Below, piece by piece: positions 1 to 64,000 of a stretch of 64,000 nt of DNA. A model generated the notes under the pieces. The model worked only from the letters and a program-made list of their open reading frames with translations. It had not been told where the DNA came from and did not search any database. Position numbers and translations under genes: made by a program. This DNA comes from Pseudoxanthomonas gei. Its GTDB lineage: Bacteria; Pseudomonadota; Gammaproteobacteria; Xanthomonadales; Xanthomonadaceae. Within the stretch, counting starts at the first letter, position 1; the number at the start of each line of letters is the position of its first letter. Location: contig NZ_QOVG01000001.1 in assembly GCF_010119615.1 (NCBI RefSeq), positions 434,001 through 498,000 of the forward strand. Direction: 5' to 3'.

Positions 1-1240
1 TCTGGCCGCTGCCGCGCACGACGAAACGTTCCACCGTCAGCGCTTCCAGCCCCATCGGGCCGTAGGCATGCAGGCGCGTGGTGGAAATGCCGATCTCCGC
101 GCCCAGGCCCAGCTCGCCGCCGTCGGAGAAACGCGAGGACGCGTTCACCATCACCACCGCCGAGCGCAGCGAATGGACGAACTTGTCCGCGTTCGCTGCA
201 TCGCTGGTGGCAATGACCTCGGTGTGGTCCGAGCCGTACTGGCGAATATGTTCGAGCGCCTGATCCAGGCTGTCGACCACGCGCACGGCCAGGATCAGGT
301 CGAGGAATTCGGCCGCATAGTCGGCCTCGGTCGCTTCGATCGTGATGCCCGCCAGCGCCCGACTGCGCGGGTCTCCGCGCAGCTCGACCTTGCGCGCGGC
401 CATTTCGCGGGCGGCCAGCGGCAGGAAATCGGCGGCAATCCGTTCGTGCACCAGCAGGGTCTCCAGCGAATTGCAGGCACTGGGGCGCGCAACCTTTCCA
501 TCTACCAGCAGGCGCAGCGCCAGCTCGAGATCGGCGCTGGCATCGACGAAAAAGTGGCAGACGCCCTTGTAATGCTTGATCACCGGCACGCGCGCGTGTT
601 CGGCGACGAAACGGATCAGGCCCTCACCGCCGCGCGGAATGGCCAGGTCGACGATGTCGGTAAGTTGCAGCAGTTCGAGCATGGTTTCGCGCCGCAGGTC
701 GGTCACCAGGGTCAGCGCGGCCTCCGGCAAACCGGCCTCGCGCAGCGCGCGCTGCAGCGCCGCGGCGATGGCGGTGTTGCTGTGGATTGCTTCGGAGCCG
801 CCGCGCAGGATCACGGCATTGCCTGCCTTGATGCATAGCGCCGCGGCATCGGCGGTGACGTTGGGCCGCGCCTCGTAGATCATCGCGATCACGCCCAGCG
901 GCACGCGCACGCGTTCGATGGCGATGCCGTTGGGGCGGGTCTCGCGTCGCGTCACCTGGCCTACCGGATCGGGCAGCGCCGCGACTTCGCGCAGCGCCGA
1001 AGCGATTGCAGCCAGCCGGGAAGGATCCAGCATCAGGCGATCGAGCATCGCGGTGGCGACCCCCTTCCCGGCGGCTGCTTCCATGTCGAGACGGTTGGCT
1101 TGAAGGATCGCGGGGGCATCCTGCTCAAGTGCGTCGGCCATTGCCACCAGCAGTTCTGCCTTGGCAGACGAGGAAAGCCGGGCGAGCTCAAGCGCAGCGT
1201 CGCGGCAGGCCAGCGCCTGCATCTTGATAGCGGAATTCAT
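1..1240 (-). CDS. proA: Glutamate-5-semialdehyde dehydrogenase (gamma-glutamyl phosphate reductase), C-terminus cut by window edge
   Basis: Second enzyme of proline synthesis: NADPH-dependent reduction of gamma-glutamyl phosphate to glutamate-5-semialdehyde in the cytosol. 413 codons are visible from the ATG at 1240; the family is about 420 residues, so only a short tail is missing beyond position 1. The catalytic cysteine lies in the motif [14 protein letters not shown] (Cys256), and the family stretches [20 protein letters not shown] and [13 protein letters not shown] are intact. It follows proB by 28 nt on the same strand, the usual proB-proA order, at the end of the long arginine/proline block. 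No terminator can be judged because the gene runs off the window. Confidence 0.95.
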
Positions 1241-1268
1241 CAGGGCACCAGCATCCAAGGCAGCATCA

Positions 1269-2420
1269 TCAGGGCAGCATCACCAGGTCATCGCGGTGGA
1301 TCACGTTCTCGCCGTAGTTGTAACCCAGGATCGATTCGATATCACGCGAATGACGGCGAGCGATGCGGCGCACATCGACCGCGGAGTACTGGCTGACCCC
1401 GCGGGCGATGGCACGCTCGCCGTGCTCGTCACGCAAGCGCACCTCGATCATGTCGCCGCGGCGGAAATCACCCTCTGCGGCGACCACCCCGCCCGGCAAC
1501 AGAGAAGCGCCCTTCTCGCCCATGGCCCTGGCCGCACCGGCATCGACGATGATGCCGCCCGCCTCCAGCGGCACGTGGCGCAGCCAGTGCTTGCGCGCGG
1601 CAACGCGATTCTGCCCGGGCCGGAAGCGGGTGCCGCTGAACCGGCCCTGCGCCAGCTGCCGCACCGCGTCGGCGCGCGTGCCATTGAACAGGAAGGTTTC
1701 GATGCCTGCAGCGGCAGCCTTGGCGGCCGCTTCAAGCTTGGTGCGCATGCCGCCGGTGCCGGCGCTGCTGCCCGCCTCGCCGGCCATGGCGAAAAACTCC
1801 GGCGTGAGCGCCTCCACGTCCTGCACGGGTGTTGCATCGGCGTTGACGCGTGGATTGGAAGTGTAGAAGCCATCGATATCGGTGGCGATGAACAGGGCAT
1901 CGGCATCGACCAGCGCGGCAATCACCGCGGCCAGGTTGTCGTTGTCGCCGAGCTTGAGTTCGTCCACGGACACGGTGTCGTTCTCGTTGATCACCGGCAG
2001 CGCGCCAAGTGCGAGCAGTTCGTTCAAGGTGGCGCGCGCGTTGAGGTAGCGGCGACGGTTGCGCAGGTCATCGTGGGTCAGCAGCACCTGGGCCACGGGC
2101 CGGTCGAAGAAACGCTGCCACAGCCCGATCATCTGCGCCTGGCCCAGCGCTGCCAGGGCCTGGCGTTCGGCCATGGCCGCGCCGGCGGTGGCCTTGCGAT
2201 GGATGACCGCGCGACCGGCCGCCACCGCGCCCGAGGACACGATGACCACCTCGCGACCCTCCGCCAGGCTTGCTGAGACGAACTGCGCAAGGCCCAGCGC
2301 ATGGCGAGGACTGAGGCCCTCGCCTTCGGCCGCCAGCAGGCTGCTGCCCACCTTGAGCACGGCGCGGCGCCAGCTCGGCAGCTGCTGTTGCGCGAAAGGC
2401 GATTCGGCTTGGCTCATCAT
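1269..2420 (-). CDS. proB: Glutamate 5-kinase with C-terminal PUA domain
   Basis: First step of proline synthesis: ATP-dependent phosphorylation of glutamate to gamma-glutamyl phosphate, the step normally feedback-inhibited by proline. 383 residues, the full-length amino-acid kinase plus PUA architecture. The N-terminal kinase shows [10 protein letters not shown] near residue 21, the [13 protein letters not shown] motif near 60 and the substrate segment [20 protein letters not shown] near 145. The PUA domain occupies about residues 285-370. A YciI-like gene ends 5 nt upstream and proA begins 28 nt downstream, so the genes are probably co-transcribed. Two adjacent ATGs open the frame; either may be used. 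Confidence 0.95.
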
Positions 2421-2424
2421 GGCC

Positions 2425-2697
2425 TCAACGGGTGTTCCATTCGTACACGGTTAGCACGGAAGCATCGGAGGTCGCCAGCGGATCCGCGCCGGCCAGGACC
2501 TGTGCTTCCTCCAGCGAGCCGACCGACAACACATAGGCGCCACCCGATCCATCGCTGAAACCACCGGTCATTTCCAGCTTGCCTTCACTGCGAAGTGCAT
2601 CGAGGAAGGCGAGGTGGGGCGCTATCGCCTCTTCGCTGAAGCGGGCCGTGCGCATCGCCAACACCAGGTAGCGTTTCTTCCCAGCCAATCCAGACAT
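2425..2697 (-). CDS. YciI-like family protein
   Basis: Small 90-residue cytosolic protein of the YciI-like (ferredoxin-fold) family. The sequence starts MSGLAGKKRYLVLAMRTARF, continues with HLAFLDALRSEGKLEMTGGF and ends with the SLEEAQVLAGADPLATSDA pattern that marks the family. The substrate is unknown; members are suspected small hydrolases or dehalogenase-like enzymes. A longer reading frame upstream (to 2769) has no family similarity, so the ATG at 2697 was chosen. It lies between argH and proB on the same strand, 5 nt before proB. It is probably a passenger in the operon with no clear metabolic link. Confidence 0.8.
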   Translation of the reverse strand: MSGLAGKKRYLVLAMRTARFSEEAIAPHLAFLDALRSEGKLEMTGGFSDGSGGAYVLSVGSLEEAQVLAGADPLATSDASVLTVYEWNTR

Positions 2698-2719
2698 GAT
2701 CGCTCTCCGCGTTGATGGC

Positions 2720-2800
2720 GCAGTCGCGGCAAAAGTCGCGACAGACCAAGCGAATCCCAGCCCGCCCACCTGTGTTCGCGACTTGCGTCGCCCCTGCCCT
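2720..2800. repeat. Degenerate GTAG-type REP palindrome between argH and the YciI-like gene
   Basis: Read on the minus strand, this stretch contains GGGGCGACGCAAGTCGCGA, nearly the same as the unit repeated at 47648-47960, plus a second inverted arm (GTCGCGACTTTTGCCGCGAC). It fills the only sizeable gap inside the arginine/proline block. It may act as an mRNA-stabilising or transcription-attenuating hairpin; that is inference. Confidence 0.6.
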
Positions 2801-2808
2801 CGTGCCGA

Positions 2809-4110
2809 TTACATCTGGCCCAACGACTCCCAACGTGCGTGCAGCAGGTCCAGGCGCAGATCGGCGGCCGCACCCGGGGAAACCCGCGCGGCCAGGCTGG
2901 ACTCGGGCGTGCGCCCGGAGCCGGCCTGGTCCGCAGACGCCGCGGCGGCGCGATATGCATCGCGGAACGGCACCCCGGCCGCGGCCTGCTCGACCGCCAC
3001 ATCGGTGGCATACATGCCCGAGTCCATCGCCGCGCGCATCCGATCCTGGCGCCATTCAAGGTTCGCGAGCAGGTCGGGCAACAACTCCAGCGCGGACAGG
3101 CCGCGACCGAAACCGTGAAAGATTGCGCCCTTGCTGCTCTGCAGGTCGCGGTGGTAGCCGGATGGCAGCGACAGCAGCTGCTCGATCTCGGTGCGTGCGG
3201 CGGCCACGCTGGCATGGGTGGCGCGCATCAGCTCGATCACGTCGGGGTTGCGCTTGTTGGGCATGATGGAGCTGCCCGTCGTGTACTGCGCCGGCAGCGC
3301 CACGAAACCGAACTCGGCGCTGGTGAACAGCGACAGGTCCCAGGCCAGCCTGCGCAGGTCCAAGGTGGCGCCACCCAGTGCTTCCAGCGCCGCCATCTCG
3401 AACTTGCCCCGCGACAGCTGCGCATAGATCGGACTGACCTGCAGGCGCGCGAATGCCAGCGCCTGCGTGGTGTGCTCGCGATCCAGCGGCAGGTTGACGC
3501 CGTAGCCGGCGGCCGTGCCCAGTGGATTGGCATCGATCAGGCGGCGGGTGTCGCCGGCGCGAACGGCGTTGTCGATGAAGGCCTCCGCCCAGCCCGCCCA
3601 CCACATGCCGGCCGAGGAAACCACGGCACGCTGGATGTGCGTATAGCCGGGCAGCGGCAGGCTTTTTTCGGCCTCTGCCCGCTGCAGCGCGACCCTGGCA
3701 ATCTCCCGGCTCAGCGTCGCGACCTGGTCCAGTTTCTCTTTCAGCCACAGGCGCGTGGCAACCAGGATCTGGTCGTTGCGGCTGCGACCGGTGTGGATCT
3801 TGCGTCCGGCATCGCCCAGGCGCTCGGTCAGGCGCGATTCGATCGCCGAATGGCAATCCTCGAACCGCTCGTCCAGCACGAACACACCGCTGCTGAAATC
3901 GGCGGCAAGCACGTCCAGCTCGCGCAGCAGGCCGCCCAGCTCATCGGCCGAGAGGATGCCGATATGCTGCAGGCCTTCGGCGTGCGCCTTGCTGGCAGCG
4001 ATGTCATGCAGGAAAAATTCGCGGTCCAGGATCACGTCATCGCCGGCGAGGAACTTCTGGATACGGGCATCGACGCTGACGCCGGGCTTCTGCCACAACA
4101 GGTCGCTCAT
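2809..4110 (-). CDS. argH: Argininosuccinate lyase
   Basis: Last step of arginine synthesis: cleaves argininosuccinate to arginine and fumarate. 433 residues, slightly short of the roughly 460 of other bacterial ArgH but typical of the compact xanthomonad type. The superfamily signature [12 protein letters not shown] is present around residue 265, with TGRSRNDQ near 95 and GYTHIQRAV near 140. The ATG at 4110 was chosen because it overlaps the argC stop by 4 nt (ATGA) and gives a normal N-terminus ([10 protein letters not shown]); the longer frame upstream is the argC region read out of frame. It is translationally coupled to argC. Confidence 0.95.
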
Positions 4111-5069
4111 GCGTCCTCTCCGATGGGAATACTGGTGAACTCGTCGAAGCCGAACGCAAGATTCAGATTCTGCATGGCCTGGGTCGCCGCGCCCTTGAGC
4201 AGGTTGTCCAGGGTAGCGACGACCACCACGCGCTTGCCGCCAGGCGCCACGGTGAAACCGCCAATCTCCACGCCGTGCCGGCCGGCGACATGGCTGACCC
4301 ACGGCGCTTCATCGAGGATGCGGATCAGCGGCTCGCCGGCATAGCGGGCGCGGTAACTGGCGCGGATGTCTTCCACCTTCAACGGCTGGCCCAGCCACAG
4401 GTTCACGGTCATGGTGATGCCACGGAAATGCGGCGCCACGTGCGGCATGAATTCCACGGGTACCCCCAGATGGCGCGAGACTTCGCGCTCGTGCAGGTGG
4501 TCGGCCAGCGCATAAGGCATCAGGTTGTCGCGCAGCTTGTCGACGTCGTTCTTGTCCGACGGCGTGGTGCCTGCGCCCGAATAGCCGGAGACCCCGAAGC
4601 ACTGCGGCGGACCCGCCAGGCGATCCAGCATGGGCGCGATGGCCAGTTGCATGGCCGTGGCATAGCAACCGGGGTTGCTGATCAGCCGCTGGCCCGCGTA
4701 GCGGCCACGGGTGAGCTCGGGAAGGCCGTAGTACCAGCCCTCGGTGAAACGGTGGTCGGCGGACAGGTCCACGATAACCGTGTCGGGCGCGTCCGCTTGA
4801 ACCGACGCCACGATCTCCTCGGACTTTCCGTTCGGCAGGGCCAGGATGACCGCATCCAGCCCGCGCGCGCCGACTTCTTCGTGCGACAGGTTTTCGTAAT
4901 GCAGGTCGCCCGCGAACCCGTCGATATGCTGGCTGACGGCTTGCCCTACAAGCTCACGCGAAGAAACGAAGCCCAGTTCCAGCTGCGGATGGCGCGCGAT
5001 GAGCCGGATCAGCTCGGCACCGGTATGGCCACGTGCACCGACCAGGCCGACAGTCTTCTTAGCCGCCAT
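4107..5069 (-). CDS. argC: N-acetyl-gamma-glutamyl-phosphate reductase
   Basis: Reduces N-acetylglutamyl phosphate to N-acetylglutamate semialdehyde with NADPH. 320 residues. The dinucleotide-binding loop [17 protein letters not shown] is at residues 8-24 and the catalytic cysteine is Cys135 in [11 protein letters not shown] conserved substrate-binding stretch ([16 protein letters not shown]) follows. The start overlaps the end of the GNAT gene by 11 nt and the stop overlaps argH by 4 nt, which indicates tight coupling in the arg operon. Confidence 0.95.
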
Positions 5070-5682
5070 GCTGGCGCTCTCCCTGTTGCAGGCGGTGGCG
5101 CAGATTGCTTTTCACGCCCGCCCATTCGTTGTCGAGGATGGAAAACACCACGGTGTCGCGCAGGCTGCCGTCCGCGTGGCGGCGATGGTTGCGCAGCACA
5201 CCATCCTGCTTGGCACCCAGCCGCGCGATGGCGGCACGCGAGGCCTGGTTGAACCAGCTGGTTTCCAGATACACGGCCATGCAGCCCAGGGTCTCGAAGG
5301 CATGCCCCAGAAGGAGCAGCTTGGCTTCGGTGTTCAAGCCGGTGCGCTGCACCCGTGGCGCGTACCAGGTATAGCCAATGCTCAATTTGGGAATGGAAGC
5401 ATCGATGTCGTAAAAGCGCGTGCTGCCTACGACAGCACCACCCGCATCGAGCACCACGAAGGGCACCTCGACTCCCTGGGCCTGCCTGGCCAGGGCCGCC
5501 TGAAGCCAGCCATCCACTTCAGACGCTTTTGGGACATTGGTGTACCAGAGTCGGGATAGAGCATCGCCTTCCAGCGCCAACCGCAGTCCTTCCAGGTGTG
5601 GCAAGACCAGCGGCTCCAGCGTGACGTGCTGGCCTACCAGCCGCGGCGCCAGCCACGCATCGGGAAGCGTCTCAGGTGTCAT
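5059..5682 (-). CDS. GNAT-family N-acetyltransferase (RimJ/RimL type)
   Basis: 207-residue single-domain acetyltransferase. The pattern matches the RimJ/RimL-like GNAT group: an N-terminal [18 protein letters not shown], a central [11 protein letters not shown] strand, an acetyl-CoA-binding region [20 protein letters not shown], and [19 protein letters not shown]. The start is the ATG at 5682, which overlaps the NAGS/NAGK stop by 4 nt. It is embedded between the fused synthase/kinase and argC, so it is co-expressed with arginine synthesis. Its substrate is unknown; it should not be confused with the acetylglutamate synthase domain, which is in the neighbouring gene. Confidence 0.85.
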
Positions 5683-7001
5683 GGTGTATCCATCAAGGTA
5701 GGCACGCGCGTACGGCAATGCGCCACGCAGCGTTCGATGTCGGCGAAAGCCTCGATGCCGTACCAGAACACCTTCCACTTTTCCTGCTTGTAGCAGCCAT
5801 CGGACTCTGCGTAATAGAAGATGTTGACCTGGTTGTTGTGGCGCGAGCGCCAGAACAGCTGCGGATTCTCTTCGCGCATCACATGCCAGACCGCGCGGCC
5901 CAGGCCCTCGCCCTGAGCATCGTCCAGCACCGCGAATTTGTCGAGGTAGGCGTAGCCCTCTTCCCTGGTCAGGATCAGCGCGGTGCGATAGTTCTCGCTG
6001 ATGTAGATGCGGTATGGCGTGGTCTTCTCGAAATAGTCGGGCACCAGCGTGCGTCCGAAACTCGATTCGATCAGCTCGCGCATCCTTGCCAGGTCCACGC
6101 CTTCCCAGGAATCGAAGCGCAGCACGCGTTCGCCCCGGCGCACCAGCGTGCCCGATCCCTTGTGGGTGAACAGTTCCTTGGCCAGTTCCGCGGGCTTGGT
6201 GATCGAGACCGACGAAGTCAGCGGCAACTTGTCCAGCAGGTCCTTGATCTGCTCGATCTTCACCCGCATGCCGCCGTTGATCCAGGGCTGCGCCATCAGC
6301 TCTTCATACTCGGTGGACAGGTTGATGGAATCGATCACCGCGCCCTTGTCATCCAGCAAACCACCGGTGCCGGTGAGGAAGATGATCTTGTAGGGCTGCA
6401 GGACCTGCACCAGCTCGTTGGCGGCGAAGTCGGCATTGATGTTGAGGATCTGCCCGCCGATGGTTTCGCCCAGGCTGGCGATCACCGGGATGGAGCCGGC
6501 CTTTAGGCTGGCTTCGATCGGCGACTGGTTGATGCGCGTCACCTCGCCCACCAGCCCGTAGGTCTGCTGGTCCTTGTACTCGGCTTCGAACACACCGGAA
6601 ACTATCGAGGTCGCGCGCGCGCCTGATTCCTGCAGGGCCTCCACCAGTGCCAGGTTCTGCTGCAGGAACACCTTGCGCACGATGGCCAGCACTTCAGGCG
6701 TGGTAACGCGCAGGCCGTCGACGGTCTGCTTGCTGATGCCGGCGGCGCTCATTTCCTCGTCCAGCTGCGGGCCTGCACCGTGGACAACGATGGGCGTCAG
6801 CCCGACTTCCTGCAGGAACGACAACGAAGACGTCAGCGCATCCAGGTCATCGCGCAGCACCGCACCGCCCACCTTGACCACGGCGAAGCGCTTCGCGTCG
6901 AGCTGCGAGAAGCGCTTGACGTACTGGGAGATCTCCTTGGCGCTGGCCATGCTGGACAGCAGGCGGATGATGGTCTGGCGTGTTTGCTTCTGCGCTTGCA
7001 T
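5679..7001 (-). CDS. argB: Bifunctional N-acetylglutamate kinase / N-acetylglutamate synthase (NAGS-K)
   Basis: Fused protein catalysing the first two steps of arginine synthesis: acetylation of glutamate and its phosphorylation. 440 residues. Residues about 35-285 are the amino-acid kinase domain ([44 protein letters not shown]). Residues about 290-435 are a GNAT domain ([35 protein letters not shown]). This architecture is the NAGS-K type known from Xanthomonas and related to vertebrate NAGS, so no separate argA is expected. It lies 18 nt downstream of argE' and overlaps the GNAT gene by 4 nt. Feedback control is probably exerted by arginine on the fused enzyme (family knowledge). Confidence 0.93.
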
Positions 7002-7019
7002 GGTTCAGTTGTTTCCGAA

Positions 7020-8108
7020 TCAGTGGGTTTCGAAGATGCGCTGCACCGTGTCGGCGTAGCCTTGTAGTTGTTGCAGGGAAACCCATTCGTCTGCGGTGTG
7101 CGCTTGGGCGATGTCGCCTGGCCCGTAAACCAGCGCGGTCAGGCCCGCAGCGGAAAACAGCGAGGCCTCGGTCCAGAAGTCGACCGCGTTGCCGACCGGC
7201 AGGTCGAGTTCGTCGGCGAGGTCGCGGGCCGCGAGCCGGCGCTCTTCGGCGCGGCCCACGTCGCCCGAAGGCAGCGAGGGCCCGCGGAAGGTTTCCTCGT
7301 AGTCGGCCAGGGCTTCGGGGTTGGCGAGGTCACGAAACTGCGCATGCAAGGCGTCCATGTCCTGCGACGGCAGCGGGCGGAAACCGAAGCGCACTTCGGC
7401 GCTTGGCGCGATCATGTTGGCCTTGATCCCGCCTTCCACGCGCCCGACGTTGAAGCGCAAGCCGGTCAGTCCACCAAAACGCAGGTGGTTCTGCGCTTGA
7501 ACGAAATCCAGTGCACCGGTACCCCAGCGCATGGCGTTGTGCACGGCGCTGAGGGACAGCGCGTTCTCCGCCGAGGCATGGCCCGCCTGGCCCTTGAATG
7601 CCATGCGCACCGCACTGATGCCGCGATGGGCGAGCACGGCCCGCCCCTGGGTGGGCTCGGCGATGATGGCCTGGGTGAAGCCATGCGCGCGCGCCAGGAA
7701 TGCAGCGATGCAACGCGGATCGTTGGCTTCCTCGTCACTGGTGAACAGGAAGGCGGCATCGCCCTGTGTGGTCTGCGCCGCCGCTATCAGGGCCGCTGCC
7801 GCTCCCTTGATGTCGCAGGCACCCAGGCCGATCGCGCGATCGCCAGTAACCCGCAGCTTCAGCGGATCAGCGCTCCATGCAGGTGAAGACGGCACCGTGT
7901 CCAGGTGGACATTGAAAACCCGCCCTGGATTGCCGCGCACTGCGAACAGCGATACCGCGCCAGCACCGTGGTCCACCACCTCGACCTGGAAGCCGGAAAG
8001 CTGCGACCGGATGTAATCGAAGATGCCGCCGGTAGTGATGGCACGCGGCGGGTTGCGGGTGTCGTGCGACACCAGTACTTCGAGATGCCTGAGGACGGAG
8101 TCGAGCAT
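7020..8108 (-). CDS. argE: M20-family N-acetylcitrulline / N-acetylornithine deacetylase
   Basis: Zinc-dependent M20 peptidase-family deacetylase, 362 residues from the ATG at 8108. Metal-site motifs are visible: FNVHLDTVPSS (His68, Asp70), GLGACDIKGA (Asp99) and LFTSDEEAND (Glu126-Glu127), followed by the dimerisation-domain stretch GQAGHASAENALS. In Xanthomonas the enzyme at this position removes acetyl from N-acetylcitrulline, made by the argF' product. The same role is inferred here from neighbours argF' and argG, which flank the step on either side. The start shares one base with the argG stop (TGATG), so translation is coupled. Codon use matches its neighbours. Confidence 0.9.
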   Translation of the reverse strand: MLDSVLRHLEVLVSHDTRNPPRAITTGGIFDYIRSQLSGFQVEVVDHGAGAVSLFAVRGNPGRVFNVHLDTVPSSPAWSADPLKLRVTGDRAIGLGACDIKGAAAALIAAAQTTQGDAAFLFTSDEEANDPRCIAAFLARAHGFTQAIIAEPTQGRAVLAHRGISAVRMAFKGQAGHASAENALSLSAVHNAMRWGTGALDFVQAQNHLRFGGLTGLRFNVGRVEGGIKANMIAPSAEVRFGFRPLPSQDMDALHAQFRDLANPEALADYEETFRGPSLPSGDVGRAEERRLAARDLADELDLPVGNAVDFWTEASLFSAAGLTALVYGPGDIAQAHTADEWVSLQQLQGYADTVQRIFETH

Positions 8109-9304
8109 CAGCGGTTGATCTCGGCCCACAGGGTCGAGCTCATGCCGAACAGCTTGATGAAGCCCTCGGCCTCCTCCACGCCCCAATCGGCCGACTGCGC
8201 ATAGGTCGCGCCCTTGGCGTTGAGAATGTGGGGCGACTCGATGGCCACCGCATCGACGCGGCCGCCGCGCGTTTCCAGGGTGACGGTGCCGTTGACGGTG
8301 GATTGCGACGACGCCAGGAAGGCCTCGAGGTCAGTCTTGAGGGGGTCGTGATAGAAGCCTTCGTACACCAGCTCCACCCACTTGCGCGCCACCTCCGGCT
8401 TGAAGCGGTTCTGCTGCTTGGTCAGCACGGCCTCTTCCAGGGCACGATGGGCGCAGAGCAGCGCCACCAGGCCCGGCGCCTCGAACACGATGCGTCCCTT
8501 CAGGCCGATGGTGGTATCGCCGGTATACATGCCACGGCCCACGCCGTATTGCGCGAACAGGGTGTTGAGCTTGGCCAGCAGCGCGGCGCCCTCCATGGGC
8601 TTGCCATCGAGTTCGACAGCCACGCCGTTCTCGAACTTCAGCGTTGCGGTCAGGGGCTCGATCGGCCATGCACTGCGCGGCGCGCACCAGCCACGCGCAC
8701 CTTCACCCGGCGCATCCCAGCGATCGATCTCGCCGCCGGACATGGTCAGCCCCAGCAGGTTCTCGTTGATGGTGTAGGCCTTCTGCTTCGCACGCACGCC
8801 AAAGCCGCGGTCTTCCAGGTACTTCTGCTCGTAGGCGCGGGTCTGCGTATGTTCCTTCTGGATTTCGCGGATCGGCGCGACGATCTGGTAATCGCCCGAA
8901 GCTTTCACTGCCAGGTCGAAACGCACCTGGTCGTTGCCCATGCCAGTGCAGCCGTGGGCGATGATCTTCGTGCCCAGTTCATTGGCACGTGCCAGCGCCG
9001 CATCGACGATCAGGTAACGGTCGGAAACCAGCAGCGGGTACTGGCCCTGGTAGCCCTCGCCCGCCCAGATGAACGGCTTGACAAAACCTTCCCAGATGGC
9101 AGGGCCGCCATCGACGGTGACATGGGTGGCAGCGCCCAGTTCGGCGGCACGCTTCTCGATGAAGTCGCGCTCCTCCGCATCCACGCCACCGGTGTCGGCG
9201 AACACGGTGTGCACCGCGTAGCCCTGCTCCTGCAGGTAGGGAATGCAGAAGCTGGTATCCAGGCCGCCGGAAAAGGCGAGGACGATGTCTTTGGTCTGGT
9301 TCAT
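8108..9304 (-). CDS. argG: Argininosuccinate synthase
   Basis: Condenses citrulline and aspartate with ATP to argininosuccinate. 398 residues, full length. The N-type ATP pyrophosphatase loop [13 protein letters not shown] is at residues 8-20, and the citrulline/aspartate-binding region [14 protein letters not shown] is near residue 118. It begins 24 nt downstream of argF' and its stop shares one base with the argE' start, in pathway order. The aspartate substrate links this gene to the aspartate-family thr operon later in the window only metabolically. Confidence 0.95.
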
Positions 9305-9328
9305 GGGGTCTCGTGTTCCGTTTTTTGA

Positions 9329-10348
9329 TTACTGGTTGGCGAGTGCGGCCATCACGGCCTTCTGCACGTGAAGGCGGTTTTCGGCCTCGTTGATGGCGAT
9401 GCATTGGGGCGAATCCATCACTGCGTCGGTGGCCTTGATGTTCCGGCGCAACGGCAGGCAATGACTGAAGACCCCGTTGTTGGTGAGTGCCATCTTGCGT
9501 TCGTCGACGATGAAGTGCTTGTACTGGTCGCGGATGGGTTTTTCGGGTTCCCAGTTGCCGAAGTAAGGCAGCGCGCCCCAGCTTTTGGCGTAGATGATGT
9601 CCGCGCCCGCATAGGCACTGTCGGTGTCATGGCTGATGGACAGCGAACCACCGTTTTCGGCCACGTTCTGTTGGGCCCAGCCCATGTAGCGCTCGTCCAG
9701 GATGTACTCGGGCGTCGGGCACAACAGAGTCACGTCCATGCCCATGCGCGTGGCGATGGTCAACGCGGAGTTGGCCACCGCGGTGTTCAGCGCCTTGGGG
9801 TGGTACGTCCAGGTGAGAACGTACTTCTTGCCGCGCAAATCCGGGGTGCCGAAGTGCTCCTGCAGGGCCAGCACATGCGCAAGTTCCTGGCACGGGTGGG
9901 TGATGGTTTCCAGGTTGATAACCGGCACCGTCGCGTGCTGGGCAAAGCCGCGCAGCACCTGGTCCTGGCGGTCCTTGGACCAGTCGATGAACTTGGGGAA
10001 AGCGCGCACGGCGATCATGTCGACATAGCGCGAGAGCACCCTGGCCACTTCGGCAATATGTTCCTCGGTGTCGCCATCCATCACCGTGCCGAGTTCGAAC
10101 TCGATCGGCCAGGCATCCTTGCCTGGCTGCAGGACCACCGCGTGGCCGCCCAGCTGGAAGGCGCCCAGCTCGAAGCTGGTGCGGGTGCGCAGCGACGGAT
10201 TGAAGAACACCAGGGCTATGGACTTGCCCTTCAGCGCATCGCCCAGCTTGTGCTGCTTGTACAGCGAGGCCTGCGTGAGCAACGCGTCCAGGTCGGTGCG
10301 CGACCAGTCCTGCGTATTCAAGAAGTGTTTGATGGCATGCGGCTTCAT
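9329..10348 (-). CDS. argF': N-acetylornithine carbamoyltransferase (AOTCase)
   Basis: Carbamoylates N-acetylornithine to N-acetylcitrulline, the hallmark of the Xanthomonas-type arginine pathway. 339 residues from the ATG at 10348. The carbamoyl-phosphate motif is FFNPSLRTRTSFE (residues 48-60), where ordinary ornithine transcarbamylases have a STRTR motif. Trp80 in GKDAWPIE matches the residue donated across the subunit interface. Glu95 in DGDTEEH matches the Glu92 reported to distinguish acetyl- from succinyl-ornithine enzymes. HCLPLRRNIKATD holds the lysine that is carboxylated in the Xanthomonas enzyme. It is the first structural gene of the arg block and sits about 85 nt downstream of a candidate arginine leader peptide and terminator. 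Confidence 0.93.
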   Translation of the reverse strand: MKPHAIKHFLNTQDWSRTDLDALLTQASLYKQHKLGDALKGKSIALVFFNPSLRTRTSFELGAFQLGGHAVVLQPGKDAWPIEFELGTVMDGDTEEHIAEVARVLSRYVDMIAVRAFPKFIDWSKDRQDQVLRGFAQHATVPVINLETITHPCQELAHVLALQEHFGTPDLRGKKYVLTWTYHPKALNTAVANSALTIATRMGMDVTLLCPTPEYILDERYMGWAQQNVAENGGSLSISHDTDSAYAGADIIYAKSWGALPYFGNWEPEKPIRDQYKHFIVDERKMALTNNGVFSHCLPLRRNIKATDAVMDSPQCIAINEAENRLHVQKAVMAALANQ

Positions 10349-10377
10349 TGCGACTTCCCAGGGATCAGAAACGAGAA

Positions 10378-10450
10378 AACCCAGCGCCAGGCTGGGTTCC
10401 GGTTGAACAAGCAAAAACGTCCGGCGACCCAGCTAGATACGCGGTTCCGG
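10378..10450 (-). promoter_or_regulatory. Candidate arginine attenuator upstream of argF'
   Basis: Reading the minus strand toward argF', a perfect 8-bp stem (AACCCAGC, loop CTGGC, GCTGGGTT) at 10398-10378 is followed by TTTTC and resembles an intrinsic terminator. The upstream arm of this stem (10402-10391) can instead pair with 10433-10421, just after the leader stop codon: 11 bp with a small internal loop. The element CCGGAACC occurs both inside the leader peptide (10450-10443) and in the terminator arm (10402-10395), so the middle segment can pair with either. Segments 1:2, 2:3 and 3:4 are the classical attenuator layout. Function is inferred from complementarity only. Confidence 0.6.
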
Positions 10451-10483
10451 TCGGCGGGCACGGGACGTCATTCCCGAAGCCAT
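10433..10483 (-). CDS. argL: Putative arginine leader peptide (16 aa)
   Basis: A 16-residue open frame, MASGMTSRARRPEPRI, ends 84 nt before argF'. Four of its last nine codons are arginine (CGT, CGC, CGA, CGT), and its end overlaps segment 1 of the candidate attenuator. An internal ATG (residue 5) could also start translation. No strong Shine-Dalgarno sequence precedes either ATG, which lowers confidence. If real, ribosome stalling at the arginine codons would free the antiterminator stem and allow argF' transcription when arginine is scarce. The symbol is descriptive. Confidence 0.45.
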   Translation of the reverse strand: MASGMTSRARRPEPRI

Positions 10484-10562
10484 CCGGGCGGCGCTTGCGT
10501 GCAGGTGCGTGTTCATCTTCATTGGCCGCATCGTCGCATGCGCAATGCTGCGGTGCAAGGCT

Positions 10563-11057
10563 TCAGGGCGTGGCGAAGCTCTGGCCCGGTATATAGGGCA
10601 TCACCGACACCCGGATGCGCAGCCGATTGCCCGGATCCTCGGCCAGGCGAGATCGATACTTGAAGCCCTTGTAGAGGTAGTCCACGTCATAGGCGATGGG
10701 ACGGCGGAACTCCCGTTCCACGGGGACCATGCGGCATGTGGGTTTGGCTGGTTCGACCTTGGGCTGGGGTTCCGGGTCGCGGGTAAACACGCCTTTGACC
10801 GAGTCCACCAGCTTGTTCCAACGCCCGTCATCCTGCATCGGCGGCGCCGGCCGCGGGGCCGGCTTCTCTTCGCATTTCATCTCGGTACGCGAGGCGCGGA
10901 GGGTCTGGTAGACCGGCTCCACTGCCAGCACCTGGGCATAGTCGAGGCGCACGTTCTCCACCGGGACCACCGTGGTCGGGCCCTCCTGCGCAGTCGCGGG
11001 GAATACCGCGGGCACAAGGAGGCAGAGCGCGAACAAGGTGCGGTGGTACAAAGGCAT
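10563..11057 (-). CDS. Exported protein resembling the flanks of glycine-zipper 2TM proteins
   Basis: 164 residues from the ATG at 11057. The first 23 residues are a signal peptide (MPLYHRTLFALCLLVPAVFP, then ATAQ). The mature part has two recognisable blocks: VRLDYAQVLAVEPVYQTLRA with a following cysteine, and the C-terminal pattern PIAYDVDYLYKGFKYRSRLA then DPGNRLRIRVSVMPY. In xanthomonads such blocks flank a glycine-zipper in SlyB-like outer-membrane or periplasmic proteins, but no zipper is seen here. The linker between blocks is proline-rich. Function unknown. It is divergent from cysS. The longer frame upstream is antisense to cysS and was rejected. Confidence 0.75.
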   Translation of the reverse strand: MPLYHRTLFALCLLVPAVFPATAQEGPTTVVPVENVRLDYAQVLAVEPVYQTLRASRTEMKCEEKPAPRPAPPMQDDGRWNKLVDSVKGVFTRDPEPQPKVEPAKPTCRMVPVEREFRRPIAYDVDYLYKGFKYRSRLAEDPGNRLRIRVSVMPYIPGQSFATP

Positions 11058-11147
11058 GAGGCCACTGGGATGGAATCGCGGCCTCCAGTGTAGGGGCCAT
11101 GCCTTGAGTGGGGCTGAATCGATGCTGTTGATTCCCGGGAGGGCCGG

Positions 11148-11153
11148 TAGAAT
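11148..11153 (+). promoter_or_regulatory. Candidate -10 box for cysS
   Basis: TAGAAT lies 28 nt before the cysS ATG in the short divergent gap, in the sequence CCGGTAGAATCGACGGG. This form recurs before other genes in the window. No convincing -35 hexamer is visible at 16-18 bp, so this is a weak call. Confidence 0.35.
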
Positions 11154-11180
11154 CGACGGGTCTCCGCCACCACCCCACCC

Positions 11181-12548
11181 ATGACCCTGAGATTGCACAA
11201 CAACCTGACCCGTCAGGTCGAACCGTTCGCGCCGCTGGATCCTGCCTGCCCCACCATGTATCTGTGCGGCCCCACGGTCTACAACTATGTGCATATCGGC
11301 AATGCCCGCGGCCCCGTCGTGTTCGGGGTGCTTGCGGCCCTGTTGAAGCGCCGCTTTGGCGGCCTGCGCTACGCCCGCAACATCACCGATATCGATGACA
11401 AGATCAATGCATCGGCGAAGGAGCTGGGCGTTCCGATCACCACCATCACCGACAAGTACGCCGCCGCCTACCGCGAGGACATGGCCGGCCTGGGCGTGGT
11501 TCCGCAGGACCTGCAACCGGAAGCGACCGCTCACGTCCCCCACATCATCGCGATGATCGAGCGGCTGATCGAGCGCGGCCACGCCTACGCCGCCGAGGGC
11601 CACGTACTGTTCGCGGTCGCCACGTTCGATGGCTACGGCAAGCTGTCGCGCCGCGACCCCGATGAAATGCTGGCGGGTGCGCGGGTGGAAGTGGCGCCCT
11701 ACAAACGCGATGCCGGCGATTTCGTGCTGTGGAAGCCTTCCACCGATGATCTTCCGGGCTGGGACTCGCCCTGGGGCCGTGGTCGGCCGGGCTGGCACAT
11801 CGAATGCTCGGCCATGATCGAGGCGATCTTCGGCGAGACCATCGACATCCATGCCGGTGGCGTGGACCTGCAGTTCCCGCACCACGAGAACGAAATCGCG
11901 CAGAGCGAATGCGCGCACGGTGGCAAGGTCTTCGCCCGCTTCTGGCTGCACAACGGCATGCTCAACTTCGGCGGCGCGAAAATGTCGAAGTCGGTGGGCA
12001 ATGTGGAAAGAGTGCACGAACTGCTGAAGCAGCACCCGCCCGAGGCACTGCGCTATGCGCTGATTTCCGCGCATTACCGCCAGCCGCTGGAATGGTCCGA
12101 CGCACTGGTCGAACAATCGGTCCGCACCCTGGATCGCCTGTACGGCACGTTGCGCGACCTCGCAGGGGTGCGGGCGGAGGCGCGGATTCCCGACACGGTG
12201 GAAGCCGCGCTGGATGACGACCTGAACACTCCGCAGGCGCTGGCTGAACTGGCGAGGATCGCGGGCGAGGCGCGCAAGGCTGCCAGCGATCAGGACAGGA
12301 CCCGGCTGAAGTCCGAGCTGCTCGGCGCGGGCCTGGCCCTGGGACTGCTGCAGCAGGATTCAGCCGACTGGTTTGGGCGTGGCGCTTCGGTCGATGACGA
12401 TGTGCGCATACAGGGCCTGATCGACGAACGCAACGAAGCCAAAAAGAATCGCGACTTCGGCCGTTCCGATGCCATCCGTGACCAGCTGGCCGCGGAAGGC
12501 GTGATGCTGGAAGACACCGCGCAGGGCGTGCGCTGGAAGCGCGGATGA
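11181..12548 (+). CDS. cysS: Cysteinyl-tRNA synthetase
   Basis: Class I aminoacyl-tRNA synthetase that charges tRNA-Cys. 455 residues, normal length. HIGH motif HIGN is at residues 38-41, preceded by the zinc ligand Cys29 in [10 protein letters not shown]. Further zinc-site residues occur in [10 protein letters not shown] and [10 protein letters not shown], and the KMSKS motif KMSKSVGN is near residue 266. The C-terminal DALR-type domain ends RWKRG. The sufE ATG overlaps its stop by 4 nt, forming the cysS-sufE-MFS run and tying a cysteine-consuming enzyme to a sulfur-trafficking one. Confidence 0.96.
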
Positions 12549-12997
12549 TGCGCGTCGAAACCAGCCCGCCCATTTTCCCGCTGGAGCCGTCCGCGGCAGA
12601 AGCGCAACGCGAGATCAAGGAGGAGTTCGGCTTCTTCAGTGACTGGTCCGAGCGCTACCAGTACCTGATCGACCTGGGGCGCAAGTTGCCGCCCTTCCCG
12701 GATGCGTGGAAAACCGAGGAAAACCGGTTGCTCGGTTGCCAGTCGCTGGTCTGGATCGTGCCGCGTGGCGATGCGAGCAGGCTCGATTTCGAGGCGATCA
12801 GCGATTCGGCGATCGTGTCGGGCCTGATCTACCTGGCGCTCCGCGTGTACTCGGGGCGTCCGGCGGCCGAAATCCTCGCGACCACACCCGACTACATCGG
12901 CGACATAGGCCTGGCCAGGCATCTGTCGCCAACGCGCAGCAACGGCCTGGCTGCAATCCTTGCCTTCATCCAGGACACCGCGCGCAGCCGCGCATGA
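12545..12997 (+). CDS. sufE: SufE family cysteine desulfuration protein
   Basis: Accepts sulfur from the cysteine desulfurase SufS as a persulfide and delivers it for Fe-S cluster assembly. 150 residues. The active-site cysteine is Cys65 in [12 protein letters not shown], the diagnostic SufE motif, and the preceding [20 protein letters not shown] is also family-typical. The stop overlaps the downstream MFS gene by 4 nt. Two consecutive ATGs open the frame. The rest of the suf operon is not in this window. Confidence 0.92.
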
Positions 12998-14229
12998 ACG
13001 CAGCGAATCTTCCCGGATCGCCATTGCGCAGTCCGGCCTTCGTCGGCCTGCTGGTGTACCGCCTGCTGGCCTTGCTGTCCTACCAGATCACTGCGGTGAC
13101 GGTGGGCTGGCACATCTACCAGCTCACCCGCGACCCACTGGCCCTGGGATTGATAGGCCTGGCCGAAGTCATTCCGTATTTCTGCTTCGCGCTTTTCGCC
13201 GGCTATGCGGTCGACCACATGCGTCGCCGGCGCCTGGGCATGTATGCCTGCTTCGGCCTGCTGCTGACCACCTTGGCGCTGGCAGGCGTGGCCAGCGGCC
13301 ACCTGCCCTCGTTCGGGACAGCCACCATCTACGCGGCCATCGCCGTCAACGGCGTCGTGCGCGCGTTCTTCGCGCCTGTCTACACGGCGTTGTTCGCCCG
13401 CATTCTGCCGCGCGAACAATATGCCCGTGGCGCAGGCATCGGCAGCGTGGTCATGCAGACCGGCCTGGTGCTGGGTCCTGCGCTGGGCGGCCTGCTGGTG
13501 GCCTGGGGTGGCAATACCCTGGCCTATCTGGTGGCATCGGGATTTGCGGCTGCGGCGGCGATTGCGATCATTTCACTGCGGGTGAACGAGCCGCCCGCGA
13601 CCACCGAACGCGCACCCGTATTCAAGAGCATCGGCGAAGGCCTGCGCTTCGTGTTCAACAACCAGGTGGTGCTGGGCGCCCAGGCGCTGGACATGTTCTC
13701 GGTGCTGTTCGGTGGTGCCGTGGCGCTGCTGCCCGCCTTCATCCACGACATCCTGCACTACGGCCCGGAGGCCTTCGGCCTGCTGCGCGCGGCGCCAGCA
13801 GCCGGTGCGGTACTGGTCGGCCTGTGGCTGGCGCGGCATCCACCGCAACGCAATGCGGGACGCCTGCTGCTCTACGCGGTGGCCGGGTTCGGCCTGTGCA
13901 TCATCGGCTTCGCCTTGTCCCGCGATTTCTGGCTGTCGATGCTGATGCTGGTGCTGTCAGGCATGTGCGACGGCGTCTCCGTGGTGCTTCGTTCAACAAT
14001 CCTGCAACTGGCCACGCCCGACGATATGCGCGGACGGGTTTCCTCCATCAACGGCATCTTCATCGGTTCCTCCAATGAACTGGGTGCATTTGAATCAGGA
14101 CTGGCGGCCAGGCTCCTGGGTCTGGTGCCCTCGGTGGTATTCGGCGGCATGATGACCCTTGCGGTGGTCGGCGTAACCGCATGGAAGGCGCCGAAGCTGA
14201 GGCGCCTGAACCTGCACGACCTGCAGTAG
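12994..14229 (+). CDS. MFS transporter (EntS/MFS_3-like)
   Basis: 411-residue inner-membrane protein with about 12 hydrophobic segments. The loop between TM2 and TM3 carries the MFS motif GYAVDHMRRRRLG (near residue 70), and the sequence resembles the enterobactin-exporter/MFS_3 group. The start is the ATG at 12994, which overlaps sufE by 4 nt; the much longer upstream frame is sufE read in another phase. Substrate unknown. It is followed by a bidirectional terminator shared with the convergent DksA-like gene. Confidence 0.85.
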   Translation: MNAANLPGSPLRSPAFVGLLVYRLLALLSYQITAVTVGWHIYQLTRDPLALGLIGLAEVIPYFCFALFAGYAVDHMRRRRLGMYACFGLLLTTLALAGVASGHLPSFGTATIYAAIAVNGVVRAFFAPVYTALFARILPREQYARGAGIGSVVMQTGLVLGPALGGLLVAWGGNTLAYLVASGFAAAAAIAIISLRVNEPPATTERAPVFKSIGEGLRFVFNNQVVLGAQALDMFSVLFGGAVALLPAFIHDILHYGPEAFGLLRAAPAAGAVLVGLWLARHPPQRNAGRLLLYAVAGFGLCIIGFALSRDFWLSMLMLVLSGMCDGVSVVLRSTILQLATPDDMRGRVSSINGIFIGSSNELGAFESGLAARLLGLVPSVVFGGMMTLAVVGVTAWKAPKLRRLNLHDLQ

Positions 14230-14252
14230 CAGCTCTCGCGGTCACGCCCATG

Positions 14253-14280
14253 AAAAAGCCCCGCAATGCGGGGCCTTTTC
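14253..14280. terminator. Bidirectional Rho-independent terminator
   Basis: AAAAAGCCCCGCAATGCGGGGCCTTTT forms a GC-rich stem (GCCCCGC/GCGGGGC) with an A-run on one side and a T-run on the other. It can end the MFS operon from the left and the DksA-like gene from the right. Confidence 0.9.
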
Positions 14281-14304
14281 TGCAGCCGAAGCAAGCGCGG
14301 CGGA

Positions 14305-15441
14305 TCAGTCGCCCTGCTGCTTCTGCATATGCTCCCAGCGTTCCTGCGCATCGATGGTGCGCTCGGCGGTCAGGCGCGCCTCCAGGCGGTCCAGGCCGAT
14401 TTCCTCACCGGTGTCGGCGCAGTAGCCGTAATCGCCGCCTTCCAGCCGCTTGAGCGTGCTGTCGATCTTGCCGATCAGCTTGCGGTAACGGTCGCGGGTG
14501 CGCAGTTCCAGTGAGTTCTCGGTCTCGCGGGTGGCGCGCTCGGCTTCATCGCCTACGTCGCGTACTTCGTCCTTGAGGTTCTCGATGGTCTGCTTGGATT
14601 CCTCCACCAGGTCGGCACGCCAGGTGAGCAGGCGCTGGCGGAAATATTCCAGCTGCAGGGTGCTCATGTACTCCTCGTCCGCCGAGGGCTTGTAGCCATT
14701 CGGGATGAGCGGACGGCCGGTGGTTTCATCATTCCTGAAGGGCACGACCTTGACCTTGCCGCGTGGAGCGGGCGTGGCCGAAGGCTTGTTGACCACGGCA
14801 ACAGCCACCTTGCCGGTGGGACGCGGGATGGGTGCCTTGGCAACGGGGGCCGGCGGAGCGGCTGCGGATTTTGAATTTTTGGATGTCTTGGGGGAAGGCA
14901 CAGTTTTGATTGGATTCGATTTGACGGCTGGCGCCGGTGCCGGAGTTGCAGCAGCCTTGGGAACAGGCGCTTGGGCACGGCCAGCGGCCGGGGGAGCGGG
15001 CTTGGCAGGAGTCGCTTTGGCCGCAGCAGGCAGGGTGGCCGGCTTCGGTACGGAGGGAGTGGGTGCAGGCTTCTTGGCCGGTGCGGGCTTCTTGGCCGGT
15101 GCGGTCTTTACGGCAGGTTTCGCGGCAGCAGGCTTCACAGCAGCCTTGGCTGTGGGCTTGGGCGCGGGCTTGGGTGCGACCGCCTTCTTGGCGGGCACGG
15201 GTTTCTTGGCGGCAGGCGCTTTCTTGGCCAGGGTCTTCTTGACCGGCACCGCCTTCTTGGCCACGGGTTTCTTGGCGACCACCTTCTTGGCAACCGTCTT
15301 GGCAGGCGCTTTCTTGGCCGCCACAGGCTTGGCTGCAGGCTTTTTCGCCGGTGCCGGTTTGGCGGCAGGCTTCCTGGCAACGGGCTTGGCGGGTTTCTTG
15401 ACCGGCTTGGCGGCCTTCTTCGCAGGTTTCTTTGCAGCCAC
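14305..15441 (-). CDS. dksA: DksA-like transcription factor with long Lys/Ala/Pro-rich N-terminal tail
   Basis: 378 residues. The C-terminal part (about 256-378) is a DksA/TraR protein: coiled-coil helices with tip Asp298, Glu301, Ala303 (in [12 protein letters not shown]), then [20 protein letters not shown] and [15 protein letters not shown]. Of the four zinc-finger cysteines of E. coli DksA only the first (Cys341) remains; the others read Thr, Thr and Ala. Residues 1 to about 240 are low-complexity [10 protein letters not shown]-type repeats like histone H1 tails. The GTG at 15441 was chosen because AAGGAAG lies 8 nt before it. DksA binds the RNA polymerase secondary channel with ppGpp (family knowledge); the tail probably binds nucleic acid (inference). 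Confidence 0.88.
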
Positions 15442-15560
15442 GAAAAGCGCTTCCTTCAACTTCCCGGGTCCGGGAAGGGGGCGCCTTTATAGCCTACCGC
15501 GTCCGGCGCGGCAACCACCGCTTCACTGAAGTCGCCGGGCAACTCGCATATCATCCGTGG

Positions 15561-15812
15561 ATGGTCGGCCGTTTACTCATCTTCCTCCTGCGACTTTACA
15601 AGCGCTTCATCAGTCCGTTGCTGGGACCGCGATGCCGCTTCGCGCCCAGTTGCTCGGAATATGCGATGCAGGCCATCGCCGGCTTTGGTCCTTTGACCGG
15701 CAGCTGGTTAGCCGTCAGGCGTATAGGTCGCTGCCATCCCTTCCATCCCGGTGGACACGACCCCGTGCCCGACAAGCCGGTCCATGCCAACCACTCCACT
15801 GGAACCCCCTGA
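15561..15812 (+). CDS. yidD: Membrane protein insertion efficiency factor YidD
   Basis: 83-residue protein that assists YidC-mediated membrane insertion. The family block is complete: [20 protein letters not shown] followed by [11 protein letters not shown] and [15 protein letters not shown]. It is membrane-associated through an N-terminal amphipathic stretch. Usually yidD sits with rnpA and yidC near the origin; here it is upstream of pyrC, sharing one base of its stop with the pyrC start (TGATG). This placement, away from oriC genes, appears typical of xanthomonads. Confidence 0.92.
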
Positions 15813-17158
15813 TGCCCGGCACCCTCATAGTCAACGCACGTCTGGTCAACGAAGGCCGTGAATTCGACGGCGACCTGCGTTTCGCCAATGGCCGCATCAC
15901 CCATGTGGGCGGCGAACTCAAGGCGCAGCCGGGCGACCAGGTGATCGAGGCCGGCGGGCGCTGGCTGCTTCCGGGCATGATCGATGACCAGGTGCACTTC
16001 CGCGAACCCGGTCTGACCCACAAGGGCGACATTGCCACCGAGTCGGCGGCGGCGGCCGCTGGCGGCCTGACCACCTTCATGGACATGCCCAATACGACCC
16101 CTCCCACCCTGGATGCCCAGGCGCTCGAGGCCAAATACCAGGCGGCGACGGGTCGGGCGTGGGGCAACTTCGGTTTCTACCTGGGCGCCAGCAACGACAA
16201 CCTGGAAGCGGTGCGCAGCCTGGATCCCAGGACCGCCCCCGGCATCAAGGTATTCATGGGCGCCTCCACCGGCAACATGCTGGTCGACAACCCCGAGACG
16301 CTGGATGCGATCTTCCGCGAGGCGCCCACCCCCATCATCACCCACTGCGAAGACACCCCGACGATCGACGCCAACCTGGCCCGGTTCAAGGCGCAGTACG
16401 GCGAAGACATCCCGGTCGAATGCCACCCTGACATCCGCTCGCGCGAGGCCTGCATCAAATCCACCCGGCTGGCCATTTCGCTGGCGCGCAAGCACGGCAC
16501 CCGCCTGCACGTGCTGCATATTTCCACTGCCGACGAGCTGGCCCTGTTCACGCCCGGGCCGCTCGTCCATGCCGACGGAACCCGCAAGCGCATCACCGCC
16601 GAGACCTGCATCCATTTCCTGCGCTTCGACCGTGGCGATTACGCGCGCCTGGGCAATCTGATCAAGTGCAACCCCGCCATCAAGGATGCCAGCGACCGCG
16701 AGGCGCTGATCGGCGCGCTGGCCGACAACGTCATCGACGTGCTGGCCACCGACCACGCGCCACACACCCTGGAAGAAAAATCCCGGCCCTATTCGCAGGC
16801 TCCATCGGGCCTGCCGCTGGTGCAATACGCGCTGGTGGCAGCGCTGGAGCTTGTGCACGAGAAGAAGTCGTCAGCGGCGCAGATCGTCAACAAACTGGCC
16901 CATGCGCCCGCGCAACTGTTCGACGTGAAGGAACGCGGCTACCTGCGCGAAGGCTACTGGGCCGACCTGGTGCTGGTGGACAACGAACCCTTTACCGTCA
17001 GGCGCGAAGACGTGCTGTCCAAATGCGGCTGGTCGCCGTTTGAAGGTGCGACCTTCCAGTCGCGGGTCGCAGGCACGTGGGTCAACGGGCGCATGGTGTG
17101 GAACGGTGAACAGCTCGTTGGCACTCCGAATGGAAGGCGCCTGGAGTTCAGCCGTTGA
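15812..17158 (+). CDS. pyrC: Dihydroorotase, DDQVHFREPG subtype
   Basis: Third step of pyrimidine synthesis: reversible cyclisation of carbamoyl-aspartate to dihydroorotate. 448 residues of the amidohydrolase fold. The metal motif reads IDDQVHFREPGL (residues 57-68), where most class I enzymes have HxHFREPG; the first histidine is Gln60. Other metal-site segments are present: ITHCEDTP, HVLHISTAD and LATDHAPHT. The same Q-substitution occurs in a known dihydroorotase subgroup, so it is probably active. It overlaps yidD by 1 nt and the M23 peptidase start by 3 nt. Confidence 0.88.
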   Translation: MPGTLIVNARLVNEGREFDGDLRFANGRITHVGGELKAQPGDQVIEAGGRWLLPGMIDDQVHFREPGLTHKGDIATESAAAAAGGLTTFMDMPNTTPPTLDAQALEAKYQAATGRAWGNFGFYLGASNDNLEAVRSLDPRTAPGIKVFMGASTGNMLVDNPETLDAIFREAPTPIITHCEDTPTIDANLARFKAQYGEDIPVECHPDIRSREACIKSTRLAISLARKHGTRLHVLHISTADELALFTPGPLVHADGTRKRITAETCIHFLRFDRGDYARLGNLIKCNPAIKDASDREALIGALADNVIDVLATDHAPHTLEEKSRPYSQAPSGLPLVQYALVAALELVHEKKSSAAQIVNKLAHAPAQLFDVKERGYLREGYWADLVLVDNEPFTVRREDVLSKCGWSPFEGATFQSRVAGTWVNGRMVWNGEQLVGTPNGRRLEFSR

Positions 17159-17991
17159 GATTGCCGCTTGCCTGGGCACTGCTGGCATTGGCCACGGTAC
17201 CGGCGTTGGCCCAGCAGACCGCCACCAGCCCCGCGAGCCAACCAGCCGTCTTTCCCGCCAGCGTTTCGCAAGGTGCACTGGTATTCGGCAAGGTGCCGCC
17301 AGGCAGCAAGGTGCGCTACGCCGGACGCGAGCTGCGCGTCAGCGGCTATGGCACGGTGGTGTTTGGCGTGGGCCGGGATGAACGCGGACCACTTGTCGTG
17401 GACATAGTCCGTCCCGATGGCATGCGCGATACAGCCCAGGTCGCGGTGATCCCGCGTGACTGGCCGGTGGAACACGTCAATGGAGTGCCGCCGAAGACCG
17501 TCAATCCGCCACCGGCCATTGCCGAGCGGATCAAGCGCGAACAGGCGCTGGTGACTGCCGCGCGCAACCGTGACGACGACCGCACCGATTTCGCCAAGCC
17601 GTTCGTGTGGCCGGTGCAGGGACGCATCAGTGGCCGCTTCGGCAATGGACGCGTCTACAACGGGCAGCCCGGCGCCGGCCATTCGGGCATGGATATCGCG
17701 GCTGCGACGGGCACTCCGGTCAAGGCCCCGGCGGCTGGGGTGGTGACCTTTGCCGCACCCGATCTTTACCTGACCGGCGGCACCCTGTTGCTGGACCACG
17801 GCTTTGGCGTCAGCTCGAACTTCCTGCATCTGTCGCGCATCGACGTGAAGGTCGGGGACCGCGTCGAGCAGGGCCAGGTCATTGCCGCGGTCGGTGCGAC
17901 GGGACGGGCGACCGGGCCGCATCTGCACTGGGGGATGAGCTGGCTCGACGTACGCATAGATCCGCTGCTGGTGCTCGAACGCGGAAAGTAG
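17155..17991 (+). CDS. Exported M23-family (LytM) peptidase
   Basis: 278 residues with an N-terminal signal peptide (MRLPLAWALLALATVPALA). The C-terminal LytM domain has the zinc motif HSGMDIAA and the later PHLHWGM motif, both intact, so endopeptidase activity on peptidoglycan cross-links is plausible. The start is a TTG overlapping the pyrC stop (TTGA); a second TTG two codons later is also possible. No coiled coil of the EnvC/NlpD type is evident. It is followed by a gap of 106 nt before the convergent folE2. Confidence 0.87.
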   Translation: MRLPLAWALLALATVPALAQQTATSPASQPAVFPASVSQGALVFGKVPPGSKVRYAGRELRVSGYGTVVFGVGRDERGPLVVDIVRPDGMRDTAQVAVIPRDWPVEHVNGVPPKTVNPPPAIAERIKREQALVTAARNRDDDRTDFAKPFVWPVQGRISGRFGNGRVYNGQPGAGHSGMDIAAATGTPVKAPAAGVVTFAAPDLYLTGGTLLLDHGFGVSSNFLHLSRIDVKVGDRVEQGQVIAAVGATGRATGPHLHWGMSWLDVRIDPLLVLERGK

Positions 17992-18097
17992 GAACCGCGG
18001 TCCCTTAACCGGGGGCACTGCGGCGCGTTGCCGACATCGGCTGGATCGCCTCTGCTTCAACCTGCGTCGCGTTGTACCGCTTCAGTGAGCCGTTGCC

Positions 18098-19030
18098 TCA
18101 GGCGTTGTTGCCGCTGACCCGTGCGACAGCATCATGCGGATGCAGGCTTTCATAATGGGAGACGCTGGCCTGGTAGCTTTCGACGCGTGCGTCGGCGGCC
18201 AGCACCGAGGCCACGCGCCGCGCGGCGTCTTCGCAGAACATCAGGTTGTCGGCATTAAGGCGAGCGAAGGCCTGCTCGTCGACACGCTTGACCGCGGTCT
18301 GCACCGGCGTGGCCAGCACTTTTTCCAGCGCGTCGATCAATGGCAGCAGCGGCAGCTCATCGAACTGCGTGCGCAGCTCTACCCGGACCTGCGCGCGGCT
18401 GCGCTGGGCGTGCGGGGTGGCCGCCATGCCGCGCTCGGACTGCAGCCAATCGTGCACGGCCTGGGTGGACGCCGTGCCGGCAGCGTCGAAATCCTCGCTG
18501 AAACGCTCGGCATTGAGCTGGCGCGACAGCGCCGCCGAGGCCGGGCAGGTGCTGGAATATTCCAGCGAGAAACCCAGCGCAAGTTGCAGGTGCCCGTCGC
18601 GCAGCGTGGCTTCGATTTCCACCGGATAGGATTTCCAGCCGCTGTTGTCGCTTTCAAGCGCGCGCCGTTGCAGCAGCGCCTGGTAGCGGATTTTCAGGCG
18701 CGCCTGCGAAGCCAGCCCCGCCTGCGAGGTGATGCTCTCCTGCAGCAGGTGGCGCAGGCCCGCCGGGGTGATTGCTTCCCGGGCCAGGCCCTCTTGCAGC
18801 TGCAGGTAGAGGCGTGACATGTGGATGCCCCGCGCCTCCGCATTCACCAGGTTTACCGACAGGTCGACGCTGGCAGCGACCTGCAGCTGGCCGCCAGCCC
18901 CGTCGGAAACCCGCATCGGCAAGGCGATGCCTTCCATGCCCACCCAGTCCAGCGCACGCGCCAGGGGCACGGCGTGGCCGGCGACATCGGGAAGATCGGT
19001 TCGCGGAACTAGGGGGGTCGGGGCGGACAT
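18098..19030 (-). CDS. folE2: GTP cyclohydrolase FolE2 (type IB)
   Basis: Converts GTP to 7,8-dihydroneopterin triphosphate, the entry to folate and related pterins. 310 residues from the ATG at 19030. The metal-binding cysteine is Cys162 in YSSTCPASAALSRQL, the type IB signature, and the C-terminal part (LNADNLMFCEDAARRV) is also typical. FolE2 enzymes work with metals other than zinc and are often Zur-controlled in bacteria that also carry FolE; no Zur box was recognised upstream here. The long frame upstream is spurious. Confidence 0.93.
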   Translation of the reverse strand: MSAPTPLVPRTDLPDVAGHAVPLARALDWVGMEGIALPMRVSDGAGGQLQVAASVDLSVNLVNAEARGIHMSRLYLQLQEGLAREAITPAGLRHLLQESITSQAGLASQARLKIRYQALLQRRALESDNSGWKSYPVEIEATLRDGHLQLALGFSLEYSSTCPASAALSRQLNAERFSEDFDAAGTASTQAVHDWLQSERGMAATPHAQRSRAQVRVELRTQFDELPLLPLIDALEKVLATPVQTAVKRVDEQAFARLNADNLMFCEDAARRVASVLAADARVESYQASVSHYESLHPHDAVARVSGNNA

Positions 19031-19106
19031 CAGGGGAGCCGTACATGCGAAACAGGGGGCGATTGTACCGGCTCCCCTCCGGGCGTTCCTGCAACGGAGC
19101 GTTACG

Positions 19107-19820
19107 TCAGGAATCCCTTGCGGCGCGCCAGCCCAGCCACAGCGCCCGCGGCGGCGCCAGGGTCGTGACAGGCTCCCCACTGCCCTTGAAACGCTGCAAC
19201 TGCGTGCGTGCCAGGGCCGACGCCAGGCGCCTGGGCAGCGGTCCGCTCGCGCGCGTGGGCCAGTGCTGCAACAGACGTGCGGCCCAGTCGGGTTGCGATG
19301 GCGCTGGCTGGGTTCCTGCCTGGACAGGTATCGCGGCTGCGCCAGCGCCTTCCAGTCGTGCCGCCAGCAATTGCGCGGCCACCGCAGTGGTCCAGCGGCC
19401 TGTTGCCGGGGGGGCAAACAGCACGCGCTCTACCTCGGCTATCGCCGTAGCCAATGGCATTGCCGTTTCGAAGGCCTGCTCCTCGTTGCGCGGCTGTTCG
19501 CGCAGGCGGATCAGGGCCGGCAGGGCCTCGGCCAGTTCGAACCAGGGCGCCCGGTGCGGCTCCAGCACCCGACCCAGTGGATGCCGCGAGCGCTGTTGCT
19601 GCCAGTCGCGCAATTCCTCGCCCCACCAGGCCAGCTTGGCGTCAGCCGGCAAGGGGTCGCCGGCGATGTTCATCGCATCGGTGAATTCCTGCAGCAGGGA
19701 GAACCAGGCCAGCGCCACGGGCCGCTGGGCCACCGGCACGAAAACCTCGACCACGCGCCATTCCGGCCAGCGGCTGCGCCATTTGTCCAGGAAACTGTCG
19801 AGTGCGGTGGTGTCGGTCAT
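19107..19820 (-). CDS. Degenerate squalene/phytoene synthase-like protein
   Basis: 237 residues, shorter than active phytoene synthases (about 290-300). The KLAWWGEELRDWQQQRSRHP stretch near residue 64 matches the conserved helix of the squalene/phytoene synthase superfamily. However, the two Asp-rich substrate motifs (DxxxD) are not recognisable; the first position reads SLLQEFTDAMN. It is probably a non-catalytic or repurposed family member, comparable to the NDUFAF6-type proteins, rather than a carotenoid enzyme. No crt genes are nearby. It is separated by about 75-100 nt from folE2 and the HAD phosphatase on the same strand. Confidence 0.65.
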   Translation of the reverse strand: MTDTTALDSFLDKWRSRWPEWRVVEVFVPVAQRPVALAWFSLLQEFTDAMNIAGDPLPADAKLAWWGEELRDWQQQRSRHPLGRVLEPHRAPWFELAEALPALIRLREQPRNEEQAFETAMPLATAIAEVERVLFAPPATGRWTTAVAAQLLAARLEGAGAAAIPVQAGTQPAPSQPDWAARLLQHWPTRASGPLPRRLASALARTQLQRFKGSGEPVTTLAPPRALWLGWRAARDS

Positions 19821-19917
19821 TTCGGGATGTTGGGAACTTCGTCGGTTGCGACTTCGGAATCAGATGCGGGCAAACCTGGCAGCGCATGGCCGGCCCAGGT
19901 CGCAGCTTGCGCAGCGC

Positions 19918-20595
19918 CTAAAGAGCCTGCGGCCAATTGCCGGCCTCAAGCAAGGCCGATGGCGATTCCAGCACGATGTCCGCACCCCACTGCGCGGGAT
20001 CTTCATGGTCCTGTCGATAACCCCACAAAGCCGCGATGCAGGGCATGCGCGCCGCGCGTGCGGCCTGGATGTCGCGTTCGTCGTCGCCTACGTACACGCA
20101 ATCGACCACCGCCATGCCCATGCGTTCGGCAGCCACCTGCAGCGGCAACGGATGCGGCTTCTTCTGGGCCAGCGTGTCGCCGCCGATCAGCACCGCGCAG
20201 CGTGATTCCCAGCCCAGCTGGGGAAGGATTTCGCGGGCCAGGTATTCAGGCTTGTTGGTCACGATGCCCCAGGCGCAACCTGACGCTTCCAGCGCCGCCA
20301 GCATCGGCTCGACATCATCGAACAGCACGCTGTGCCTGCCCAGTTCCTGCAGGTAGGTCTCCAGGAATGCGGGAACCATGCTTTCCCTGCCAGCCGTATC
20401 GAGATCCGCGAAAGCCGCGCCCAGCATGGCGCGTGCGCCCTTGGATACGTGCGGGCGAAGCTGCGACAAAGTCATGGGCGCCCTGCCCTGTGCCTGCAGC
20501 AGGCGATTGGCGGTGGCCAGCATGTCGGGGGCGCTGTCGAGCAGGGTGCCGTCGAGGTCGAACAGCGCTGCACGCGGGAACCGGGCAGGCGTCAT
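19918..20595 (-). CDS. mupP: HAD phosphatase: phosphoglycolate phosphatase-like, probably MupP
   Basis: 225-residue HAD hydrolase with the nucleophile motif [11 protein letters not shown] (Asp13, Asp15), IVTNKP as motif II and the late Asp pair in [14 protein letters not shown]. Sequence alone fits phosphoglycolate phosphatase (Gph). Context favours MupP, the N-acetylmuramic acid 6-phosphate phosphatase of the cell-wall recycling route. In Pseudomonas the MupP gene lies directly beside ubiG and the MTA deaminase gene, as here. It overlaps ubiG by 4 nt. The partners AmgK and MurU are not in this window, so the assignment is an inference. Confidence 0.75.
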
Positions 20596-21314
20596 GCGGG
20601 CTTTCTGGCGCTGGCCAGGTAATTCACGTCGGTGCGACCGATGATCCGGGCCGCATTGCGCCAGGGTTCGTAGGCCAGCCCGCTGACATCCTCAAGCTGC
20701 AACCCGGCCTCCCGCAGCCAGCCGGCAAGCTCGGCCGGCTTGATGAAGTCCTGGTAGTGATGGGTACCCTTGGGCAGCAGGCCGGCCACGTATTCGGCGC
20801 CAACGATGGCCAGGGCGAAAGCGGCGGGGGTGCGGTTGAGCGTGGACACGAACAACTGCCCGCCCGGCTTCAACAAGGTGGCGCAGGCCGAGATGATCGC
20901 CGATGGATCGGGCACGTGCTCCAGCATTTCCATGCAGGTGATCGCATCGAAGCTGCCCGGGCGTTCCTGCGCCAGCGACTCCACCGATTGCAGCAGGTAA
21001 TCCACTTCGACCTTCGATTCCAGCCGGTGCAGCTTGGCAACCTTGATCAGTTCGGGCGCCAGGTCCGTTGCCGTCACCGCGGCGCCCTCCCGCGCCAGCG
21101 CCTCGCTGAGCAGGCCGGCGCCGCAGCCGACATCCAGCACCGTTGCGCCGTTCAAGGTGACTCGCTGTTTGACGTAATCCAGCCGTACCGGATTGAGCGC
21201 ATGCAGCGGCTTCTGTGGGCCCTGCGGATCCCACCAGCGATTGGCCAACGCGCCGAATTTATCCAGTTCGGCCTGGTCGAAGTTGTCGGGAGCCTGGGCC
21301 GTGGAACTGTTCAT
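20592..21314 (-). CDS. ubiG: Ubiquinone biosynthesis O-methyltransferase
   Basis: SAM-dependent methyltransferase performing both O-methylations of ubiquinone synthesis. 240 residues from the ATG at 21314. SAM motif I is [15 protein letters not shown] near residue 62. The UbiG-typical [20 protein letters not shown] precedes it, and motif II lies around [11 protein letters not shown]. It ends with a 4-nt overlap into the HAD phosphatase gene and lies 40 nt downstream of the deaminase gene. An ATG 11 codons upstream is possible but lacks conservation. Confidence 0.94.
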
Positions 21315-21354
21315 GCGGTAGGTCCTTGTGGGTTCGTTTTCCATGAAGCCATGT

Positions 21355-22695
21355 TCAACGCAGGACCCCGGCAATCCGCGACTGCCATTGCCTGGCGTTG
21401 GCGATGATGCCCGGCATGTCCATGTCGACCAGTTCACGCGCGCGCAACCGGGACTTGCCGGCGATCCACACATCACTGACCTGGTGGCGACCGGTGGCAT
21501 AGATCAGCTGGGAAACCACGTGATGCAGAGGCTGGGTTTCCAGCGCCGACAGGTCCACGCAGACCAGATCGGCCTGCTTGCCCGGCTCGATGGAGCCGAC
21601 CAGGTGATCGAACCCCATCGCCTTCGCCCCGCCCAGAGTGGCCGCACGCAAGGCGCTGAAGCCGTCGAAGCCGGCCGCATCGTCGGCCACGGCCTTGGCC
21701 AGCAGGGCCGCCGTGCGGGTTTCGCCGAACATGTCCAGGTCGTTGTTGCTGGCCACGCCGTCGGTGCCGATCGCCAGGTTGACACCGGCGCGTTGCAGCG
21801 CGCAGGCCGGGCAAAAACCCGAGGCCAGCTTGAGGTTGGATTCCGGGCAGTGCACCACCGAGACGCCGCGCTCGGCACAGAGATGGATTTCCGCGTCGGT
21901 CAGCTGGGTCATGTGCACGGCGATCAGGCGGTCGTTGATCAGGCCCAGCCGGTCCAGGCGCGCGATCGGGCGTTGGCCATGTTTGTCCTGCGACTGCGCC
22001 ACTTCCTGGGCGGTTTCGTGCAGATGCAGGTGCACGGGCACGTCCAGCTGGTCGGCCAGCATGCGGACATGTTCGAAATTGGCGTCCGACACCGTGTAGG
22101 GGGCATGGGGCGCAAACGCAGTGGCGATGAGGGCGTCGTCGCGCCATTGGTCATGGACCTCCCCCGCCCGATCGAAATACTCGGCGTCCGAGCTGGCCCA
22201 GGCGGTGGGGAAATCGATCACCGGCAAACCGACACGCGCGCGAAAACCATGGCGCTTGTAGGTGGCGGCCTGCACGTCGGGGAAGAAATAGTTTTCATTG
22301 CAGCAGGTGGTGCCGCCACGCAGCATTTCGGCGATGGCCAGGGTGACGCCGTCGGCGACGAATTCCGGCCCCATCACGGCGGCCTCGATCGGCCAGATGT
22401 GTTCCTGCAGCCAGACTTTCAGCGGCAGGTCGTCGGCGACGCCGCGCAGCAGGGTCATCGGGTTGTGGACGTGGGCGTTGACCATGCCGGGAATCAAGGC
22501 CGCGTCCGGCCGCGCGACCACTTCGCGCGCCGCGAATCGCAGCCGGGCCTCCGCGATTGGCAGGATCGCCACGATTTCGCTGCCTGACACGGCCACGGCA
22601 TGGTCTTCCAGCACTATCCCGTGCGGGACCACTGGGACGACGAAGCCGGCTTCGATGAGGAGGTCGCAGGGTTGGGGTTGGAGGTGGTCGGTCAT
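21355..22695 (-). CDS. mtaD: TRZ/ATZ-family 5'-methylthioadenosine / S-adenosylhomocysteine deaminase
   Basis: Amidohydrolase that deaminates methylthioadenosine and related nucleosides, salvaging the by-products of SAM use. 446 residues from the ATG at 22695. Metal motifs: [13 protein letters not shown] near residue 67, [11 protein letters not shown] near 200, [10 protein letters not shown] near 235, and the late Asp in [17 protein letters not shown]. It is beside ubiG, a SAM-consuming enzyme, matching the arrangement in Pseudomonas where the orthologous product was shown to be an MTA deaminase. A reading frame extends far upstream through the 135-bp repeats; that part is not protein-coding. 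Confidence 0.88.
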
Positions 22696-22726
22696 GCGAG
22701 GCACTCGTGACAGGCCGAAATGCTGT

Positions 22727-23054
22727 ATGACCAGCCATGCGGCTGTTGAAAGCCCCGCCTGCGCGGGGATGACGATCTGGCAAAACCGTGCGCGTTGCGC
22801 ACGGGCCAGCTGCATCGGCTTGGCCACATCGCCCGACGCTCGTTCAAGGCCACGTCGCTGGATGACCAGCCATGCGGCTGTTGAAAGCCCCGCCTGCGCG
22901 GGGATGACGAGCTGGCAAAACCGTGCGCGTTGCGCACGGGCCAGCTGCATCGGCTTGGCCACATCGCCCGACGCTCGTTCAAGGCCACGTCGCTGGATCC
23001 CCGCCTGCGCGGGGATGACGAGCTGGCAAAACCGTGCGCGTCGCGCACGGGCCA
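22727..23054. repeat. Tandem 135-bp repeat (2.5 copies) carrying a CCCCGCCTGCGCGGGG palindrome
   Basis: This stretch between mtaD and efp has no gene. The palindrome CCCCGCCTGCGCGGGG starts at 22753, 22888 and 22999. The first two units are 135 bp and almost identical; the third has lost 24 bp (ACCAGCCATGCGGCTGTTGAAAGC-like segment) and stops inside the unit. A second inverted repeat, CCGTGCGCGTTGCGCACGG, lies in each unit. The palindrome plus GATGAC is the common dispersed element whose spurious translation reads VIPAQAGIQ. Confidence 0.9.
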
Positions 23055-23059
23055 GATCG

Positions 23060-23626
23060 TCACTTGACTCTTGACTCGTATTCGCCGGTGCGGGTGTTGA
23101 CCTTGATGATCTCGTCCTGGCTGACGAACAGCGGCACGCGGACCACGGCGCCGGTTTCCAGGGTGGCTGGTTTGCCGCCGCCGCCGGAGGTGTCACCGCG
23201 CACGCCGGGGTCGGTCTCGACGATCTTCAGCTCCACGAAGTTGGGCGGGGTCACCTGGATCGGCACGCCGTTCCACAGGGTCACCACGCAGAGTTCCTCG
23301 CCCTTCAGGTACTTGGAGGCATCACCCACGCCGGTCTTGTCGGCCTGGACCTGCTCGAAGCTTTCCGGCTGCATGAAGTGCCAGTACTCGCCATCGGCGT
23401 AGAGGAACTGCATGTCGGTGTCGACCACGTCGGCAGCTTCCAGGTCGTCGGTCGCCTTCATGGTCAGCTCCACCACCCGTCCGGACTTGATGAAGCGGTA
23501 CTTCAGGCGGGTAAAGGCCTGGCCCTTGCCGGGCTTGACGTACTCGGTCTCGGTGATGACGCAGGGTTCGTTGTTGACCAGGATCTTCATCCCGTTCTTG
23601 ACATCGTTCATGCCGTAACTGGCCAT
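23060..23626 (-). CDS. efp: Elongation factor P
   Basis: Relieves ribosome stalling at polyproline sequences. 188 residues, the exact family length, from the ATG at 23626, with an AGGAG Shine-Dalgarno nearby on the minus strand (CCAGGAGCTTTGC). Lys34 in VKPGKGQAF is the residue that receives beta-lysine in EF-P proteins of this subtype. The divergent neighbour is epmB, whose product makes (R)-beta-lysine for this modification, which supports the lysyl type rather than rhamnosyl type. The lysyl-ligase epmA is outside the window. Confidence 0.96.
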
Positions 23627-23677
23627 GCAAAGCTCCTGGAGATGGGGCAAGCCCGCCGCGTATCGTGGCCGGCCGGA

Positions 23678-23683
23678 TAGAAT
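23678..23683 (+). promoter_or_regulatory. Candidate -10 box for epmB
   Basis: TAGAAT lies 46 nt upstream of the epmB ATG, inside GGCCGGATAGAATGGG, the same form seen before cysS and phaB. No clear -35 element accompanies it. Confidence 0.35.
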
Positions 23684-23728
23684 GGGAAGCCCGCCGGGAC
23701 CGGCAGGCGCTTGTTTTTCAGACCGCCA

Positions 23729-24763
23729 ATGATACCTGCAGCCGCCATTTCCCCGCACCTCATACTCCCGGATGCCGTCCCCTCCGAACCCGTCCGCTGG
23801 CAACAGCTGTGGCGCGAGGCAGTACGCGATCCGCGCGAGCTGCTCGCCCTGCTCGGCCTGGGGGCACTGGCGGACCGCATCTCCGACGAGGCCGCGGGGC
23901 AGTTCCCGCTGCGGGTGCCGCGTGGTTTCGTGGCCCGCATGCGCCATGGCGATCCCGATGACCCCCTGCTTCGCCAGGTACTGCCGCTGGACGAGGAAAT
24001 GGGCGTCAGAGCGGGTTTCTCGCTGGACGCAGTGGGCGATGCCGCCGCCCGTACCGGGACCGGCCTGCTGCAGAAGTACCGGGGGCGCGCGCTGCTCGTG
24101 GCCACAGGCAGCTGCGCGATCAACTGCCGCTATTGCTTCCGCCGCCACTTTCCCTACGCCGCTGAAACCGCCGCCCGCGACGGCTGGCGCGAGACGGTGG
24201 AGGTCATCCGGGGCGACCGCAGCATCGAGGAAGTGATCCTGTCCGGCGGCGATCCGCTGTCGCTGGCCACCTCCAAGCTGGCCGAACTGACCGCGGAGCT
24301 GGAAGGCATCGCCCACATCAGGCGTCTGCGCATCCACACCCGGCTGCCGGTGGTCCTGCCCGAGCGCGTGGACCAGGACCTGCTGCAGTGGCTGCAGCGC
24401 GTGCCCTGGCCGGTGGCCATCGTGCTGCACGCCAACCATGCCAACGAGTTCGATGCCGCCGTCGACGCGGCACTGGCTAGGCTGCGTTCCAGCGGCGCGC
24501 TGTTGCTCAACCAGGCCGTGCTGCTGCGTGGTGTCAACGACAGCGCCGGGGCCCTGGCCGACCTCAGCGAGCGCAGCTTTGCCGCCGGCGTCCTGCCTTA
24601 TTACCTGCACCAGCTGGACCGTATCCAGGGTGCGGCCCACTTCGAAGTGTCCGACGACCAGGCCAAGGCCCTGCATGCGACGCTGGCAGCGCGGCTGTCC
24701 GGATACCTGGTGCCGAGGCTGGTGCGCGAGGTTGCCGGCGATAGCGGCAAGCGACCGCTGTAG
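23729..24763 (+). CDS. epmB: EF-P beta-lysylation protein EpmB (radical SAM lysine 2,3-aminomutase)
   Basis: Converts (S)-lysine to (R)-beta-lysine used to modify EF-P. 344 residues from the ATG at 23729. The radical-SAM cluster motif is CAINCRYC (Cys129, Cys133, Cys136). The following [11 protein letters not shown] and [14 protein letters not shown] stretches are typical of the aminomutase family. It is divergent from efp with only about 100 nt between the starts, so the pair may share a regulatory region. It is shorter than clostridial lysine aminomutases, as expected for EpmB. Confidence 0.93.
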
Positions 24764-24872
24764 GGTTCCCTTTGGCCTCAAAGGCGCGACTGGGGCCCCG
24801 TTCCGAAGCCGGGGCGATGGACGCTTCCGCACTCATCGTGTATTAAATCGGCTCCCCCGGCGGATGTGATGC

Positions 24873-26948
24873 ATGCAGATCGGCAAAGACACCACGATCC
24901 GGTTGATGATCGTAGACGACAGTGGCGAAGACGCAGAAGCCGTCGTCAGCGCGTTCCGCAATGGCGGCATTGCCATTCGCCCCCATCGCCCGCTCAATGC
25001 GGCGGAACTGGCCAGCACGCTGGCTTCCCAGCCCATCGACCTGGTGCTGGCCGCCAAGTCCTCGCAGGCCATTTCGCTGGAAGCGGTGCTGGCCCAGGTG
25101 GCGGCCAGCGGCAAGGACATCCCCGTGATCGCGCTGGCCGACAGCGTCGACGAGAACTCCCTGATCGGCGACCTGGCCCTGGGTGCGCGCGCCATCGCCA
25201 TGCGCGGGCGCTACGAACACCTGCTGAAGGTATTGCAGAACGAATGGACCGACCTGGAGGCGCGCCGCGCACTGCGCCTGCTCGAGGCCCAGCTGCGTGA
25301 AACCGAGCGCCGCTGCGATGCGCTGATCTCCTCTTCGCGCGATCCCATCGCCTACATCCACGAAGGCATGCACATCCGCGCCAACGAGGCCTACCTCGAG
25401 ATGTTCGGCTTCGAATCCTTCGAGGACGTCGAAGGCCTGTCCCTGCTGGACCTGGTGGCGCCGCAGTACGTGGCCGAGTTCAAGTTGCTGCTGAAGAAGC
25501 TGGCCAAGGGCGAGGCGCCACCACGCTTCGAGCTGGAAGCCCGCTCAATGGACGGCCAGAGCTTCCCGGCGGCGCTGGAGTTCGCCACCGCCACCTACGA
25601 AGGCGAATCCTGCGTGCAGGTGGTGTTCCGCCGGCGCGAATTCGAGCAGGATCCGGAACTGGCCCGCGAGGTCGAGGACCTGCGCCAGCGCGACATGGTC
25701 ACCGGCCTGCTGAATCGCTCCACCTTCCTGCATGCGCTGGAGGACGTGGTCAGCAAGATCGCCCACGGCGAAGGCAAGTACGCGCTGTTGCTGGTGGAAC
25801 CCGACCATTACCAGCGCCTGCTGCAGGACTTCGGCCTGGACTCGGCCGATGCCCTCATCTCCGGCTTGGCTGCCCGCCTGGTCGAGCACCTGGAGCCTGG
25901 CACCATCACCGCGCGCTTCGGCGAGCGCAGTTTCGCCGTCCTGCTCAAGGGCGACCATGCGCAGACGGCCGAACTCAGCGAGCGGGTGCTGGCGGCGTTC
26001 GCGTCCAACATGATCAACGTGGGCGCGCGCTCGGCGGTGATCACCGCCAGCATCGGCGGCGTGCAGATCGGCGAAAAGATCGCCACCGTCGGCCAGGTCC
26101 TGAACCGCGCCAGCGAGAGCCTTCAGAACGCCAGTGCACTGGGTGGCAACCGCAGCGAGATCTTCGACCCGGGCGCCGTCGACCGCGCCGAGGAAGAACG
26201 CGTGCAGAGCTGGGTCACGCTGATGCGCGAGTCACTGGAGAACGACGGCTTCCTGCTGCATTTCCAGCCGGTGGTCAGCCTGCAGGGCGAACCGGGCGAG
26301 CTCTACGAGGCCTTCCTGCGCCTGGAGAACAACGGCGAGCTGGTGCAGCCGCAAGCCTTCCTGGGCATCGCCGAGGACAACGGCATGCTGGATGCGCTGG
26401 ACCGCTGGGTGGTCAAGCGTTCCATCCAGATCATCGGCGAACGCATGCGCGGCGGCCACGACACTCGCATGCTGGTCAAGGTCAGCCCGTTCTCGTTCAC
26501 CGACGACCGCCTGTTGACCCTGATCGAACAGCAGCTCGCCGAACAGGCCGTGCCGGCCGACCGGTTGTGGCTGCAGGTACAGGAAGCCAAGGTGTTCACC
26601 AACCTGCGCCAGGCCCAGGTCTTCCTGGCCGGCACCACCCGCCTGGGCTGCAAGGTGGGGCTGGAAAAATTCGGTTCCGGGCTGGACTCGTTCCAGCTGC
26701 TGGCCCACTTCAAGCCGGCCTTCCTCAAGATCGACCGCAGCTTCACCGAAGACCAGGCCAAGATGACCGAGCATCAGCCGAAGATCCGCGAGATTGCCGC
26801 GCGGGCCCGCGCCGAAGGCATGCATACCATTGCCGAATTCGTGCAGGACGCGGCCACCATGAGCTTCCTGTTCGGCGCTGGCGTGGACTTCGTGGAGGGC
26901 TTCTTCCTGGCCTCGCCCTCGGCGACCATGAACTACGATTTCTCCTGA
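24873..26948 (+). CDS. fimX: FimX-like REC-PAS-GGDEF-EAL protein
   Basis: 691 residues: degenerate receiver (about 8-125, IRLMIVDDSGEDAE), PAS (about 145-255), GGDEF (about 270-430) and EAL (about 445-690). Both catalytic sites are altered: the GGDEF signature is Gly350-Glu-Arg-Ser-Phe, and EAL reads Glu479-Ala-Phe in YEAFLRL. The architecture, length and substitutions match FimX of Xanthomonas, a c-di-GMP-binding, non-catalytic protein that works with PilZ and PilB in type IV pilus assembly at the cell pole. No pil genes are nearby. A TATTAAAT sequence 26 nt upstream may be part of the promoter. Confidence 0.87.
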   Translation: MQIGKDTTIRLMIVDDSGEDAEAVVSAFRNGGIAIRPHRPLNAAELASTLASQPIDLVLAAKSSQAISLEAVLAQVAASGKDIPVIALADSVDENSLIGDLALGARAIAMRGRYEHLLKVLQNEWTDLEARRALRLLEAQLRETERRCDALISSSRDPIAYIHEGMHIRANEAYLEMFGFESFEDVEGLSLLDLVAPQYVAEFKLLLKKLAKGEAPPRFELEARSMDGQSFPAALEFATATYEGESCVQVVFRRREFEQDPELAREVEDLRQRDMVTGLLNRSTFLHALEDVVSKIAHGEGKYALLLVEPDHYQRLLQDFGLDSADALISGLAARLVEHLEPGTITARFGERSFAVLLKGDHAQTAELSERVLAAFASNMINVGARSAVITASIGGVQIGEKIATVGQVLNRASESLQNASALGGNRSEIFDPGAVDRAEEERVQSWVTLMRESLENDGFLLHFQPVVSLQGEPGELYEAFLRLENNGELVQPQAFLGIAEDNGMLDALDRWVVKRSIQIIGERMRGGHDTRMLVKVSPFSFTDDRLLTLIEQQLAEQAVPADRLWLQVQEAKVFTNLRQAQVFLAGTTRLGCKVGLEKFGSGLDSFQLLAHFKPAFLKIDRSFTEDQAKMTEHQPKIREIAARARAEGMHTIAEFVQDAATMSFLFGAGVDFVEGFFLASPSATMNYDFS

Positions 26949-26960
26949 ATGATCGCAAGC

Positions 26961-26991
26961 AGAAAGCCCGCCTTGCGGCGGGCTTTTTTTT
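26961..26991 (+). terminator. Rho-independent terminator after fimX
   Basis: AAAGCCCGCCTTGCGGCGGGC folds into a strong stem and is followed by eight T residues. It lies 13 nt after the fimX stop and before the convergent htpX. Confidence 0.92.
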
Positions 26992-27014
26992 GCCTGGAGA
27001 AAAGACAGGCGCGT

Positions 27015-27914
27015 CTAGCGGACGGTGCCGGCCTGGACCGTGGCGGTGGCCTGCTGGCGCAACGCCGCGATTCGTTCCTGCATGGGTGGATGGCTGAGGA
27101 ACAGTTTCTTCAGGCCCTGGCCGATGCCCCCGGCAATACCGAAGGCTTCGACCTGCGCCGGCAAGGTGCTGGGGCGGTGGCTGGCTTCCAGGCGCTCCAG
27201 CGCCGCGATCATCTTTGCGCGTCCCGCCAGCGAGGCGCCGCCCGCATCGGCCCTGAATTCACGCCGGCGTGAGAACCACATCGCGATCATCGTCGCGAAC
27301 AGGCCCAGCACCATTTCCAGCACCATCACGATCAGGAAATAGGCCAGGCCGGGCCCGCGGCTTTCCCGGTTGCCCGACAGGTAGCTGTCGATGATGCCGC
27401 CGACCACACGCGCCAGCACGATCACGAAGGTGTTGAGCACGCCTTGCAGGAGCGCCATGGTGACCATGTCGCCGTTGGCCACATGGCTGATTTCATGGCC
27501 CAGCACGGCCTCGGCTTCGTCGCGGCTCATGCTGCGCAGCAGGCCGGTTGATACCGCCACCAGCGCCTTGTTGCGGTTGGCGCCCGTGGCAAAGGCGTTG
27601 ATCTCGGGCGCATCGTAAACCGCGACTTCGGGCACGCCGATGTCTGCGGCCAGCGCCTGGCGTTGCACGGTGGCCAGCAGCCACTGCTCGCCCTCGTTGC
27701 GCGGCTGGGTAATGACCTGGGCGCCGGTCGCGCGCTTGGCCATGGTCTTGGACAACAGCAGCGAAATGATCGAGCCGCCGAAGCCGAAGATCGCCGCCAT
27801 CACCAGCAGGCCGCTCATCTGGCCGGGATGCACGCCCAGCAGGGACATGACCACGCCCGCCAGCAGCAGGACCGCAAGGTTGGTAGCCAGGAACAGGGCG
27901 ACGCGATTGAACAC
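27015..27914 (-). CDS. htpX: Membrane zinc metalloprotease HtpX
   Basis: Inner-membrane quality-control protease of family M48 that degrades misfolded membrane proteins, partnering FtsH. 299 residues, two N-terminal transmembrane segments (about 8-27 and 35-55) and a second pair around 155-215. The zinc motif is His140-Glu-Ile-Ser-His144, with the third ligand in the [11 protein letters not shown] region. It is divergent from gluQ. In many bacteria htpX is under Cpx or heat-shock control; no such site was recognised. Confidence 0.94.
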
Positions 27915-28035
27915 GGGGGAACTCCAGTTGATCCGGGGGCACGGCCGAGGTCATCAACCACGGCCATTGCGATCTGCGGCTGGGCGCCAGTGAATTCAAG
28001 CAGCCAGCTGACTGGTGATTCAGTTTTTGCCGATA

Positions 28036-28956
28036 ATGCCGGCGATGCCGGACAGCCCTTCCTATCGCGGACGTTTCGCGCCCTCGCCCACCGGACCGCT
28101 GCACTTCGGCTCGCTCACCACGGCACTGGGCAGCTGGTTGCTGGCGCGCCACGCGCACGGCCAATGGTGGGTGCGGGTGGAAGACCTGGATCCCCCTCGC
28201 GAAATAGAAGGTGCGGCCGCCGGGCAACTGGCCGCCCTGCGTGCCTTTGGCCTGCACACCGACGCGCCCGTCGAATCACAAAGCCAGCGCGGCGCGCTCT
28301 ACCAGTCCGCGGTCGACCGGCTGCTGGACGAGGGCAAGGCCTTCCTCTGTCAATGCAGCCGGTCGGACCTCGCGGCCCACGACGGCATCCACCATCATTG
28401 CCTTGGCAGGGGCAAGCGTGCTGGCAAGGCCATACGACTGCGGGTACCGGAAGGCGCGCGGATTTCATTCGTCGATGGCCTGCAGGGCAGCATCACCCAG
28501 GACCTCTGGCGGGACGTGGGAGATTTCGTCCTGAAACGCTCGGACGGATTGTGGGCCTACCAGTTGGCGGTGGTCGTGGACGATGCGGACCAGGGCATGA
28601 CCGATATCGTCCGCGGCGCCGACCTGCTCGACTCGACGCCCCGCCAGATCCTGCTGCAGCAGGCACTCGAGCTGACGACACCTCGTTACCTGCACCTGCC
28701 CGTCATCACCGATGCAGGGGGCAACAAGTTGTCCAAGTCATCCGCAGCGATCCCCGTCGACGCCCTTGCGCCGTTGCCGGCCCTGCACGCCGCGTGGCGG
28801 GCACTGGGACAAACCGGGTTGCCAGGCCGGGCCGCGAATGACGTCGCTTCCTTCCTGGCAATCGCACGGACGTGTTTTGCCCCCGCACAACTCCCCCGCA
28901 GCCGCAGCATCCCACTCGCTGCAGTGCACAACGAGACTGACACCAACGCTGTCTAG
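28036..28956 (+). CDS. gluQ: Glutamyl-Q tRNA(Asp) synthetase
   Basis: Class I synthetase fragment-like enzyme that attaches glutamate to queuosine in the tRNA-Asp anticodon. 306 residues from the ATG at 28036, lacking the anticodon-binding domain of GltX, as expected. The HIGH-equivalent is FAPSPTGPLHFGSL, the zinc site includes CQCSRSDL and HHHCLGRG, and the KMSKS-equivalent is KLSKSSAA. A GTG at 28015 or an ATG at 28045 are alternative starts; no strong Shine-Dalgarno decides between them. In enterobacteria gluQ often follows dksA; here it does not. Confidence 0.9.
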   Translation: MPAMPDSPSYRGRFAPSPTGPLHFGSLTTALGSWLLARHAHGQWWVRVEDLDPPREIEGAAAGQLAALRAFGLHTDAPVESQSQRGALYQSAVDRLLDEGKAFLCQCSRSDLAAHDGIHHHCLGRGKRAGKAIRLRVPEGARISFVDGLQGSITQDLWRDVGDFVLKRSDGLWAYQLAVVVDDADQGMTDIVRGADLLDSTPRQILLQQALELTTPRYLHLPVITDAGGNKLSKSSAAIPVDALAPLPALHAAWRALGQTGLPGRAANDVASFLAIARTCFAPAQLPRSRSIPLAAVHNETDTNAV

Positions 28957-28959
28957 AAT
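28954..28959 (+). promoter_or_regulatory. Candidate -10 box for phaB
   Basis: TAGAAT overlaps the gluQ stop codon and lies 41 nt before the phaB start, in GTCTAGAATCCTTGCG. The -35 region is not obvious. Transcription from gluQ is an alternative. Confidence 0.35.
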
Positions 28960-28999
28960 CCTTGCGACCCCGCTTATCGGCGCGGACAAGGAGACAGAC

Positions 29000-29740
29000 A
29001 TGACAGCACGCGTCGCTTTGGTGACTGGTGGAACCGGCGGTATCGGCAGCGCCATCTGCAGGAAACTCGCGGACATGGGCCACAAGGTCGCCACCAACTA
29101 CCGCAACGAGGAAAAGGCCCAGGCCTGGCTGCAGGACATGCGCGCCAAGGGTTACGACTTCACTGCGGTCAAGGGCGATGTGTCCTCGCCGGAAGAAGCC
29201 GAAGCCCTGGTGCGCGAAGTGGAGGCCAGGCTGGGCCCGGTGGACATCCTGGTCAACAACGCCGGCATCACCCGCGACACCACCTTCCACCGCATGACCG
29301 CGGCCCAGTGGAACGAGGTGATCAACACCAACCTCAACTCCGTGTTCAACGTGACCCGGCCGGTGATCGACGGCATGCGCGAGCGCAAATGGGGACGGAT
29401 CATCCAGATAAGTTCCATCAACGGGCTCAAGGGCCAGTACGGGCAGGCCAACTACGCCGCCGCGAAGGCCGGCATGCACGGCTTCACCATCTCCCTGGCC
29501 CAGGAAAACGCGAAGCTGGGCATCACCGTCAATACGGTGTCGCCCGGCTACATAGGCACCGACATGGTGATGGCGGTACCCGAGGAAGTGCGCAACAAGA
29601 TCGTGGCGCAGATTCCCACCGGACGCCTGGGCACTCCGGACGAGATCGCATATGCCGTTGCCTTCTTCATTCCCGACGAAGCCAGCTGGATCACCGGTGC
29701 CAACCTGTCAGCCAATGGCGGGCAGTACATGGGCTGGTAG
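29000..29740 (+). CDS. phaB: Acetoacetyl-CoA reductase (PhaB-type SDR), copy 1
   Basis: NADPH-dependent reduction of acetoacetyl-CoA to (R)-3-hydroxybutyryl-CoA for polyhydroxybutyrate. 246 residues, standard length, from the ATG at 29000 with AAGGAGA 9 nt before it. The cofactor loop is TGGTGGIGSAI (residues 9-19), the NNAGITRD motif is near residue 86, and the catalytic Ser and Tyr-x-x-x-Lys are in IQISSINGLKGQYGQANYAA followed by AK. It is upstream of phaR and a second phaB-like gene. No phaC or phaA is in the window. Confidence 0.9.
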   Translation: MTARVALVTGGTGGIGSAICRKLADMGHKVATNYRNEEKAQAWLQDMRAKGYDFTAVKGDVSSPEEAEALVREVEARLGPVDILVNNAGITRDTTFHRMTAAQWNEVINTNLNSVFNVTRPVIDGMRERKWGRIIQISSINGLKGQYGQANYAAAKAGMHGFTISLAQENAKLGITVNTVSPGYIGTDMVMAVPEEVRNKIVAQIPTGRLGTPDEIAYAVAFFIPDEASWITGANLSANGGQYMGW

Positions 29741-29913
29741 CAGCGACTCCCTTGGTGTTCCCGGCTGTTGGGAGGCATGAGCGGGGTTTCGTGGCCCACG
29801 CCGGGCAGGGATCCAACCCGCGTCCCCGGGAACCAGGCTACGCCGCCCGCCCTGTTGCATCGCCTGCTGCGCTGCGTCATGCTGCACGCCAATGGTATTA
29901 GAGTGATTGCTCA

Positions 29914-30420
29914 ATGGCTGCGATGCGCATCATCAAGAAATATCCGAATCGTCGTCTTTACGACACGGAGATCTCCAGCTACATCACCATCGAGGACGTT
30001 CGCCAGCTGATCGTGGATGGCGAGGACTTCGAGGTCCGCGACGCCAAGACCGGCGACGACCTCACCCGCACCGTTCTGCTGCAGATCATCACCGAGCAGG
30101 AGCAGGACGGCGAGCCGATCCTGTCCACGCAACTGCTCAGCCACATCATCCGCTTCTACGGCGATTCCATGCAGGGCTTCATGGGCAACTACCTGGAGCG
30201 CAGCGTCACCTTGTTCATGGAACAGCAGCAGCAGTTCCGCCAGCAGATGGGCGGCATGCTGGGGCAGACGCCGTGGACCATGATGAACCAGCTGACCGAG
30301 CGCAACATGGAGCTGTGGCAGGAATTCCAGCGCAACCTCGGCGGTGCCGGCCTGGCGCGCCCGGCGGTGAAGCCGGAAACCCCCCAACGCGAAACGCCGA
30401 AGACCTCGCGCTCGCGCTGA
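29914..30420 (+). CDS. phaR: Polyhydroxyalkanoate synthesis repressor PhaR
   Basis: 168-residue DNA- and granule-binding repressor of phasin and PHA genes. The N-terminal PHB accumulation regulatory domain is complete: RIIKKYPNRRLYDTEISSYI near residue 5, followed by LTRTVLLQIITEQEQ. The second half is glutamine- and methionine-rich (MEQQQQFRQQMGGML) and is the granule-associated part. Two ATGs (29914, 29923) are possible. It is preceded by 173 nt without a gene and followed by a terminator, so it is probably a separate unit from both phaB copies. Confidence 0.92.
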   Translation: MAAMRIIKKYPNRRLYDTEISSYITIEDVRQLIVDGEDFEVRDAKTGDDLTRTVLLQIITEQEQDGEPILSTQLLSHIIRFYGDSMQGFMGNYLERSVTLFMEQQQQFRQQMGGMLGQTPWTMMNQLTERNMELWQEFQRNLGGAGLARPAVKPETPQRETPKTSRSR

Positions 30421-30442
30421 ACTCCTTGTGTAATACCGCAAG

Positions 30443-30468
30443 CCCGCGCAGCGATGCGCGGGTTTTTT
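30443..30468 (+). terminator. Rho-independent terminator after phaR
   Basis: CCCGCGCA and TGCGCGGG form a perfect 8-bp stem around a GCGA loop and are followed by six T residues, 22 nt after the phaR stop. Confidence 0.92.
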
Positions 30469-30494
30469 ATGCCAAGACTATGGGGAACCGAAAC

Positions 30495-31235
30495 ATGGGC
30501 AAGCGCATCGCCGTGGTCACAGGTGGCATTGGTGGCCTGGGAACTGAAATCTGCAAGGCCCTGGCGCAGGCCGGCCGCACGGTGATTGCCGTGGACCTGG
30601 ACTCGCGCGCAGAGCGGCTTGCCGCATTCGCCCAGGAAGTCCAGGGCCTGGACATCCATTTCGCGGCGGCCAACGTCGCCGACTACGAGAGTTGCGGCGA
30701 GCTCGTGCGCGGCATCGAGAAAGAGCGCGGTTCGCTGGATATCCTGGTGAACAACGCCGGCATCACCCGCGATGCCACGCTGCGCAAGATGGACCGCGCG
30801 CAATGGGATGCAGTGCTGGATGTGAACCTTGGCAGCGCGTTCAACCTGTGCGGCCACGCAATGGCCGGAATGCAGGCCCGCGGCTTCGGACGCGTCGTCA
30901 ACATCAGCTCGGTCAGCGGCCAGACCGGCAATTTCGGGCAGACCAACTACGCGGCCGCCAAGGCGGGCCTGCACGGCTTCACCATGTCGTTGGCGCGGGA
31001 AACCGCCACCAAGGGCATCACGGTCAACAGCATTTCCCCTGGCTACATCGAAACCGCGATGACCGGCGCGATGCCTGCCGAAGTCCTGGCCCGGATCAGC
31101 GGCTCCATTCCCGCCGGACGCATGGGCCAACCGGCGGATATCGCACGCACCGTGACTTTCCTCAGCGATGACGCAGCCGGCTATATCACCGGGGCGAACG
31201 TACCGGTCAACGGCGGGCTTTTCATGAGCTTCTGA
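30495..31235 (+). CDS. phaB: Acetoacetyl-CoA reductase-like SDR, copy 2
   Basis: 246-residue short-chain dehydrogenase, clearly a paralogue of the gene at 29000: shared NNAGITRDAT, SSVSGQTGNFGQTNYAAAKAG and the ending VPVNGGLFMSF. The cofactor loop is GGIGGLGTEI rather than GGTGGIGSAI, and residues 30-80 have diverged, so cofactor or substrate preference may differ. The ATG at 30495 follows GGGGAA; an ATG at 30480 is also in frame. It lies just after the phaR terminator, so it likely has its own promoter or depends on read-through. Confidence 0.85.
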   Translation: MGKRIAVVTGGIGGLGTEICKALAQAGRTVIAVDLDSRAERLAAFAQEVQGLDIHFAAANVADYESCGELVRGIEKERGSLDILVNNAGITRDATLRKMDRAQWDAVLDVNLGSAFNLCGHAMAGMQARGFGRVVNISSVSGQTGNFGQTNYAAAKAGLHGFTMSLARETATKGITVNSISPGYIETAMTGAMPAEVLARISGSIPAGRMGQPADIARTVTFLSDDAAGYITGANVPVNGGLFMSF

Positions 31236-31311
31236 GCAATCCGCCGCGCGTCATCGACGGATCAGGGGTCAGATCGAAACCACGCGCGAATCAACGTGGA
31301 AGCCCGGCGAA

Positions 31312-31848
31312 CTAGGGACGGGGAGCCTGCTTCCGAAGATACGCTGCCAGGCCACCCAGTTGCAGCGCCTGCACCTTGTCGACCACGGGCACGAATTTTC
31401 CCAGGTCGTCTGGCGTGTAGCCGCCGGCCCGATACCACAGGGTGATGCGGGTACCACCCTTTTCCGCAGCAAAGCGCCACTCCAGCACACCATCCAGGCC
31501 CATGCCCTGCAACGGACCCAGACCCCCGGTCATGCGCATCAGCTTGGCGGGATCCACGAACGTCACGGTCATGTGCCAGGCCTGTTGCGCGCCGTTGAGT
31601 TCGCAGAAACAGCCGCCCACCCTTTCCGAGATCGACAGCTTCGAAGCGTCGCCCCACCAGCTGTGATCGGCAGGCCACCAGTGGCCTACATCGTTGACGA
31701 ACGACTTCCAGCTGGTGTGCGGATCGGCGGGCACCCACTCCGAATTTTCCAGGGTGAAACCGTTCGCTGCCTGGTCGACGATCCTGGCCTGCAGGCTGGG
31801 ACACGCGAACGCGCCCACCAGCATCGCCAGCCAGAGCACGCGGCGCAT
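31312..31848 (-). CDS. Exported SRPBCC-domain protein
   Basis: 178 residues with a signal peptide (MRRVLWLAMLVGAFACPSLQA) and a START-like SRPBCC fold of the AHSA1 type: SWKSFVNDVGHWWPADHSWW near the N-terminus and VLEWRFAAEKGGTRITLWYR later. It probably binds a small hydrophobic ligand in the periplasm; the ligand is unknown. The cysteine of the signal region (FACPSLQA) does not form a clear lipobox. The start shares one base with the stop of the upstream M48 protease gene. Confidence 0.8.
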   Translation of the reverse strand: MRRVLWLAMLVGAFACPSLQARIVDQAANGFTLENSEWVPADPHTSWKSFVNDVGHWWPADHSWWGDASKLSISERVGGCFCELNGAQQAWHMTVTFVDPAKLMRMTGGLGPLQGMGLDGVLEWRFAAEKGGTRITLWYRAGGYTPDDLGKFVPVVDKVQALQLGGLAAYLRKQAPRP

Positions 31849-32792
31849 CAGCGACTGCCCGTGTTACCTGTCGCGCCCGCGCCCTGCCCGCAGTACTTCG
31901 CGTAGAACTGCTTGGCCTGTGGCATCAGCGCCTGAAGGTGCTGGATGCGATTGGCGGGATCGGGATGGGTGGATGCGAATTCGGGCGGCCGTTGGCCACC
32001 TTCCATCTCGGACATCCGGTTCCACAGCGGCACCGATGCTTCCGGGTTGAAACAGGCGGCGGCGGCCAGCATCAGGCCGACTTCATCGGCCTGGCTCTCA
32101 TGGTTCCGGCCATATGGCAGCACCACGCCGTACTGGACGCCGGCGCCAATGGCCGACATCACCTGCGGGTCGATGCCTGAAACACCTGCGGCCATCTGTC
32201 CCATCTGCACCAGCTTCTGCTGGGCCATGCGCTGGGAACCGTGCCGCAGCAAGGCGTGCGCGATTTCGTGGCCCATGACCACGGCCAGGGCATCGTTGTT
32301 CTGGGTAATCGGCAGCAGGCCGGTGTAGACGGCGATCTTGCCGCCCGGCAGGCAGAAGGCATTGGCTTCCTGCGAATCGATGACCGCCGCGCTCCATTCG
32401 AAATTGCGGTAAGTGGTGGGCGCCTCCACGCCGTTGGCGGCAGCGAGATCGGCGCTGACCCGGTCCACCACATTGATCAGGCGCTTGGCGATCTGGTTGA
32501 CCGCCTGGCTTTGCGGGCTGTCCGGCGGCAGCAGTGCGCCCTGCGCGCTGGCATCGCCCACGACCTCCTGGAATGCCTGCGCGCCCAGTTGCACTTCTTC
32601 TTCAGGCGAAGCGCCGTAATGCGCGGCCTCACCCGTATACGGGTCGGTCTCCTTGCTGCCCATCCAGCTGACCACGGCGTAGATGGCGAACCCGGCCAGG
32701 ATCAGCCAGCGCACGTTGCCGAACAGGCCCCGGCCACGCGACGCGCCCTGTTGCTGTTGCTGGCGGCCTTGGCCGAATGGATCGTTGCTCAT
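31848..32792 (-). CDS. M48-family zinc metalloprotease, membrane-anchored
   Basis: 314 residues. A glutamine-rich N-terminus is followed by one transmembrane segment (about 27-44, VRWLILAGFAIYAVVSWMG) and a periplasmic M48 domain. The zinc motif HEIAHALLRHGS is near residue 175, with the third ligand in NHESQADEVG. The pattern matches the LoiP/BepA-type cell-envelope proteases rather than HtpX, whose gene is separate at 27015. C-terminal cysteine YCGQGAG is of unknown use. It lies 15 nt downstream of the SUMF1-domain lipoprotein gene on the same strand. Confidence 0.88.
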   Translation of the reverse strand: MSNDPFGQGRQQQQQGASRGRGLFGNVRWLILAGFAIYAVVSWMGSKETDPYTGEAAHYGASPEEEVQLGAQAFQEVVGDASAQGALLPPDSPQSQAVNQIAKRLINVVDRVSADLAAANGVEAPTTYRNFEWSAAVIDSQEANAFCLPGGKIAVYTGLLPITQNNDALAVVMGHEIAHALLRHGSQRMAQQKLVQMGQMAAGVSGIDPQVMSAIGAGVQYGVVLPYGRNHESQADEVGLMLAAAACFNPEASVPLWNRMSEMEGGQRPPEFASTHPDPANRIQHLQALMPQAKQFYAKYCGQGAGATGNTGSR

Positions 32793-32807
32793 TTTTCTCT
32801 CCCTGCC

Positions 32808-34658
32808 CTAGATGCCACGCACGACGCGGAAACCCACCCGCGCATTAGTCATATCCGAGTCCGATGCCGAACGCCACGCCGCCCTGGCCTGGGCCGGGGA
32901 ACTGGCCCAGGAACCGCCGCGAACCACCCGCGAACGGCAGCCGGGATTGAACCACGACGCACCATCCGCGGGGGCGCGCCGGTAGCTGGCGTGCCAGCAA
33001 TCGCTGACCCATTCGCTGACGTTACTACCCAGGTCGTGAAGCCCCCATGCATTCGGCGCGTAGCTGCCCCCGGGCGCCGGCCCCCAGAACCCGTCGCCAT
33101 AGGAAACGAAGGCATTGTTCCAGTGGCGGCCACTGGGCGAAACGTCGTTGCCCCCGGTCAGGTTGCCGAAGCGGCCGGGTGGCACGCCGCTGTTTCCCCA
33201 AGGGTAGCGGCCCTGGCTGCCCGCCCGCACCGCGTATTCGAACTCGGCCTCGCTGGGCAGCCGGTAGCCGTGGCCGGTTTGCGCGGACAGCCATTCCGCA
33301 TAGGCCTCGGCATCCCGCACGCTGACATGCAGCACCGGCAGGCTGTCGGCGGCGCGCCCACCGGCGTAGTCCGATTGCCAGTCCACTCCGCTGCGGCGGA
33401 CGAAATTGCCACTGCGCTCGTCGTAGACCGTGGAGTGGCCGCGCCGCGTCGCCCGCGGCCGGTACCGGGTGGCCTGCACGAAGCGCCGGAACTCGGCCAC
33501 GCTTACCGCCTGACGGGACATCGCGAAGCCGCGGTCGAAACGCACGTAGTGCGCCGGCTTTTCGGTTTCCGCCGCCCCTACCTCCTGGGTCTTTGCCCCC
33601 ATGCTGAATCCGCCGTGCGGGACCACCACCATTTCCGGTCCACGGCCGCCATTGGCCAGCGCTTCGGTGAAGGCCTGGCCGGGCTTGAAGCTGCCGTAGT
33701 AGGTGGCCAGGTCGATGCGCTCGCGGAAATCGGCCGCCACCGGGTCGCCCGGTTCGGCGATGCGCAGCACTTCGGCCAGCAGCAGCCGCGCCGTGCGCAG
33801 CCCGCGCATGGTCTTGAGGTCACGGGTGCCGGACTCGCGCAAGGAAGCAATGCGAGCGTTGCGGATGGCGCTGATCCGCTGGCGGGCGTCTTCGATGGTG
33901 GCTGCGTTGTCACGCACGCCCGCTGCACGCCCCAGCCAGCGCGCGGCAAGCTCGAAATCGCCCGCCAGCGCCTGCTCTTCGGCCATCCGGATCATCGCGC
34001 TCTCGGACGCGGCAAGTCCCTGCTGCGCACGCGCCTGGCCAGGACTCAGCGCCAGCGCTTCGCGAAATCCTTCCACCACGCCGGAGCCATCGTTTCCAAG
34101 CTGGCCGTTGCGCAGATCGCGCTCGCCCTCGGCATTCAATTTCCACAATTGATCGGCCCGGTCGACGCGCTCGAGATACGCCGCCACGCGCTCGTCCTCT
34201 GGCGCCAGCGTGCGCGCGACCGCTGCGATTTCACCGGCCCGGCTCAGGGCATCGGCCTGGTCATCGGCGTCGCCCAGCGCCCGCCCGCCTTCGGCAAGCA
34301 ACTGGCGCAAAGCCTTCTCCAGTCCGGCGGCGGCCTGCTCGTCACCCGGCAGCAGGGACTGGATGGCCAGGTAAAGGGGAATGGCATCACCGGGCCGCTC
34401 GAACAGGCGTTGCCGTGCCAGTGCATCGGCCGCTTCGCGTCTGGCCGCCGGGATTCCTTCCAGGGTGAGCTGCGGCGTGGGCGGCTGCCAGTTCCACGCT
34501 GCCGCTCCACTCTCATCGCCGCTGACCGTGATGCTCGGCAGGCGTGGGTCCACCGCTTCGGTCCGATCGTTCGTGGCCGGCGCAACTGCTTCGGGCGCGG
34601 GCTTGCACGCGGCCAACAGCAGTGACGACAACAGCAACAGGTACCGGATGAGGCGCAT
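32808..34658 (-). CDS. Lipoprotein with C-terminal formylglycine-generating-enzyme (SUMF1) domain
   Basis: 616 residues from the ATG at 34658. The lipobox is LLLAAC (lipid cysteine about residue 18). Residues 60-330 are alanine-rich helices with TPR-like spacing. Residues about 345-616 are an FGE-sulfatase domain: PEMVVVPHGGFSMGAKTQE, SVAEFRRFVQATRY, YRLPSEAEFEYAVRAG, NVSEWVSDCW and VVRGGSWASS. The copper-binding cysteine pair of true FGE is not recognised, and no sulfatase gene is nearby, so it is more likely a structural or ligand-binding use of the fold. It is divergent from rnd. Confidence 0.85.
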   Translation of the reverse strand: MRLIRYLLLLSSLLLAACKPAPEAVAPATNDRTEAVDPRLPSITVSGDESGAAAWNWQPPTPQLTLEGIPAARREAADALARQRLFERPGDAIPLYLAIQSLLPGDEQAAAGLEKALRQLLAEGGRALGDADDQADALSRAGEIAAVARTLAPEDERVAAYLERVDRADQLWKLNAEGERDLRNGQLGNDGSGVVEGFREALALSPGQARAQQGLAASESAMIRMAEEQALAGDFELAARWLGRAAGVRDNAATIEDARQRISAIRNARIASLRESGTRDLKTMRGLRTARLLLAEVLRIAEPGDPVAADFRERIDLATYYGSFKPGQAFTEALANGGRGPEMVVVPHGGFSMGAKTQEVGAAETEKPAHYVRFDRGFAMSRQAVSVAEFRRFVQATRYRPRATRRGHSTVYDERSGNFVRRSGVDWQSDYAGGRAADSLPVLHVSVRDAEAYAEWLSAQTGHGYRLPSEAEFEYAVRAGSQGRYPWGNSGVPPGRFGNLTGGNDVSPSGRHWNNAFVSYGDGFWGPAPGGSYAPNAWGLHDLGSNVSEWVSDCWHASYRRAPADGASWFNPGCRSRVVRGGSWASSPAQARAAWRSASDSDMTNARVGFRVVRGI

Positions 34659-34748
34659 CTTCCTCCACAATGTCCACCTGCCGCAGGCGGACCGACGTTA
34701 GGCTATTGTCGCCCGCTCCTGCAACCGATGCATTCACGTGGAGATTTC

Positions 34749-35831
34749 GTGCCCCTCTGGATAGACCAGCCCGCCACATTGCGGGCGCAATTGCAGGATC
34801 CCCCCGCATGGGTGGGACTGGATACCGAATTCGTCCGCGAACGCACCTACTGGCCGCAACTGGCGCTGGTGCAGATGTCGATAGGCGAACGGATACTGCT
34901 CGTCGACCCGCTGGTGCCGGGCATGGCCGACGCACTGCGCCCCCTGTTGACCGATCCAGGCGTGCTGAAGGTGATGCACAGCGCCAGCGAGGACCTGGTG
35001 GCCTTGTCCCACGACTGCGATGCCCTGCCCGCCCCGCTCTTCGACACCCAGATCGCCGCGGCGCTGTCCGGCGTAGGCGGTGGCATGGGCTACCAGAAGC
35101 TGGTGCAGGAAATCACCGGCGTGGCGCTGGCCAAGGGCGAGACGCGATCGGACTGGTTGCGTCGTCCGCTCAGCGATTCGCAATTGGAGTACGCCGCCGA
35201 CGACGTGGTCCACCTGGGCGCGATCTACCACGAACTCGATGCGCGCCTGCGCGCGCTGGGCCGCCGCGACTGGCTGGACCAGGACGGCGCCCGCATGCTT
35301 GCCAACGCCAACGAAGACGGCGAGCGCTGGCCGCACCTGTCCATGCGCAGCGCGCAATTCCTGGAAGGCGACGCCCAGCTTCGATTGATGCGACTGTTGC
35401 GCTGGCGCGACGTGCAGGCGCGTTCCAGCGACAAGCCGCGCAGCTGGATCCTGGACAATGAACTGGCCACGCAGTTCGCACGCATGCCACCAACTGACCG
35501 TGCGCAGCTGCAGTCGCAGCTGGAAGCGCATCCCAAGGCCCCACGCAAACTCGGCGACGCCATCTGGCAGGCGTTGCACACCGCGTTCGACGACGAACCG
35601 CACATGCCACTGGCACGCAATGCCAGCACCGAAGACAAGGCCGCACTGAAACGCATGCAGGATGCGGTGTCCGCGCGCAGCACGGAACTGGGATTGCCCG
35701 ACGGCATCCTCGCCTCGCGCCGTTACCTGGAATCGCTGCAGGAAACCGGCCACTGGCCCACCGCGCTGTCGGGCTGGCGCCGCGAGATCCTGGAACCCGC
35801 ACTGGCACCGATGCTGCCGCAGGCGCAGTAG
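34749..35831 (+). CDS. rnd: Ribonuclease D
   Basis: 3'-5' exoribonuclease that trims tRNA precursors. 360 residues from the GTG at 34749, chosen because GGAG lies 5 nt upstream and the distance to the first catalytic motif then matches E. coli RNase D. An ATG at 34728 is the alternative. Exonuclease motifs: GLDTEFVRERTYWPQLALVQ (Exo I), HSASEDLVALS (Exo II) and EYAADDVVHL (Exo III). An HRDC domain covers about residues 200-275. It is a single gene between the divergent SUMF1 lipoprotein and the helicase gene. Confidence 0.92.
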   Translation: MPLWIDQPATLRAQLQDPPAWVGLDTEFVRERTYWPQLALVQMSIGERILLVDPLVPGMADALRPLLTDPGVLKVMHSASEDLVALSHDCDALPAPLFDTQIAAALSGVGGGMGYQKLVQEITGVALAKGETRSDWLRRPLSDSQLEYAADDVVHLGAIYHELDARLRALGRRDWLDQDGARMLANANEDGERWPHLSMRSAQFLEGDAQLRLMRLLRWRDVQARSSDKPRSWILDNELATQFARMPPTDRAQLQSQLEAHPKAPRKLGDAIWQALHTAFDDEPHMPLARNASTEDKAALKRMQDAVSARSTELGLPDGILASRRYLESLQETGHWPTALSGWRREILEPALAPMLPQAQ

Positions 35832-36027
35832 TACGGGACTGGGCGACTGATACGGGCTTGCCCGGTTGCTCCTGAACGTCCCGACCATAACCGTGGCCCT
35901 GATCGTGCCGACGGCCGCAGGGCACCCAGCATCACAAGGCTGCCGGCACAGCGGTAGCGTTTAGACTGGCGCGGTAGCTGCCCGCCCGTACTGCCGGCGT
36001 AGCCAGCCCATCCAGAGACCTCCCTGC

Positions 36028-37317
36028 ATGCCGTTTTCCTCACTGGGCTTTTCCCCCGAACTGCTTCCCCTGCTGCAGCGCGCACTGCAGGAAAAGGGCT
36101 ATGCGGCGCCTACGCCAATCCAGGCCCAGGCCATTCCGGTGATCCTGCAAGGCGGCGATCTGCTGGCCTGCGCGCAGACCGGCTCGGGCAAGACGGCGGC
36201 GTTTGCGTTGCCGCTGCTGCAACAGTTCACCCAGGCTTCGCCGGCACCGCCGCGGCGGGTACGCAGCCTGGTGCTGGTGCCCACGCGCGAACTGGCTGCG
36301 CAGGTGGGCGACACCTTCACCCGGTTCGCCCGTCACCTCGCGCCGCGCATCAAGGTGGCGGTGTTGAGTGGTGGTGTTTCCATCAATCCGCAGATGATCG
36401 ACCTGCGCTGGGGTGCCGACATCGTGGTCGCCACGCCCGGCCGTCTGCTGGACCTGGTGGACAACAACGCGCTCAGCCTTGCGCACGTCGGCACCCTGGT
36501 ACTGGACGAGGCAGACCGGCTGCTGGACCTGGGCTTCGAGGAAGAACTGCGCCGCATACTGGCATTGCTTCCCGTGCAACGGCAGACGCTGCTGTTCTCC
36601 GCCACCTTCCCGCCTGCGATTGAAACCCTGGCCGGCACCTTGCTGCATGATCCGCGGCGCATCGAAGTGCAGGCACAATCGGTGTCGGCGCCTGACATCC
36701 AGCAGCGCGCCATCGAGGTGGATCCGGGGCAGCGCACCCAGTTGCTGAAACACCTGCTGCTGCAGGAAGGCTGGAACCGTGCGCTGGTGTTCGTGGCAAC
36801 CAAGCATGCAGCCGAAGTGGTGGCCGAGAAACTTGCCAAGGGTGGCATCCCGGCCGAGGCGCTGCATGGGGAACTGAGCCAGGGCCGCCGCACGCGGGTG
36901 CTGCGCGAGTTCAAGCAGGAACAGGAGCACGTGCGCGTGCTGGTGGCTACCGATCTGGCGGCACGCGGCATCGACATCGCGCAACTGCCGGTGGTGGTGA
37001 ACTACGACCTGCCGCGTTCCACCAACGACTACACCCACCGCATCGGGCGCACCGGCCGCGCGGGCGAAAGCGGTATCGCCATCAGTTTCGTCAGTGCCGC
37101 CACCCAGGCGCATTTCCGGCTGATCGAGAAGCGCGAACGCTTGCGCGTGCCGCGCGAACGGATCGCGGGGTTCGAGCCGGTGGAAATATTGCCTGCCAAT
37201 GCCGCCGATCCGGCCGCAACCGGCGGCGTCAAGGGCACGCGGCCCAGCCGGAAGGACAAGCTGCGTGCTGCGGCCGCGCTGGGAGAGGCATCGCCCGGCT
37301 CACCGGACTCGCATTGA
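36028..37317 (+). CDS. rhlE: DEAD-box RNA helicase, RhlE type
   Basis: 429 residues. The full motif set is visible: Q motif in GYAAPTPIQAQAIP, Walker A AQTGSGKT near residue 50, PTRELAAQV, DEADRLLDLGF, SATFPP, LVATDLAARGIDI and HRIGRTGRAG. RhlE proteins act in ribosome assembly and RNA decay. The C-terminal tail is short and basic (KGTRPSRKDKLRAAAALG), unlike the long glycine/arginine tails of some paralogues. TTTAGACT about 65 nt upstream may be part of the promoter. Confidence 0.9.
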   Translation: MPFSSLGFSPELLPLLQRALQEKGYAAPTPIQAQAIPVILQGGDLLACAQTGSGKTAAFALPLLQQFTQASPAPPRRVRSLVLVPTRELAAQVGDTFTRFARHLAPRIKVAVLSGGVSINPQMIDLRWGADIVVATPGRLLDLVDNNALSLAHVGTLVLDEADRLLDLGFEEELRRILALLPVQRQTLLFSATFPPAIETLAGTLLHDPRRIEVQAQSVSAPDIQQRAIEVDPGQRTQLLKHLLLQEGWNRALVFVATKHAAEVVAEKLAKGGIPAEALHGELSQGRRTRVLREFKQEQEHVRVLVATDLAARGIDIAQLPVVVNYDLPRSTNDYTHRIGRTGRAGESGIAISFVSAATQAHFRLIEKRERLRVPRERIAGFEPVEILPANAADPAATGGVKGTRPSRKDKLRAAAALGEASPGSPDSH

Positions 37318-37412
37318 AAAGACGAGGGTGCGCGCACAGGCGCAGCGTGGGTGGCCAAGGCTTTCCAGATGATCGGGATTGGCGCCCAGTCCGCCCTGCG
37401 CTGGGGTTGCCC

Positions 37413-37748
37413 TCAGTCTTCGCCAGGCTCCTCACCCGACGCGCCCCACACATTGGCCGGCGGCGGCTTGACGCTGCGATGGCCCGCCTTGCTCACCACT
37501 TCGACATAGAACTGGTCGCCACCGCCGGCCACCAGGGCATCGATGGACGGGAACAGGTCGGCGTAAGGCACCACGACTGCACTGGCCTCGTCCACCCCTG
37601 ACTTGGTATCGAAATCCCAGTAGTCCACGCCCGCCGGCAAGGTCTTGTTGCGCTCGCGTTTCAGGTACTTGCGGATATCGTGCTTGCTGGCTTCCAGCAG
37701 ACGATCGCGGTTCTTGCCTTCGATATTGAGCGTGTAGGTCTTTCTCAC
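37413..37748 (-). CDS. Conserved hypothetical protein, DUF6172-like
   Basis: 111 residues from the GTG at 37748. The sequence opens MRKTYTLNIEGKNRDRLLEA and carries HDIRKYLKRERNKTLPAGVD followed by YWDFD, a block I associate with the DUF6172 family. Function is unknown; the lysine/arginine-rich helix could contact nucleic acid. The GTG start is supported by AGGA 5 nt upstream and by the family-like N-terminus; an ATG at 37811 would add 21 unconserved residues. It is convergent with the helicase gene. Confidence 0.65.
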   Translation of the reverse strand: MRKTYTLNIEGKNRDRLLEASKHDIRKYLKRERNKTLPAGVDYWDFDTKSGVDEASAVVVPYADLFPSIDALVAGGGDQFYVEVVSKAGHRSVKPPPANVWGASGEEPGED

Positions 37749-38087
37749 TGGAATCCTGATGGGTTGGCGGTTCTGGCCGGCACGCAGGGATAAGGCCTGC
37801 GAAGCGGACATGGGTAATCAAGCCTGGGCGTTTGCCCCCTTGCGCAGCAGGGGAGGCTTGGGGAAGGGTTGCTCTTGATCCTGCTTCGTTCTCTTGCCGG
37901 CGCTCACGCCCGGATGGGAAAAGCGACATGCGGCGATGCCGCGAACGATACTCCACCTCGCCCGGAAGGGTCGGCCTTTATTGCGTCCGGACACTGGAAA
38001 AAACATGCGCCCGCCTCCGCCAGCCACAACGGACAGGCCTCGGGCTGGCGTCGCACGCGCCCATGGCGTTAGACTTCCTCCGTACCT
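37749..38087. other. Intergenic stretch upstream of tRNA-Ala
   Basis: About 340 nt with no recognisable gene on either strand; the open frames here have no plausible composition or start. GTTAGACT at about 38068-38075, 13 nt before the tRNA, could be a -10 region. Confidence 0.5.
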
Positions 38088-38163
38088 GGGGCGGTAGCTC
38101 AGCTGGGAGAGCGCCACGTTCGCATCGTGGAGGTCAGGGGTTCGATCCCCCTCCGCTCCACCA
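38088..38163 (+). tRNA. tRNA-Ala (CGC anticodon)
   Basis: 76 nt including an encoded CCA end. Acceptor arm GGGGCGG pairs with CCGCTCC, the D-arm is GCTC...GAGC, and the anticodon arm CCACG-TTCGCAT-CGTGG presents CGC, which reads GCG alanine codons. The T-arm is AGGGG-TTCGATC-CCCCT. A strong terminator follows 12 nt later, so it is a single-tRNA unit. Confidence 0.95.
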
Positions 38164-38174
38164 CAGGATCACCA

Positions 38175-38204
38175 AGGGCTGCGGGCAACCGCAGCCCTTT
38201 TTTT
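38175..38204 (+). terminator. Rho-independent terminator after tRNA-Ala
   Basis: AGGGCTGCGG-GCAA-CCGCAGCCCT forms a 10-bp stem followed by a run of T residues. Confidence 0.93.
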
Positions 38205-38580
38205 GTGACAACCCGTGCGCCGGTGCGGCCACTTCGCCCAGGTGGATCACTCAAACCGAATGCCTCCGGCGGGTTACCCACGCAAGCAGGACAGGGCTCA
38301 CCTGGGACGGTGTGCAAACAGCTGACGGCGCCCGCATTCCCCAGCCGGACCACACCCTCGGCGCCCAGGGTAACGACATCAGGGATGTCGCCCTGGAGGG
38401 CTTCGGCCAGATCAAGCGGGTCGGCGACGCCTGCGACCTGAAGGAACCGCTCAAGGACACTGGCTTCTCCCTCACGCAAAGCGCCGAGCCCGAAGCCGCA
38501 GCCTGTGCGCACATTGCAACAGCAGAGCCCCGCACAGGCGGTTTTTTGTGGGCGAACGGCCACGCGGGGTTTTCGGGGCG
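38205..38580. other. Non-coding stretch after tRNA-Ala
   Basis: No gene is recognised. Open frames on both strands lack good starts and similarity to known families. A weak stem followed by TTTTTT (CCGCACAGGCGGTTTTTT, about 38531-38548) could be a remnant terminator, which hints that a gene may once have ended here. Confidence 0.4.
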
Positions 38581-38832
38581 GCGTGCGAGGTCGCGGACCC
38601 CGCACGTGCGGTGCTGGAGCCGGCGCGTGGGGTTGGAGGGTCGGCGCGTGGGGTTGAGGGGTCGGCGCGTGCGGTGCGGGAGCTGGCGCGTGAGGTCGCT
38701 GAGCCCGCGCGTGGGGTTGCAGACCCCGCACGCGGGGTGCAGGAGCCGGCATGTGAGGTCGCTGAGCCCACGTGCGGCGTTCCAGGGGCGGCGTTTGGGG
38801 TCCGCCACCCCGCGCGCCAGGTTTCAGAACCG
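38581..38832. repeat. Degenerate 21-bp tandem repeat, about 12 units
   Basis: The period is 21 bp, visible as variants of GCGCGTGGGGTTG followed by an eight-base variable end. In one plus-strand frame it reads as heptads such as ARGVADP, ARGVQEP, AREVAEP and ARAVREL, each beginning Ala/Thr-Arg/Cys. Other frames and the minus strand show equally regular heptads, so the periodicity is in the DNA. No start, ribosome site or conserved flank supports a protein. It is a minisatellite-like array. Confidence 0.8.
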
Positions 38833-38863
38833 GCGCATGAGGGTCGCCGGTACCCCACAGCTC

Positions 38864-38953
38864 GTCATCCCGGCGAAAGCCAGGACCCGGCGGTTGCTGG
38901 CCCCTCTGTCGCGCTTATGGTTCCACAGGGGTGCCGGCTTTCGCCGGGATGAC
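38864..38953. repeat. Inverted-repeat element with 18-bp arms (REP/MITE-like)
   Basis: GTCATCCCGGCGAAAGCC at 38864-38881 is the exact reverse complement of GGCTTTCGCCGGGATGAC at 38936-38953, with a 54-nt spacer. This arm sequence is a widely dispersed proteobacterial palindrome. There is no coding capacity inside. It sits directly beside the 21-bp array. Confidence 0.85.
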
Positions 38954-39007
38954 AGGTTGGAAGGTGAAGGTGGGAAGCAGAGAGCAGACGCTGGGTCCCG
39001 CCCACGC

Positions 39008-39035
39008 AAAAAGGGCTGCGGTTTCCCGCAGCCCT
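39008..39035 (-). terminator. Rho-independent terminator of the TonB receptor gene
   Basis: On the minus strand AAGGGCTGCGGGAAACCGCAGCCC is followed by TTTTT, 22 nt after the receptor stop codon. The stem has 9-10 bp with a GAAA-type loop. Confidence 0.9.
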
Positions 39036-39057
39036 TCTGGTTTGCATCAGGTGCCGA

Positions 39058-41859
39058 TCAGAACTTGTAGGTCAGCCCGAGCAGGAAGGTCCGGCCCCAC
39101 TCGGCGTATTCGAGCGGTCGGTCCTTGGTGCCGGCGTAGGTGCGGTAGGCCTCGTTGGTCAGGTTGCTGGCCTGGAACAGCAGGGACAGGCCGCTGAAGG
39201 CGGACCCGTCGCTGAAGGTGTAGCTGACCTGAGCATCGGTGATGTTTTCGCCGACGACATAACGCAAGGTACGGTTGCCGTTGAAGTTGCCGATTTCGCC
39301 GATGAAGTCAGAGCGTCGACGCTGGTTGACGCGTGCCTCGAAGCCGTTCCTTTCGTAGTAGACGGTCAGGTTGTAGACCCGATCGGACAGCCCGGGCAGG
39401 CCGATGTCGCCGCTGCCCACGCTGGTCGAACTTTCAGGATCACGGATGGTGATGTTGCTGTCGTTGAAGGTCGCGCTGGCCACGACGCCAAAGCCTTCCA
39501 ACGCGTCGGAGACCATCTCCAGCGGCAACGATGCAGTGAGCTCGAGTCCCTGCAGCGTCCCGCCCTCGCCGTTTACCGGCCTGGAGTAGCTGCCGATCGG
39601 GTTGACCCCGACGCCGGGATTGTTCGGATTGGTGGGGATGTCAGGTGTGTACAGCGACAAGTCGTAGAAAGGATCGGTCTGGGTGTAGATGTAGGACTGC
39701 AGGTCCTTGTAGAAATAGGCAGCCGCGACATACGCCCTGGTGCCGAAGTACTTCTCGTAGGAAATGTCGAAGGCGTTGGCACGCCACGGGTCGAGCTCGG
39801 GGTTGCCGCCGCTGGCGAAGCTGTCACGCAGGTTGCTGCCATTGTTCGGGTTCGGACCATCCGACGCGCTCACTTCCAGCGAGGCGCGCATCTGGTCCAC
39901 GCGCGGGCGCGCCACCTGCCGTGCAAGGGCCAGACGCAAGGTCTGGTCGTCGCTGAAGCCGAAAGCCAGGTTCATGCTCGGCAATACGTCGGTGATGGTC
40001 TTGCCGAGGTGGATTGGCTGCGGATTACCGCCACCGCTGAGCCGGATGGCATCGGAAGACTGGTCGGTACGCTGGACCTGCACGCCCACATTGCCGCGCA
40101 CGCTGACGTCGCCCCAGTCAGTGTCGATGTTGCCGCGCAGGTAGGCCGTAGTGGTCTTCTCGGTCACGTCCCAGGCCTTGGCCACCAGGTACGGGAACGC
40201 CGTGGCGCTGGGTTCGAAAGTCATGTACTGGGCAACCGCACCGGGAACGTTCCACGCGGGGATGTAGCCCACGCCAGCGAAGCCCAGGTTGACAGGCGAG
40301 AATTGCAGGTTGGACGCGATGGTCGTGTTGCCCTGCGCGCCAAGATTGATGTTGCCTTCGGGCTGGCGCTTGTTCTTTTCACGGTCGGCGTAATTCAGGC
40401 CGAAATCGATATCCGAAAACCACTTGAACCAGGCCGGCGCAGGCACCGAAACAGCCAGCTTGGCGGTCCTCAGTTCATCGACGACCTTGGGCACCTTGCC
40501 ATAGCCCGAACCGTAGATCGTGCCGGTGAGGAAAAGCGCATTCGGGTCCGAATAGTCCCTGCCCGGATTGATCTGGGAAAAGCCGTTGTTCCTGATCGAC
40601 AGTTGCAGCGTGTCCAGCTGTGGTGCCGGGAGCATCTGCGTATTGTTTTCAAGGTTGAGCTCGTCGCGCTTGGCGCGGGACCAGCCGATGTCGGCGACGA
40701 TGCGCGCCTGGCCGGCGGTGAATTCGTTGTTCCAGCCAAAGGCGTTGATCTCGTCCTCACGCCTGTTGAACATGCCACGCACCAGCGGATAAACGTTGGC
40801 GACCGTGCCACCGGTGAAAGTGTTGTCGCCGTTGATGGCCGGATTGGTGACGTTCAAGCGGCCATAGCCGCCGTTGTAGTCGCCGATATGGACTTCAAGC
40901 TGGTTGGCGGTATCGACCTGCTCGGCCGAGGAGTGGAACATGTCCAGCGTGCTGGTCCAGGCATTCGAAGGCCGGTACTGCAGCGTGGCCATGATGCCGG
41001 TGCGGGTCTGCTCGCCGGTGCGGCGCAGCGCCTTGATGCCGTCGGAGTAGAAGGTGCCCGCGGGCACGCCCGGGCGCCAGTTGTCGCCGATGGCCTGCCA
41101 GGGTTCGTACAGGCCGACCTGGTTTTCCTGGATGGGCGTATTGGAATAGGAAAAACCCAGTGCAATGCCGAAGGTGTTGTCAGCGAACTGGTCGATGTAG
41201 CTGAAGTTGTAACGGCCACCCGTGGCATCGCGGTTGGCCGCCGATCCCAGGGAGTTGCGCTGGCCGCGAATGCCGACGACGGCCGCTGACCCGTCATAGC
41301 TCAGCGGGCGCACGGTCTGCATGTCGATGGTGCCTGACAGGCCCTGGCCGATGAGGCCGGCGTCAGGGGTCTTGTACACGGTCACGCCGCTGACGAGCTC
41401 GGATGGATACTGGTCGAATTCGACGCTGCGGTTGTCGCCGGTGCTGACCATCTCGCGACCATTGAGCAGCGTGGTGGAGAAATCCGGTGACAGGCCACGC
41501 ACGCTGATCACCTGTGCACGGCCGGCGACGCGCTGCGCTGCCAGGCCAGGCAGGCGGCCCAGGGATTCGGCAATGCTGACATCCGGCAACTTGCCGATGT
41601 CTTCGGCCGTGATCGCCTCGACGATGGAAGTGGAGTCACGCTTGACCGATATCGCGCCTTCGATGCCGGCGCGGATGCCGGTGACGGTCACCGTTCCCAG
41701 TTCCACTGCATCCTTGCTGGCGGCTTCCTTCTTGGCTGCGGCCTGTGCAGCAGTTTCTGCTGCAGTCTCGTCAGCCGTCTGTGCATAGGCACCGTTGGCC
41801 GCCAGTGTGATTGCGGACACCAACGCCACGCTCAACAGATTACGCTTCAACTTCACCAT
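39058..41859 (-). CDS. TonB-dependent receptor of the Xanthomonas/Caulobacter type, probably for maltodextrins
   Basis: 933 residues from the ATG at 41859. A signal peptide (about 1-27) precedes an Ala/Glu/Lys-rich linker. The plug domain contains TVTGIRAGIEGAISVKRDST, EDIGKLPDVSIAESLGRLPG and ISVRGLSPDFSTTLLNGREM. A 22-strand barrel follows, ending in the outer-membrane signature GLTYKF with C-terminal Phe. It imports oligosaccharides across the outer membrane using TonB energy. Neighbouring alpha-glucosidase, symporter, GH13 enzyme and LacI repressor point to maltose/maltodextrin. An operator-like palindrome lies 152 nt upstream of its start. Confidence 0.92.
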   Translation of the reverse strand: MVKLKRNLLSVALVSAITLAANGAYAQTADETAAETAAQAAAKKEAASKDAVELGTVTVTGIRAGIEGAISVKRDSTSIVEAITAEDIGKLPDVSIAESLGRLPGLAAQRVAGRAQVISVRGLSPDFSTTLLNGREMVSTGDNRSVEFDQYPSELVSGVTVYKTPDAGLIGQGLSGTIDMQTVRPLSYDGSAAVVGIRGQRNSLGSAANRDATGGRYNFSYIDQFADNTFGIALGFSYSNTPIQENQVGLYEPWQAIGDNWRPGVPAGTFYSDGIKALRRTGEQTRTGIMATLQYRPSNAWTSTLDMFHSSAEQVDTANQLEVHIGDYNGGYGRLNVTNPAINGDNTFTGGTVANVYPLVRGMFNRREDEINAFGWNNEFTAGQARIVADIGWSRAKRDELNLENNTQMLPAPQLDTLQLSIRNNGFSQINPGRDYSDPNALFLTGTIYGSGYGKVPKVVDELRTAKLAVSVPAPAWFKWFSDIDFGLNYADREKNKRQPEGNINLGAQGNTTIASNLQFSPVNLGFAGVGYIPAWNVPGAVAQYMTFEPSATAFPYLVAKAWDVTEKTTTAYLRGNIDTDWGDVSVRGNVGVQVQRTDQSSDAIRLSGGGNPQPIHLGKTITDVLPSMNLAFGFSDDQTLRLALARQVARPRVDQMRASLEVSASDGPNPNNGSNLRDSFASGGNPELDPWRANAFDISYEKYFGTRAYVAAAYFYKDLQSYIYTQTDPFYDLSLYTPDIPTNPNNPGVGVNPIGSYSRPVNGEGGTLQGLELTASLPLEMVSDALEGFGVVASATFNDSNITIRDPESSTSVGSGDIGLPGLSDRVYNLTVYYERNGFEARVNQRRRSDFIGEIGNFNGNRTLRYVVGENITDAQVSYTFSDGSAFSGLSLLFQASNLTNEAYRTYAGTKDRPLEYAEWGRTFLLGLTYKF

Positions 41860-42357
41860 CTCCCCGCCACTCCCATGGTTGGTCTTTCGTTTGTTCCGGG
41901 ATGCATGCCGCGTCGATCGACTGCAGTGCGTGCCCCGTGCGCCCGTGTGCGAAAACCGCCGTCGGTACGTGCGGCAATGGTAGTCGTGGCACTTGCCGCA
42001 CAACTTGTGCTGCATACGTATTCATGGCGCCAGTCCGTGCACCACTGCAACGGTTGTCATGTGCGCCATGGCCGGCATGCGTTCAAAACAAAAGCCAATG
42101 CGAACTTGAATAACCTGTGTGCGTGGACGTGCGCCTGTTCACGTTGCAGCGCAGCACGCGATTGCACTGTTCCGCAGCGCTCACGCAGCACGGCATCGGT
42201 ACAAGGCAATGATTCCGCCGCGGCCTATCGCATCCGTAATTCCCGCTACGCTCGGCGCACCGGCCACGGCCGGCAGCAGGTTCAGGCTTCTTGCCGACCC
42301 GCGGCTTTTCCACCTGTCGGCGCAACCAGCCGGTGGCTTTACTTCAGCGTGATGAAC
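41860..42357. other. Intergenic region upstream of the TonB receptor
   Basis: About 500 nt without a gene, between the receptor start and the end of the alpha-glucosidase gene. It contains the operator-like palindrome at 42011-42024 and is less GC-rich around 42070-42110, where a receptor promoter is likely, but I could not pick -35/-10 hexamers with confidence. Confidence 0.55.
42011..42024. promoter_or_regulatory. LacI-type operator candidate upstream of the TonB receptor
   Basis: TGCATACGTATTCA is a near-perfect palindrome with a central CG, typical of LacI-family operators. The same 18-bp sequence (GCCATGAATACGTATGCA, here on the minus strand) recurs upstream of the sugar symporter at 44076-44093. 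Confidence 0.7.
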
Positions 42358-43968
42358 TCAGTCAATGGTGGCGTAGAACACGCCGTGCGCGGGCAACACA
42401 AGCACGTTGCCTTGCAACTGGCCTGCGACCAGGCCATGACCTTCGACGGCCTGCGCGTGGCGTCCGCCGGGGATTGGCCACTCCACCGCACTGGCGGACA
42501 GGTTGAACACCACCAGCATCTGCCGGCCGTCGAAGCTGCGGATGAAGGCCAGCACCGGCTCGGGTGTGTCGAGGAAATGGATGTCGCCCCACTGCAGCGC
42601 CGGCGTGGACTTGCGCCAACGCAGGAACCCGCGCGTGGCGCTGAGGGTGGATTCCGGATCGCGTTCCTGTCCGTCCACGGCCAGCGCGCGATGCGCGTCG
42701 GCGATCGGCAACCATGGGCGGCCGCTGCTGAAGCCGGCCTGCGCGCTGTCGTCCCAGGGCATCGGCGTGCGGCATCCGTCGCGGCCCTTGAAGTTGGGCC
42801 AGAAGGTCTTGCCGTACGGATCCTGCAGGTCTTCGTAGGGCACGTCAGCCTCGCCCAGGCCCAGTTCCTCGCCCTGGTACAGGCACACCGAACCGCGCAG
42901 CGAACAGACCAGCGCGACCAGTTGTTTGGCCAGGATGGCGTTGGGCGCAGCGCCGCCCCAGCGCGTGACCGCACGCTGCACGTCATGGTTGGAGATGGCC
43001 CAGCAAGGCCAGCCATCGGCCATCTTCGCTTCCAGCGCCTGCGCGGTGCCGCGGATGTAGGCGGCACTGAAGTCGTCGGTCAGCAGCTCGAAGCTGTAGC
43101 CCATGTGCAGGCGGCGTTCGTTGACGTACTCACCCATGGTCGCCAGTGAATCCTCCGATGAGATTTCACCCAGGGTGGTGGCACCGGGATACTGGTCCAG
43201 CAACGCCCGCAACTTCTCCAGGAACACCAGGTTCTCGGGCTGGGTGTTGTTGTAGTAGTGGTACTGGAACGCGTAGGGATTGTCGGGGCTGAAGCCGCGC
43301 CCTACCCGCTTGTCCTCGGGCTTGGGCGGGTTGTCGCGCAACTGGCGATCGTGGAAGCAGAAATTGATCGCATCCAGGCGCAAGCCGTCGACGCCCTTGT
43401 CCAGCCAGAATTTCACGTTGTCCAGCGTGGCTTGCTGCACGGCCGGGTTATGGAAGTTCAGGTCGGGCTGCGAGGACAGGAAGTTGTGCAGGTAGTACTG
43501 GCCGCGCCTGGGTTCCCAGCGCCACGCCACGCCACCGAACAGCGACATCCAGTTGTTGGGCGGGCTGCCGTCGGGCTTGGCATCGGCCCACACGTACCAG
43601 TCGGCCTTCGGGTTGTCGCGGCTTTCGCGGCTTTCCCGGAACCATTCGTGTTCAACCGAACAATGGCTCAGCACCTGGTCGATCATGACCTTGATGCCCA
43701 GGGCATGCGCCTTGGCCAGCAGCAGGTCGAAATCCTGCAGGGTGCCGAACAGCGGGTCGACGTCACGGTAGTCGGCGATGTCATAGCCGAAGTCGGCCAT
43801 CGGCGACTTGAAGAACGGGGAGATCCAGATTGCATCGACGCCCAGGCCGGCCACGTAATCCAGCTTGTCCACGATGCCCGGCAGGTCGCCCACGCCATCG
43901 CCGTCGGTATCCATGAAGCTGCGCGGGTAGATCTGGTAGATCACCGCGCCGCGCCACCAGTGTGCCAT
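42358..43968 (-). CDS. aglA: Alpha-glucosidase, GH13 (XgtA-like)
   Basis: 536 residues from the ATG at 43968, chosen because AAGGGA lies 6 nt before it. It hydrolyses or transfers alpha-1,4-linked glucose from maltose and maltodextrins, probably in the cytoplasm as no signal peptide is visible. GH13 motifs: DAIWISPFFKSPMADFGYDI, nucleophile Asp199 in GLRLDAINF, acid/base Glu268 in TLGEISSED and AISNHDVQRAV. The sequence follows the transglucosylating Xanthomonas alpha-glucosidase XgtA closely (ADWYVWADAKPDGSPPNNWM region). It is divergent from the symporter gene across an operator-bearing region. Confidence 0.92.
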   Translation of the reverse strand: MAHWWRGAVIYQIYPRSFMDTDGDGVGDLPGIVDKLDYVAGLGVDAIWISPFFKSPMADFGYDIADYRDVDPLFGTLQDFDLLLAKAHALGIKVMIDQVLSHCSVEHEWFRESRESRDNPKADWYVWADAKPDGSPPNNWMSLFGGVAWRWEPRRGQYYLHNFLSSQPDLNFHNPAVQQATLDNVKFWLDKGVDGLRLDAINFCFHDRQLRDNPPKPEDKRVGRGFSPDNPYAFQYHYYNNTQPENLVFLEKLRALLDQYPGATTLGEISSEDSLATMGEYVNERRLHMGYSFELLTDDFSAAYIRGTAQALEAKMADGWPCWAISNHDVQRAVTRWGGAAPNAILAKQLVALVCSLRGSVCLYQGEELGLGEADVPYEDLQDPYGKTFWPNFKGRDGCRTPMPWDDSAQAGFSSGRPWLPIADAHRALAVDGQERDPESTLSATRGFLRWRKSTPALQWGDIHFLDTPEPVLAFIRSFDGRQMLVVFNLSASAVEWPIPGGRHAQAVEGHGLVAGQLQGNVLVLPAHGVFYATID

Positions 43969-44311
43969 CGACATTCCCTTCCCCAACGCTGAAAGCGCGC
44001 GCCAAGCCGGTGCGCTGATCGGCAGCCACTATTCCATGGCGCGCGTAAATGCGTGTTGTCCATGCCGGTGCCCAGGCCATGAATACGTATGCACCTGCAG
44101 GCCGTCACACTGGCTGGCCACACGTCAACCGGCCACGCCATTTTGCGAAAAAGTCGGGATAACCCCTTTAAACAAGGCATCTTCGCGCATCGGCACATGC
44201 GCATGCGCACGGCTGGCGCGCAATGGAAACACCGGAAAGTGTTTGCACTGCAGCATGGTTTCCAGCGGCAATGCCTGCACCATGTCCCGAGTCGCAATGA
44301 GGGGACAGGGA
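43969..44311. promoter_or_regulatory. Divergent control region between alpha-glucosidase and sugar symporter genes
   Basis: 343 nt without a gene. It contains the operator-like palindrome at 44080-44093 and a second AT-richer patch near 44150-44180. The symporter start is preceded by GAGGGGACAGGGA. Open frames extending the symporter upstream through this region lack conservation. Confidence 0.6.
44080..44093. promoter_or_regulatory. LacI-type operator candidate in the divergent aglA/symporter region
   Basis: TGAATACGTATGCA, one mismatch from a perfect palindrome, is identical (with four flanking bases) to the site upstream of the TonB receptor. It lies 112 nt before the alpha-glucosidase start and 219 nt before the symporter start. 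The LacI-family gene at 47986 encodes the likely ligand-responsive repressor. Confidence 0.7.
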
Positions 44312-45820
44312 ATGAATATGCACTCTGCAGGCATGCCGGCCAGTCAGCACAAACCGCGGCTGTCGTTCTGGCAGATCTGGAACATGTGCTTCGGGTTCTT
44401 CGGCATCCAGTTCGCCTTCGCCCTGCAGAACGGCAGCATGAGCCGCATCTTCCAGACTCTGGGCGCGGAGATGGACGACCTGGCCGTACTGTGGATCGCC
44501 GCGCCGATGACCGGCCTGCTGGTGCAGCCCATCATCGGCTACTACTCGGACCGTACCTGGACCCGGCTGGGACGGCGGCGGCCCTATTTCCTGGTCGGCG
44601 CGATACTCACCACCCTGGCCTTGTTCGTGATGCCGAACTCGTCGGTACTGTGGTTCGCCGCGGTCATGCTGTGGCTGCTTGATGCTTCCATCAATGTCTC
44701 CATGGAGCCCTTCCGCGCCTTCGTGGGCGACCAGTTGCCGCCCGAGCAGCGCACGCGCGGGTACGCGATGCAGAGCTTCTTCATCGGCGCCGGCGCGGTG
44801 GTGGCCTACCTGCTGCCGGAAATACTGAGCCGCCTGGGCGTGGCCAATACCGCGGCGCTGGGCGAAATACCCCCCAGCGTGCGCCTGTCGTTCTACATCG
44901 GCGGCGCGGTGCTGATCTGCGCGATGGGATGGACGATCCTGCGGACCCGTGAATACCCGCCGGAACAGCTGCAGGGTTTCGACGACGCCGGATCTACCGC
45001 GCTGGCCGCCCTGGCACCGTCATCGAATGCACGGCTTTCCACGGAAGTGGCGGTTTTCGCGGTCCCGGCTGCAATCCTGGCGGTGTGCATCCGCTACTAC
45101 GCCCTGGACAAATCGCTCTATCTGCTGGCGGTCGGACTGGCGGCGTACGCGCTGTTGCTGCTGGTCACCGGCGGCGGCAGGCGCGGCGGCGGCCTGGGTG
45201 AAATCATCCAGGACATGCGCAACATGCCGGCGACGATGCGGCAGCTGGCGGTAGTGCAGTTCTTCTCGTGGTTCGCCCTGTTCGCCATGTGGATCTACAC
45301 CACGCCCACCGTGACGTCCCTGCATTTCCACAGCACGGACACCACCTCGGCTGCCTACAACGATGGCGCGGACTGGGTGGGCGTGCTGTTCGCGGCCTAC
45401 AGCGCGTTCTCGGCACTGGCGGCGTTCGGGCTGGCTCCCCTTTCGCGCCGCATCGGCCTGCGCGCCACCCACCTGACCTGCCTGGTCATTGGCGGCCTCT
45501 CGTTCCTTTCCTTCCGCTTCATTGCCGACCCCCACTTGTTGCTGCTGCCCATGGCCGGCATCGGCGTCGCCTGGGCCGCGATCCTCGCCATTCCCTATTC
45601 ACTGCTCAGCGGTGCGGTGCCGGCCAGGAAGATGGGCGTGTACATGGGCATCTTCAACTTCTTCATCGTCATCCCGCAGCTGGTCGCCGCCAGCCTGCTG
45701 GGTTTCCTGGTGAAGACATTCTTCAACAACCAGCCTGTCGATGCCCTGATGATCGGCGGCGTCAGCCTGGTCATCGCCGGCCTGTGCGTGCTGCGGGTAC
45801 AGAAGGAGACGGTCGCGTGA
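44312..45820 (+). CDS. H+/sugar symporter, SLC45/GPH-like MFS protein
   Basis: 502 residues with about 12 transmembrane segments. The start region FWQIWNMCFGFFGIQFAFAL and the loop YYSDRTWTRLGRRRPYFLVG (MFS motif between TM2 and TM3) match the sucrose/maltose-proton symporter group. It would bring maltose or maltodextrin from periplasm to cytoplasm, linking the TonB receptor to the cytoplasmic alpha-glucosidase. The ATG at 44312 follows AGGGGACAGGGA. The stop overlaps the GH13 gene by 4 nt (GTGA), so the two are translationally coupled. Confidence 0.88.
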   Translation: MNMHSAGMPASQHKPRLSFWQIWNMCFGFFGIQFAFALQNGSMSRIFQTLGAEMDDLAVLWIAAPMTGLLVQPIIGYYSDRTWTRLGRRRPYFLVGAILTTLALFVMPNSSVLWFAAVMLWLLDASINVSMEPFRAFVGDQLPPEQRTRGYAMQSFFIGAGAVVAYLLPEILSRLGVANTAALGEIPPSVRLSFYIGGAVLICAMGWTILRTREYPPEQLQGFDDAGSTALAALAPSSNARLSTEVAVFAVPAAILAVCIRYYALDKSLYLLAVGLAAYALLLLVTGGGRRGGGLGEIIQDMRNMPATMRQLAVVQFFSWFALFAMWIYTTPTVTSLHFHSTDTTSAAYNDGADWVGVLFAAYSAFSALAAFGLAPLSRRIGLRATHLTCLVIGGLSFLSFRFIADPHLLLLPMAGIGVAWAAILAIPYSLLSGAVPARKMGVYMGIFNFFIVIPQLVAASLLGFLVKTFFNNQPVDALMIGGVSLVIAGLCVLRVQKETVA

Positions 45821-47499
45821 AAAATACCATCCTCATCAAGAGGCTCGCCCTGGTTGCCGCGTGCGCGGTATCGATGCTCGCCAGCGGCGCGCAGGCGGCC
45901 GATGGCGACGGCTTTTATGGGACCACCGAGCCCTTCGCCAGCGAAGCGGTCTACTTCGTGCTGACCGATCGTTTCGTCAATGGCGATCCTTCCAACGATC
46001 ATCGCGACCAGGGGGGAAAGAACGGGACTTTCGACGTGCCCACGCCGGGCGCGCCGGCCGGCGAGAGCGACAACATCGGTTACCTGGGTGGCGACTTCAA
46101 GGGCATCGTCGACAATGCCGGTTACATCCGCGAGATGGGCTTCACTTCGGTATGGGTGACGCCGATCGTGGACAACCCGGACGAGGCATTCACTGGCGGA
46201 ACCCCGGCCGTGTGGGGCAGCAGTTTCAGTGACCGCGGCAAGACCGGCTTCCATGGTTACTGGGGCATCAATTTCTACAAGCTCGATGAGCACCTGCCCA
46301 GCGCGGGACTGGACTTCGCCGGCTTCACCCGGGCCATGAAGGAACAGAAGCTGGACGTGGTGCTGGATATCGTCGGCAACCACGGCTCGCCCGCCTTCAG
46401 CATGCCGGTGATGCAGCCGCAGTACGGGAAGGTGTATGACCGCAACGGCAAGCTGATTGCCGACCACCAGAACCTGGACCCGTCTAAGCTGGATCCTGCG
46501 CGCAATCCACTGCACGCCTTCTACAACACCCGCGGCAACCTGGTGCAGCTGTCGGATTTCAACCAGGACAATCCGGCGGTGCTGGAGTACCTGGTGGGTG
46601 CGTACGAACAATGGATCGACCAGGGCGCCGCGGCCTTCCGCGTCGACACCATCGCCTGGCTTCCGCATTCGTTCTGGAAGCAGTTCGCCGACCGCATCCG
46701 CGCCAAGCGGCCGGGCTTCTTCATGTTCGGCGAGGCGTTCAACTACGACGCCGCGCTGATCGCCGGCCATACGCTGGAACGCAACGGCCACTTCAGCGTG
46801 CTCGATTTTCCGATGCGCGGGAAGATGGCGGCGACCTTCGAGAAGAAGGGCAGCGATTTCGCCGAGCTGGCCACGGCGCTGTACCTGGAGGATGGCCCCT
46901 ACGCCAATCCCTATGACCTGGTGACCTTCTACGACAACCACGACATGGCGCGCATGAACGCCAGCGACGAGGGTTTCATCGACGCCAACAACTGGCTGTT
47001 CACCGCGCGCGGTATCCCGGCGGTGTACTACGGATCGGAAACCGGCTTCATGCGCGGCCGTGCCGAACACATGGGCAACCGCAACTACTACGGGCAGGAG
47101 CGCGTGGATGCAGCGGCCGGAAGCCCGATCTATCCGGCACTGAAACGCATCGCCAACCTGCGCCGGCAATCACCGGCGCTGCAGCGCGGGTTGCAGCTGA
47201 ACCTGTCGATGAAGGGCGATGAAGCCGCGTTCTACCGCGTTTACGAACACGACGGGGTGGCCCAGACCGCGCTGGTGATGTTGAACAAGGGCGATGAGGC
47301 GCGCACGGTCGAATTGGATGAACACCTGCAGGCGGGCAACTGGCGGGACGGTTTCAGCAAGGCGAGGATCAAGGTCGGCAAGCAACTGCGCATCGTGGTC
47401 CCGGCGCACGGCGTCCGCGTGCTCTTCTTCGACCAGCCGCTGACGCGCACGGACCTGCGCGCGAAGCTGGCTGATTCCATGGCGCGCAAGGATCGCTGA
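45817..47499 (+). CDS. Exported GH13 alpha-amylase-family enzyme (CGTase/cyclomaltodextrinase-like)
   Basis: 560 residues from the GTG at 45817, with AAGGAGA 9 nt upstream. A signal peptide (about 1-28, LVAACAVSMLASGAQA) exports it. GH13 motifs: DVVLDIVGNH, nucleophile Asp in GAAAFRVDTIAW, acid Glu in FFMFGEAFN and FYDNHDMARM. It probably shortens starch-derived dextrins in the periplasm; cyclodextrin glucanotransferase is the usual database name for such proteins, but the CGTase domains C-E are absent at this length. It is co-transcribed with the symporter. Confidence 0.87.
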   Translation: MKNTILIKRLALVAACAVSMLASGAQAADGDGFYGTTEPFASEAVYFVLTDRFVNGDPSNDHRDQGGKNGTFDVPTPGAPAGESDNIGYLGGDFKGIVDNAGYIREMGFTSVWVTPIVDNPDEAFTGGTPAVWGSSFSDRGKTGFHGYWGINFYKLDEHLPSAGLDFAGFTRAMKEQKLDVVLDIVGNHGSPAFSMPVMQPQYGKVYDRNGKLIADHQNLDPSKLDPARNPLHAFYNTRGNLVQLSDFNQDNPAVLEYLVGAYEQWIDQGAAAFRVDTIAWLPHSFWKQFADRIRAKRPGFFMFGEAFNYDAALIAGHTLERNGHFSVLDFPMRGKMAATFEKKGSDFAELATALYLEDGPYANPYDLVTFYDNHDMARMNASDEGFIDANNWLFTARGIPAVYYGSETGFMRGRAEHMGNRNYYGQERVDAAAGSPIYPALKRIANLRRQSPALQRGLQLNLSMKGDEAAFYRVYEHDGVAQTALVMLNKGDEARTVELDEHLQAGNWRDGFSKARIKVGKQLRIVVPAHGVRVLFFDQPLTRTDLRAKLADSMARKDR

Positions 47500-47647
47500 G
47501 TCCGGCCAGTGCAGGAGCAAGGCGCGGCCTTCTGGCCCTCTTCACGACGCCACGAGGTCGCAAAAGGCCGGGAGGACGATTGGAGTGGAGTCCCGATGTC
47601 CAGCTCCGTAGCGCCGGGCTTGCTCGGCTGCTCCTGCCTGCTGGTTT
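47500..47647. other. Intergenic stretch after the GH13 gene
   Basis: No gene seen. The stretch leads into the REP array and includes GC-rich inverted fragments (GGCTTGCTCGGCTGCTCCTGC) that look like decayed palindromes. Confidence 0.4.
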
Positions 47648-47960
47648 TGTAGGAGCGACGCAAGTCGCGAAGCGCTCATGGCCTGATTGCCAATGTTGCG
47701 GGAGGCCGGGATTTCCTGGCTTCGCGACTTGCGTCGCTCCTACAAGGCACAAGCGCCCCCGATCACTGCCGGGCCGGCTTGGTAGGAGCGACGCAAGTCG
47801 CGAAGCGCGCATGGCCTGATTGCCAATATTGCGGGAGGCCGGGATTTACTGGCTTCGCGACTTGCGTCGCTCCTACAGGCACAAGCGCCCCGATCACTGC
47901 CGGGCCGGCTTTGTAGGAGCGACGCAAGTCGCGAAGCGCGTATGGCCTGATTGCCGAATA
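47648..47960. repeat. Tandem array of GTAG-type REP palindromes
   Basis: GTAGGAGCGACGCAAGTCGCGAAGCG occurs at 47649, 47782 and 47913 (spacing 133 and 131 nt), shown here as GTAGGAGCGACGCAAGTCGC plus its continuation. Inverted copies GGCTTCGCGACTTGCGTCGC lie at 47718 and 47851. Each unit is therefore a pair of facing palindromes separated by GCATGGCCTGATTGCCAAT-like spacer. GTAG-ended REPs of this type are known from Stenotrophomonas. It lies between the convergent ends of the GH13 and LacI genes. Confidence 0.88.
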
Positions 47961-47985
47961 TGCCGAATGCCGCAGTGCGGCAAAG

Positions 47986-49023
47986 TCACAGGGCGCCGGA
48001 CGAACGCCTCAGGGCGAGCTTGACCGGAATGGTCCGGCTCTCTGCCGGCTCGTTATTGATCAGGGCCAGCAGCGTCTCTACCAGGATCCTGCCCGCCAGC
48101 TTGGTGTCCTGCTGCACGGTGGACAGGCTGGGGTTTACGAAAGCCGCCATCGGGATGTCATCGAAGCCCGCCACCGCCACGTCTTCGGGCACCCGCAGGC
48201 CATGTTCGTGCAGGGCTTTCATCGCGCCGATGGCGATCAGGTCGCTGGCCGCGAAGACCGCGTCGAAGGCGATGCCTTTTTCCAGCAGGACGCGCGCCGC
48301 TTCGTAGCCCGATTGCTCGGTGGTGACGGCATCGACCTGCAGCAGCGGCTGCACGCGCCGGTCCTCGGTCAACAAGGCATGCGCGTAACCGCGGTAGCGT
48401 TCGAAGAACTCGGGGTAATGGTTGGACGCATGCCCCAGGAAGGCGATGTTGCCGCGGCCCTGCGCCAGCAGGTGCATGGTGATGTCGTGCCCGCCCTGGA
48501 AATTGTCGCAACCGATGGAGATACCCGGCTGGCCCGGCAACACCGCGCCCCAGCGCACGAAATGCGTGCCCTGCTCCACCAGCCGTTCCAGCCGCGACTG
48601 CGATTCCAGGTAGTCGCCATAGCCCAGCAGGATCAGGCCGTCGGCCTTGTTGCTGTCTTCGTAATCGGCCTGCCAGTTGGTGGAAAGCTGCTGGAACGAG
48701 ATCAGCAGGTCATAACCCTGCAAGGCGCAGGCGCGGGTGATCGAGCCCAGCATGGACAGGAAGAACGGGTTGATCTGCGAATCATCCGGCGTGGGATCTT
48801 CGAAGAACAGCAGGGCGATGGTCCCCGAATGCTGGGTGCGCAGGTTCGACGCGTTCTTGTCGACCTTGTAGTTCAGCTGCTCGGCGATGGCCTGGATACG
48901 CTTGCGGGTTTCCTCGTTGACCATCGGGCTGCCGCGCAGCGCGCGCGAGACCGTGGGCTGGGAAACCCCGGCCAGGTGCGCGATATCAAGTGAAGTGGCC
49001 TTGCCCTTGATCGGCGGATTCAC
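47986..49023 (-). CDS. LacI-family transcriptional repressor
   Basis: 345 residues from the GTG at 49023, which has AGGA 5 nt upstream. The N-terminal helix-turn-helix is [20 protein letters not shown] (residues 11-30), including the hinge-proximal [11 protein letters not shown]. The remaining part is a periplasmic-binding-like ligand domain ([60 protein letters not shown]). It most likely controls the maltodextrin genes through the two shared palindromes at 42011 and 44080. It is convergent with the symporter-GH13 operon. Confidence 0.9.
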
Positions 49024-49094
49024 GGCGTTCCTGGGGCGGCTGGGGCAGCGCGGATGATGCCACGGACGCAGGCGGCGGGCCCGGCGTGGATGTA

Positions 49095-49817
49095 CTAGCG
49101 CCGGCCGCCGGCCAGTGCGGCCGAAGCGCCCTGGCCGCACCCGGCGTCCAGCAGCTGCGAATGCTGCAACCAGTCGCGGTCCGGATAGTAGGCGAACACG
49201 AACGAGCCGCCGCGGATGGTGTCGATCAGCTGCCTGGCCACCGCCGGGCGGACGGCCGGACAACCCAGGCTGCGTCCCAGCCGCCCCTGGCTGCGGATCA
49301 GGTCGTTGCTGACGTAGGGCGCGCCGTGGATGACGATGGCCCGCTCGTGGGCCTGGTCGTTGAATCCCTGCTCCAGCCCGCGCAGGCGCAGCGAATAACC
49401 GTTATGGCCCACGTAGGCCTCTTCGGTCTGGAAGCCGCCGAGGCTGGACATGTAGCTGCCCTCGCTATTGGAAAACCGGCTGGCCAGGTTTTCGCCGGTG
49501 TTACGGCCATGGGCTACCCATTCCTCGAACAGCAGGCGCGACCTGGCCAGATCGAACACCCACAGCCTTGGCTCGGTGGAAGGCCGGGAATAATCGATCA
49601 CGCTGAGGGTGCCGCCACGGGAGGCCGCACCGGGACGGCGCAGGGAGCAGGCCAAGGCCCGGGTAGCCAGGCTGAGGACCTTGCGGTCCAGCCGGGGCGC
49701 GCTGCGCGCCAGGGCATCGACCAGGGTCTCGGGGGCGGCTCGCTGCTGTGCATCCGCGCTGCAGGCCAGCAATGGCAGCAGCAGGCAGGAAAGCACATGG
49801 AATGGGCGAAGGCGCAT
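49095..49817 (-). CDS. Exported murein L,D-transpeptidase catalytic-domain-like protein
   Basis: 240 residues with a signal peptide (MRLRPFHVLSCLLLPLLACS). It belongs to the bacterial-specific group with the pattern RLWVFDLARSRLLFEEWVAH, AIVIHGAPYVSND and the active-site motif GRSLGCPAVRP, where the cysteine would be the nucleophile. The family (sometimes called YkuD_2) is predicted to act on peptidoglycan but is poorly characterised. It is 33 nt downstream of another L,D-transpeptidase gene on the same strand. Confidence 0.85.
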   Translation of the reverse strand: MRLRPFHVLSCLLLPLLACSADAQQRAAPETLVDALARSAPRLDRKVLSLATRALACSLRRPGAASRGGTLSVIDYSRPSTEPRLWVFDLARSRLLFEEWVAHGRNTGENLASRFSNSEGSYMSSLGGFQTEEAYVGHNGYSLRLRGLEQGFNDQAHERAIVIHGAPYVSNDLIRSQGRLGRSLGCPAVRPAVARQLIDTIRGGSFVFAYYPDRDWLQHSQLLDAGCGQGASAALAGGRR

Positions 49818-49850
49818 GGTGGCAAGGACCTGAGGGGTTCCCTGGGAAGT

Positions 49851-50984
49851 TCAGGGCGGACCATTTGCAATGGGTCCAGCTTGGTCCGATTCCAACACCG
49901 GTTGCAAGTCCTGTTCGGCCGGGGTTGCACGTACTGCCGGCAGATCGGTCAGCAGCACGGTCGCCCCGGGCAGCAGGGCCGCGTACAGCTTGCGCGCGAA
50001 TTCCGGCGCCACCTTCAGTGCCCCGTCGCGCCATTGCGCCTGCTGCACCGCCAGGCTCGCCGCATCGGCCCCAAGCAGGGGAAAGGCGGCCCACTCATAG
50101 CGATTGCGCTGCGGGTCCAGCAGGCTGGCGGTCTGGGTGATCTGGTTGCTCATGACCAGCAACACCGAGCCATGGACCGTGAAATCCGCCGCCACGGTCA
50201 GCCCGGCCTCGCCGATGGCCACGCCATTGCGCATTACGAAAACGCGTCGGTCACCCACGCTGACCAGCACGCTGACCGGACCCTGGGGCGACAGCGAATC
50301 GTCCCAGAAATAGCCGGGTTCGGCCTCGTTGACCGGCATCGGCAGGCCCTGCCGGCTGATCGGGGCGAGCAGCGCCGGGTGCACCACGCTGGGCGAGGAC
50401 GCGCGCGCATTGGCCACCACTACCGTGTCGCCGGTGCGGGTGATGGCGAAAAGCTTCTGCGCGAAGGCCTGCGGCAACCGCACGCAGCCATGCGACGCCG
50501 GGTGCCCGGGCAGCGCACCCCCATGCAGGGCAATGCCACCCCAGGTCAGGCGCTGCATGTAGGGCATGGGCGCGTCGTTGTACAGGTTGGAGCGGTGGTC
50601 CTTGTGCTTCTGCAGGATGGTGAAAATACCGGGCGGCGTTTCCTTGCCAGCCTTGCCGGAACTGATCGTGGACACGCCGATGGCAATGCCGTTGCGATAC
50701 ACGTAGGCGCGCTGCTCATCCAGGCTGACCACCAGCACCACCGGCCCGCTCGGGGCAATCTGCGGGTACCAGAGATAGTCGCCCGGCTTCAGCACCGGCG
50801 CGGGCAACGCCGGCTTCGGCTGCACCTGCGCCTGCGCGGCCACGTCCGCTACCTGGGCCTGCCCGTCCAGCGCCAGGGCCAGCACCAGCACCCCCAGGAG
50901 GTGCAGGAACCGGCTCCTTTGCAGGCCCGGCACGCGCAGCTTCCCAGCGTGGCCTGGCAGTCCGGGAAACACGCCGCGCGTCAC
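49851..50984 (-). CDS. L,D-transpeptidase (YkuD) with a second, degenerate YkuD-like domain
   Basis: 377 residues from a GTG that overlaps the thrC stop by 3 nt. A membrane/signal segment covers about residues 25-43. Domain 1 (about 78-192) has the catalytic motif HGGALPGHPASHGCVRLP with Cys167. Domain 2 (about 228-345) repeats the fold start: GPVSVLVSVGDRRVFVMRNG parallels GPVVLVVSLDEQRAYVYRNG, but the His and Cys of the active site are missing. It probably forms or exchanges 3-3 peptidoglycan cross-links or attaches proteins. Why it is coupled to thrC is not evident. Confidence 0.87.
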   Translation of the reverse strand: MTRGVFPGLPGHAGKLRVPGLQRSRFLHLLGVLVLALALDGQAQVADVAAQAQVQPKPALPAPVLKPGDYLWYPQIAPSGPVVLVVSLDEQRAYVYRNGIAIGVSTISSGKAGKETPPGIFTILQKHKDHRSNLYNDAPMPYMQRLTWGGIALHGGALPGHPASHGCVRLPQAFAQKLFAITRTGDTVVVANARASSPSVVHPALLAPISRQGLPMPVNEAEPGYFWDDSLSPQGPVSVLVSVGDRRVFVMRNGVAIGEAGLTVAADFTVHGSVLLVMSNQITQTASLLDPQRNRYEWAAFPLLGADAASLAVQQAQWRDGALKVAPEFARKLYAALLPGATVLLTDLPAVRATPAEQDLQPVLESDQAGPIANGPP

Positions 50985-52279
50985 TGCCAGGCTCCGAGCA
51001 GCCGATCCCGCAGGCTCTCGTAGTCAGGCTGCATGGCCTCGGCATGGGCCGGGCGCGCAAGCAGTTCCGCCAGGGCGGGAGGCACCGCCAGCGCACGCCC
51101 GATCAGGGGTTCGACCACACTCTCGAACTTGGCCGGGTGGGCGGTCGCGGCCACCGCCCACGGTCCGGCCGCGCCCTGGGCCCGCAAGTCCTGCAACACC
51201 TTCACCGCGGTGGCGGTATGCGGGCAGAACACTTCGCCATGGCGGGCGTGGCGTTGCCGGATGGTGTCGACGATTGCGGCATCGTCGACACTGCGGGCAC
51301 TGAAGTCCGCACGCAGCGCGGCATCGTCTCCCTGGTACAGCCAGCGCAGGCGTTCGAAATTGCTCGGAGCTCCCACATCCATCGCGTTGGCCAGGGTGGC
51401 GACACTGGCGGCGGGCACGTAGTCGCCGCCGCCGAAGTAGTCCGGCAGCACCCGGTTCGCATTGGTCGCCAGCACGATGCGGCCCAGCGGCACGCCCAGC
51501 CTGCGGGCAATGATCGCCGCCATGGCGTTGCCCAGGTTGCCGGTGGGGATGACGAAGTTCAGCGCGTCACCGGTGGCGCGCTCGTGCTCGAGCGCCGAGT
51601 GCGCGTAATAGCTCATCTGCGGCAGCAGGCGTCCCAAGCTGATGCTGTTGGCCGAGCTCATCGGCGCCGCGACCTGCAGCGCCTGGTCGTTGAGGGCCCG
51701 CTTCACCAGTGCCTGGCAGTCATCGAAGGATCCGGCCACGCGCAAGGCAGTGATGTTGTCGCCGAAACACCCGAGCTGGTGGGCCTGGCGCGGCGAGACG
51801 CGGCCATCGGGATACAGCACGATCACCCGCAGCCCAGGCTGGTTGTGGAACGCAGCCGCGACTGCGGCGCCGGTGTCGCCCGAGGTCGCCACCAGGATGG
51901 TCAGCGGCCGATCTTCCTGCCTCCGCAGGCGCGCAAGACACGCCGCCAGGAACCGCGCACCGAAGTCCTTGAATGCGGCGGTGGGTCCGTGGAACAGTTC
52001 AAGCACATGGTCGCCAGGCGTAGCCAACGGCAGCAGCGGCGCCGGGAAATCGAAGGCTTCCCCGCAGATCGCCGGCAGCTCGTCCGCCAGCGCGTCGCCT
52101 TCGAAGAAGGGTGCGATGAGTTTTGCAGCGGTGTCGGCCAGGTCGCTGCCGGGCTCGAGCGTGCGCACCGGCGGCAGACGTTCCGGAACATACAGGCCGC
52201 CGTCGGGCGCCAGTCCAGCGGCGATGGCCTGGCTGAGGGTGACGGTGGACGTGCTGTTGCGCGTGGAGATGAAATTCAT
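50981..52279 (-). CDS. thrC: Threonine synthase
   Basis: PLP enzyme converting O-phosphohomoserine to threonine. 432 residues from the ATG at 52279. The PLP lysine is Lys104 in FHGPTAAFKDFGARF, and LVATSGDTGAAVAAAF and IPTGNLGNAMAA bind the cofactor phosphate and substrate. The N-terminal MNFISTRNS is typical of the long E. coli/yeast-type enzyme. It follows thrB after a 49-nt gap containing a hairpin. The upstream extension is out of the conserved region. Confidence 0.95.
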   Translation of the reverse strand: MNFISTRNSTSTVTLSQAIAAGLAPDGGLYVPERLPPVRTLEPGSDLADTAAKLIAPFFEGDALADELPAICGEAFDFPAPLLPLATPGDHVLELFHGPTAAFKDFGARFLAACLARLRRQEDRPLTILVATSGDTGAAVAAAFHNQPGLRVIVLYPDGRVSPRQAHQLGCFGDNITALRVAGSFDDCQALVKRALNDQALQVAAPMSSANSISLGRLLPQMSYYAHSALEHERATGDALNFVIPTGNLGNAMAAIIARRLGVPLGRIVLATNANRVLPDYFGGGDYVPAASVATLANAMDVGAPSNFERLRWLYQGDDAALRADFSARSVDDAAIVDTIRQRHARHGEVFCPHTATAVKVLQDLRAQGAAGPWAVAATAHPAKFESVVEPLIGRALAVPPALAELLARPAHAEAMQPDYESLRDRLLGAWQ

Positions 52280-52301
52280 TGTCGGTCGATGATCCGTTTC
52301 T

Positions 52302-52324
52302 TTCCTTCTCCTCCGGGAGAAGGA
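52302..52324. repeat. CCTTCTCC/GGAGAAGG palindrome between thrB and thrC
   Basis: TTCCTTCTC and GAGAAGGAA form a perfect hairpin around CTCCGG in the thrB-thrC gap. The core is the same palindrome that makes up the outer half of the inverted repeats at 60338 and 60802. It may be a solo remnant of that element family, and may modulate thrC expression (inference). Confidence 0.7.
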
Positions 52325-52328
52325 ACAA

Positions 52329-53249
52329 CTAAAGCAGCTTCGCCGCCGGGCTGTCGATCGGCGACACCCAGGCCTGGCTGTCGAATCCCGCAGCCGCGAA
52401 CGCGGCCTGGATCGCAGGCGCCGATGCTTCGGCCTGCGCCCGCGTCTCGAACCACCCGAACACGCTGGGACCGGCGCCGGAAATGCTGGCGCCCATCGCG
52501 CCGGCAGCCAGTGCCGCCTGTTTAGCGGCCCCGAAGCCACCGATCAGCGGCGCGCGGCGCGGCTCAACCAGCACGTCCTGCAGGCCCGCACGCACCAGCG
52601 TCGCATCGCCGGCATGGCAGCCGGCAAGCACCAGCGCAAGATTCGCCGACTGGGCCACGAATTCGCCCAGCGCGTAGCTGCCCTGCAACGCTTCGCGCGC
52701 GCGTCGGGTTTCCAGAATCGCATCCGGATGCACCAGCACGCTGTGCCACTCCGCGGGCACGGGGATCTTCACCAGCCGCTCGGCCGTGGACAACACCAGT
52801 CCGCCCAGCAGCATCGGGCCGACGTTGTCCCCATGGAGTCCACCACTGGCGACCGCTTCCCCGCTCAGCGCGAACCGGTACAGCGCCTCCCGCGACAACG
52901 GCACGTCCAGCAGTGCGTTGGCCGCGACCAGCGCCGCCACGCAGGACGCCGCCGAGCCCCCCATTCCCGAACCCAACGGAATGCCCTTGTCGATCTCGAT
53001 CTCGAAACCGAAGGGCAACTCCAGCGCTGCGCGCAATGCGATCAACGACGCACCCGCGGTGTTGCCCGGCGCGTGCATGGGCAAGTCCACCGCGGCGCCG
53101 CGGATCGCGGCGATGCGGACTTCACCGGCCTCGATGCGCCGCACGGTGACGGTATCGCCGACGCCTTCGATCACATGTCCCAGGATGTCGAAACCCACGC
53201 CCACATTGCCGACCGACGCGGGTGAAAAAGCCTTCGCCACCGGGCTCAC
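52329..53249 (-). CDS. thrB: Homoserine kinase (GHMP family)
   Basis: Phosphorylates homoserine with ATP. 306 residues from the GTG at 53249 that overlaps the thrA stop (GTGA). The GHMP ATP loop is [18 protein letters not shown] near residue 90; the N-terminal [16 protein letters not shown] and C-terminal [13 protein letters not shown] motifs are also present. Order thrA-thrB-thrC as in E. coli. Confidence 0.95.
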
Positions 53250-55732
53250 AGCCTGGCCCCCTGCCCGGCCGCCACGCGCAGCACGTCGGCGAACACGCCG
53301 GCGGCCGTGACTTCGGGCCCGGCACCGGGACCCTGCACGATCAGGGGGTTGTTGCAGTAACGACGGGTGGTGAACTGCACGATATTGTCGGTCAGGCTGA
53401 GGTTGGCGAAGGCATGGGTCGCGGGCAATTCCACCAGCCCCACGCTGGCTTGGCCGTCGGCATCCAGCCTGGCCACGTAGCGCAGCACCTGTCCGTTCGC
53501 CTTTGCTTTTTCGAGCCGCCCGGCGAACACCGCGTCCACTTCGCCAAGCCTGGAAATGAAACCCTCGACGCTGGCCTCGCGCAGGGCGGCGGGCACCAGG
53601 CTCTCCACCGACACGTCTTCCAGGTTCAACCTGCGCCCGGCCTCGCGCGCCAGGATCACCAGCTTGCGCGCCACGTCCGTGCCGGACAGGTCGTCGCGCG
53701 GATCGGGCTCGGTGTAGCCCAGCCCTCGAGCCTCGGTCACCAGCTGCGAGAACGGCACGCTGCCGTCGAAGCGGTTGAACAGCCAGGCCAGCGTGCCGGA
53801 AAAAATCCCTTCCACCGACAGGACTGCGTCGCCGGTATCGATCAGGTCACGCAGGGTGGAGATCACCGGCAAGCCCGCGCCGACGGTTGCCTCATAACGA
53901 AAACGCGCGCCGCTGGCCGTCGCCGCTTCGCGGATGGCGTCGTAGCGGCTGCCGGGTCCGGCGCCTGCCTGCTTGTTCGGCGTGACCACGTGGATGCCGG
54001 CCGCCAGCCAGCCGGCGTAATGATCGGCCACCTCCGGGCTGGCACTGCAGTCCACGATCACCAGGTGCGGCAGGTGCGAGCCGACCAGGTGTGCGGTGAA
54101 GACATCCAGGTCCAGCGCCTGGCTGGCGTTGGCGAAGCGCTCGCGCCAGTCGCCGCTGATGCCGCGTTCGTCCAGCAGCATCTTCCTGCTCGAGGCAATC
54201 GCCCGCAGCCGCAGGTCCAGGTTGGCCTTCCCCAACAGTTGCGGTTGCGCCGCGCGCAGCTGGTCCAGCAGGGCCGCACCCACGTTGCCCGGCCCGATCA
54301 CGCCCACCGCGAAGGTCTGCGGCGACAGCCAGAATCCGGCATGCGCCGCGCGCAGGGCCTTGGTTGCGTCGGCGCTGTCGATGGCCACCGAGATATTGCG
54401 CTCGGAGGAGCCCTGCGCGATTGCGAGGATGTTGACGCGTGCCCGCCCCAGCGATTCGAACAGCCGCGCCGCCACGCCCGGCTGGCCGGCCATGCCGTCG
54501 CCCACCGCGGCCAGCACGCTGACCCCCTGGGTCAGCTGCACGCGCTGGATCTGGCCGATGTTGAGTTCGTGGGCGAAGGCGTTCAACAGCGCGGCCTGCG
54601 CGCGCAGCGATTCGGCGCTGCGGACCACGCAGCAGATGGAATGCTCGGAGGATCCCTGCGAGATCATCACCACCGACACCCGTGCTTCGCGCAGCGACGC
54701 GAACACGCGCTCGGCCGTGCCGGGCACGCCGATCAGGCCGGTGCCTTCCAGGTTCAGCACGGCCAGGTCGGGACTGAGGGTGAGGCCCTTGACCGGGCCG
54801 GTGACGTCGCGTTCGGCGGTGATGCGGGTGCCCGGATGCTCGGGGTGGAAAGTATTGCGGATGATGATCGGCAGCCCGCGCTCGATGGCCGGGGCCATGG
54901 TCTGCGGATGCACGACCTTGGCGCCGAAATAGGCCAGCTCGCAGGCCTCGTCGTAGCTCAGCGCGCTGAGCTGCACGGCTTCGGGCACGACCCGCGGGTC
55001 GGCGGACAGCACGCCATCGACGTCGGTCCAGATATGCAGCTCGGCGGCGTTGAACAGGGCGGCGAAGATCGCGCCGCTGTAGTCGCTGCCGTTGCGCCCC
55101 AGGGTGGTGACGCGATTGGCGCGGTCACGGGCGACGAAGCCGGTGACCACCACGCGCCGCTGCGGGTTGCGCCCGCGCCATTCGGCCAGGCGGGCCGCAC
55201 TGGTGTCCCAGTCCACTTCCACGCCCAGCTCGCGGCGGTCCACCACCAGCACCTCGCGCGCGTCCAGCACCACGCAATCCTCGCCCTTCGCCTTCAGGTA
55301 GTCGCCCAGCAGGCGCGCCGAACAGATTTCACCCAGCCCTTGCACCCGCTCCAGTACTTCATGGGGCAGCTCGCCGATCACCGACAGCGCGGCCAGGATC
55401 TCGGCCAGCTTCTCGAAACGCTGGTCCAGCCATTCGATGGTCGGGCCCGAATCCTCACCCAGCAGCGAGACCACCACGCCGCGGTGGCGCGCGCGCAGTT
55501 CGTGCCAGGGATCGCGCCATTCGGTGCGGCTGGCCGAAGCCAGTTCGCACAGGGCGATCAGGGCGTCGGTGACGCCTTTCATCGCCGACACCACGGTGAC
55601 CTGCTCGTCTTCGTCCCGGGCAAGCAGCAGGCTGGCGACGTGGCGGAAACGCTCGGCGTCGGCGACCGAGGTGCCACCGAATTTGTGCACGATGGTGCGA
55701 TGCGGATTGCTGGCGGGCGCGGCTGACGGCAT
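53246..55732 (-). CDS. thrA: Bifunctional aspartate kinase / homoserine dehydrogenase I
   Basis: 828 residues from the ATG at 55732. The aspartokinase half begins [16 protein letters not shown] (residue 13 on) and includes [16 protein letters not shown]; two ACT domains lie about 320-455 ([33 protein letters not shown]). The homoserine dehydrogenase half starts near 470 with [17 protein letters not shown] and includes [11 protein letters not shown] and [14 protein letters not shown]. It directs aspartate into the threonine branch and is normally inhibited by threonine. It lies behind a Thr/Ile-rich leader with alternative stems, which suggests attenuation. Confidence 0.95.
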
Positions 55733-55771
55733 GGAACGTGGAACCCCTGGATGAGGTCCCCGCGCGGTCCG

Positions 55772-55850
55772 GGATGCGGGTTCCCCCGCATCCTGATCCG
55801 GGTGCGGGGACGTGGTTTGCGAAACTACGCGAACACGATCCACCGCACCC
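55772..55850 (-). promoter_or_regulatory. Candidate threonine attenuator upstream of thrA
   Basis: Four segments can pair alternately on the minus-strand transcript. Segment 1 inside the leader (GGGTGCGG, 55850-55843) pairs with segment 2 (CCGCACCC, 55807-55800). Segment 2 (CCCCGCA, 55809-55803) also pairs with segment 3 (TGCGGGG, 55790-55784). Segments 3 and 4 form a 9-bp hairpin GGATGCGGG-GGAA-CCCGCATCC (55793-55772). The sequence ACCCGGATCA occurs both in the leader and in segment 2. There is no U-run after the 3:4 hairpin, so termination may be imperfect or Rho-assisted. Confidence 0.5.
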
Positions 55851-55959
55851 CGTTGATCCGGGTAGTGGCGGTGGTAATGCGGGCAAGGCCGGCCGTATGG
55901 CTCGCGCCCGACAGGAACGTCGAGGCGGATGCGCTGGCGATGAGGGCGGCGGAATGCAT
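55825..55959 (-). CDS. thrL: Putative thr operon leader peptide (44 aa)
   Basis: An open frame from the ATG at 55959 ends 92 nt before thrA and reads, near its end, ARITTATTRINGVRWIVFA. The eight-residue core ITTATTRI has four threonine and two isoleucine codons, the same two amino acids used by the E. coli thr leader. Its last codons overlap segment 1 of the candidate attenuator. The peptide is longer than E. coli ThrL (21 residues), the Shine-Dalgarno is weak, and a shorter internal start cannot be excluded. Confidence 0.5.
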   Translation of the reverse strand: MHSAALIASASASTFLSGASHTAGLARITTATTRINGVRWIVFA

Positions 55960-56034
55960 GGCCCTAGGGGACAGGATGACCCCGGCGGCTGTCAAGTGTT
56001 GCAGTGCGACAAGTTGCACGTGCAACCAAAATGG

Positions 56035-56111
56035 TGGTGACCCCGGCGCGATTCGAACGCACGACCTGTCCCTTAGGAGGGGACCGCTCTATCCAGCTGA
56101 GCTACGGGGCC
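56035..56111 (-). tRNA. tRNA-Arg (CCU anticodon)
   Basis: 77 nt with encoded CCA, on the minus strand. Acceptor GGCCCCG pairs with CGGGGTC; the D-arm is GCTC-AGCTGGATA-GAGC. The anticodon arm GTCCC-CTCCTAA-GGGAC presents CCT, reading AGG, a rare arginine codon in this GC-rich genome. The T-arm is GTGCG-TTCGAAT-CGCGC. It is located between the thr leader and the cyanophycin genes. Confidence 0.95.
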
Positions 56112-56358
56112 TTGGCGGAAATTGTACCGGCTGCCGCGGTCCGCATGGCAGCCATCGGCAACGTGGAACCGCATCGCCAAGGCTCGTGACCCGGCCATAC
56201 GCTGCGCGTGCTAACTTTCCCTGGCCTGCGGAATGCTTTGCCCGCGGGCATCGGGGGCGGCTTCATCGGGGGGAAATCGGAATCCAGGCGGCGCAGGCGC
56301 CACTGGTTGCCGTCGCGGCGGCGAAGCGCACAGCCTTCAGTTCCAGGAGTGGTTTTGC

Positions 56359-57204
56359 ATGTGTCCCAGTAAGGTCGCCGATGGCGATGAAAGAGGTTGG
56401 ATCATTCCCATCGGCGGCGCCGAGAAAAAGGAAGACAACCCGCGGATCCTCAAGCGTTTCCTTGACCTCTGCGGCGGCCGGGAGGCCGAGATCGTGGTCA
56501 TCCCCACCGCCAGCCAGCTGGCCGACACCGGCAGCCGCTACGAAACCATATTCGGGGACCTGGGTGCCAGCCGGGTCGATGTGATGGACTTCGATACCCG
56601 CCGCGACTGCCACGAGCCCAACCGCCTGGCTCGCATCGAAGCAGCCACTGGCATCTTCTTCACCGGCGGCAACCAGTTGCGCCTGTCGACGATCCTGGGC
56701 GGCACGCCGGCGGCAAAACTCATTCGCGAACGCAACGCCGCCGGCGTCACCGTGGGCGGGACCAGCGCCGGCGCCAGCATCCTCAGCGAGCACATGATCG
56801 CGTTCGGCAAGGAAGGTGCCTCGCCGCAGGCCGACAGCGTGCGCCTGGCACCGGGCCTGGGCCTGACCAACCGCTTCGTGATCGACCAGCATTTCCGCGA
56901 ACGCGACCGCCTTGGCCGCCTGGTCGCCGCACTGGCCTACAACCCCTTCGCGATCGGCATCGGCCTGGACGAGGACACCGCCGCCTTCATCGGCCCGGAC
57001 AACACCCTGGAGGTCGAAGGCAGCGGCGCGGTCACCGTGGTCGATGCCGACGGCCTGACGTTCTCATCCATGGCCCAGGTCAGCGAGAACGACCCGGTCT
57101 GCCTGCTCGGGCTGACCGTGCACATCCTGGTCGCGGGTGCGACTTTCAACCTGCATACGCGCAAGGCGTCCGCGGGTTCGCTGGGCAATTCCAAATCTGC
57201 CTGA
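56359..57204 (+). CDS. cphB: Cyanophycinase
   Basis: S51-family serine peptidase that cleaves cyanophycin (Arg-Asp polymer) to beta-Asp-Arg dipeptides. 281 residues from the ATG at 56359, with AGGAG 10 nt upstream. The nucleophile is Ser136 in VGGTSAGASI. Family stretches IPIGGAEKKEDNPRILKRF, FTGGNQLRLST and FVIDQHFRERDRLGRL are complete, and no signal peptide is visible, so the enzyme is intracellular. It is 46 nt upstream of cphA, so synthesis and breakdown genes are probably co-transcribed. Confidence 0.94.
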   Translation: MCPSKVADGDERGWIIPIGGAEKKEDNPRILKRFLDLCGGREAEIVVIPTASQLADTGSRYETIFGDLGASRVDVMDFDTRRDCHEPNRLARIEAATGIFFTGGNQLRLSTILGGTPAAKLIRERNAAGVTVGGTSAGASILSEHMIAFGKEGASPQADSVRLAPGLGLTNRFVIDQHFRERDRLGRLVAALAYNPFAIGIGLDEDTAAFIGPDNTLEVEGSGAVTVVDADGLTFSSMAQVSENDPVCLLGLTVHILVAGATFNLHTRKASAGSLGNSKSA

Positions 57205-57250
57205 TGGGCATCCTTCATTCCCGTACCACTTCCTGATCAAGAGGCAAGGC

Positions 57251-60040
57251 ATGCGCATCCTCGAACGCTCCGTCTACGTTGGCCCCTCGCAATACGCGCA
57301 CTTCCCGGTCATCCGGCTGGAGCTGGACCTGCAGGAACTGGAGGCCTGGCCGACCGGGAAACTGGGCACGGGTTTCGTGGATGCGCTGGTGGCCGCCCTG
57401 CCCGGGTTGGCCGGACACGGCTGTTCCTATCGCGAAGCCGGCGGCTTCATCCGCCGCATGCGCGAAGGAGAAGGCACCTGGCTGGGCCACGTGCTGGAGC
57501 ACGTCGCCATCGAACTGCAGAACGTCGCGGGCGAGGACGTCACCTTCGGCCGCACCCGCAGCGTCGGCGACGACCGCCCGGGCGTGTACACCGTGGTCTA
57601 CGAATATGCGCAGAAAGAGGAAGGCATCGCCGCCGGCGAACTCGCGATCAAGCTGCTTTCCTCGCTGCTGCCCCTGGAACTGCGGCCCAAGGGCAGCGTG
57701 CCCGCCGACTGGGACTGGGACAGCGCCCGCGACGACTTCATCCGCTATGCGCAGCGTCGGGCGCTGGGTCCGTCCACCTCCTCGCTGGTCCGCGCCGCCG
57801 AGGAACGCGGCATCCCGTGGCTGCGGCTGAACCAGCAATCGCTGATCCAGCTTGGCCATGGCAAGTACCAGCAGCGCATCCAGGCCACCGTCACCGGCAA
57901 GACCCCGCACATCTCGGTGGAGCTGGCCAGCGACAAGGAGGAAACCAACAAGATCCTCGGCCTGCTGGGCCTGCCGGTGCCGCGCCAGGAACTGGTCAAC
58001 GACGCGGCCAGCGCGCTGCGCGCCGCGCGCAAGCTGGGCGGCACCGTGGTCACCAAGCCCTACAACGGCAACCATGGCCGCGGCATCACCATCAACATTT
58101 CCGGCGACGACGAGATCCGCGAGGGTTTCGCCGCCGCCCGCGAGCATTCGCGCTCGGTCATCGTGGAAACCTATATCGGCGGCGACGACCATCGCCTGCT
58201 GGTGGTCAATGGCGAACTGATCGCCGCCACCAAGCGCACGCCCGGCCACGTGGTCGGCGACGGCAAGAGCGACATCATCGAGCTGGTCGACCAGGTCAAT
58301 TCAGACCCGCGCCGCGGCGTCGGCCACGAAAAGGTGCTGACCCGTCTGGAGCTCGACGCGCAGGCCGACCTGATGCTGGAACGCGTCGGCTACAACCATT
58401 TCTCGGTGCCCAAGGAAGGCGAAGTCGTCTACCTCCGCTCCACCGCCAACCTGTCCACCGGCGGCACCGCGACCGACGTCACCGACATCATCCATCCCGA
58501 CAACCGCGACATGGCGGTGCGCGCCGTGCGCGCGATCGGCCTGGACGTGGGCGGCGTGGATTTCATCTCGCTCAACATCGCCGAGAGCTACAAGAGCATC
58601 GGCGGCGGCATCTGCGAGATCAACGCCGCGCCCGGCTTCCGCATGCACGTGGCGCCCAGCGAGGGCACCCCGCGCGACGCCGCCGGCCCGGTCATCGACA
58701 TGCTGTTCCCGCCAGGCACGCCCACCCGCGTGCCGATCGCCGCCATCACCGGCACCAACGGCAAGACCACCACTGCGCGCATGCTGGCCCACATCACCAA
58801 GATGGCCGGCTACACACCCGGCCTCACCACCACCGATGGCGTCTACATCGACGGCCAGCGCACGGTGGAAGGCGACATGACCGGCCCGGTGTCGGCGCGC
58901 ATGGTGCTGTCCGATCCGCAGATCGACATGGCCATCCTGGAAACCGCGCGCGGCGGCCTGCTGCGTTCGGGCATGGGCGTGCCGGAGGTGGATGTGGGCG
59001 CGGTGTTGAACGTGGCGTCCGACCACCTCGGCCTGAAGGGCATCGACACCCTGGAGCAGCTGGCCGAGATCAAGCGCATCGTGGTGGAAGTGGCGCGCGA
59101 ATGCGCGGTGCTCAACGCCGACGACCCCAACGTGCTGAAGATGTCGGCCTATACCGACGCCAAGGTGATCTGCTACGTCACCCTGAACCCGTCGCACACG
59201 CTGGTACGCGAGCACATCCGCGCCGGCGGCCGCGCCTGCGCCCTGGAAGCCGGCGTCAACGGCCACATGATCACCCTGTACGACAAGGGCAGCCACATCC
59301 CGCTGATGTGGACCCACCTGATTCCCGCCACCCTGGAAGGCCGCGCCCTGCACAACGTGCAGAACGCGATGGTCGCCGCGGCCATGGCGTTCTCGCTGGG
59401 AGTCAAGCTGGACGCCATCCGCCAGGGCCTGCGCACCTTCGACACCACCTTCTTCCAGGCCCCCGGCCGCATGAACGTCTACAACGAGCATCCGTTCAAG
59501 GTGCTGATGGACTACGGCCACAACGCCCATGCGGTCGGCATGATGGCCGACCTGGCCCAGCGCCTGGACGTGCCCGGCCGTCGCATCGTGGTGCTGACCG
59601 GCCCGGGTGACCGCCGCGACGAGGACCTGCGCGCGATCGCCGATGCGGTCGCCGGCAAGTTCGACCACTACATCGTCCGCCGCGACGATTCGCTGCGCGG
59701 CCGCGATGGTGACGAGGTGCCGCGGATCATCGCCAAGGCCCTGCTTTCGGCAGGCGTGGAAGAGGCGGCCCTGTCGGTCATTCCGGACGAGCAGGAATCG
59801 GTCACCGCCGCACTGCGCATGGGCGAGCCCGGCGACCTGATCCTGGTCTTCGCCGATGCCTTGACGCGCACCTGGAAGCAGATCACCAAATTCCAGCCGG
59901 ACGGGGAAATGGTCAAGGCTTCCCCACGGATCGAGCTGCCCTCCCTGGAAACTTCAGTGGACGACATCCCGTTGGCGGAGATGGAAGGCGTGATCCGCGA
60001 GGAACGCGGCCTGGTGTTCGAACGGGAAGAGAGCGATTGA
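57251..60040 (+). CDS. cphA: Cyanophycin synthetase
   Basis: 929 residues. Adds aspartate and then arginine to a growing cyanophycin chain using ATP. The N-terminal domain (about 1-160) is followed by an ATP-grasp domain (about 210-480; VVTKPYNGNHGRGITINIS, ICEINAAPGFRMH) and a Mur-ligase domain (about 490-890) with P-loop ITGTNGKTTTARML near 500 and ILETARGGLLRSGMG. The start is the ATG at 57251 with GAGGCAAGG before it. The stop overlaps the downstream Mur-ligase gene by 4 nt. It works with cphB in nitrogen storage. Confidence 0.96.
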   Translation: MRILERSVYVGPSQYAHFPVIRLELDLQELEAWPTGKLGTGFVDALVAALPGLAGHGCSYREAGGFIRRMREGEGTWLGHVLEHVAIELQNVAGEDVTFGRTRSVGDDRPGVYTVVYEYAQKEEGIAAGELAIKLLSSLLPLELRPKGSVPADWDWDSARDDFIRYAQRRALGPSTSSLVRAAEERGIPWLRLNQQSLIQLGHGKYQQRIQATVTGKTPHISVELASDKEETNKILGLLGLPVPRQELVNDAASALRAARKLGGTVVTKPYNGNHGRGITINISGDDEIREGFAAAREHSRSVIVETYIGGDDHRLLVVNGELIAATKRTPGHVVGDGKSDIIELVDQVNSDPRRGVGHEKVLTRLELDAQADLMLERVGYNHFSVPKEGEVVYLRSTANLSTGGTATDVTDIIHPDNRDMAVRAVRAIGLDVGGVDFISLNIAESYKSIGGGICEINAAPGFRMHVAPSEGTPRDAAGPVIDMLFPPGTPTRVPIAAITGTNGKTTTARMLAHITKMAGYTPGLTTTDGVYIDGQRTVEGDMTGPVSARMVLSDPQIDMAILETARGGLLRSGMGVPEVDVGAVLNVASDHLGLKGIDTLEQLAEIKRIVVEVARECAVLNADDPNVLKMSAYTDAKVICYVTLNPSHTLVREHIRAGGRACALEAGVNGHMITLYDKGSHIPLMWTHLIPATLEGRALHNVQNAMVAAAMAFSLGVKLDAIRQGLRTFDTTFFQAPGRMNVYNEHPFKVLMDYGHNAHAVGMMADLAQRLDVPGRRIVVLTGPGDRRDEDLRAIADAVAGKFDHYIVRRDDSLRGRDGDEVPRIIAKALLSAGVEEAALSVIPDEQESVTAALRMGEPGDLILVFADALTRTWKQITKFQPDGEMVKASPRIELPSLETSVDDIPLAEMEGVIREERGLVFEREESD

Positions 60041-62337
60041 CTTCCGTGCTCCCGGAACCCTTTCAGGACTCACGCCGGCTGACCGGCAGCAACCTGTATT
60101 TCGACGGTCCCGGCGCGGCCCTGGAGACCGCGCGCGGACTACATTTCGACGACGCCACGCTGTCGGCCTGGACGCGGAACATCGAAGCGGCGCGCACGGC
60201 GCTGGGCTGGCCGGAAACCGAAACGGTATTGCGCCGGCATGACTCCGGCGTCTCGCTGGCGTTCACTGCGCCTGCCGACCAGCTCTATACCGCCACCGAA
60301 GTCAACGAGTGGGCCTGGTGGGCCGCTCTTGACGTTCCCTTCTCCCACCGGGAGAAGGTGGCCGAAGGCCGGATGAGGGAGGGAGCTCGGGGATCCACCA
60401 CTACACCCCGGAGGAAGCTTCCTTTCGACGCAGAGACTCAAGACTTCATCCGCGAGCTGAGAAAGAACTCTACGGAACCCGAACAGCTGATCTGGTTCTT
60501 CCTGCGCGACCGCCGCCTGCATGGACAAAAATTTCGCAGGCAAAAATCACTTGGCCCGTACGTGCTCGACTTTTATTGCCACGAACTCAAACTGGCCATC
60601 GAACTGGATGGCGCCCAGCATAATGAGCCCGACAAGCTGGTTCTCGATGCCAAGCGTGATGCCTTTACTGCAAGCCAGGGAATAGCCACGCTGCGGTATT
60701 GGAACCACGATGTCCTGGCAAGCACGGAATTGGTTCTTGAAGACATCTGGAATCAGGTGTATGCGCGCGCCTCGGATGACACTGGCGGTGGTAAGTCCAT
60801 GCCCTCATCCGCCCTGCGGGCACCTTCTCCCGAGGGGAGAAGGAAGCAACCGCCAGCGCGCTTCCACGCCCCCGGCCACGCTGCCACCTGGGATGAAGAA
60901 TCCGCGCTGCAGACCCTGCGCGCCGTGGCCAGGGCCGAAGCGCGCCCTGCCCTGATCACGCTGATGCGGGCCGCCCGGTCCCATCACCTGCCTTTCCTGG
61001 CCGACGACGACGAAGTCACCCTGGGCGAGGGCGAAGGCGGCCGCACCTGGTTCGTCGACGAGCTACCCACGCCCGACGGCGTGCCGTGGGAACAATTGCA
61101 CGCCATCCCCACCGCGCTGGTCACCGGCTCCAACGGCAAGACCACTACCGTGCGCCTGCTCGCCGCCATGACCCGCGCGCACGGCTGGCGCACCGCGCAC
61201 AGCTGCACCGACGGGGTCTTTTTCGACGGACTTGCGCTTGAGGCAGGCGACTTTTCCGGCCCTACCGGCGCGCGCACCGCGCTGCGGCAAGGCCAGGCGC
61301 AGGCGGCGATCCTGGAAACCGCACGCGGCGGCATGCTGCGACGCGGCCTGGCGGTCGCCCATGCCAACGCGGCCATAGTCACCAACATCGCGCCGGATCA
61401 TTTCGGCGAATACGGTATCCACGACCTGGACGACCTGGCCAGGGTGAAGCTGGTGGTGGCGCGGGCGATCGATCAAGACGGGCTGCTGGCGCTCAATGCG
61501 GACGATCCGGTGCTGGTCCGGCAGTCCGCGGCGCTGGGCTGCCCGCAAGGATGGTTCGCGCTGGATTTCGATCATCCGCTGCTGCAGGCCGCACGTGCCG
61601 CCGGCCGGCCGACCAGCGGGCTGCGCGATGGCCGCCTGCTGCTGCAACTGGCCGATGATGCCCACGACCTGGGCGAAGTCGCGGCCATGCCGCTGACCCT
61701 CGGCGGCCGCGCCATCTACAACATCGCCAACATCGCCGGCGCCGCATTGACGGCGGCGGCGCTGGGCATCCCGTCCGGCACCATCGCCGCGGTGCTGGCG
61801 CGGTTCGGCCGCGACCAGGCCGACAATCCCGGACGCCTGCAGCATTGGCGCTTTGGCCAGCTGGAAGTGTTCGTCGACTACGCCCACAACCCCGACGGCC
61901 TGCGCGGGCTGCTGCACGCGGTCGCCGCGGACAGGCGCAGCGGCAGGCTGGCCATGATCCTGGGCCACGCCGGCAACCGCGAGGATGCCGACCTGCGCGC
62001 CGTGGCCACCACAGCTGCGAGCGCGCGACCCGAACTGGTGGTGTTGAAAGATATTGCCGGCTACGAGCGCGGGCGTGCCGCGGGCGAGGTGGCTTCGATC
62101 ATGCGCGCGCAGCTGCTGGAGGATGGCGTGCCCGCCGACGCGATCAGCACCTGCCTGGACGAAGTCGAAGCCACGCGCATTCCGCTGTCCTGGGCGCGCG
62201 ATGGCGACCTGCTGGTCCTGCCGATCCATGAACTCGATGCACGCGAGCAGGTCACCAACCTGCTCGATGCCATGGCCGCTGCAGGCTGGCGCGCAGGCGA
62301 TGCGCTGCCGCCCATCACGCCGGCCCCGCCCCTGTAG
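60037..62337 (+). CDS. Second cyanophycin-synthetase-like Mur ligase, interrupted in frame by a DUF559 element
   Basis: 766 residues from a TTG overlapping cphA. Residues 1-100 and about 270-766 form a CphA-like Mur-ligase protein without ATP-grasp domain: P-loop ALVTGSNGKTTTVRLLAAM near 360, ILETARGGMLRRGLAV, IVTNIAPDHFGEYG and FVDYAHNPDGLRG. Residues about 101-269 come from an inserted element and contain a DUF559 domain (129-242; VLDFYCHELKLAIELDGAQH). Removing it leaves about 598 residues, a normal size. The reading frame is open throughout, so a fusion protein may be made; whether it is active is unknown. The stop codon is provided by a GTAG REP. Confidence 0.85.
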   Translation: MTSVLPEPFQDSRRLTGSNLYFDGPGAALETARGLHFDDATLSAWTRNIEAARTALGWPETETVLRRHDSGVSLAFTAPADQLYTATEVNEWAWWAALDVPFSHREKVAEGRMREGARGSTTTPRRKLPFDAETQDFIRELRKNSTEPEQLIWFFLRDRRLHGQKFRRQKSLGPYVLDFYCHELKLAIELDGAQHNEPDKLVLDAKRDAFTASQGIATLRYWNHDVLASTELVLEDIWNQVYARASDDTGGGKSMPSSALRAPSPEGRRKQPPARFHAPGHAATWDEESALQTLRAVARAEARPALITLMRAARSHHLPFLADDDEVTLGEGEGGRTWFVDELPTPDGVPWEQLHAIPTALVTGSNGKTTTVRLLAAMTRAHGWRTAHSCTDGVFFDGLALEAGDFSGPTGARTALRQGQAQAAILETARGGMLRRGLAVAHANAAIVTNIAPDHFGEYGIHDLDDLARVKLVVARAIDQDGLLALNADDPVLVRQSAALGCPQGWFALDFDHPLLQAARAAGRPTSGLRDGRLLLQLADDAHDLGEVAAMPLTLGGRAIYNIANIAGAALTAAALGIPSGTIAAVLARFGRDQADNPGRLQHWRFGQLEVFVDYAHNPDGLRGLLHAVAADRRSGRLAMILGHAGNREDADLRAVATTAASARPELVVLKDIAGYERGRAAGEVASIMRAQLLEDGVPADAISTCLDEVEATRIPLSWARDGDLLVLPIHELDAREQVTNLLDAMAAAGWRAGDALPPITPAPPL
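60338..60843 (+). mobile_element. 506-bp inverted-repeat element carrying a DUF559 (Vsr/restriction-like) domain
   Basis: Terminal inverted repeats of 42 bp (60338-60379 and 60802-60843) match at 37 positions and share CCTTCTCCC, GGGAGAAGGTG and GGATGAGGG. Each arm is itself a palindrome. The inner part encodes a DUF559 protein that could also start alone at the ATG at 60373 (MREGARGSTTTPRRKLPFDA). Key residues are the Asp in VLDFYC and the Glu and Asp in LAIELDGAQH, fitting a PD-(D/E)XK nuclease core. No transposase is present. It is inserted in the same direction and frame as the host gene. Confidence 0.85.
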
Positions 62338-62433
62338 GAGCGACGTCCCCCAAGAGGACTTCCTCCGGGGCGCAGGTCGCGAAGCAGCGGACCTCCGCAG
62401 TTGACGAGCGTCGCGACTGGCGTTGGCCCTACA
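62334..62433. repeat. GTAG-type REP with internal insertion, providing the stop codon of the upstream gene
   Basis: GTAGGAGCGACG starts at 62334 and CGTCGCGACTGGCGTTGGCC then CTACA end at about 62433, as inverted arms. A small hairpin (CCCCAAGAGGACTTCCTCCG followed by GGG) is inserted in the left arm. The TAG of the GTAG end is the stop codon of the Mur-ligase gene (62335-62337). Confidence 0.8.
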
Positions 62434-62467
62434 GGGGCCGCGGCAGCTCTCATGCGGGCCGGTCTGC

Positions 62468-62473
62468 TAAAAT
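62468..62473 (+). promoter_or_regulatory. Candidate -10 box for the aldehyde dehydrogenase gene
   Basis: TAAAAT in GGTCTGCTAAAATCGCCGC, 60 nt before the start codon. No clear -35 hexamer in the GC-rich upstream sequence. Confidence 0.4.
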
Positions 62474-62533
62474 CGCCGCACTCTCGGCCGCGCTCCCCCG
62501 CTTGCGGCCCAATCCCGAACTCAGGAGCTCCAC

Positions 62534-64000
62534 ATGTCCGTTGACCTGCTCAAGGCGCTTGGCCTTGGCCCGAACAATTCCGGTACCTATCTGGGCCGTG
62601 GCGAATGGTCCACCGCTACCGGGGCGGGCGTCCTGCAGTCGGTCAATCCCACTACCGGCCAAACCATCGCCACGGTCGAGGCCACCGTTGACGCGGACTA
62701 CGAGCGCATCGTCGCCCGCGCCCAGGCCGCCTTCAAGGTCTGGCGCACCACGCCGGCGCCGCGCCGTGGTGAAGCCGTGCGCCTGTGCGGCGACGCGCTG
62801 CGCAAACACAAGGACGAACTCGGCTCGCTGGTCGCGCTGGAAATGGGCAAATCCAAGCCCGAGGGCGATGGCGAAGTCCAGGAAATGATCGATATCGCCG
62901 ACTTCGCCGTCGGCCAGTCGCGCATGCTCTACGGCTACACCATGCACTCCGAACGCCCCGGCCACCGCATGTACGAGCAGTACCAGCCGCTGGGCCTGGT
63001 CGGCATCATCAGCGCCTTCAATTTCCCGGTCGCGGTATGGGCCTGGAATTCGTTCCTGGCCGCCATCTGCGGCGACATCTGCATCTGGAAGCCGTCCAAC
63101 AAGACCCCGTTGACCGCCATCGCCTCGATGAAAATCTGCAACGAGGCGTTGAAGGCCGGCGGCTTCCCGGACATCTTCTTCCTGATCAACGACGCGGGCA
63201 TCGAGCTGGCCGAGAAATTCGTCGACGACAAGCGCATTCCGCTGATCAGCTTCACCGGCTCCACCGCGGTCGGCCGCCGGGTCGGCGAGCGCGTCGCCCA
63301 CCGCATGGGCCGCAGCCTGCTGGAGCTGGGTGGCAACAACGCCATCATCCTGGACGAGACCGCCGAGCTGAAGCTGGCCATTCCCGGCATCGTGTTCGGC
63401 GCGGTCGGCACCGCCGGCCAGCGCTGCACCAGCACCCGCCGCTTGATCGTGCACTCGTCCATCTACGACAACGTGCTGGCCACGCTGTTCAAGGCCTACA
63501 AACAGGTCGAAGGCAAGATCGGCGACCCCATGGACCCGACCAACCTGATGGGTCCGCTCAACAGCGCCCACGCGGTCGAGCAGTTCCTGTCCTCCATCGC
63601 CAGGGCCAAGGCGGCGGGCGGCACCGTGGAAACCGGCGGCACCGCCATCGACCGCGCCGGCCATTTCGTGCTCCCGGCCATCGTCACCGGCCTGAAGAAC
63701 ACCGATGAAGTGGTGCAGCACGAGACCTTCGCGCCGATCCTGTACGTGATGAAGTACGAGACCCTGGACGAAGCCATCGACATGCAGAACGCCGTGCCGC
63801 AGGGCCTGTCGTCATCGATCTTCACCCAGAATCTGAAGGCGGCCGAGCAATTCCTGTCCGCCGCGGGTTCGGATTGCGGCATCGCCAACGTCAACATCGG
63901 CACCAGCGGCGCCGAGATCGGCGGCGCCTTCGGTGGCGAGAAGGAAACCGGCGGCGGCCGCGAGTCGGGTTCCGATGCCTGGAAGGTCTACATGCGCCGC
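62534..64000 (+). CDS. amaB: Aldehyde dehydrogenase of the ALDH7 type (aminoadipate-semialdehyde / piperideine-6-carboxylate dehydrogenase), 3' end cut by window
   Basis: 489 codons are visible from the ATG at 62534, with AGGAG 7 nt upstream; about 20 residues are missing. It oxidises alpha-aminoadipate semialdehyde (in equilibrium with piperideine-6-carboxylate) with NAD+ in lysine catabolism. The catalytic cysteine is Cys298 in [16 protein letters not shown]; Glu in [10 protein letters not shown] and the [16 protein letters not shown] stretch are family-typical. The ending [20 protein letters not shown] matches ALDH7/antiquitin. No other lysine-degradation gene is in view. Confidence 0.9.

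What the first reader, a model, noticed from the sequence alone, without database searches (positions are those of the whole stretch)
60338..60843. DUF559 nuclease-like element inserted in frame inside a Mur-ligase gene
Seen directly: a 506-bp block bounded by 42-bp inverted repeats (37/42 identical) interrupts a cyanophycin-synthetase-like gene, yet the 766-codon frame stays open across it, adding about 168 residues that include a complete DUF559 domain. From general knowledge, DUF559 proteins are Vsr/restriction-endonuclease-like, and xanthomonad genomes carry many DUF559 genes. Inference: DUF559 genes may travel as small transposase-less units whose palindromic ends are read-through compatible, a homing-like or MITE-borne lifestyle. 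The host protein would become a nuclease-ligase chimera or be inactivated. I know of no description of such an in-frame carrier.
Basis: partly seen in the sequence, partly recalled or inferred. Interest (0 to 1): 0.78.

Follow-up and report, generated by a model that had tools for sequence, protein, structure and literature searches.

The report
Nuclease genes bounded by matching palindromes
A small nuclease-like gene (DUF559) sits, still in reading frame, inside a bacterial enzyme gene, bounded by mirror-image palindromes; most of the relatives examined in Proteobacteria carry matching palindromes too, which points to a widespread partnership of nuclease and palindrome for which I found no description in the papers I could search.

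Summary
Observation confirmed: a 506-bp block with 42-nt inverted ends (37/42) carries an intact DUF559 domain in frame inside a Mur-ligase gene next to cphA (Pseudoxanthomonas). It is not a one-off. In the genus 64 of 80 DUF559 loci examined, and across Pseudomonadota 44 of 69, have their own matching inverted ends (controls: 2 of 2579 and 0 of 1006 positions; 5 of 724 other genes). The ends share one grammar, diverge together with the nuclease, and also occur as ~110-bp inverted doublets (REPIN-like) and singly. None of 34 RAYT loci examined has them. The fold resembles the EDxHD homing endonuclease I-Bth0305I. The Mur-ligase insert is old: same site, in frame, in four Pseudoxanthomonas, a Luteimonas and a Lysobacter bin, under purifying selection, absent with an apparent scar in sister species. 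In-frame insertion recurs at about ten host sites (HsdM, HsdS, MmeI, type ISP, MetRS and others). Copies are mostly vertical (71 of 79 close pairs share both flanks), so recent travel of the unit is not supported, apart from one homing-like case. Best reading: a REP-associated nuclease system analogous to REP/RAYT but with an unrelated enzyme. Action on the ends is inferred, not shown.

The parts
60037..62337 (+). Host gene: Mur-ligase family (cyanophycin-synthetase-like) ORF carrying the insert, 766 codons
   Evidence: uninterrupted orthologues, alignment
60338..60843 (+). The DUF559 unit (506 bp, 168 codons in frame)
60338..60379 (+). Left end: outer hairpin 60338-60358, second hairpin 60360-60370, tail GGATGAGGG 60371-60379
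60802..60843 (-). Right end, inverted copy: tail 60802-60810, inner hairpin 60811-60821, outer hairpin 60823-60843
60373..60375 (+). ATG inside the left tail, in the DUF559 frame (possible own start, inferred)
   Evidence: sequence; frame analysis
60439..60756 (+). DUF559 domain (EDxHD/Vsr-like nuclease fold); conserved E149, D178, E189, D191, H195, D204, R207 of the 766-aa frame
61120..61533 (+). Mur_ligase_M domain of the host
61831..62217 (+). Mur_ligase_C domain of the host
57137..60040 (+). Neighbour gene: cyanophycin synthetase (Cyanophycin_syn N-terminal domain), overlaps the host ORF by 4 nt

Best explanation
The block is one member of a widespread genetic unit: a DUF559 nuclease gene (EDxHD/Vsr-like fold) bounded by a matching inverted pair of REP-like palindromes. 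It works like the REP/REPIN-RAYT system with a different enzyme. Shown: the units, their matching ends, divergence of ends together with nuclease, doublets and single ends scattered in the same genomes, conserved putative active-site residues, purifying selection, mainly vertical inheritance, and in-frame residence in diverse host genes. Inferred: the nuclease recognises its own hairpin ends (as single strand or cruciform) and cuts there; repair then copies doublets, rarely the whole unit, into new places. Because the ends have stop-free frames, some copies survive inside genes as an in-frame insertion that the host protein tolerates, as in this Mur ligase.
For: Matching inverted ends at 64 of 80 genus loci vs 2 of 2579 control positions, and at 44 of 69 phylum loci vs 0 of 1006; 5 of 724 other genes in the same stretches. 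Ends are matched pairs: left and right ends taken from different loci reach the cut-off in 16.5% (genus) and 310 of 4692 (phylum). Protein distance tracks end distance: Mantel 0.39, n 65, 0 of 2000 permutations; 0.42 for 31 representatives, 0 of 2000. RAYTs have other ends: 0 of 34 examined match, whereas 63 of 65 DUF559 loci match another DUF559 locus. Of 18 close neighbours in the part of the type-A list that was entered, 15 are doublets with tails inward, 14 of them spanning 109-112 bp. Type-B ends beyond the unit's own go with type-B units: median 10 vs 0 copies, p 1.2e-4 (types assigned by me, not corrected for kinship). Profile and fold resemble the homing endonuclease I-Bth0305I, 3r3p. 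In-frame hosts. Conversion-like transfer between two paralogues in one genome.
Against: No cleavage or movement was observed. 41 of 149 loci (16 of 80 and 25 of 69) lack a flanking pair at the cut-off, some near contig ends. Close copies are almost always at orthologous sites (71 of 79 pairs). Type-A ends occur without a type-A unit (19 of 24 such genomes) and the link is weak (p 0.012 by rank, 0.085 by presence); G005 has no DUF559 match but 8 type-A copies. Hetero-doublets joining a type-A and a type-B end exist, so matching is not strict. 11 of 108 units have the tail outside. No target-site duplication seen. In Foldseek only 3hrl passes E 1e-3; two mitoribosomal chains rank above 3r3p. Congruent divergence of ends and gene would also follow from joint inheritance without any interaction.
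Confidence: 0.6

Rival explanations
1. DUF559 is a passenger: the palindromes are a REP family moved by another enzyme (RAYT or other transposase), and the nuclease gene hitch-hikes.
For: The ends look REP-like and occur as doublets; most genomes of the genus also have Y1_Tnp genes (35 of 38).
Against: 0 of 34 examined RAYT loci carry such ends, 25 of 34 carry an inverted pair of their own, many GTAG-like; G018, one contig, has two DUF559 units with paired ends but no Y1_Tnp match; among genes of the fetched stretches DUF559 is by far the most often bounded so (5 of 724 other genes pass, of them 3 with ends of this type).
Confidence: 0.15
2. Old domestic fusion: the DUF559-ligase protein is kept because the cell uses the chimera; the ends are relics.
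For: Same site and frame in six genomes of three genera; dN/dS of the insert 0.12-0.25; host topology only marginally disfavoured by the insert (p-AU 0.057), so common descent is not excluded.
Against: Absence with an apparent scar in sisters, the ligase frame intact (G033, G034); the ends are kept; the same kind of insert sits at about ten unrelated host sites.
Confidence: 0.15
3. The hairpins serve the gene itself: terminators or mRNA stabilisers flanking a small DNA-repair gene, not mobility signals.
For: The hairpins are strong; DUF559 proteins can act on DNA in the cell (VsrA of Caulobacter, PMC12907096, passages).
Against: Inverted and matched as a pair, present singly and as doublets elsewhere, and inside reading frames; no T-run follows the window's ends.
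Confidence: 0.07

Closest known systems
REP/REPIN - RAYT (TnpA-REP) system
   Same: Nuclease gene bounded by inverted palindromes matched to it; doublets and single palindromes scattered in the genome; single-copy, mainly vertical (PMC8049555, PMC3733652, PMC3686654: passages seen).
   Different: Enzyme is an EDxHD/Vsr-like nuclease, not an HUH Y1 tyrosine enzyme; the window's ends have no GTAG tag but an outer hairpin and a GGATGAGGG tail; units also reside in frame inside genes.
EDxHD homing endonucleases (I-Bth0305I, PDB 3r3p)
   Same: Profile and fold resemblance; insertion at the same place of the same gene in different taxa; one conversion-like case.
   Different: No intron or intein found around the window's copy; bounded by palindromes; close copies mostly vertical.
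Rickettsia palindromic elements (RPE)
   Same: Palindromic elements inserted in frame in many unrelated genes (review PMC10969869, passages).
   Different: RPEs are about 150 bp; the units here carry a nuclease gene and are found in several phyla.
Vsr mismatch endonuclease; Caulobacter VsrA (DUF559)
   Same: Weak fold match to E. coli Vsr (Foldseek E about 2e-2); VsrA contains DUF559 and is reported to cause the SOS response of a methylase mutant (PMC12907096, passages).
   Different: That paper's main text holds the word start 'palindrom' 0 times.

Membership tests
REP/RAYT | HUH Y1 tyrosine nuclease (PF01797) | tested here: not met
   Window protein matches DUF559, not Y1_Tnp
REP/RAYT | Gene bounded by matched inverted palindromes | tested here: met
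REP/RAYT | GTAG/GGAG tag at the palindrome | tested here: not met
   No GTAG or GGAG foot in the window's ends, tail GGATGAGGG; 0 of 34 RAYT arms match DUF559 ends. Ends of other loci were not scanned for the tag.
REP/RAYT | REPIN doublets of the same ends elsewhere in the genome | tested here: met
   15 inward of 18 close neighbours in the part of the type-A list that was entered
EDxHD homing endonuclease | Fold and conserved residues | tested here: met
   3r3p: profile E 1.7e-5, Foldseek E 1.6e-3, probability 1.0, rank 4; invariant E, D, E, D and near-invariant H, D in 65 sequences. Which of them are the EDxHD set is my assignment.
EDxHD homing endonuclease | Lies in a self-splicing intron or intein | tested here: not met
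   No Rfam match up to E 1 in 59800-61400, no intein domain among the Pfam hits
EDxHD homing endonuclease | Cuts the empty allele and is copied into it | not testable with these tools
   Only indirect: L280/L283 synonymous identity peak over the insert
MITE / transposon | Terminal inverted repeats | tested here: met
MITE / transposon | Target-site duplication | tested here: inconclusive
   None visible by eye against empty orthologues, which are too diverged at the junction
Intein | Splicing domain | tested here: not met
   Pfam scan at E 1e-3, no such domain

The most novel reading that the evidence does not exclude
DUF559 proteins are the mobilising nucleases of a further superfamily of REP/REPIN palindromes, beside the GTAG and CGTC ones, that runs through several bacterial phyla: an analogue of REP/RAYT built independently on a Vsr/EDxHD homing-endonuclease fold, whose ends are read-through compatible so that nuclease genes persist, and sometimes home, in frame inside working genes, even an essential one.
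Probability: 0.5. Interest if true: 0.92.

Novelty: new variant of a known kind. Interest (0 to 1): 0.82.

Why it matters
DUF559 is a common 'unknown function' family and its palindromes are common unexplained repeats in these genomes; linking the two gives both a testable job. It would show that a REP-like system arose on a second, unrelated nuclease, and that mobile nuclease genes can live in frame inside functioning enzymes without splicing. It also offers a natural experiment: empty, scarred and occupied versions of one gene in sister species.

Tried and rejected
Rejected readings. (1) One-off curiosity. (2) RAYT-driven repeats: (34 of more than 100 Y1_Tnp places were examined, windows of 500 bp). 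(3) Intein or group I/II intron: no domain, no Rfam match. (4) Recently mobile unit: one search gave 75 of 84 close pairs with both flanks shared; two loci had been entered twice, and the corrected count is 71 of 79, 5 with one flank (three of these have a missing flank), 3 with none (G202/G202, G275/G275, G134/G202). (5) Plasmid or phage traffic: the window's DUF559 finds 44 of 72,556 plasmid records (some chromosome-sized) and 2 of 50,697 phage records, all below 60% identity. (6) Known defence gene: only weak partial PADLOC matches.

Led nowhere or stayed open. AU test of insert against host history: p 0.057, not decisive. A careful tree of 196 DUF559 domains did not finish; the quick one has few supported forks: the label 'inside a gene' (20 rows) needs 11 changes, but its rows were partly chosen by similarity to the window. 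One-sided fusions (SpoU, EpmA, CbiG, MurB) may be neighbours with their own starts: the single MurB of G245 has an ATG after the DUF559 part, so only two-sided cases are relied on. The ATG in the left tail is not general. One of the four occupied Pseudoxanthomonas rows shows a TAG inside the match (G025); its ORF of 773 aa reaches query residue 758, so the stop is at the gene's end.

Dropped rows. Genus test: 80 of 85 places; left out were G034:C89 and G013:C361 (near contig ends) and three weak matches (G007, G026:C6:1216932, G018:C1:2139055). Phylum test: 69 loci chosen by me from the cut list (29 returned as loci, 40 fetched); 74 of 80 loci entered, 4 at contig edges not scored; its 12 of 16 for Pseudomonadota includes three loci already counted in the genus. 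Searches list only part of their matches; the counts per genome are complete. One search used the whole lists of G000 and G024 and chosen parts of G020 and G033.

Literature. Nine searches: DUF559 (14 papers), REPIN+RAYT (18), REP+Vsr+endonuclease (0), six end sequences (0), homing endonuclease+EDxHD (11), palindromic element+in-frame+Rickettsia+selfish (5), PF04480 (1), fractured genes/homing endonuclease/VSP (42, 15 listed), GIY-YIG/palindromic/inverted repeats/REP (28, 12 listed). None of the titles, abstract starts or passages seen describes DUF559 with palindromic ends. No paper was read whole. Most subscription papers are not held; I-Bth0305I's own paper (Taylor 2011) was seen only as a reference.

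Full report
What is there. Inside it lies a 506-bp block, 60338-60843, bounded by 42-nt arms that are inverted copies at 37 of 42 positions. The frame stays open; the block adds 168 codons with a DUF559 domain (E 1.5e-30) between the ligase's N-terminal part and its middle domain. Each arm is an outer hairpin, a second smaller hairpin (less sure in the right arm) and a purine tail (GGATGAGGG) that points inward.

History of this insert. Of 81 genomes searched, 75 had some match to the 766-aa query, many only to DUF559 or to cphA. Four genomes of the genus match over the whole length, insert included (G000, G026, G025, G035). A scan of named genomes added a Luteimonas (L266) and a Lysobacter bin (L267) with the insert in frame at the same place and with inverted ends (scores 19.5 and 37). 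Uninterrupted orthologues are common (11 used). In G033, sister of an occupied species, the gene keeps most of the left end's hairpins in frame and nothing else of the unit; G034, sister of the window's gene, keeps a decayed version of the same length; G003 has a junction of the same length. Over 15 pairs of the six occupied genes, dN/dS of the insert is 0.12-0.25 and of the host 0.17-0.33, and dS of the insert is higher than that of the host in each pair. So the insert is old, its protein is under purifying selection, and it has been lost more than once, or gained more than once: the insert's own tree disfavours the host's history only marginally (p-AU 0.057). No target-site duplication is visible.

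Not a single case. The genus has 85 DUF559 places in 34 of 38 genomes. For 80 of them I compared the 350 bp on either side: 64 have an inverted pair scoring 20 or more, against 2 of 2579 control positions in the same stretches. Across the phylum 86 of 249 genomes have DUF559; 44 of 69 loci examined pass, against 0 of 1006 positions. A fairer control, other genes called in the same stretches by a simple rule, gives 5 of 724, and 2 of 292 small genes. Three of those five have ends of this same kind: two lie around purA beside a DUF559 unit, whose own end probably serves as one arm, and one around sucD; one is a GIY-YIG nuclease gene with a different palindrome; one is a small lipoprotein-like gene (names other than GIY-YIG are my reading). 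Outside Pseudomonadota, 22 of 54 loci pass, control 2 of 1057 (crude grouping by record title).

Grammar and matching. Printed side by side, the ends share one plan: hairpin, linker (sometimes a second hairpin), purine-rich tail. In 83 of 108 units the tail is inside, in 11 outside, 14 are unclear. Sequences differ between loci, but the two ends of one locus match: exchanging right ends between loci brings the pass rate down from 64 of 80 to 16.5%, and from 44 of 69 to 310 of 4692. DUF559 distance and end distance go together (Mantel 0.39, 65 loci; 0.42 for 31 representatives; 0 of 2000 permutations each). This is what matching of enzyme and site would give; joint inheritance alone would also give some of it.

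Relation to REP and RAYT. Single ends and doublets are scattered through the genomes. Of close neighbours (under 200 bp) in the part of the type-A list that I entered, 15 face inward, 2 outward, 1 the same way; 14 of the 15 span 109-112 bp. Two doublet insertions are visible against relatives without them (L090 vs L113, L143 vs L117). Type-B ends beyond the unit's own are present in 15 of 17 genomes with a type-B unit and 7 of 21 without (p 7.5e-4; median 10 vs 0, p 1.2e-4); for type A the link is weaker (p 0.012 by rank, 0.085 by presence). Unit types were assigned by me, and none of this is corrected for kinship. The four genomes without any DUF559 match (G005, G016, G006, G021) hold 8, 2, 1 and 0 type-A and 1, 0, 0 and 0 type-B ends. 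RAYT genes are also in these genomes (35 of 38), but 0 of 34 examined RAYT loci carry DUF559-type ends, while 25 of 34 have inverted pairs of their own. G018, a one-contig genome, has two DUF559 units with paired ends and no Y1_Tnp match. Close DUF559 relatives share both flanks in 71 of 79 pairs (one search said 75 of 84 with two loci entered twice): the unit is mainly inherited vertically, as is reported for RAYTs (PMC8049555, passages). So it works like REP/RAYT but fails two defining features (enzyme family, GTAG tag) and is not filed as a member.

The enzyme. An AlphaFold2 model from 65 aligned window and locus sequences has mean pLDDT 90. By profile the solved relatives are 3hrl (a Neisseria DUF559-like protein, E 6.8e-40) and 3r3p, the catalytic domain of the homing endonuclease I-Bth0305I (E 1.7e-5). 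By fold only 3hrl passes E 1e-3; two mitoribosomal chains (1.2e-3, 1.3e-3) and 3r3p (1.6e-3) come next, PvuRts1I and Vsr follow weakly. The acidic and histidine residues are kept in 97-100% of 80 genus domains. A review describes EDxHD as a homing-endonuclease family (PMC3943268, passages), and one genome paper already places a DUF559 gene in it (PMC9403480, passages).

In-frame carriers. In 40 of 108 units the DUF559 frame is open through both ends. Two-sided, in-frame residence with host domains or host sequence on both sides was found in: this Mur ligase; MmeI (L128); an L,D-transpeptidase (L203); HsdM at one place in three bins or genomes (L179, L274, L277), at another in two (L268, L269), and within the methylase domain of a third kind (L285); HsdS (L275; L272 is one-sided); type ISP enzymes (L280, L283); methionyl-tRNA synthetase (L282); and a DUF1156 protein (L291, weaker). 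Pfam was run on L280 but not on L283; that places are the same is read from the junctions. In the genome of L282 the interrupted gene is the only full-length match to the MetRS family among nine; the other eight are partial and I take them for related synthetases, so the host enzyme very probably works; the genome is a draft bin of unstated completeness. Two Thiomargarita paralogues are identical at 90-95% of third positions of same-residue codons over the insert, at 79% just upstream and at 33-86% elsewhere: what homing with co-conversion could leave. Two HsdS genes share 84% in DUF559 but 31% over 213 host residues after it.

Mechanism. Shown: anatomy, matching, conservation, distribution, in-frame survival. 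Inferred: the nuclease recognises its hairpins and cuts; repair or replication copies doublets more often and whole units rarely; in genes, only copies whose frame is open survive. I put 0.6 on this reading, 0.15 on a passenger role, 0.15 on a used chimera, 0.07 on a purely regulatory role of the hairpins.

Novelty. Nothing seen in nine literature searches (listed under tried and rejected) describes DUF559 with palindromic ends; the library lacks most subscription papers. In-frame palindromic elements are known from Rickettsia, REP/RAYT pairs and EDxHD homing enzymes are known; the combination, and its spread, is to my knowledge not. I call it a new variant of a known kind.

Noticed in passing
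L363-L368 (G001:C42:29414-30163, G029:C1:1850519-1851293, G030:C7:10721-11455, G017:C4:1588605-1589325, G020:C74:57442-58228, G029:C3:193147-193803): Six 650-790-bp blocks between inward type-B ends hold no recognised DUF559 but a long imperfect palindrome (similar to its own reverse complement), mutually similar, at three different loci; likely non-autonomous relatives using the same ends. Pfam was run on L363 only.
   Followed up: partly
L216:1505-1831 (-): A GIY-YIG nuclease gene (Pfam E 3.7e-12) is bounded by a matched inverted palindrome of another kind (core GGATCAAGTCCGG): perhaps a second nuclease-palindrome pairing.
   Followed up: partly
L370 (G020:C22 about 128392) and L143:4694-4811: Hetero-doublets joining one type-A and one type-B end; matching of ends is therefore not strict.
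   Followed up: no
L090:10466-10569: A doublet of about 100 bp inside what looks like a YfiH-like coding stretch (my reading, no family search); the length difference from L113, 102 against 9 bases, is a multiple of three.
   Followed up: no
L003 / L123 (G000:C33:205485) and L002 / L110 (G000:C46:133108): The same genome carries two further DUF559 units with two other end types.
   Followed up: yes
L268, L269, L272, L274, L275, L277, L280, L283, L285, L128, L179: Among in-frame carriers, DNA-methyltransferase and restriction genes are frequent; whether by choice of site, by traffic of these genes or by search bias is open.
   Followed up: partly
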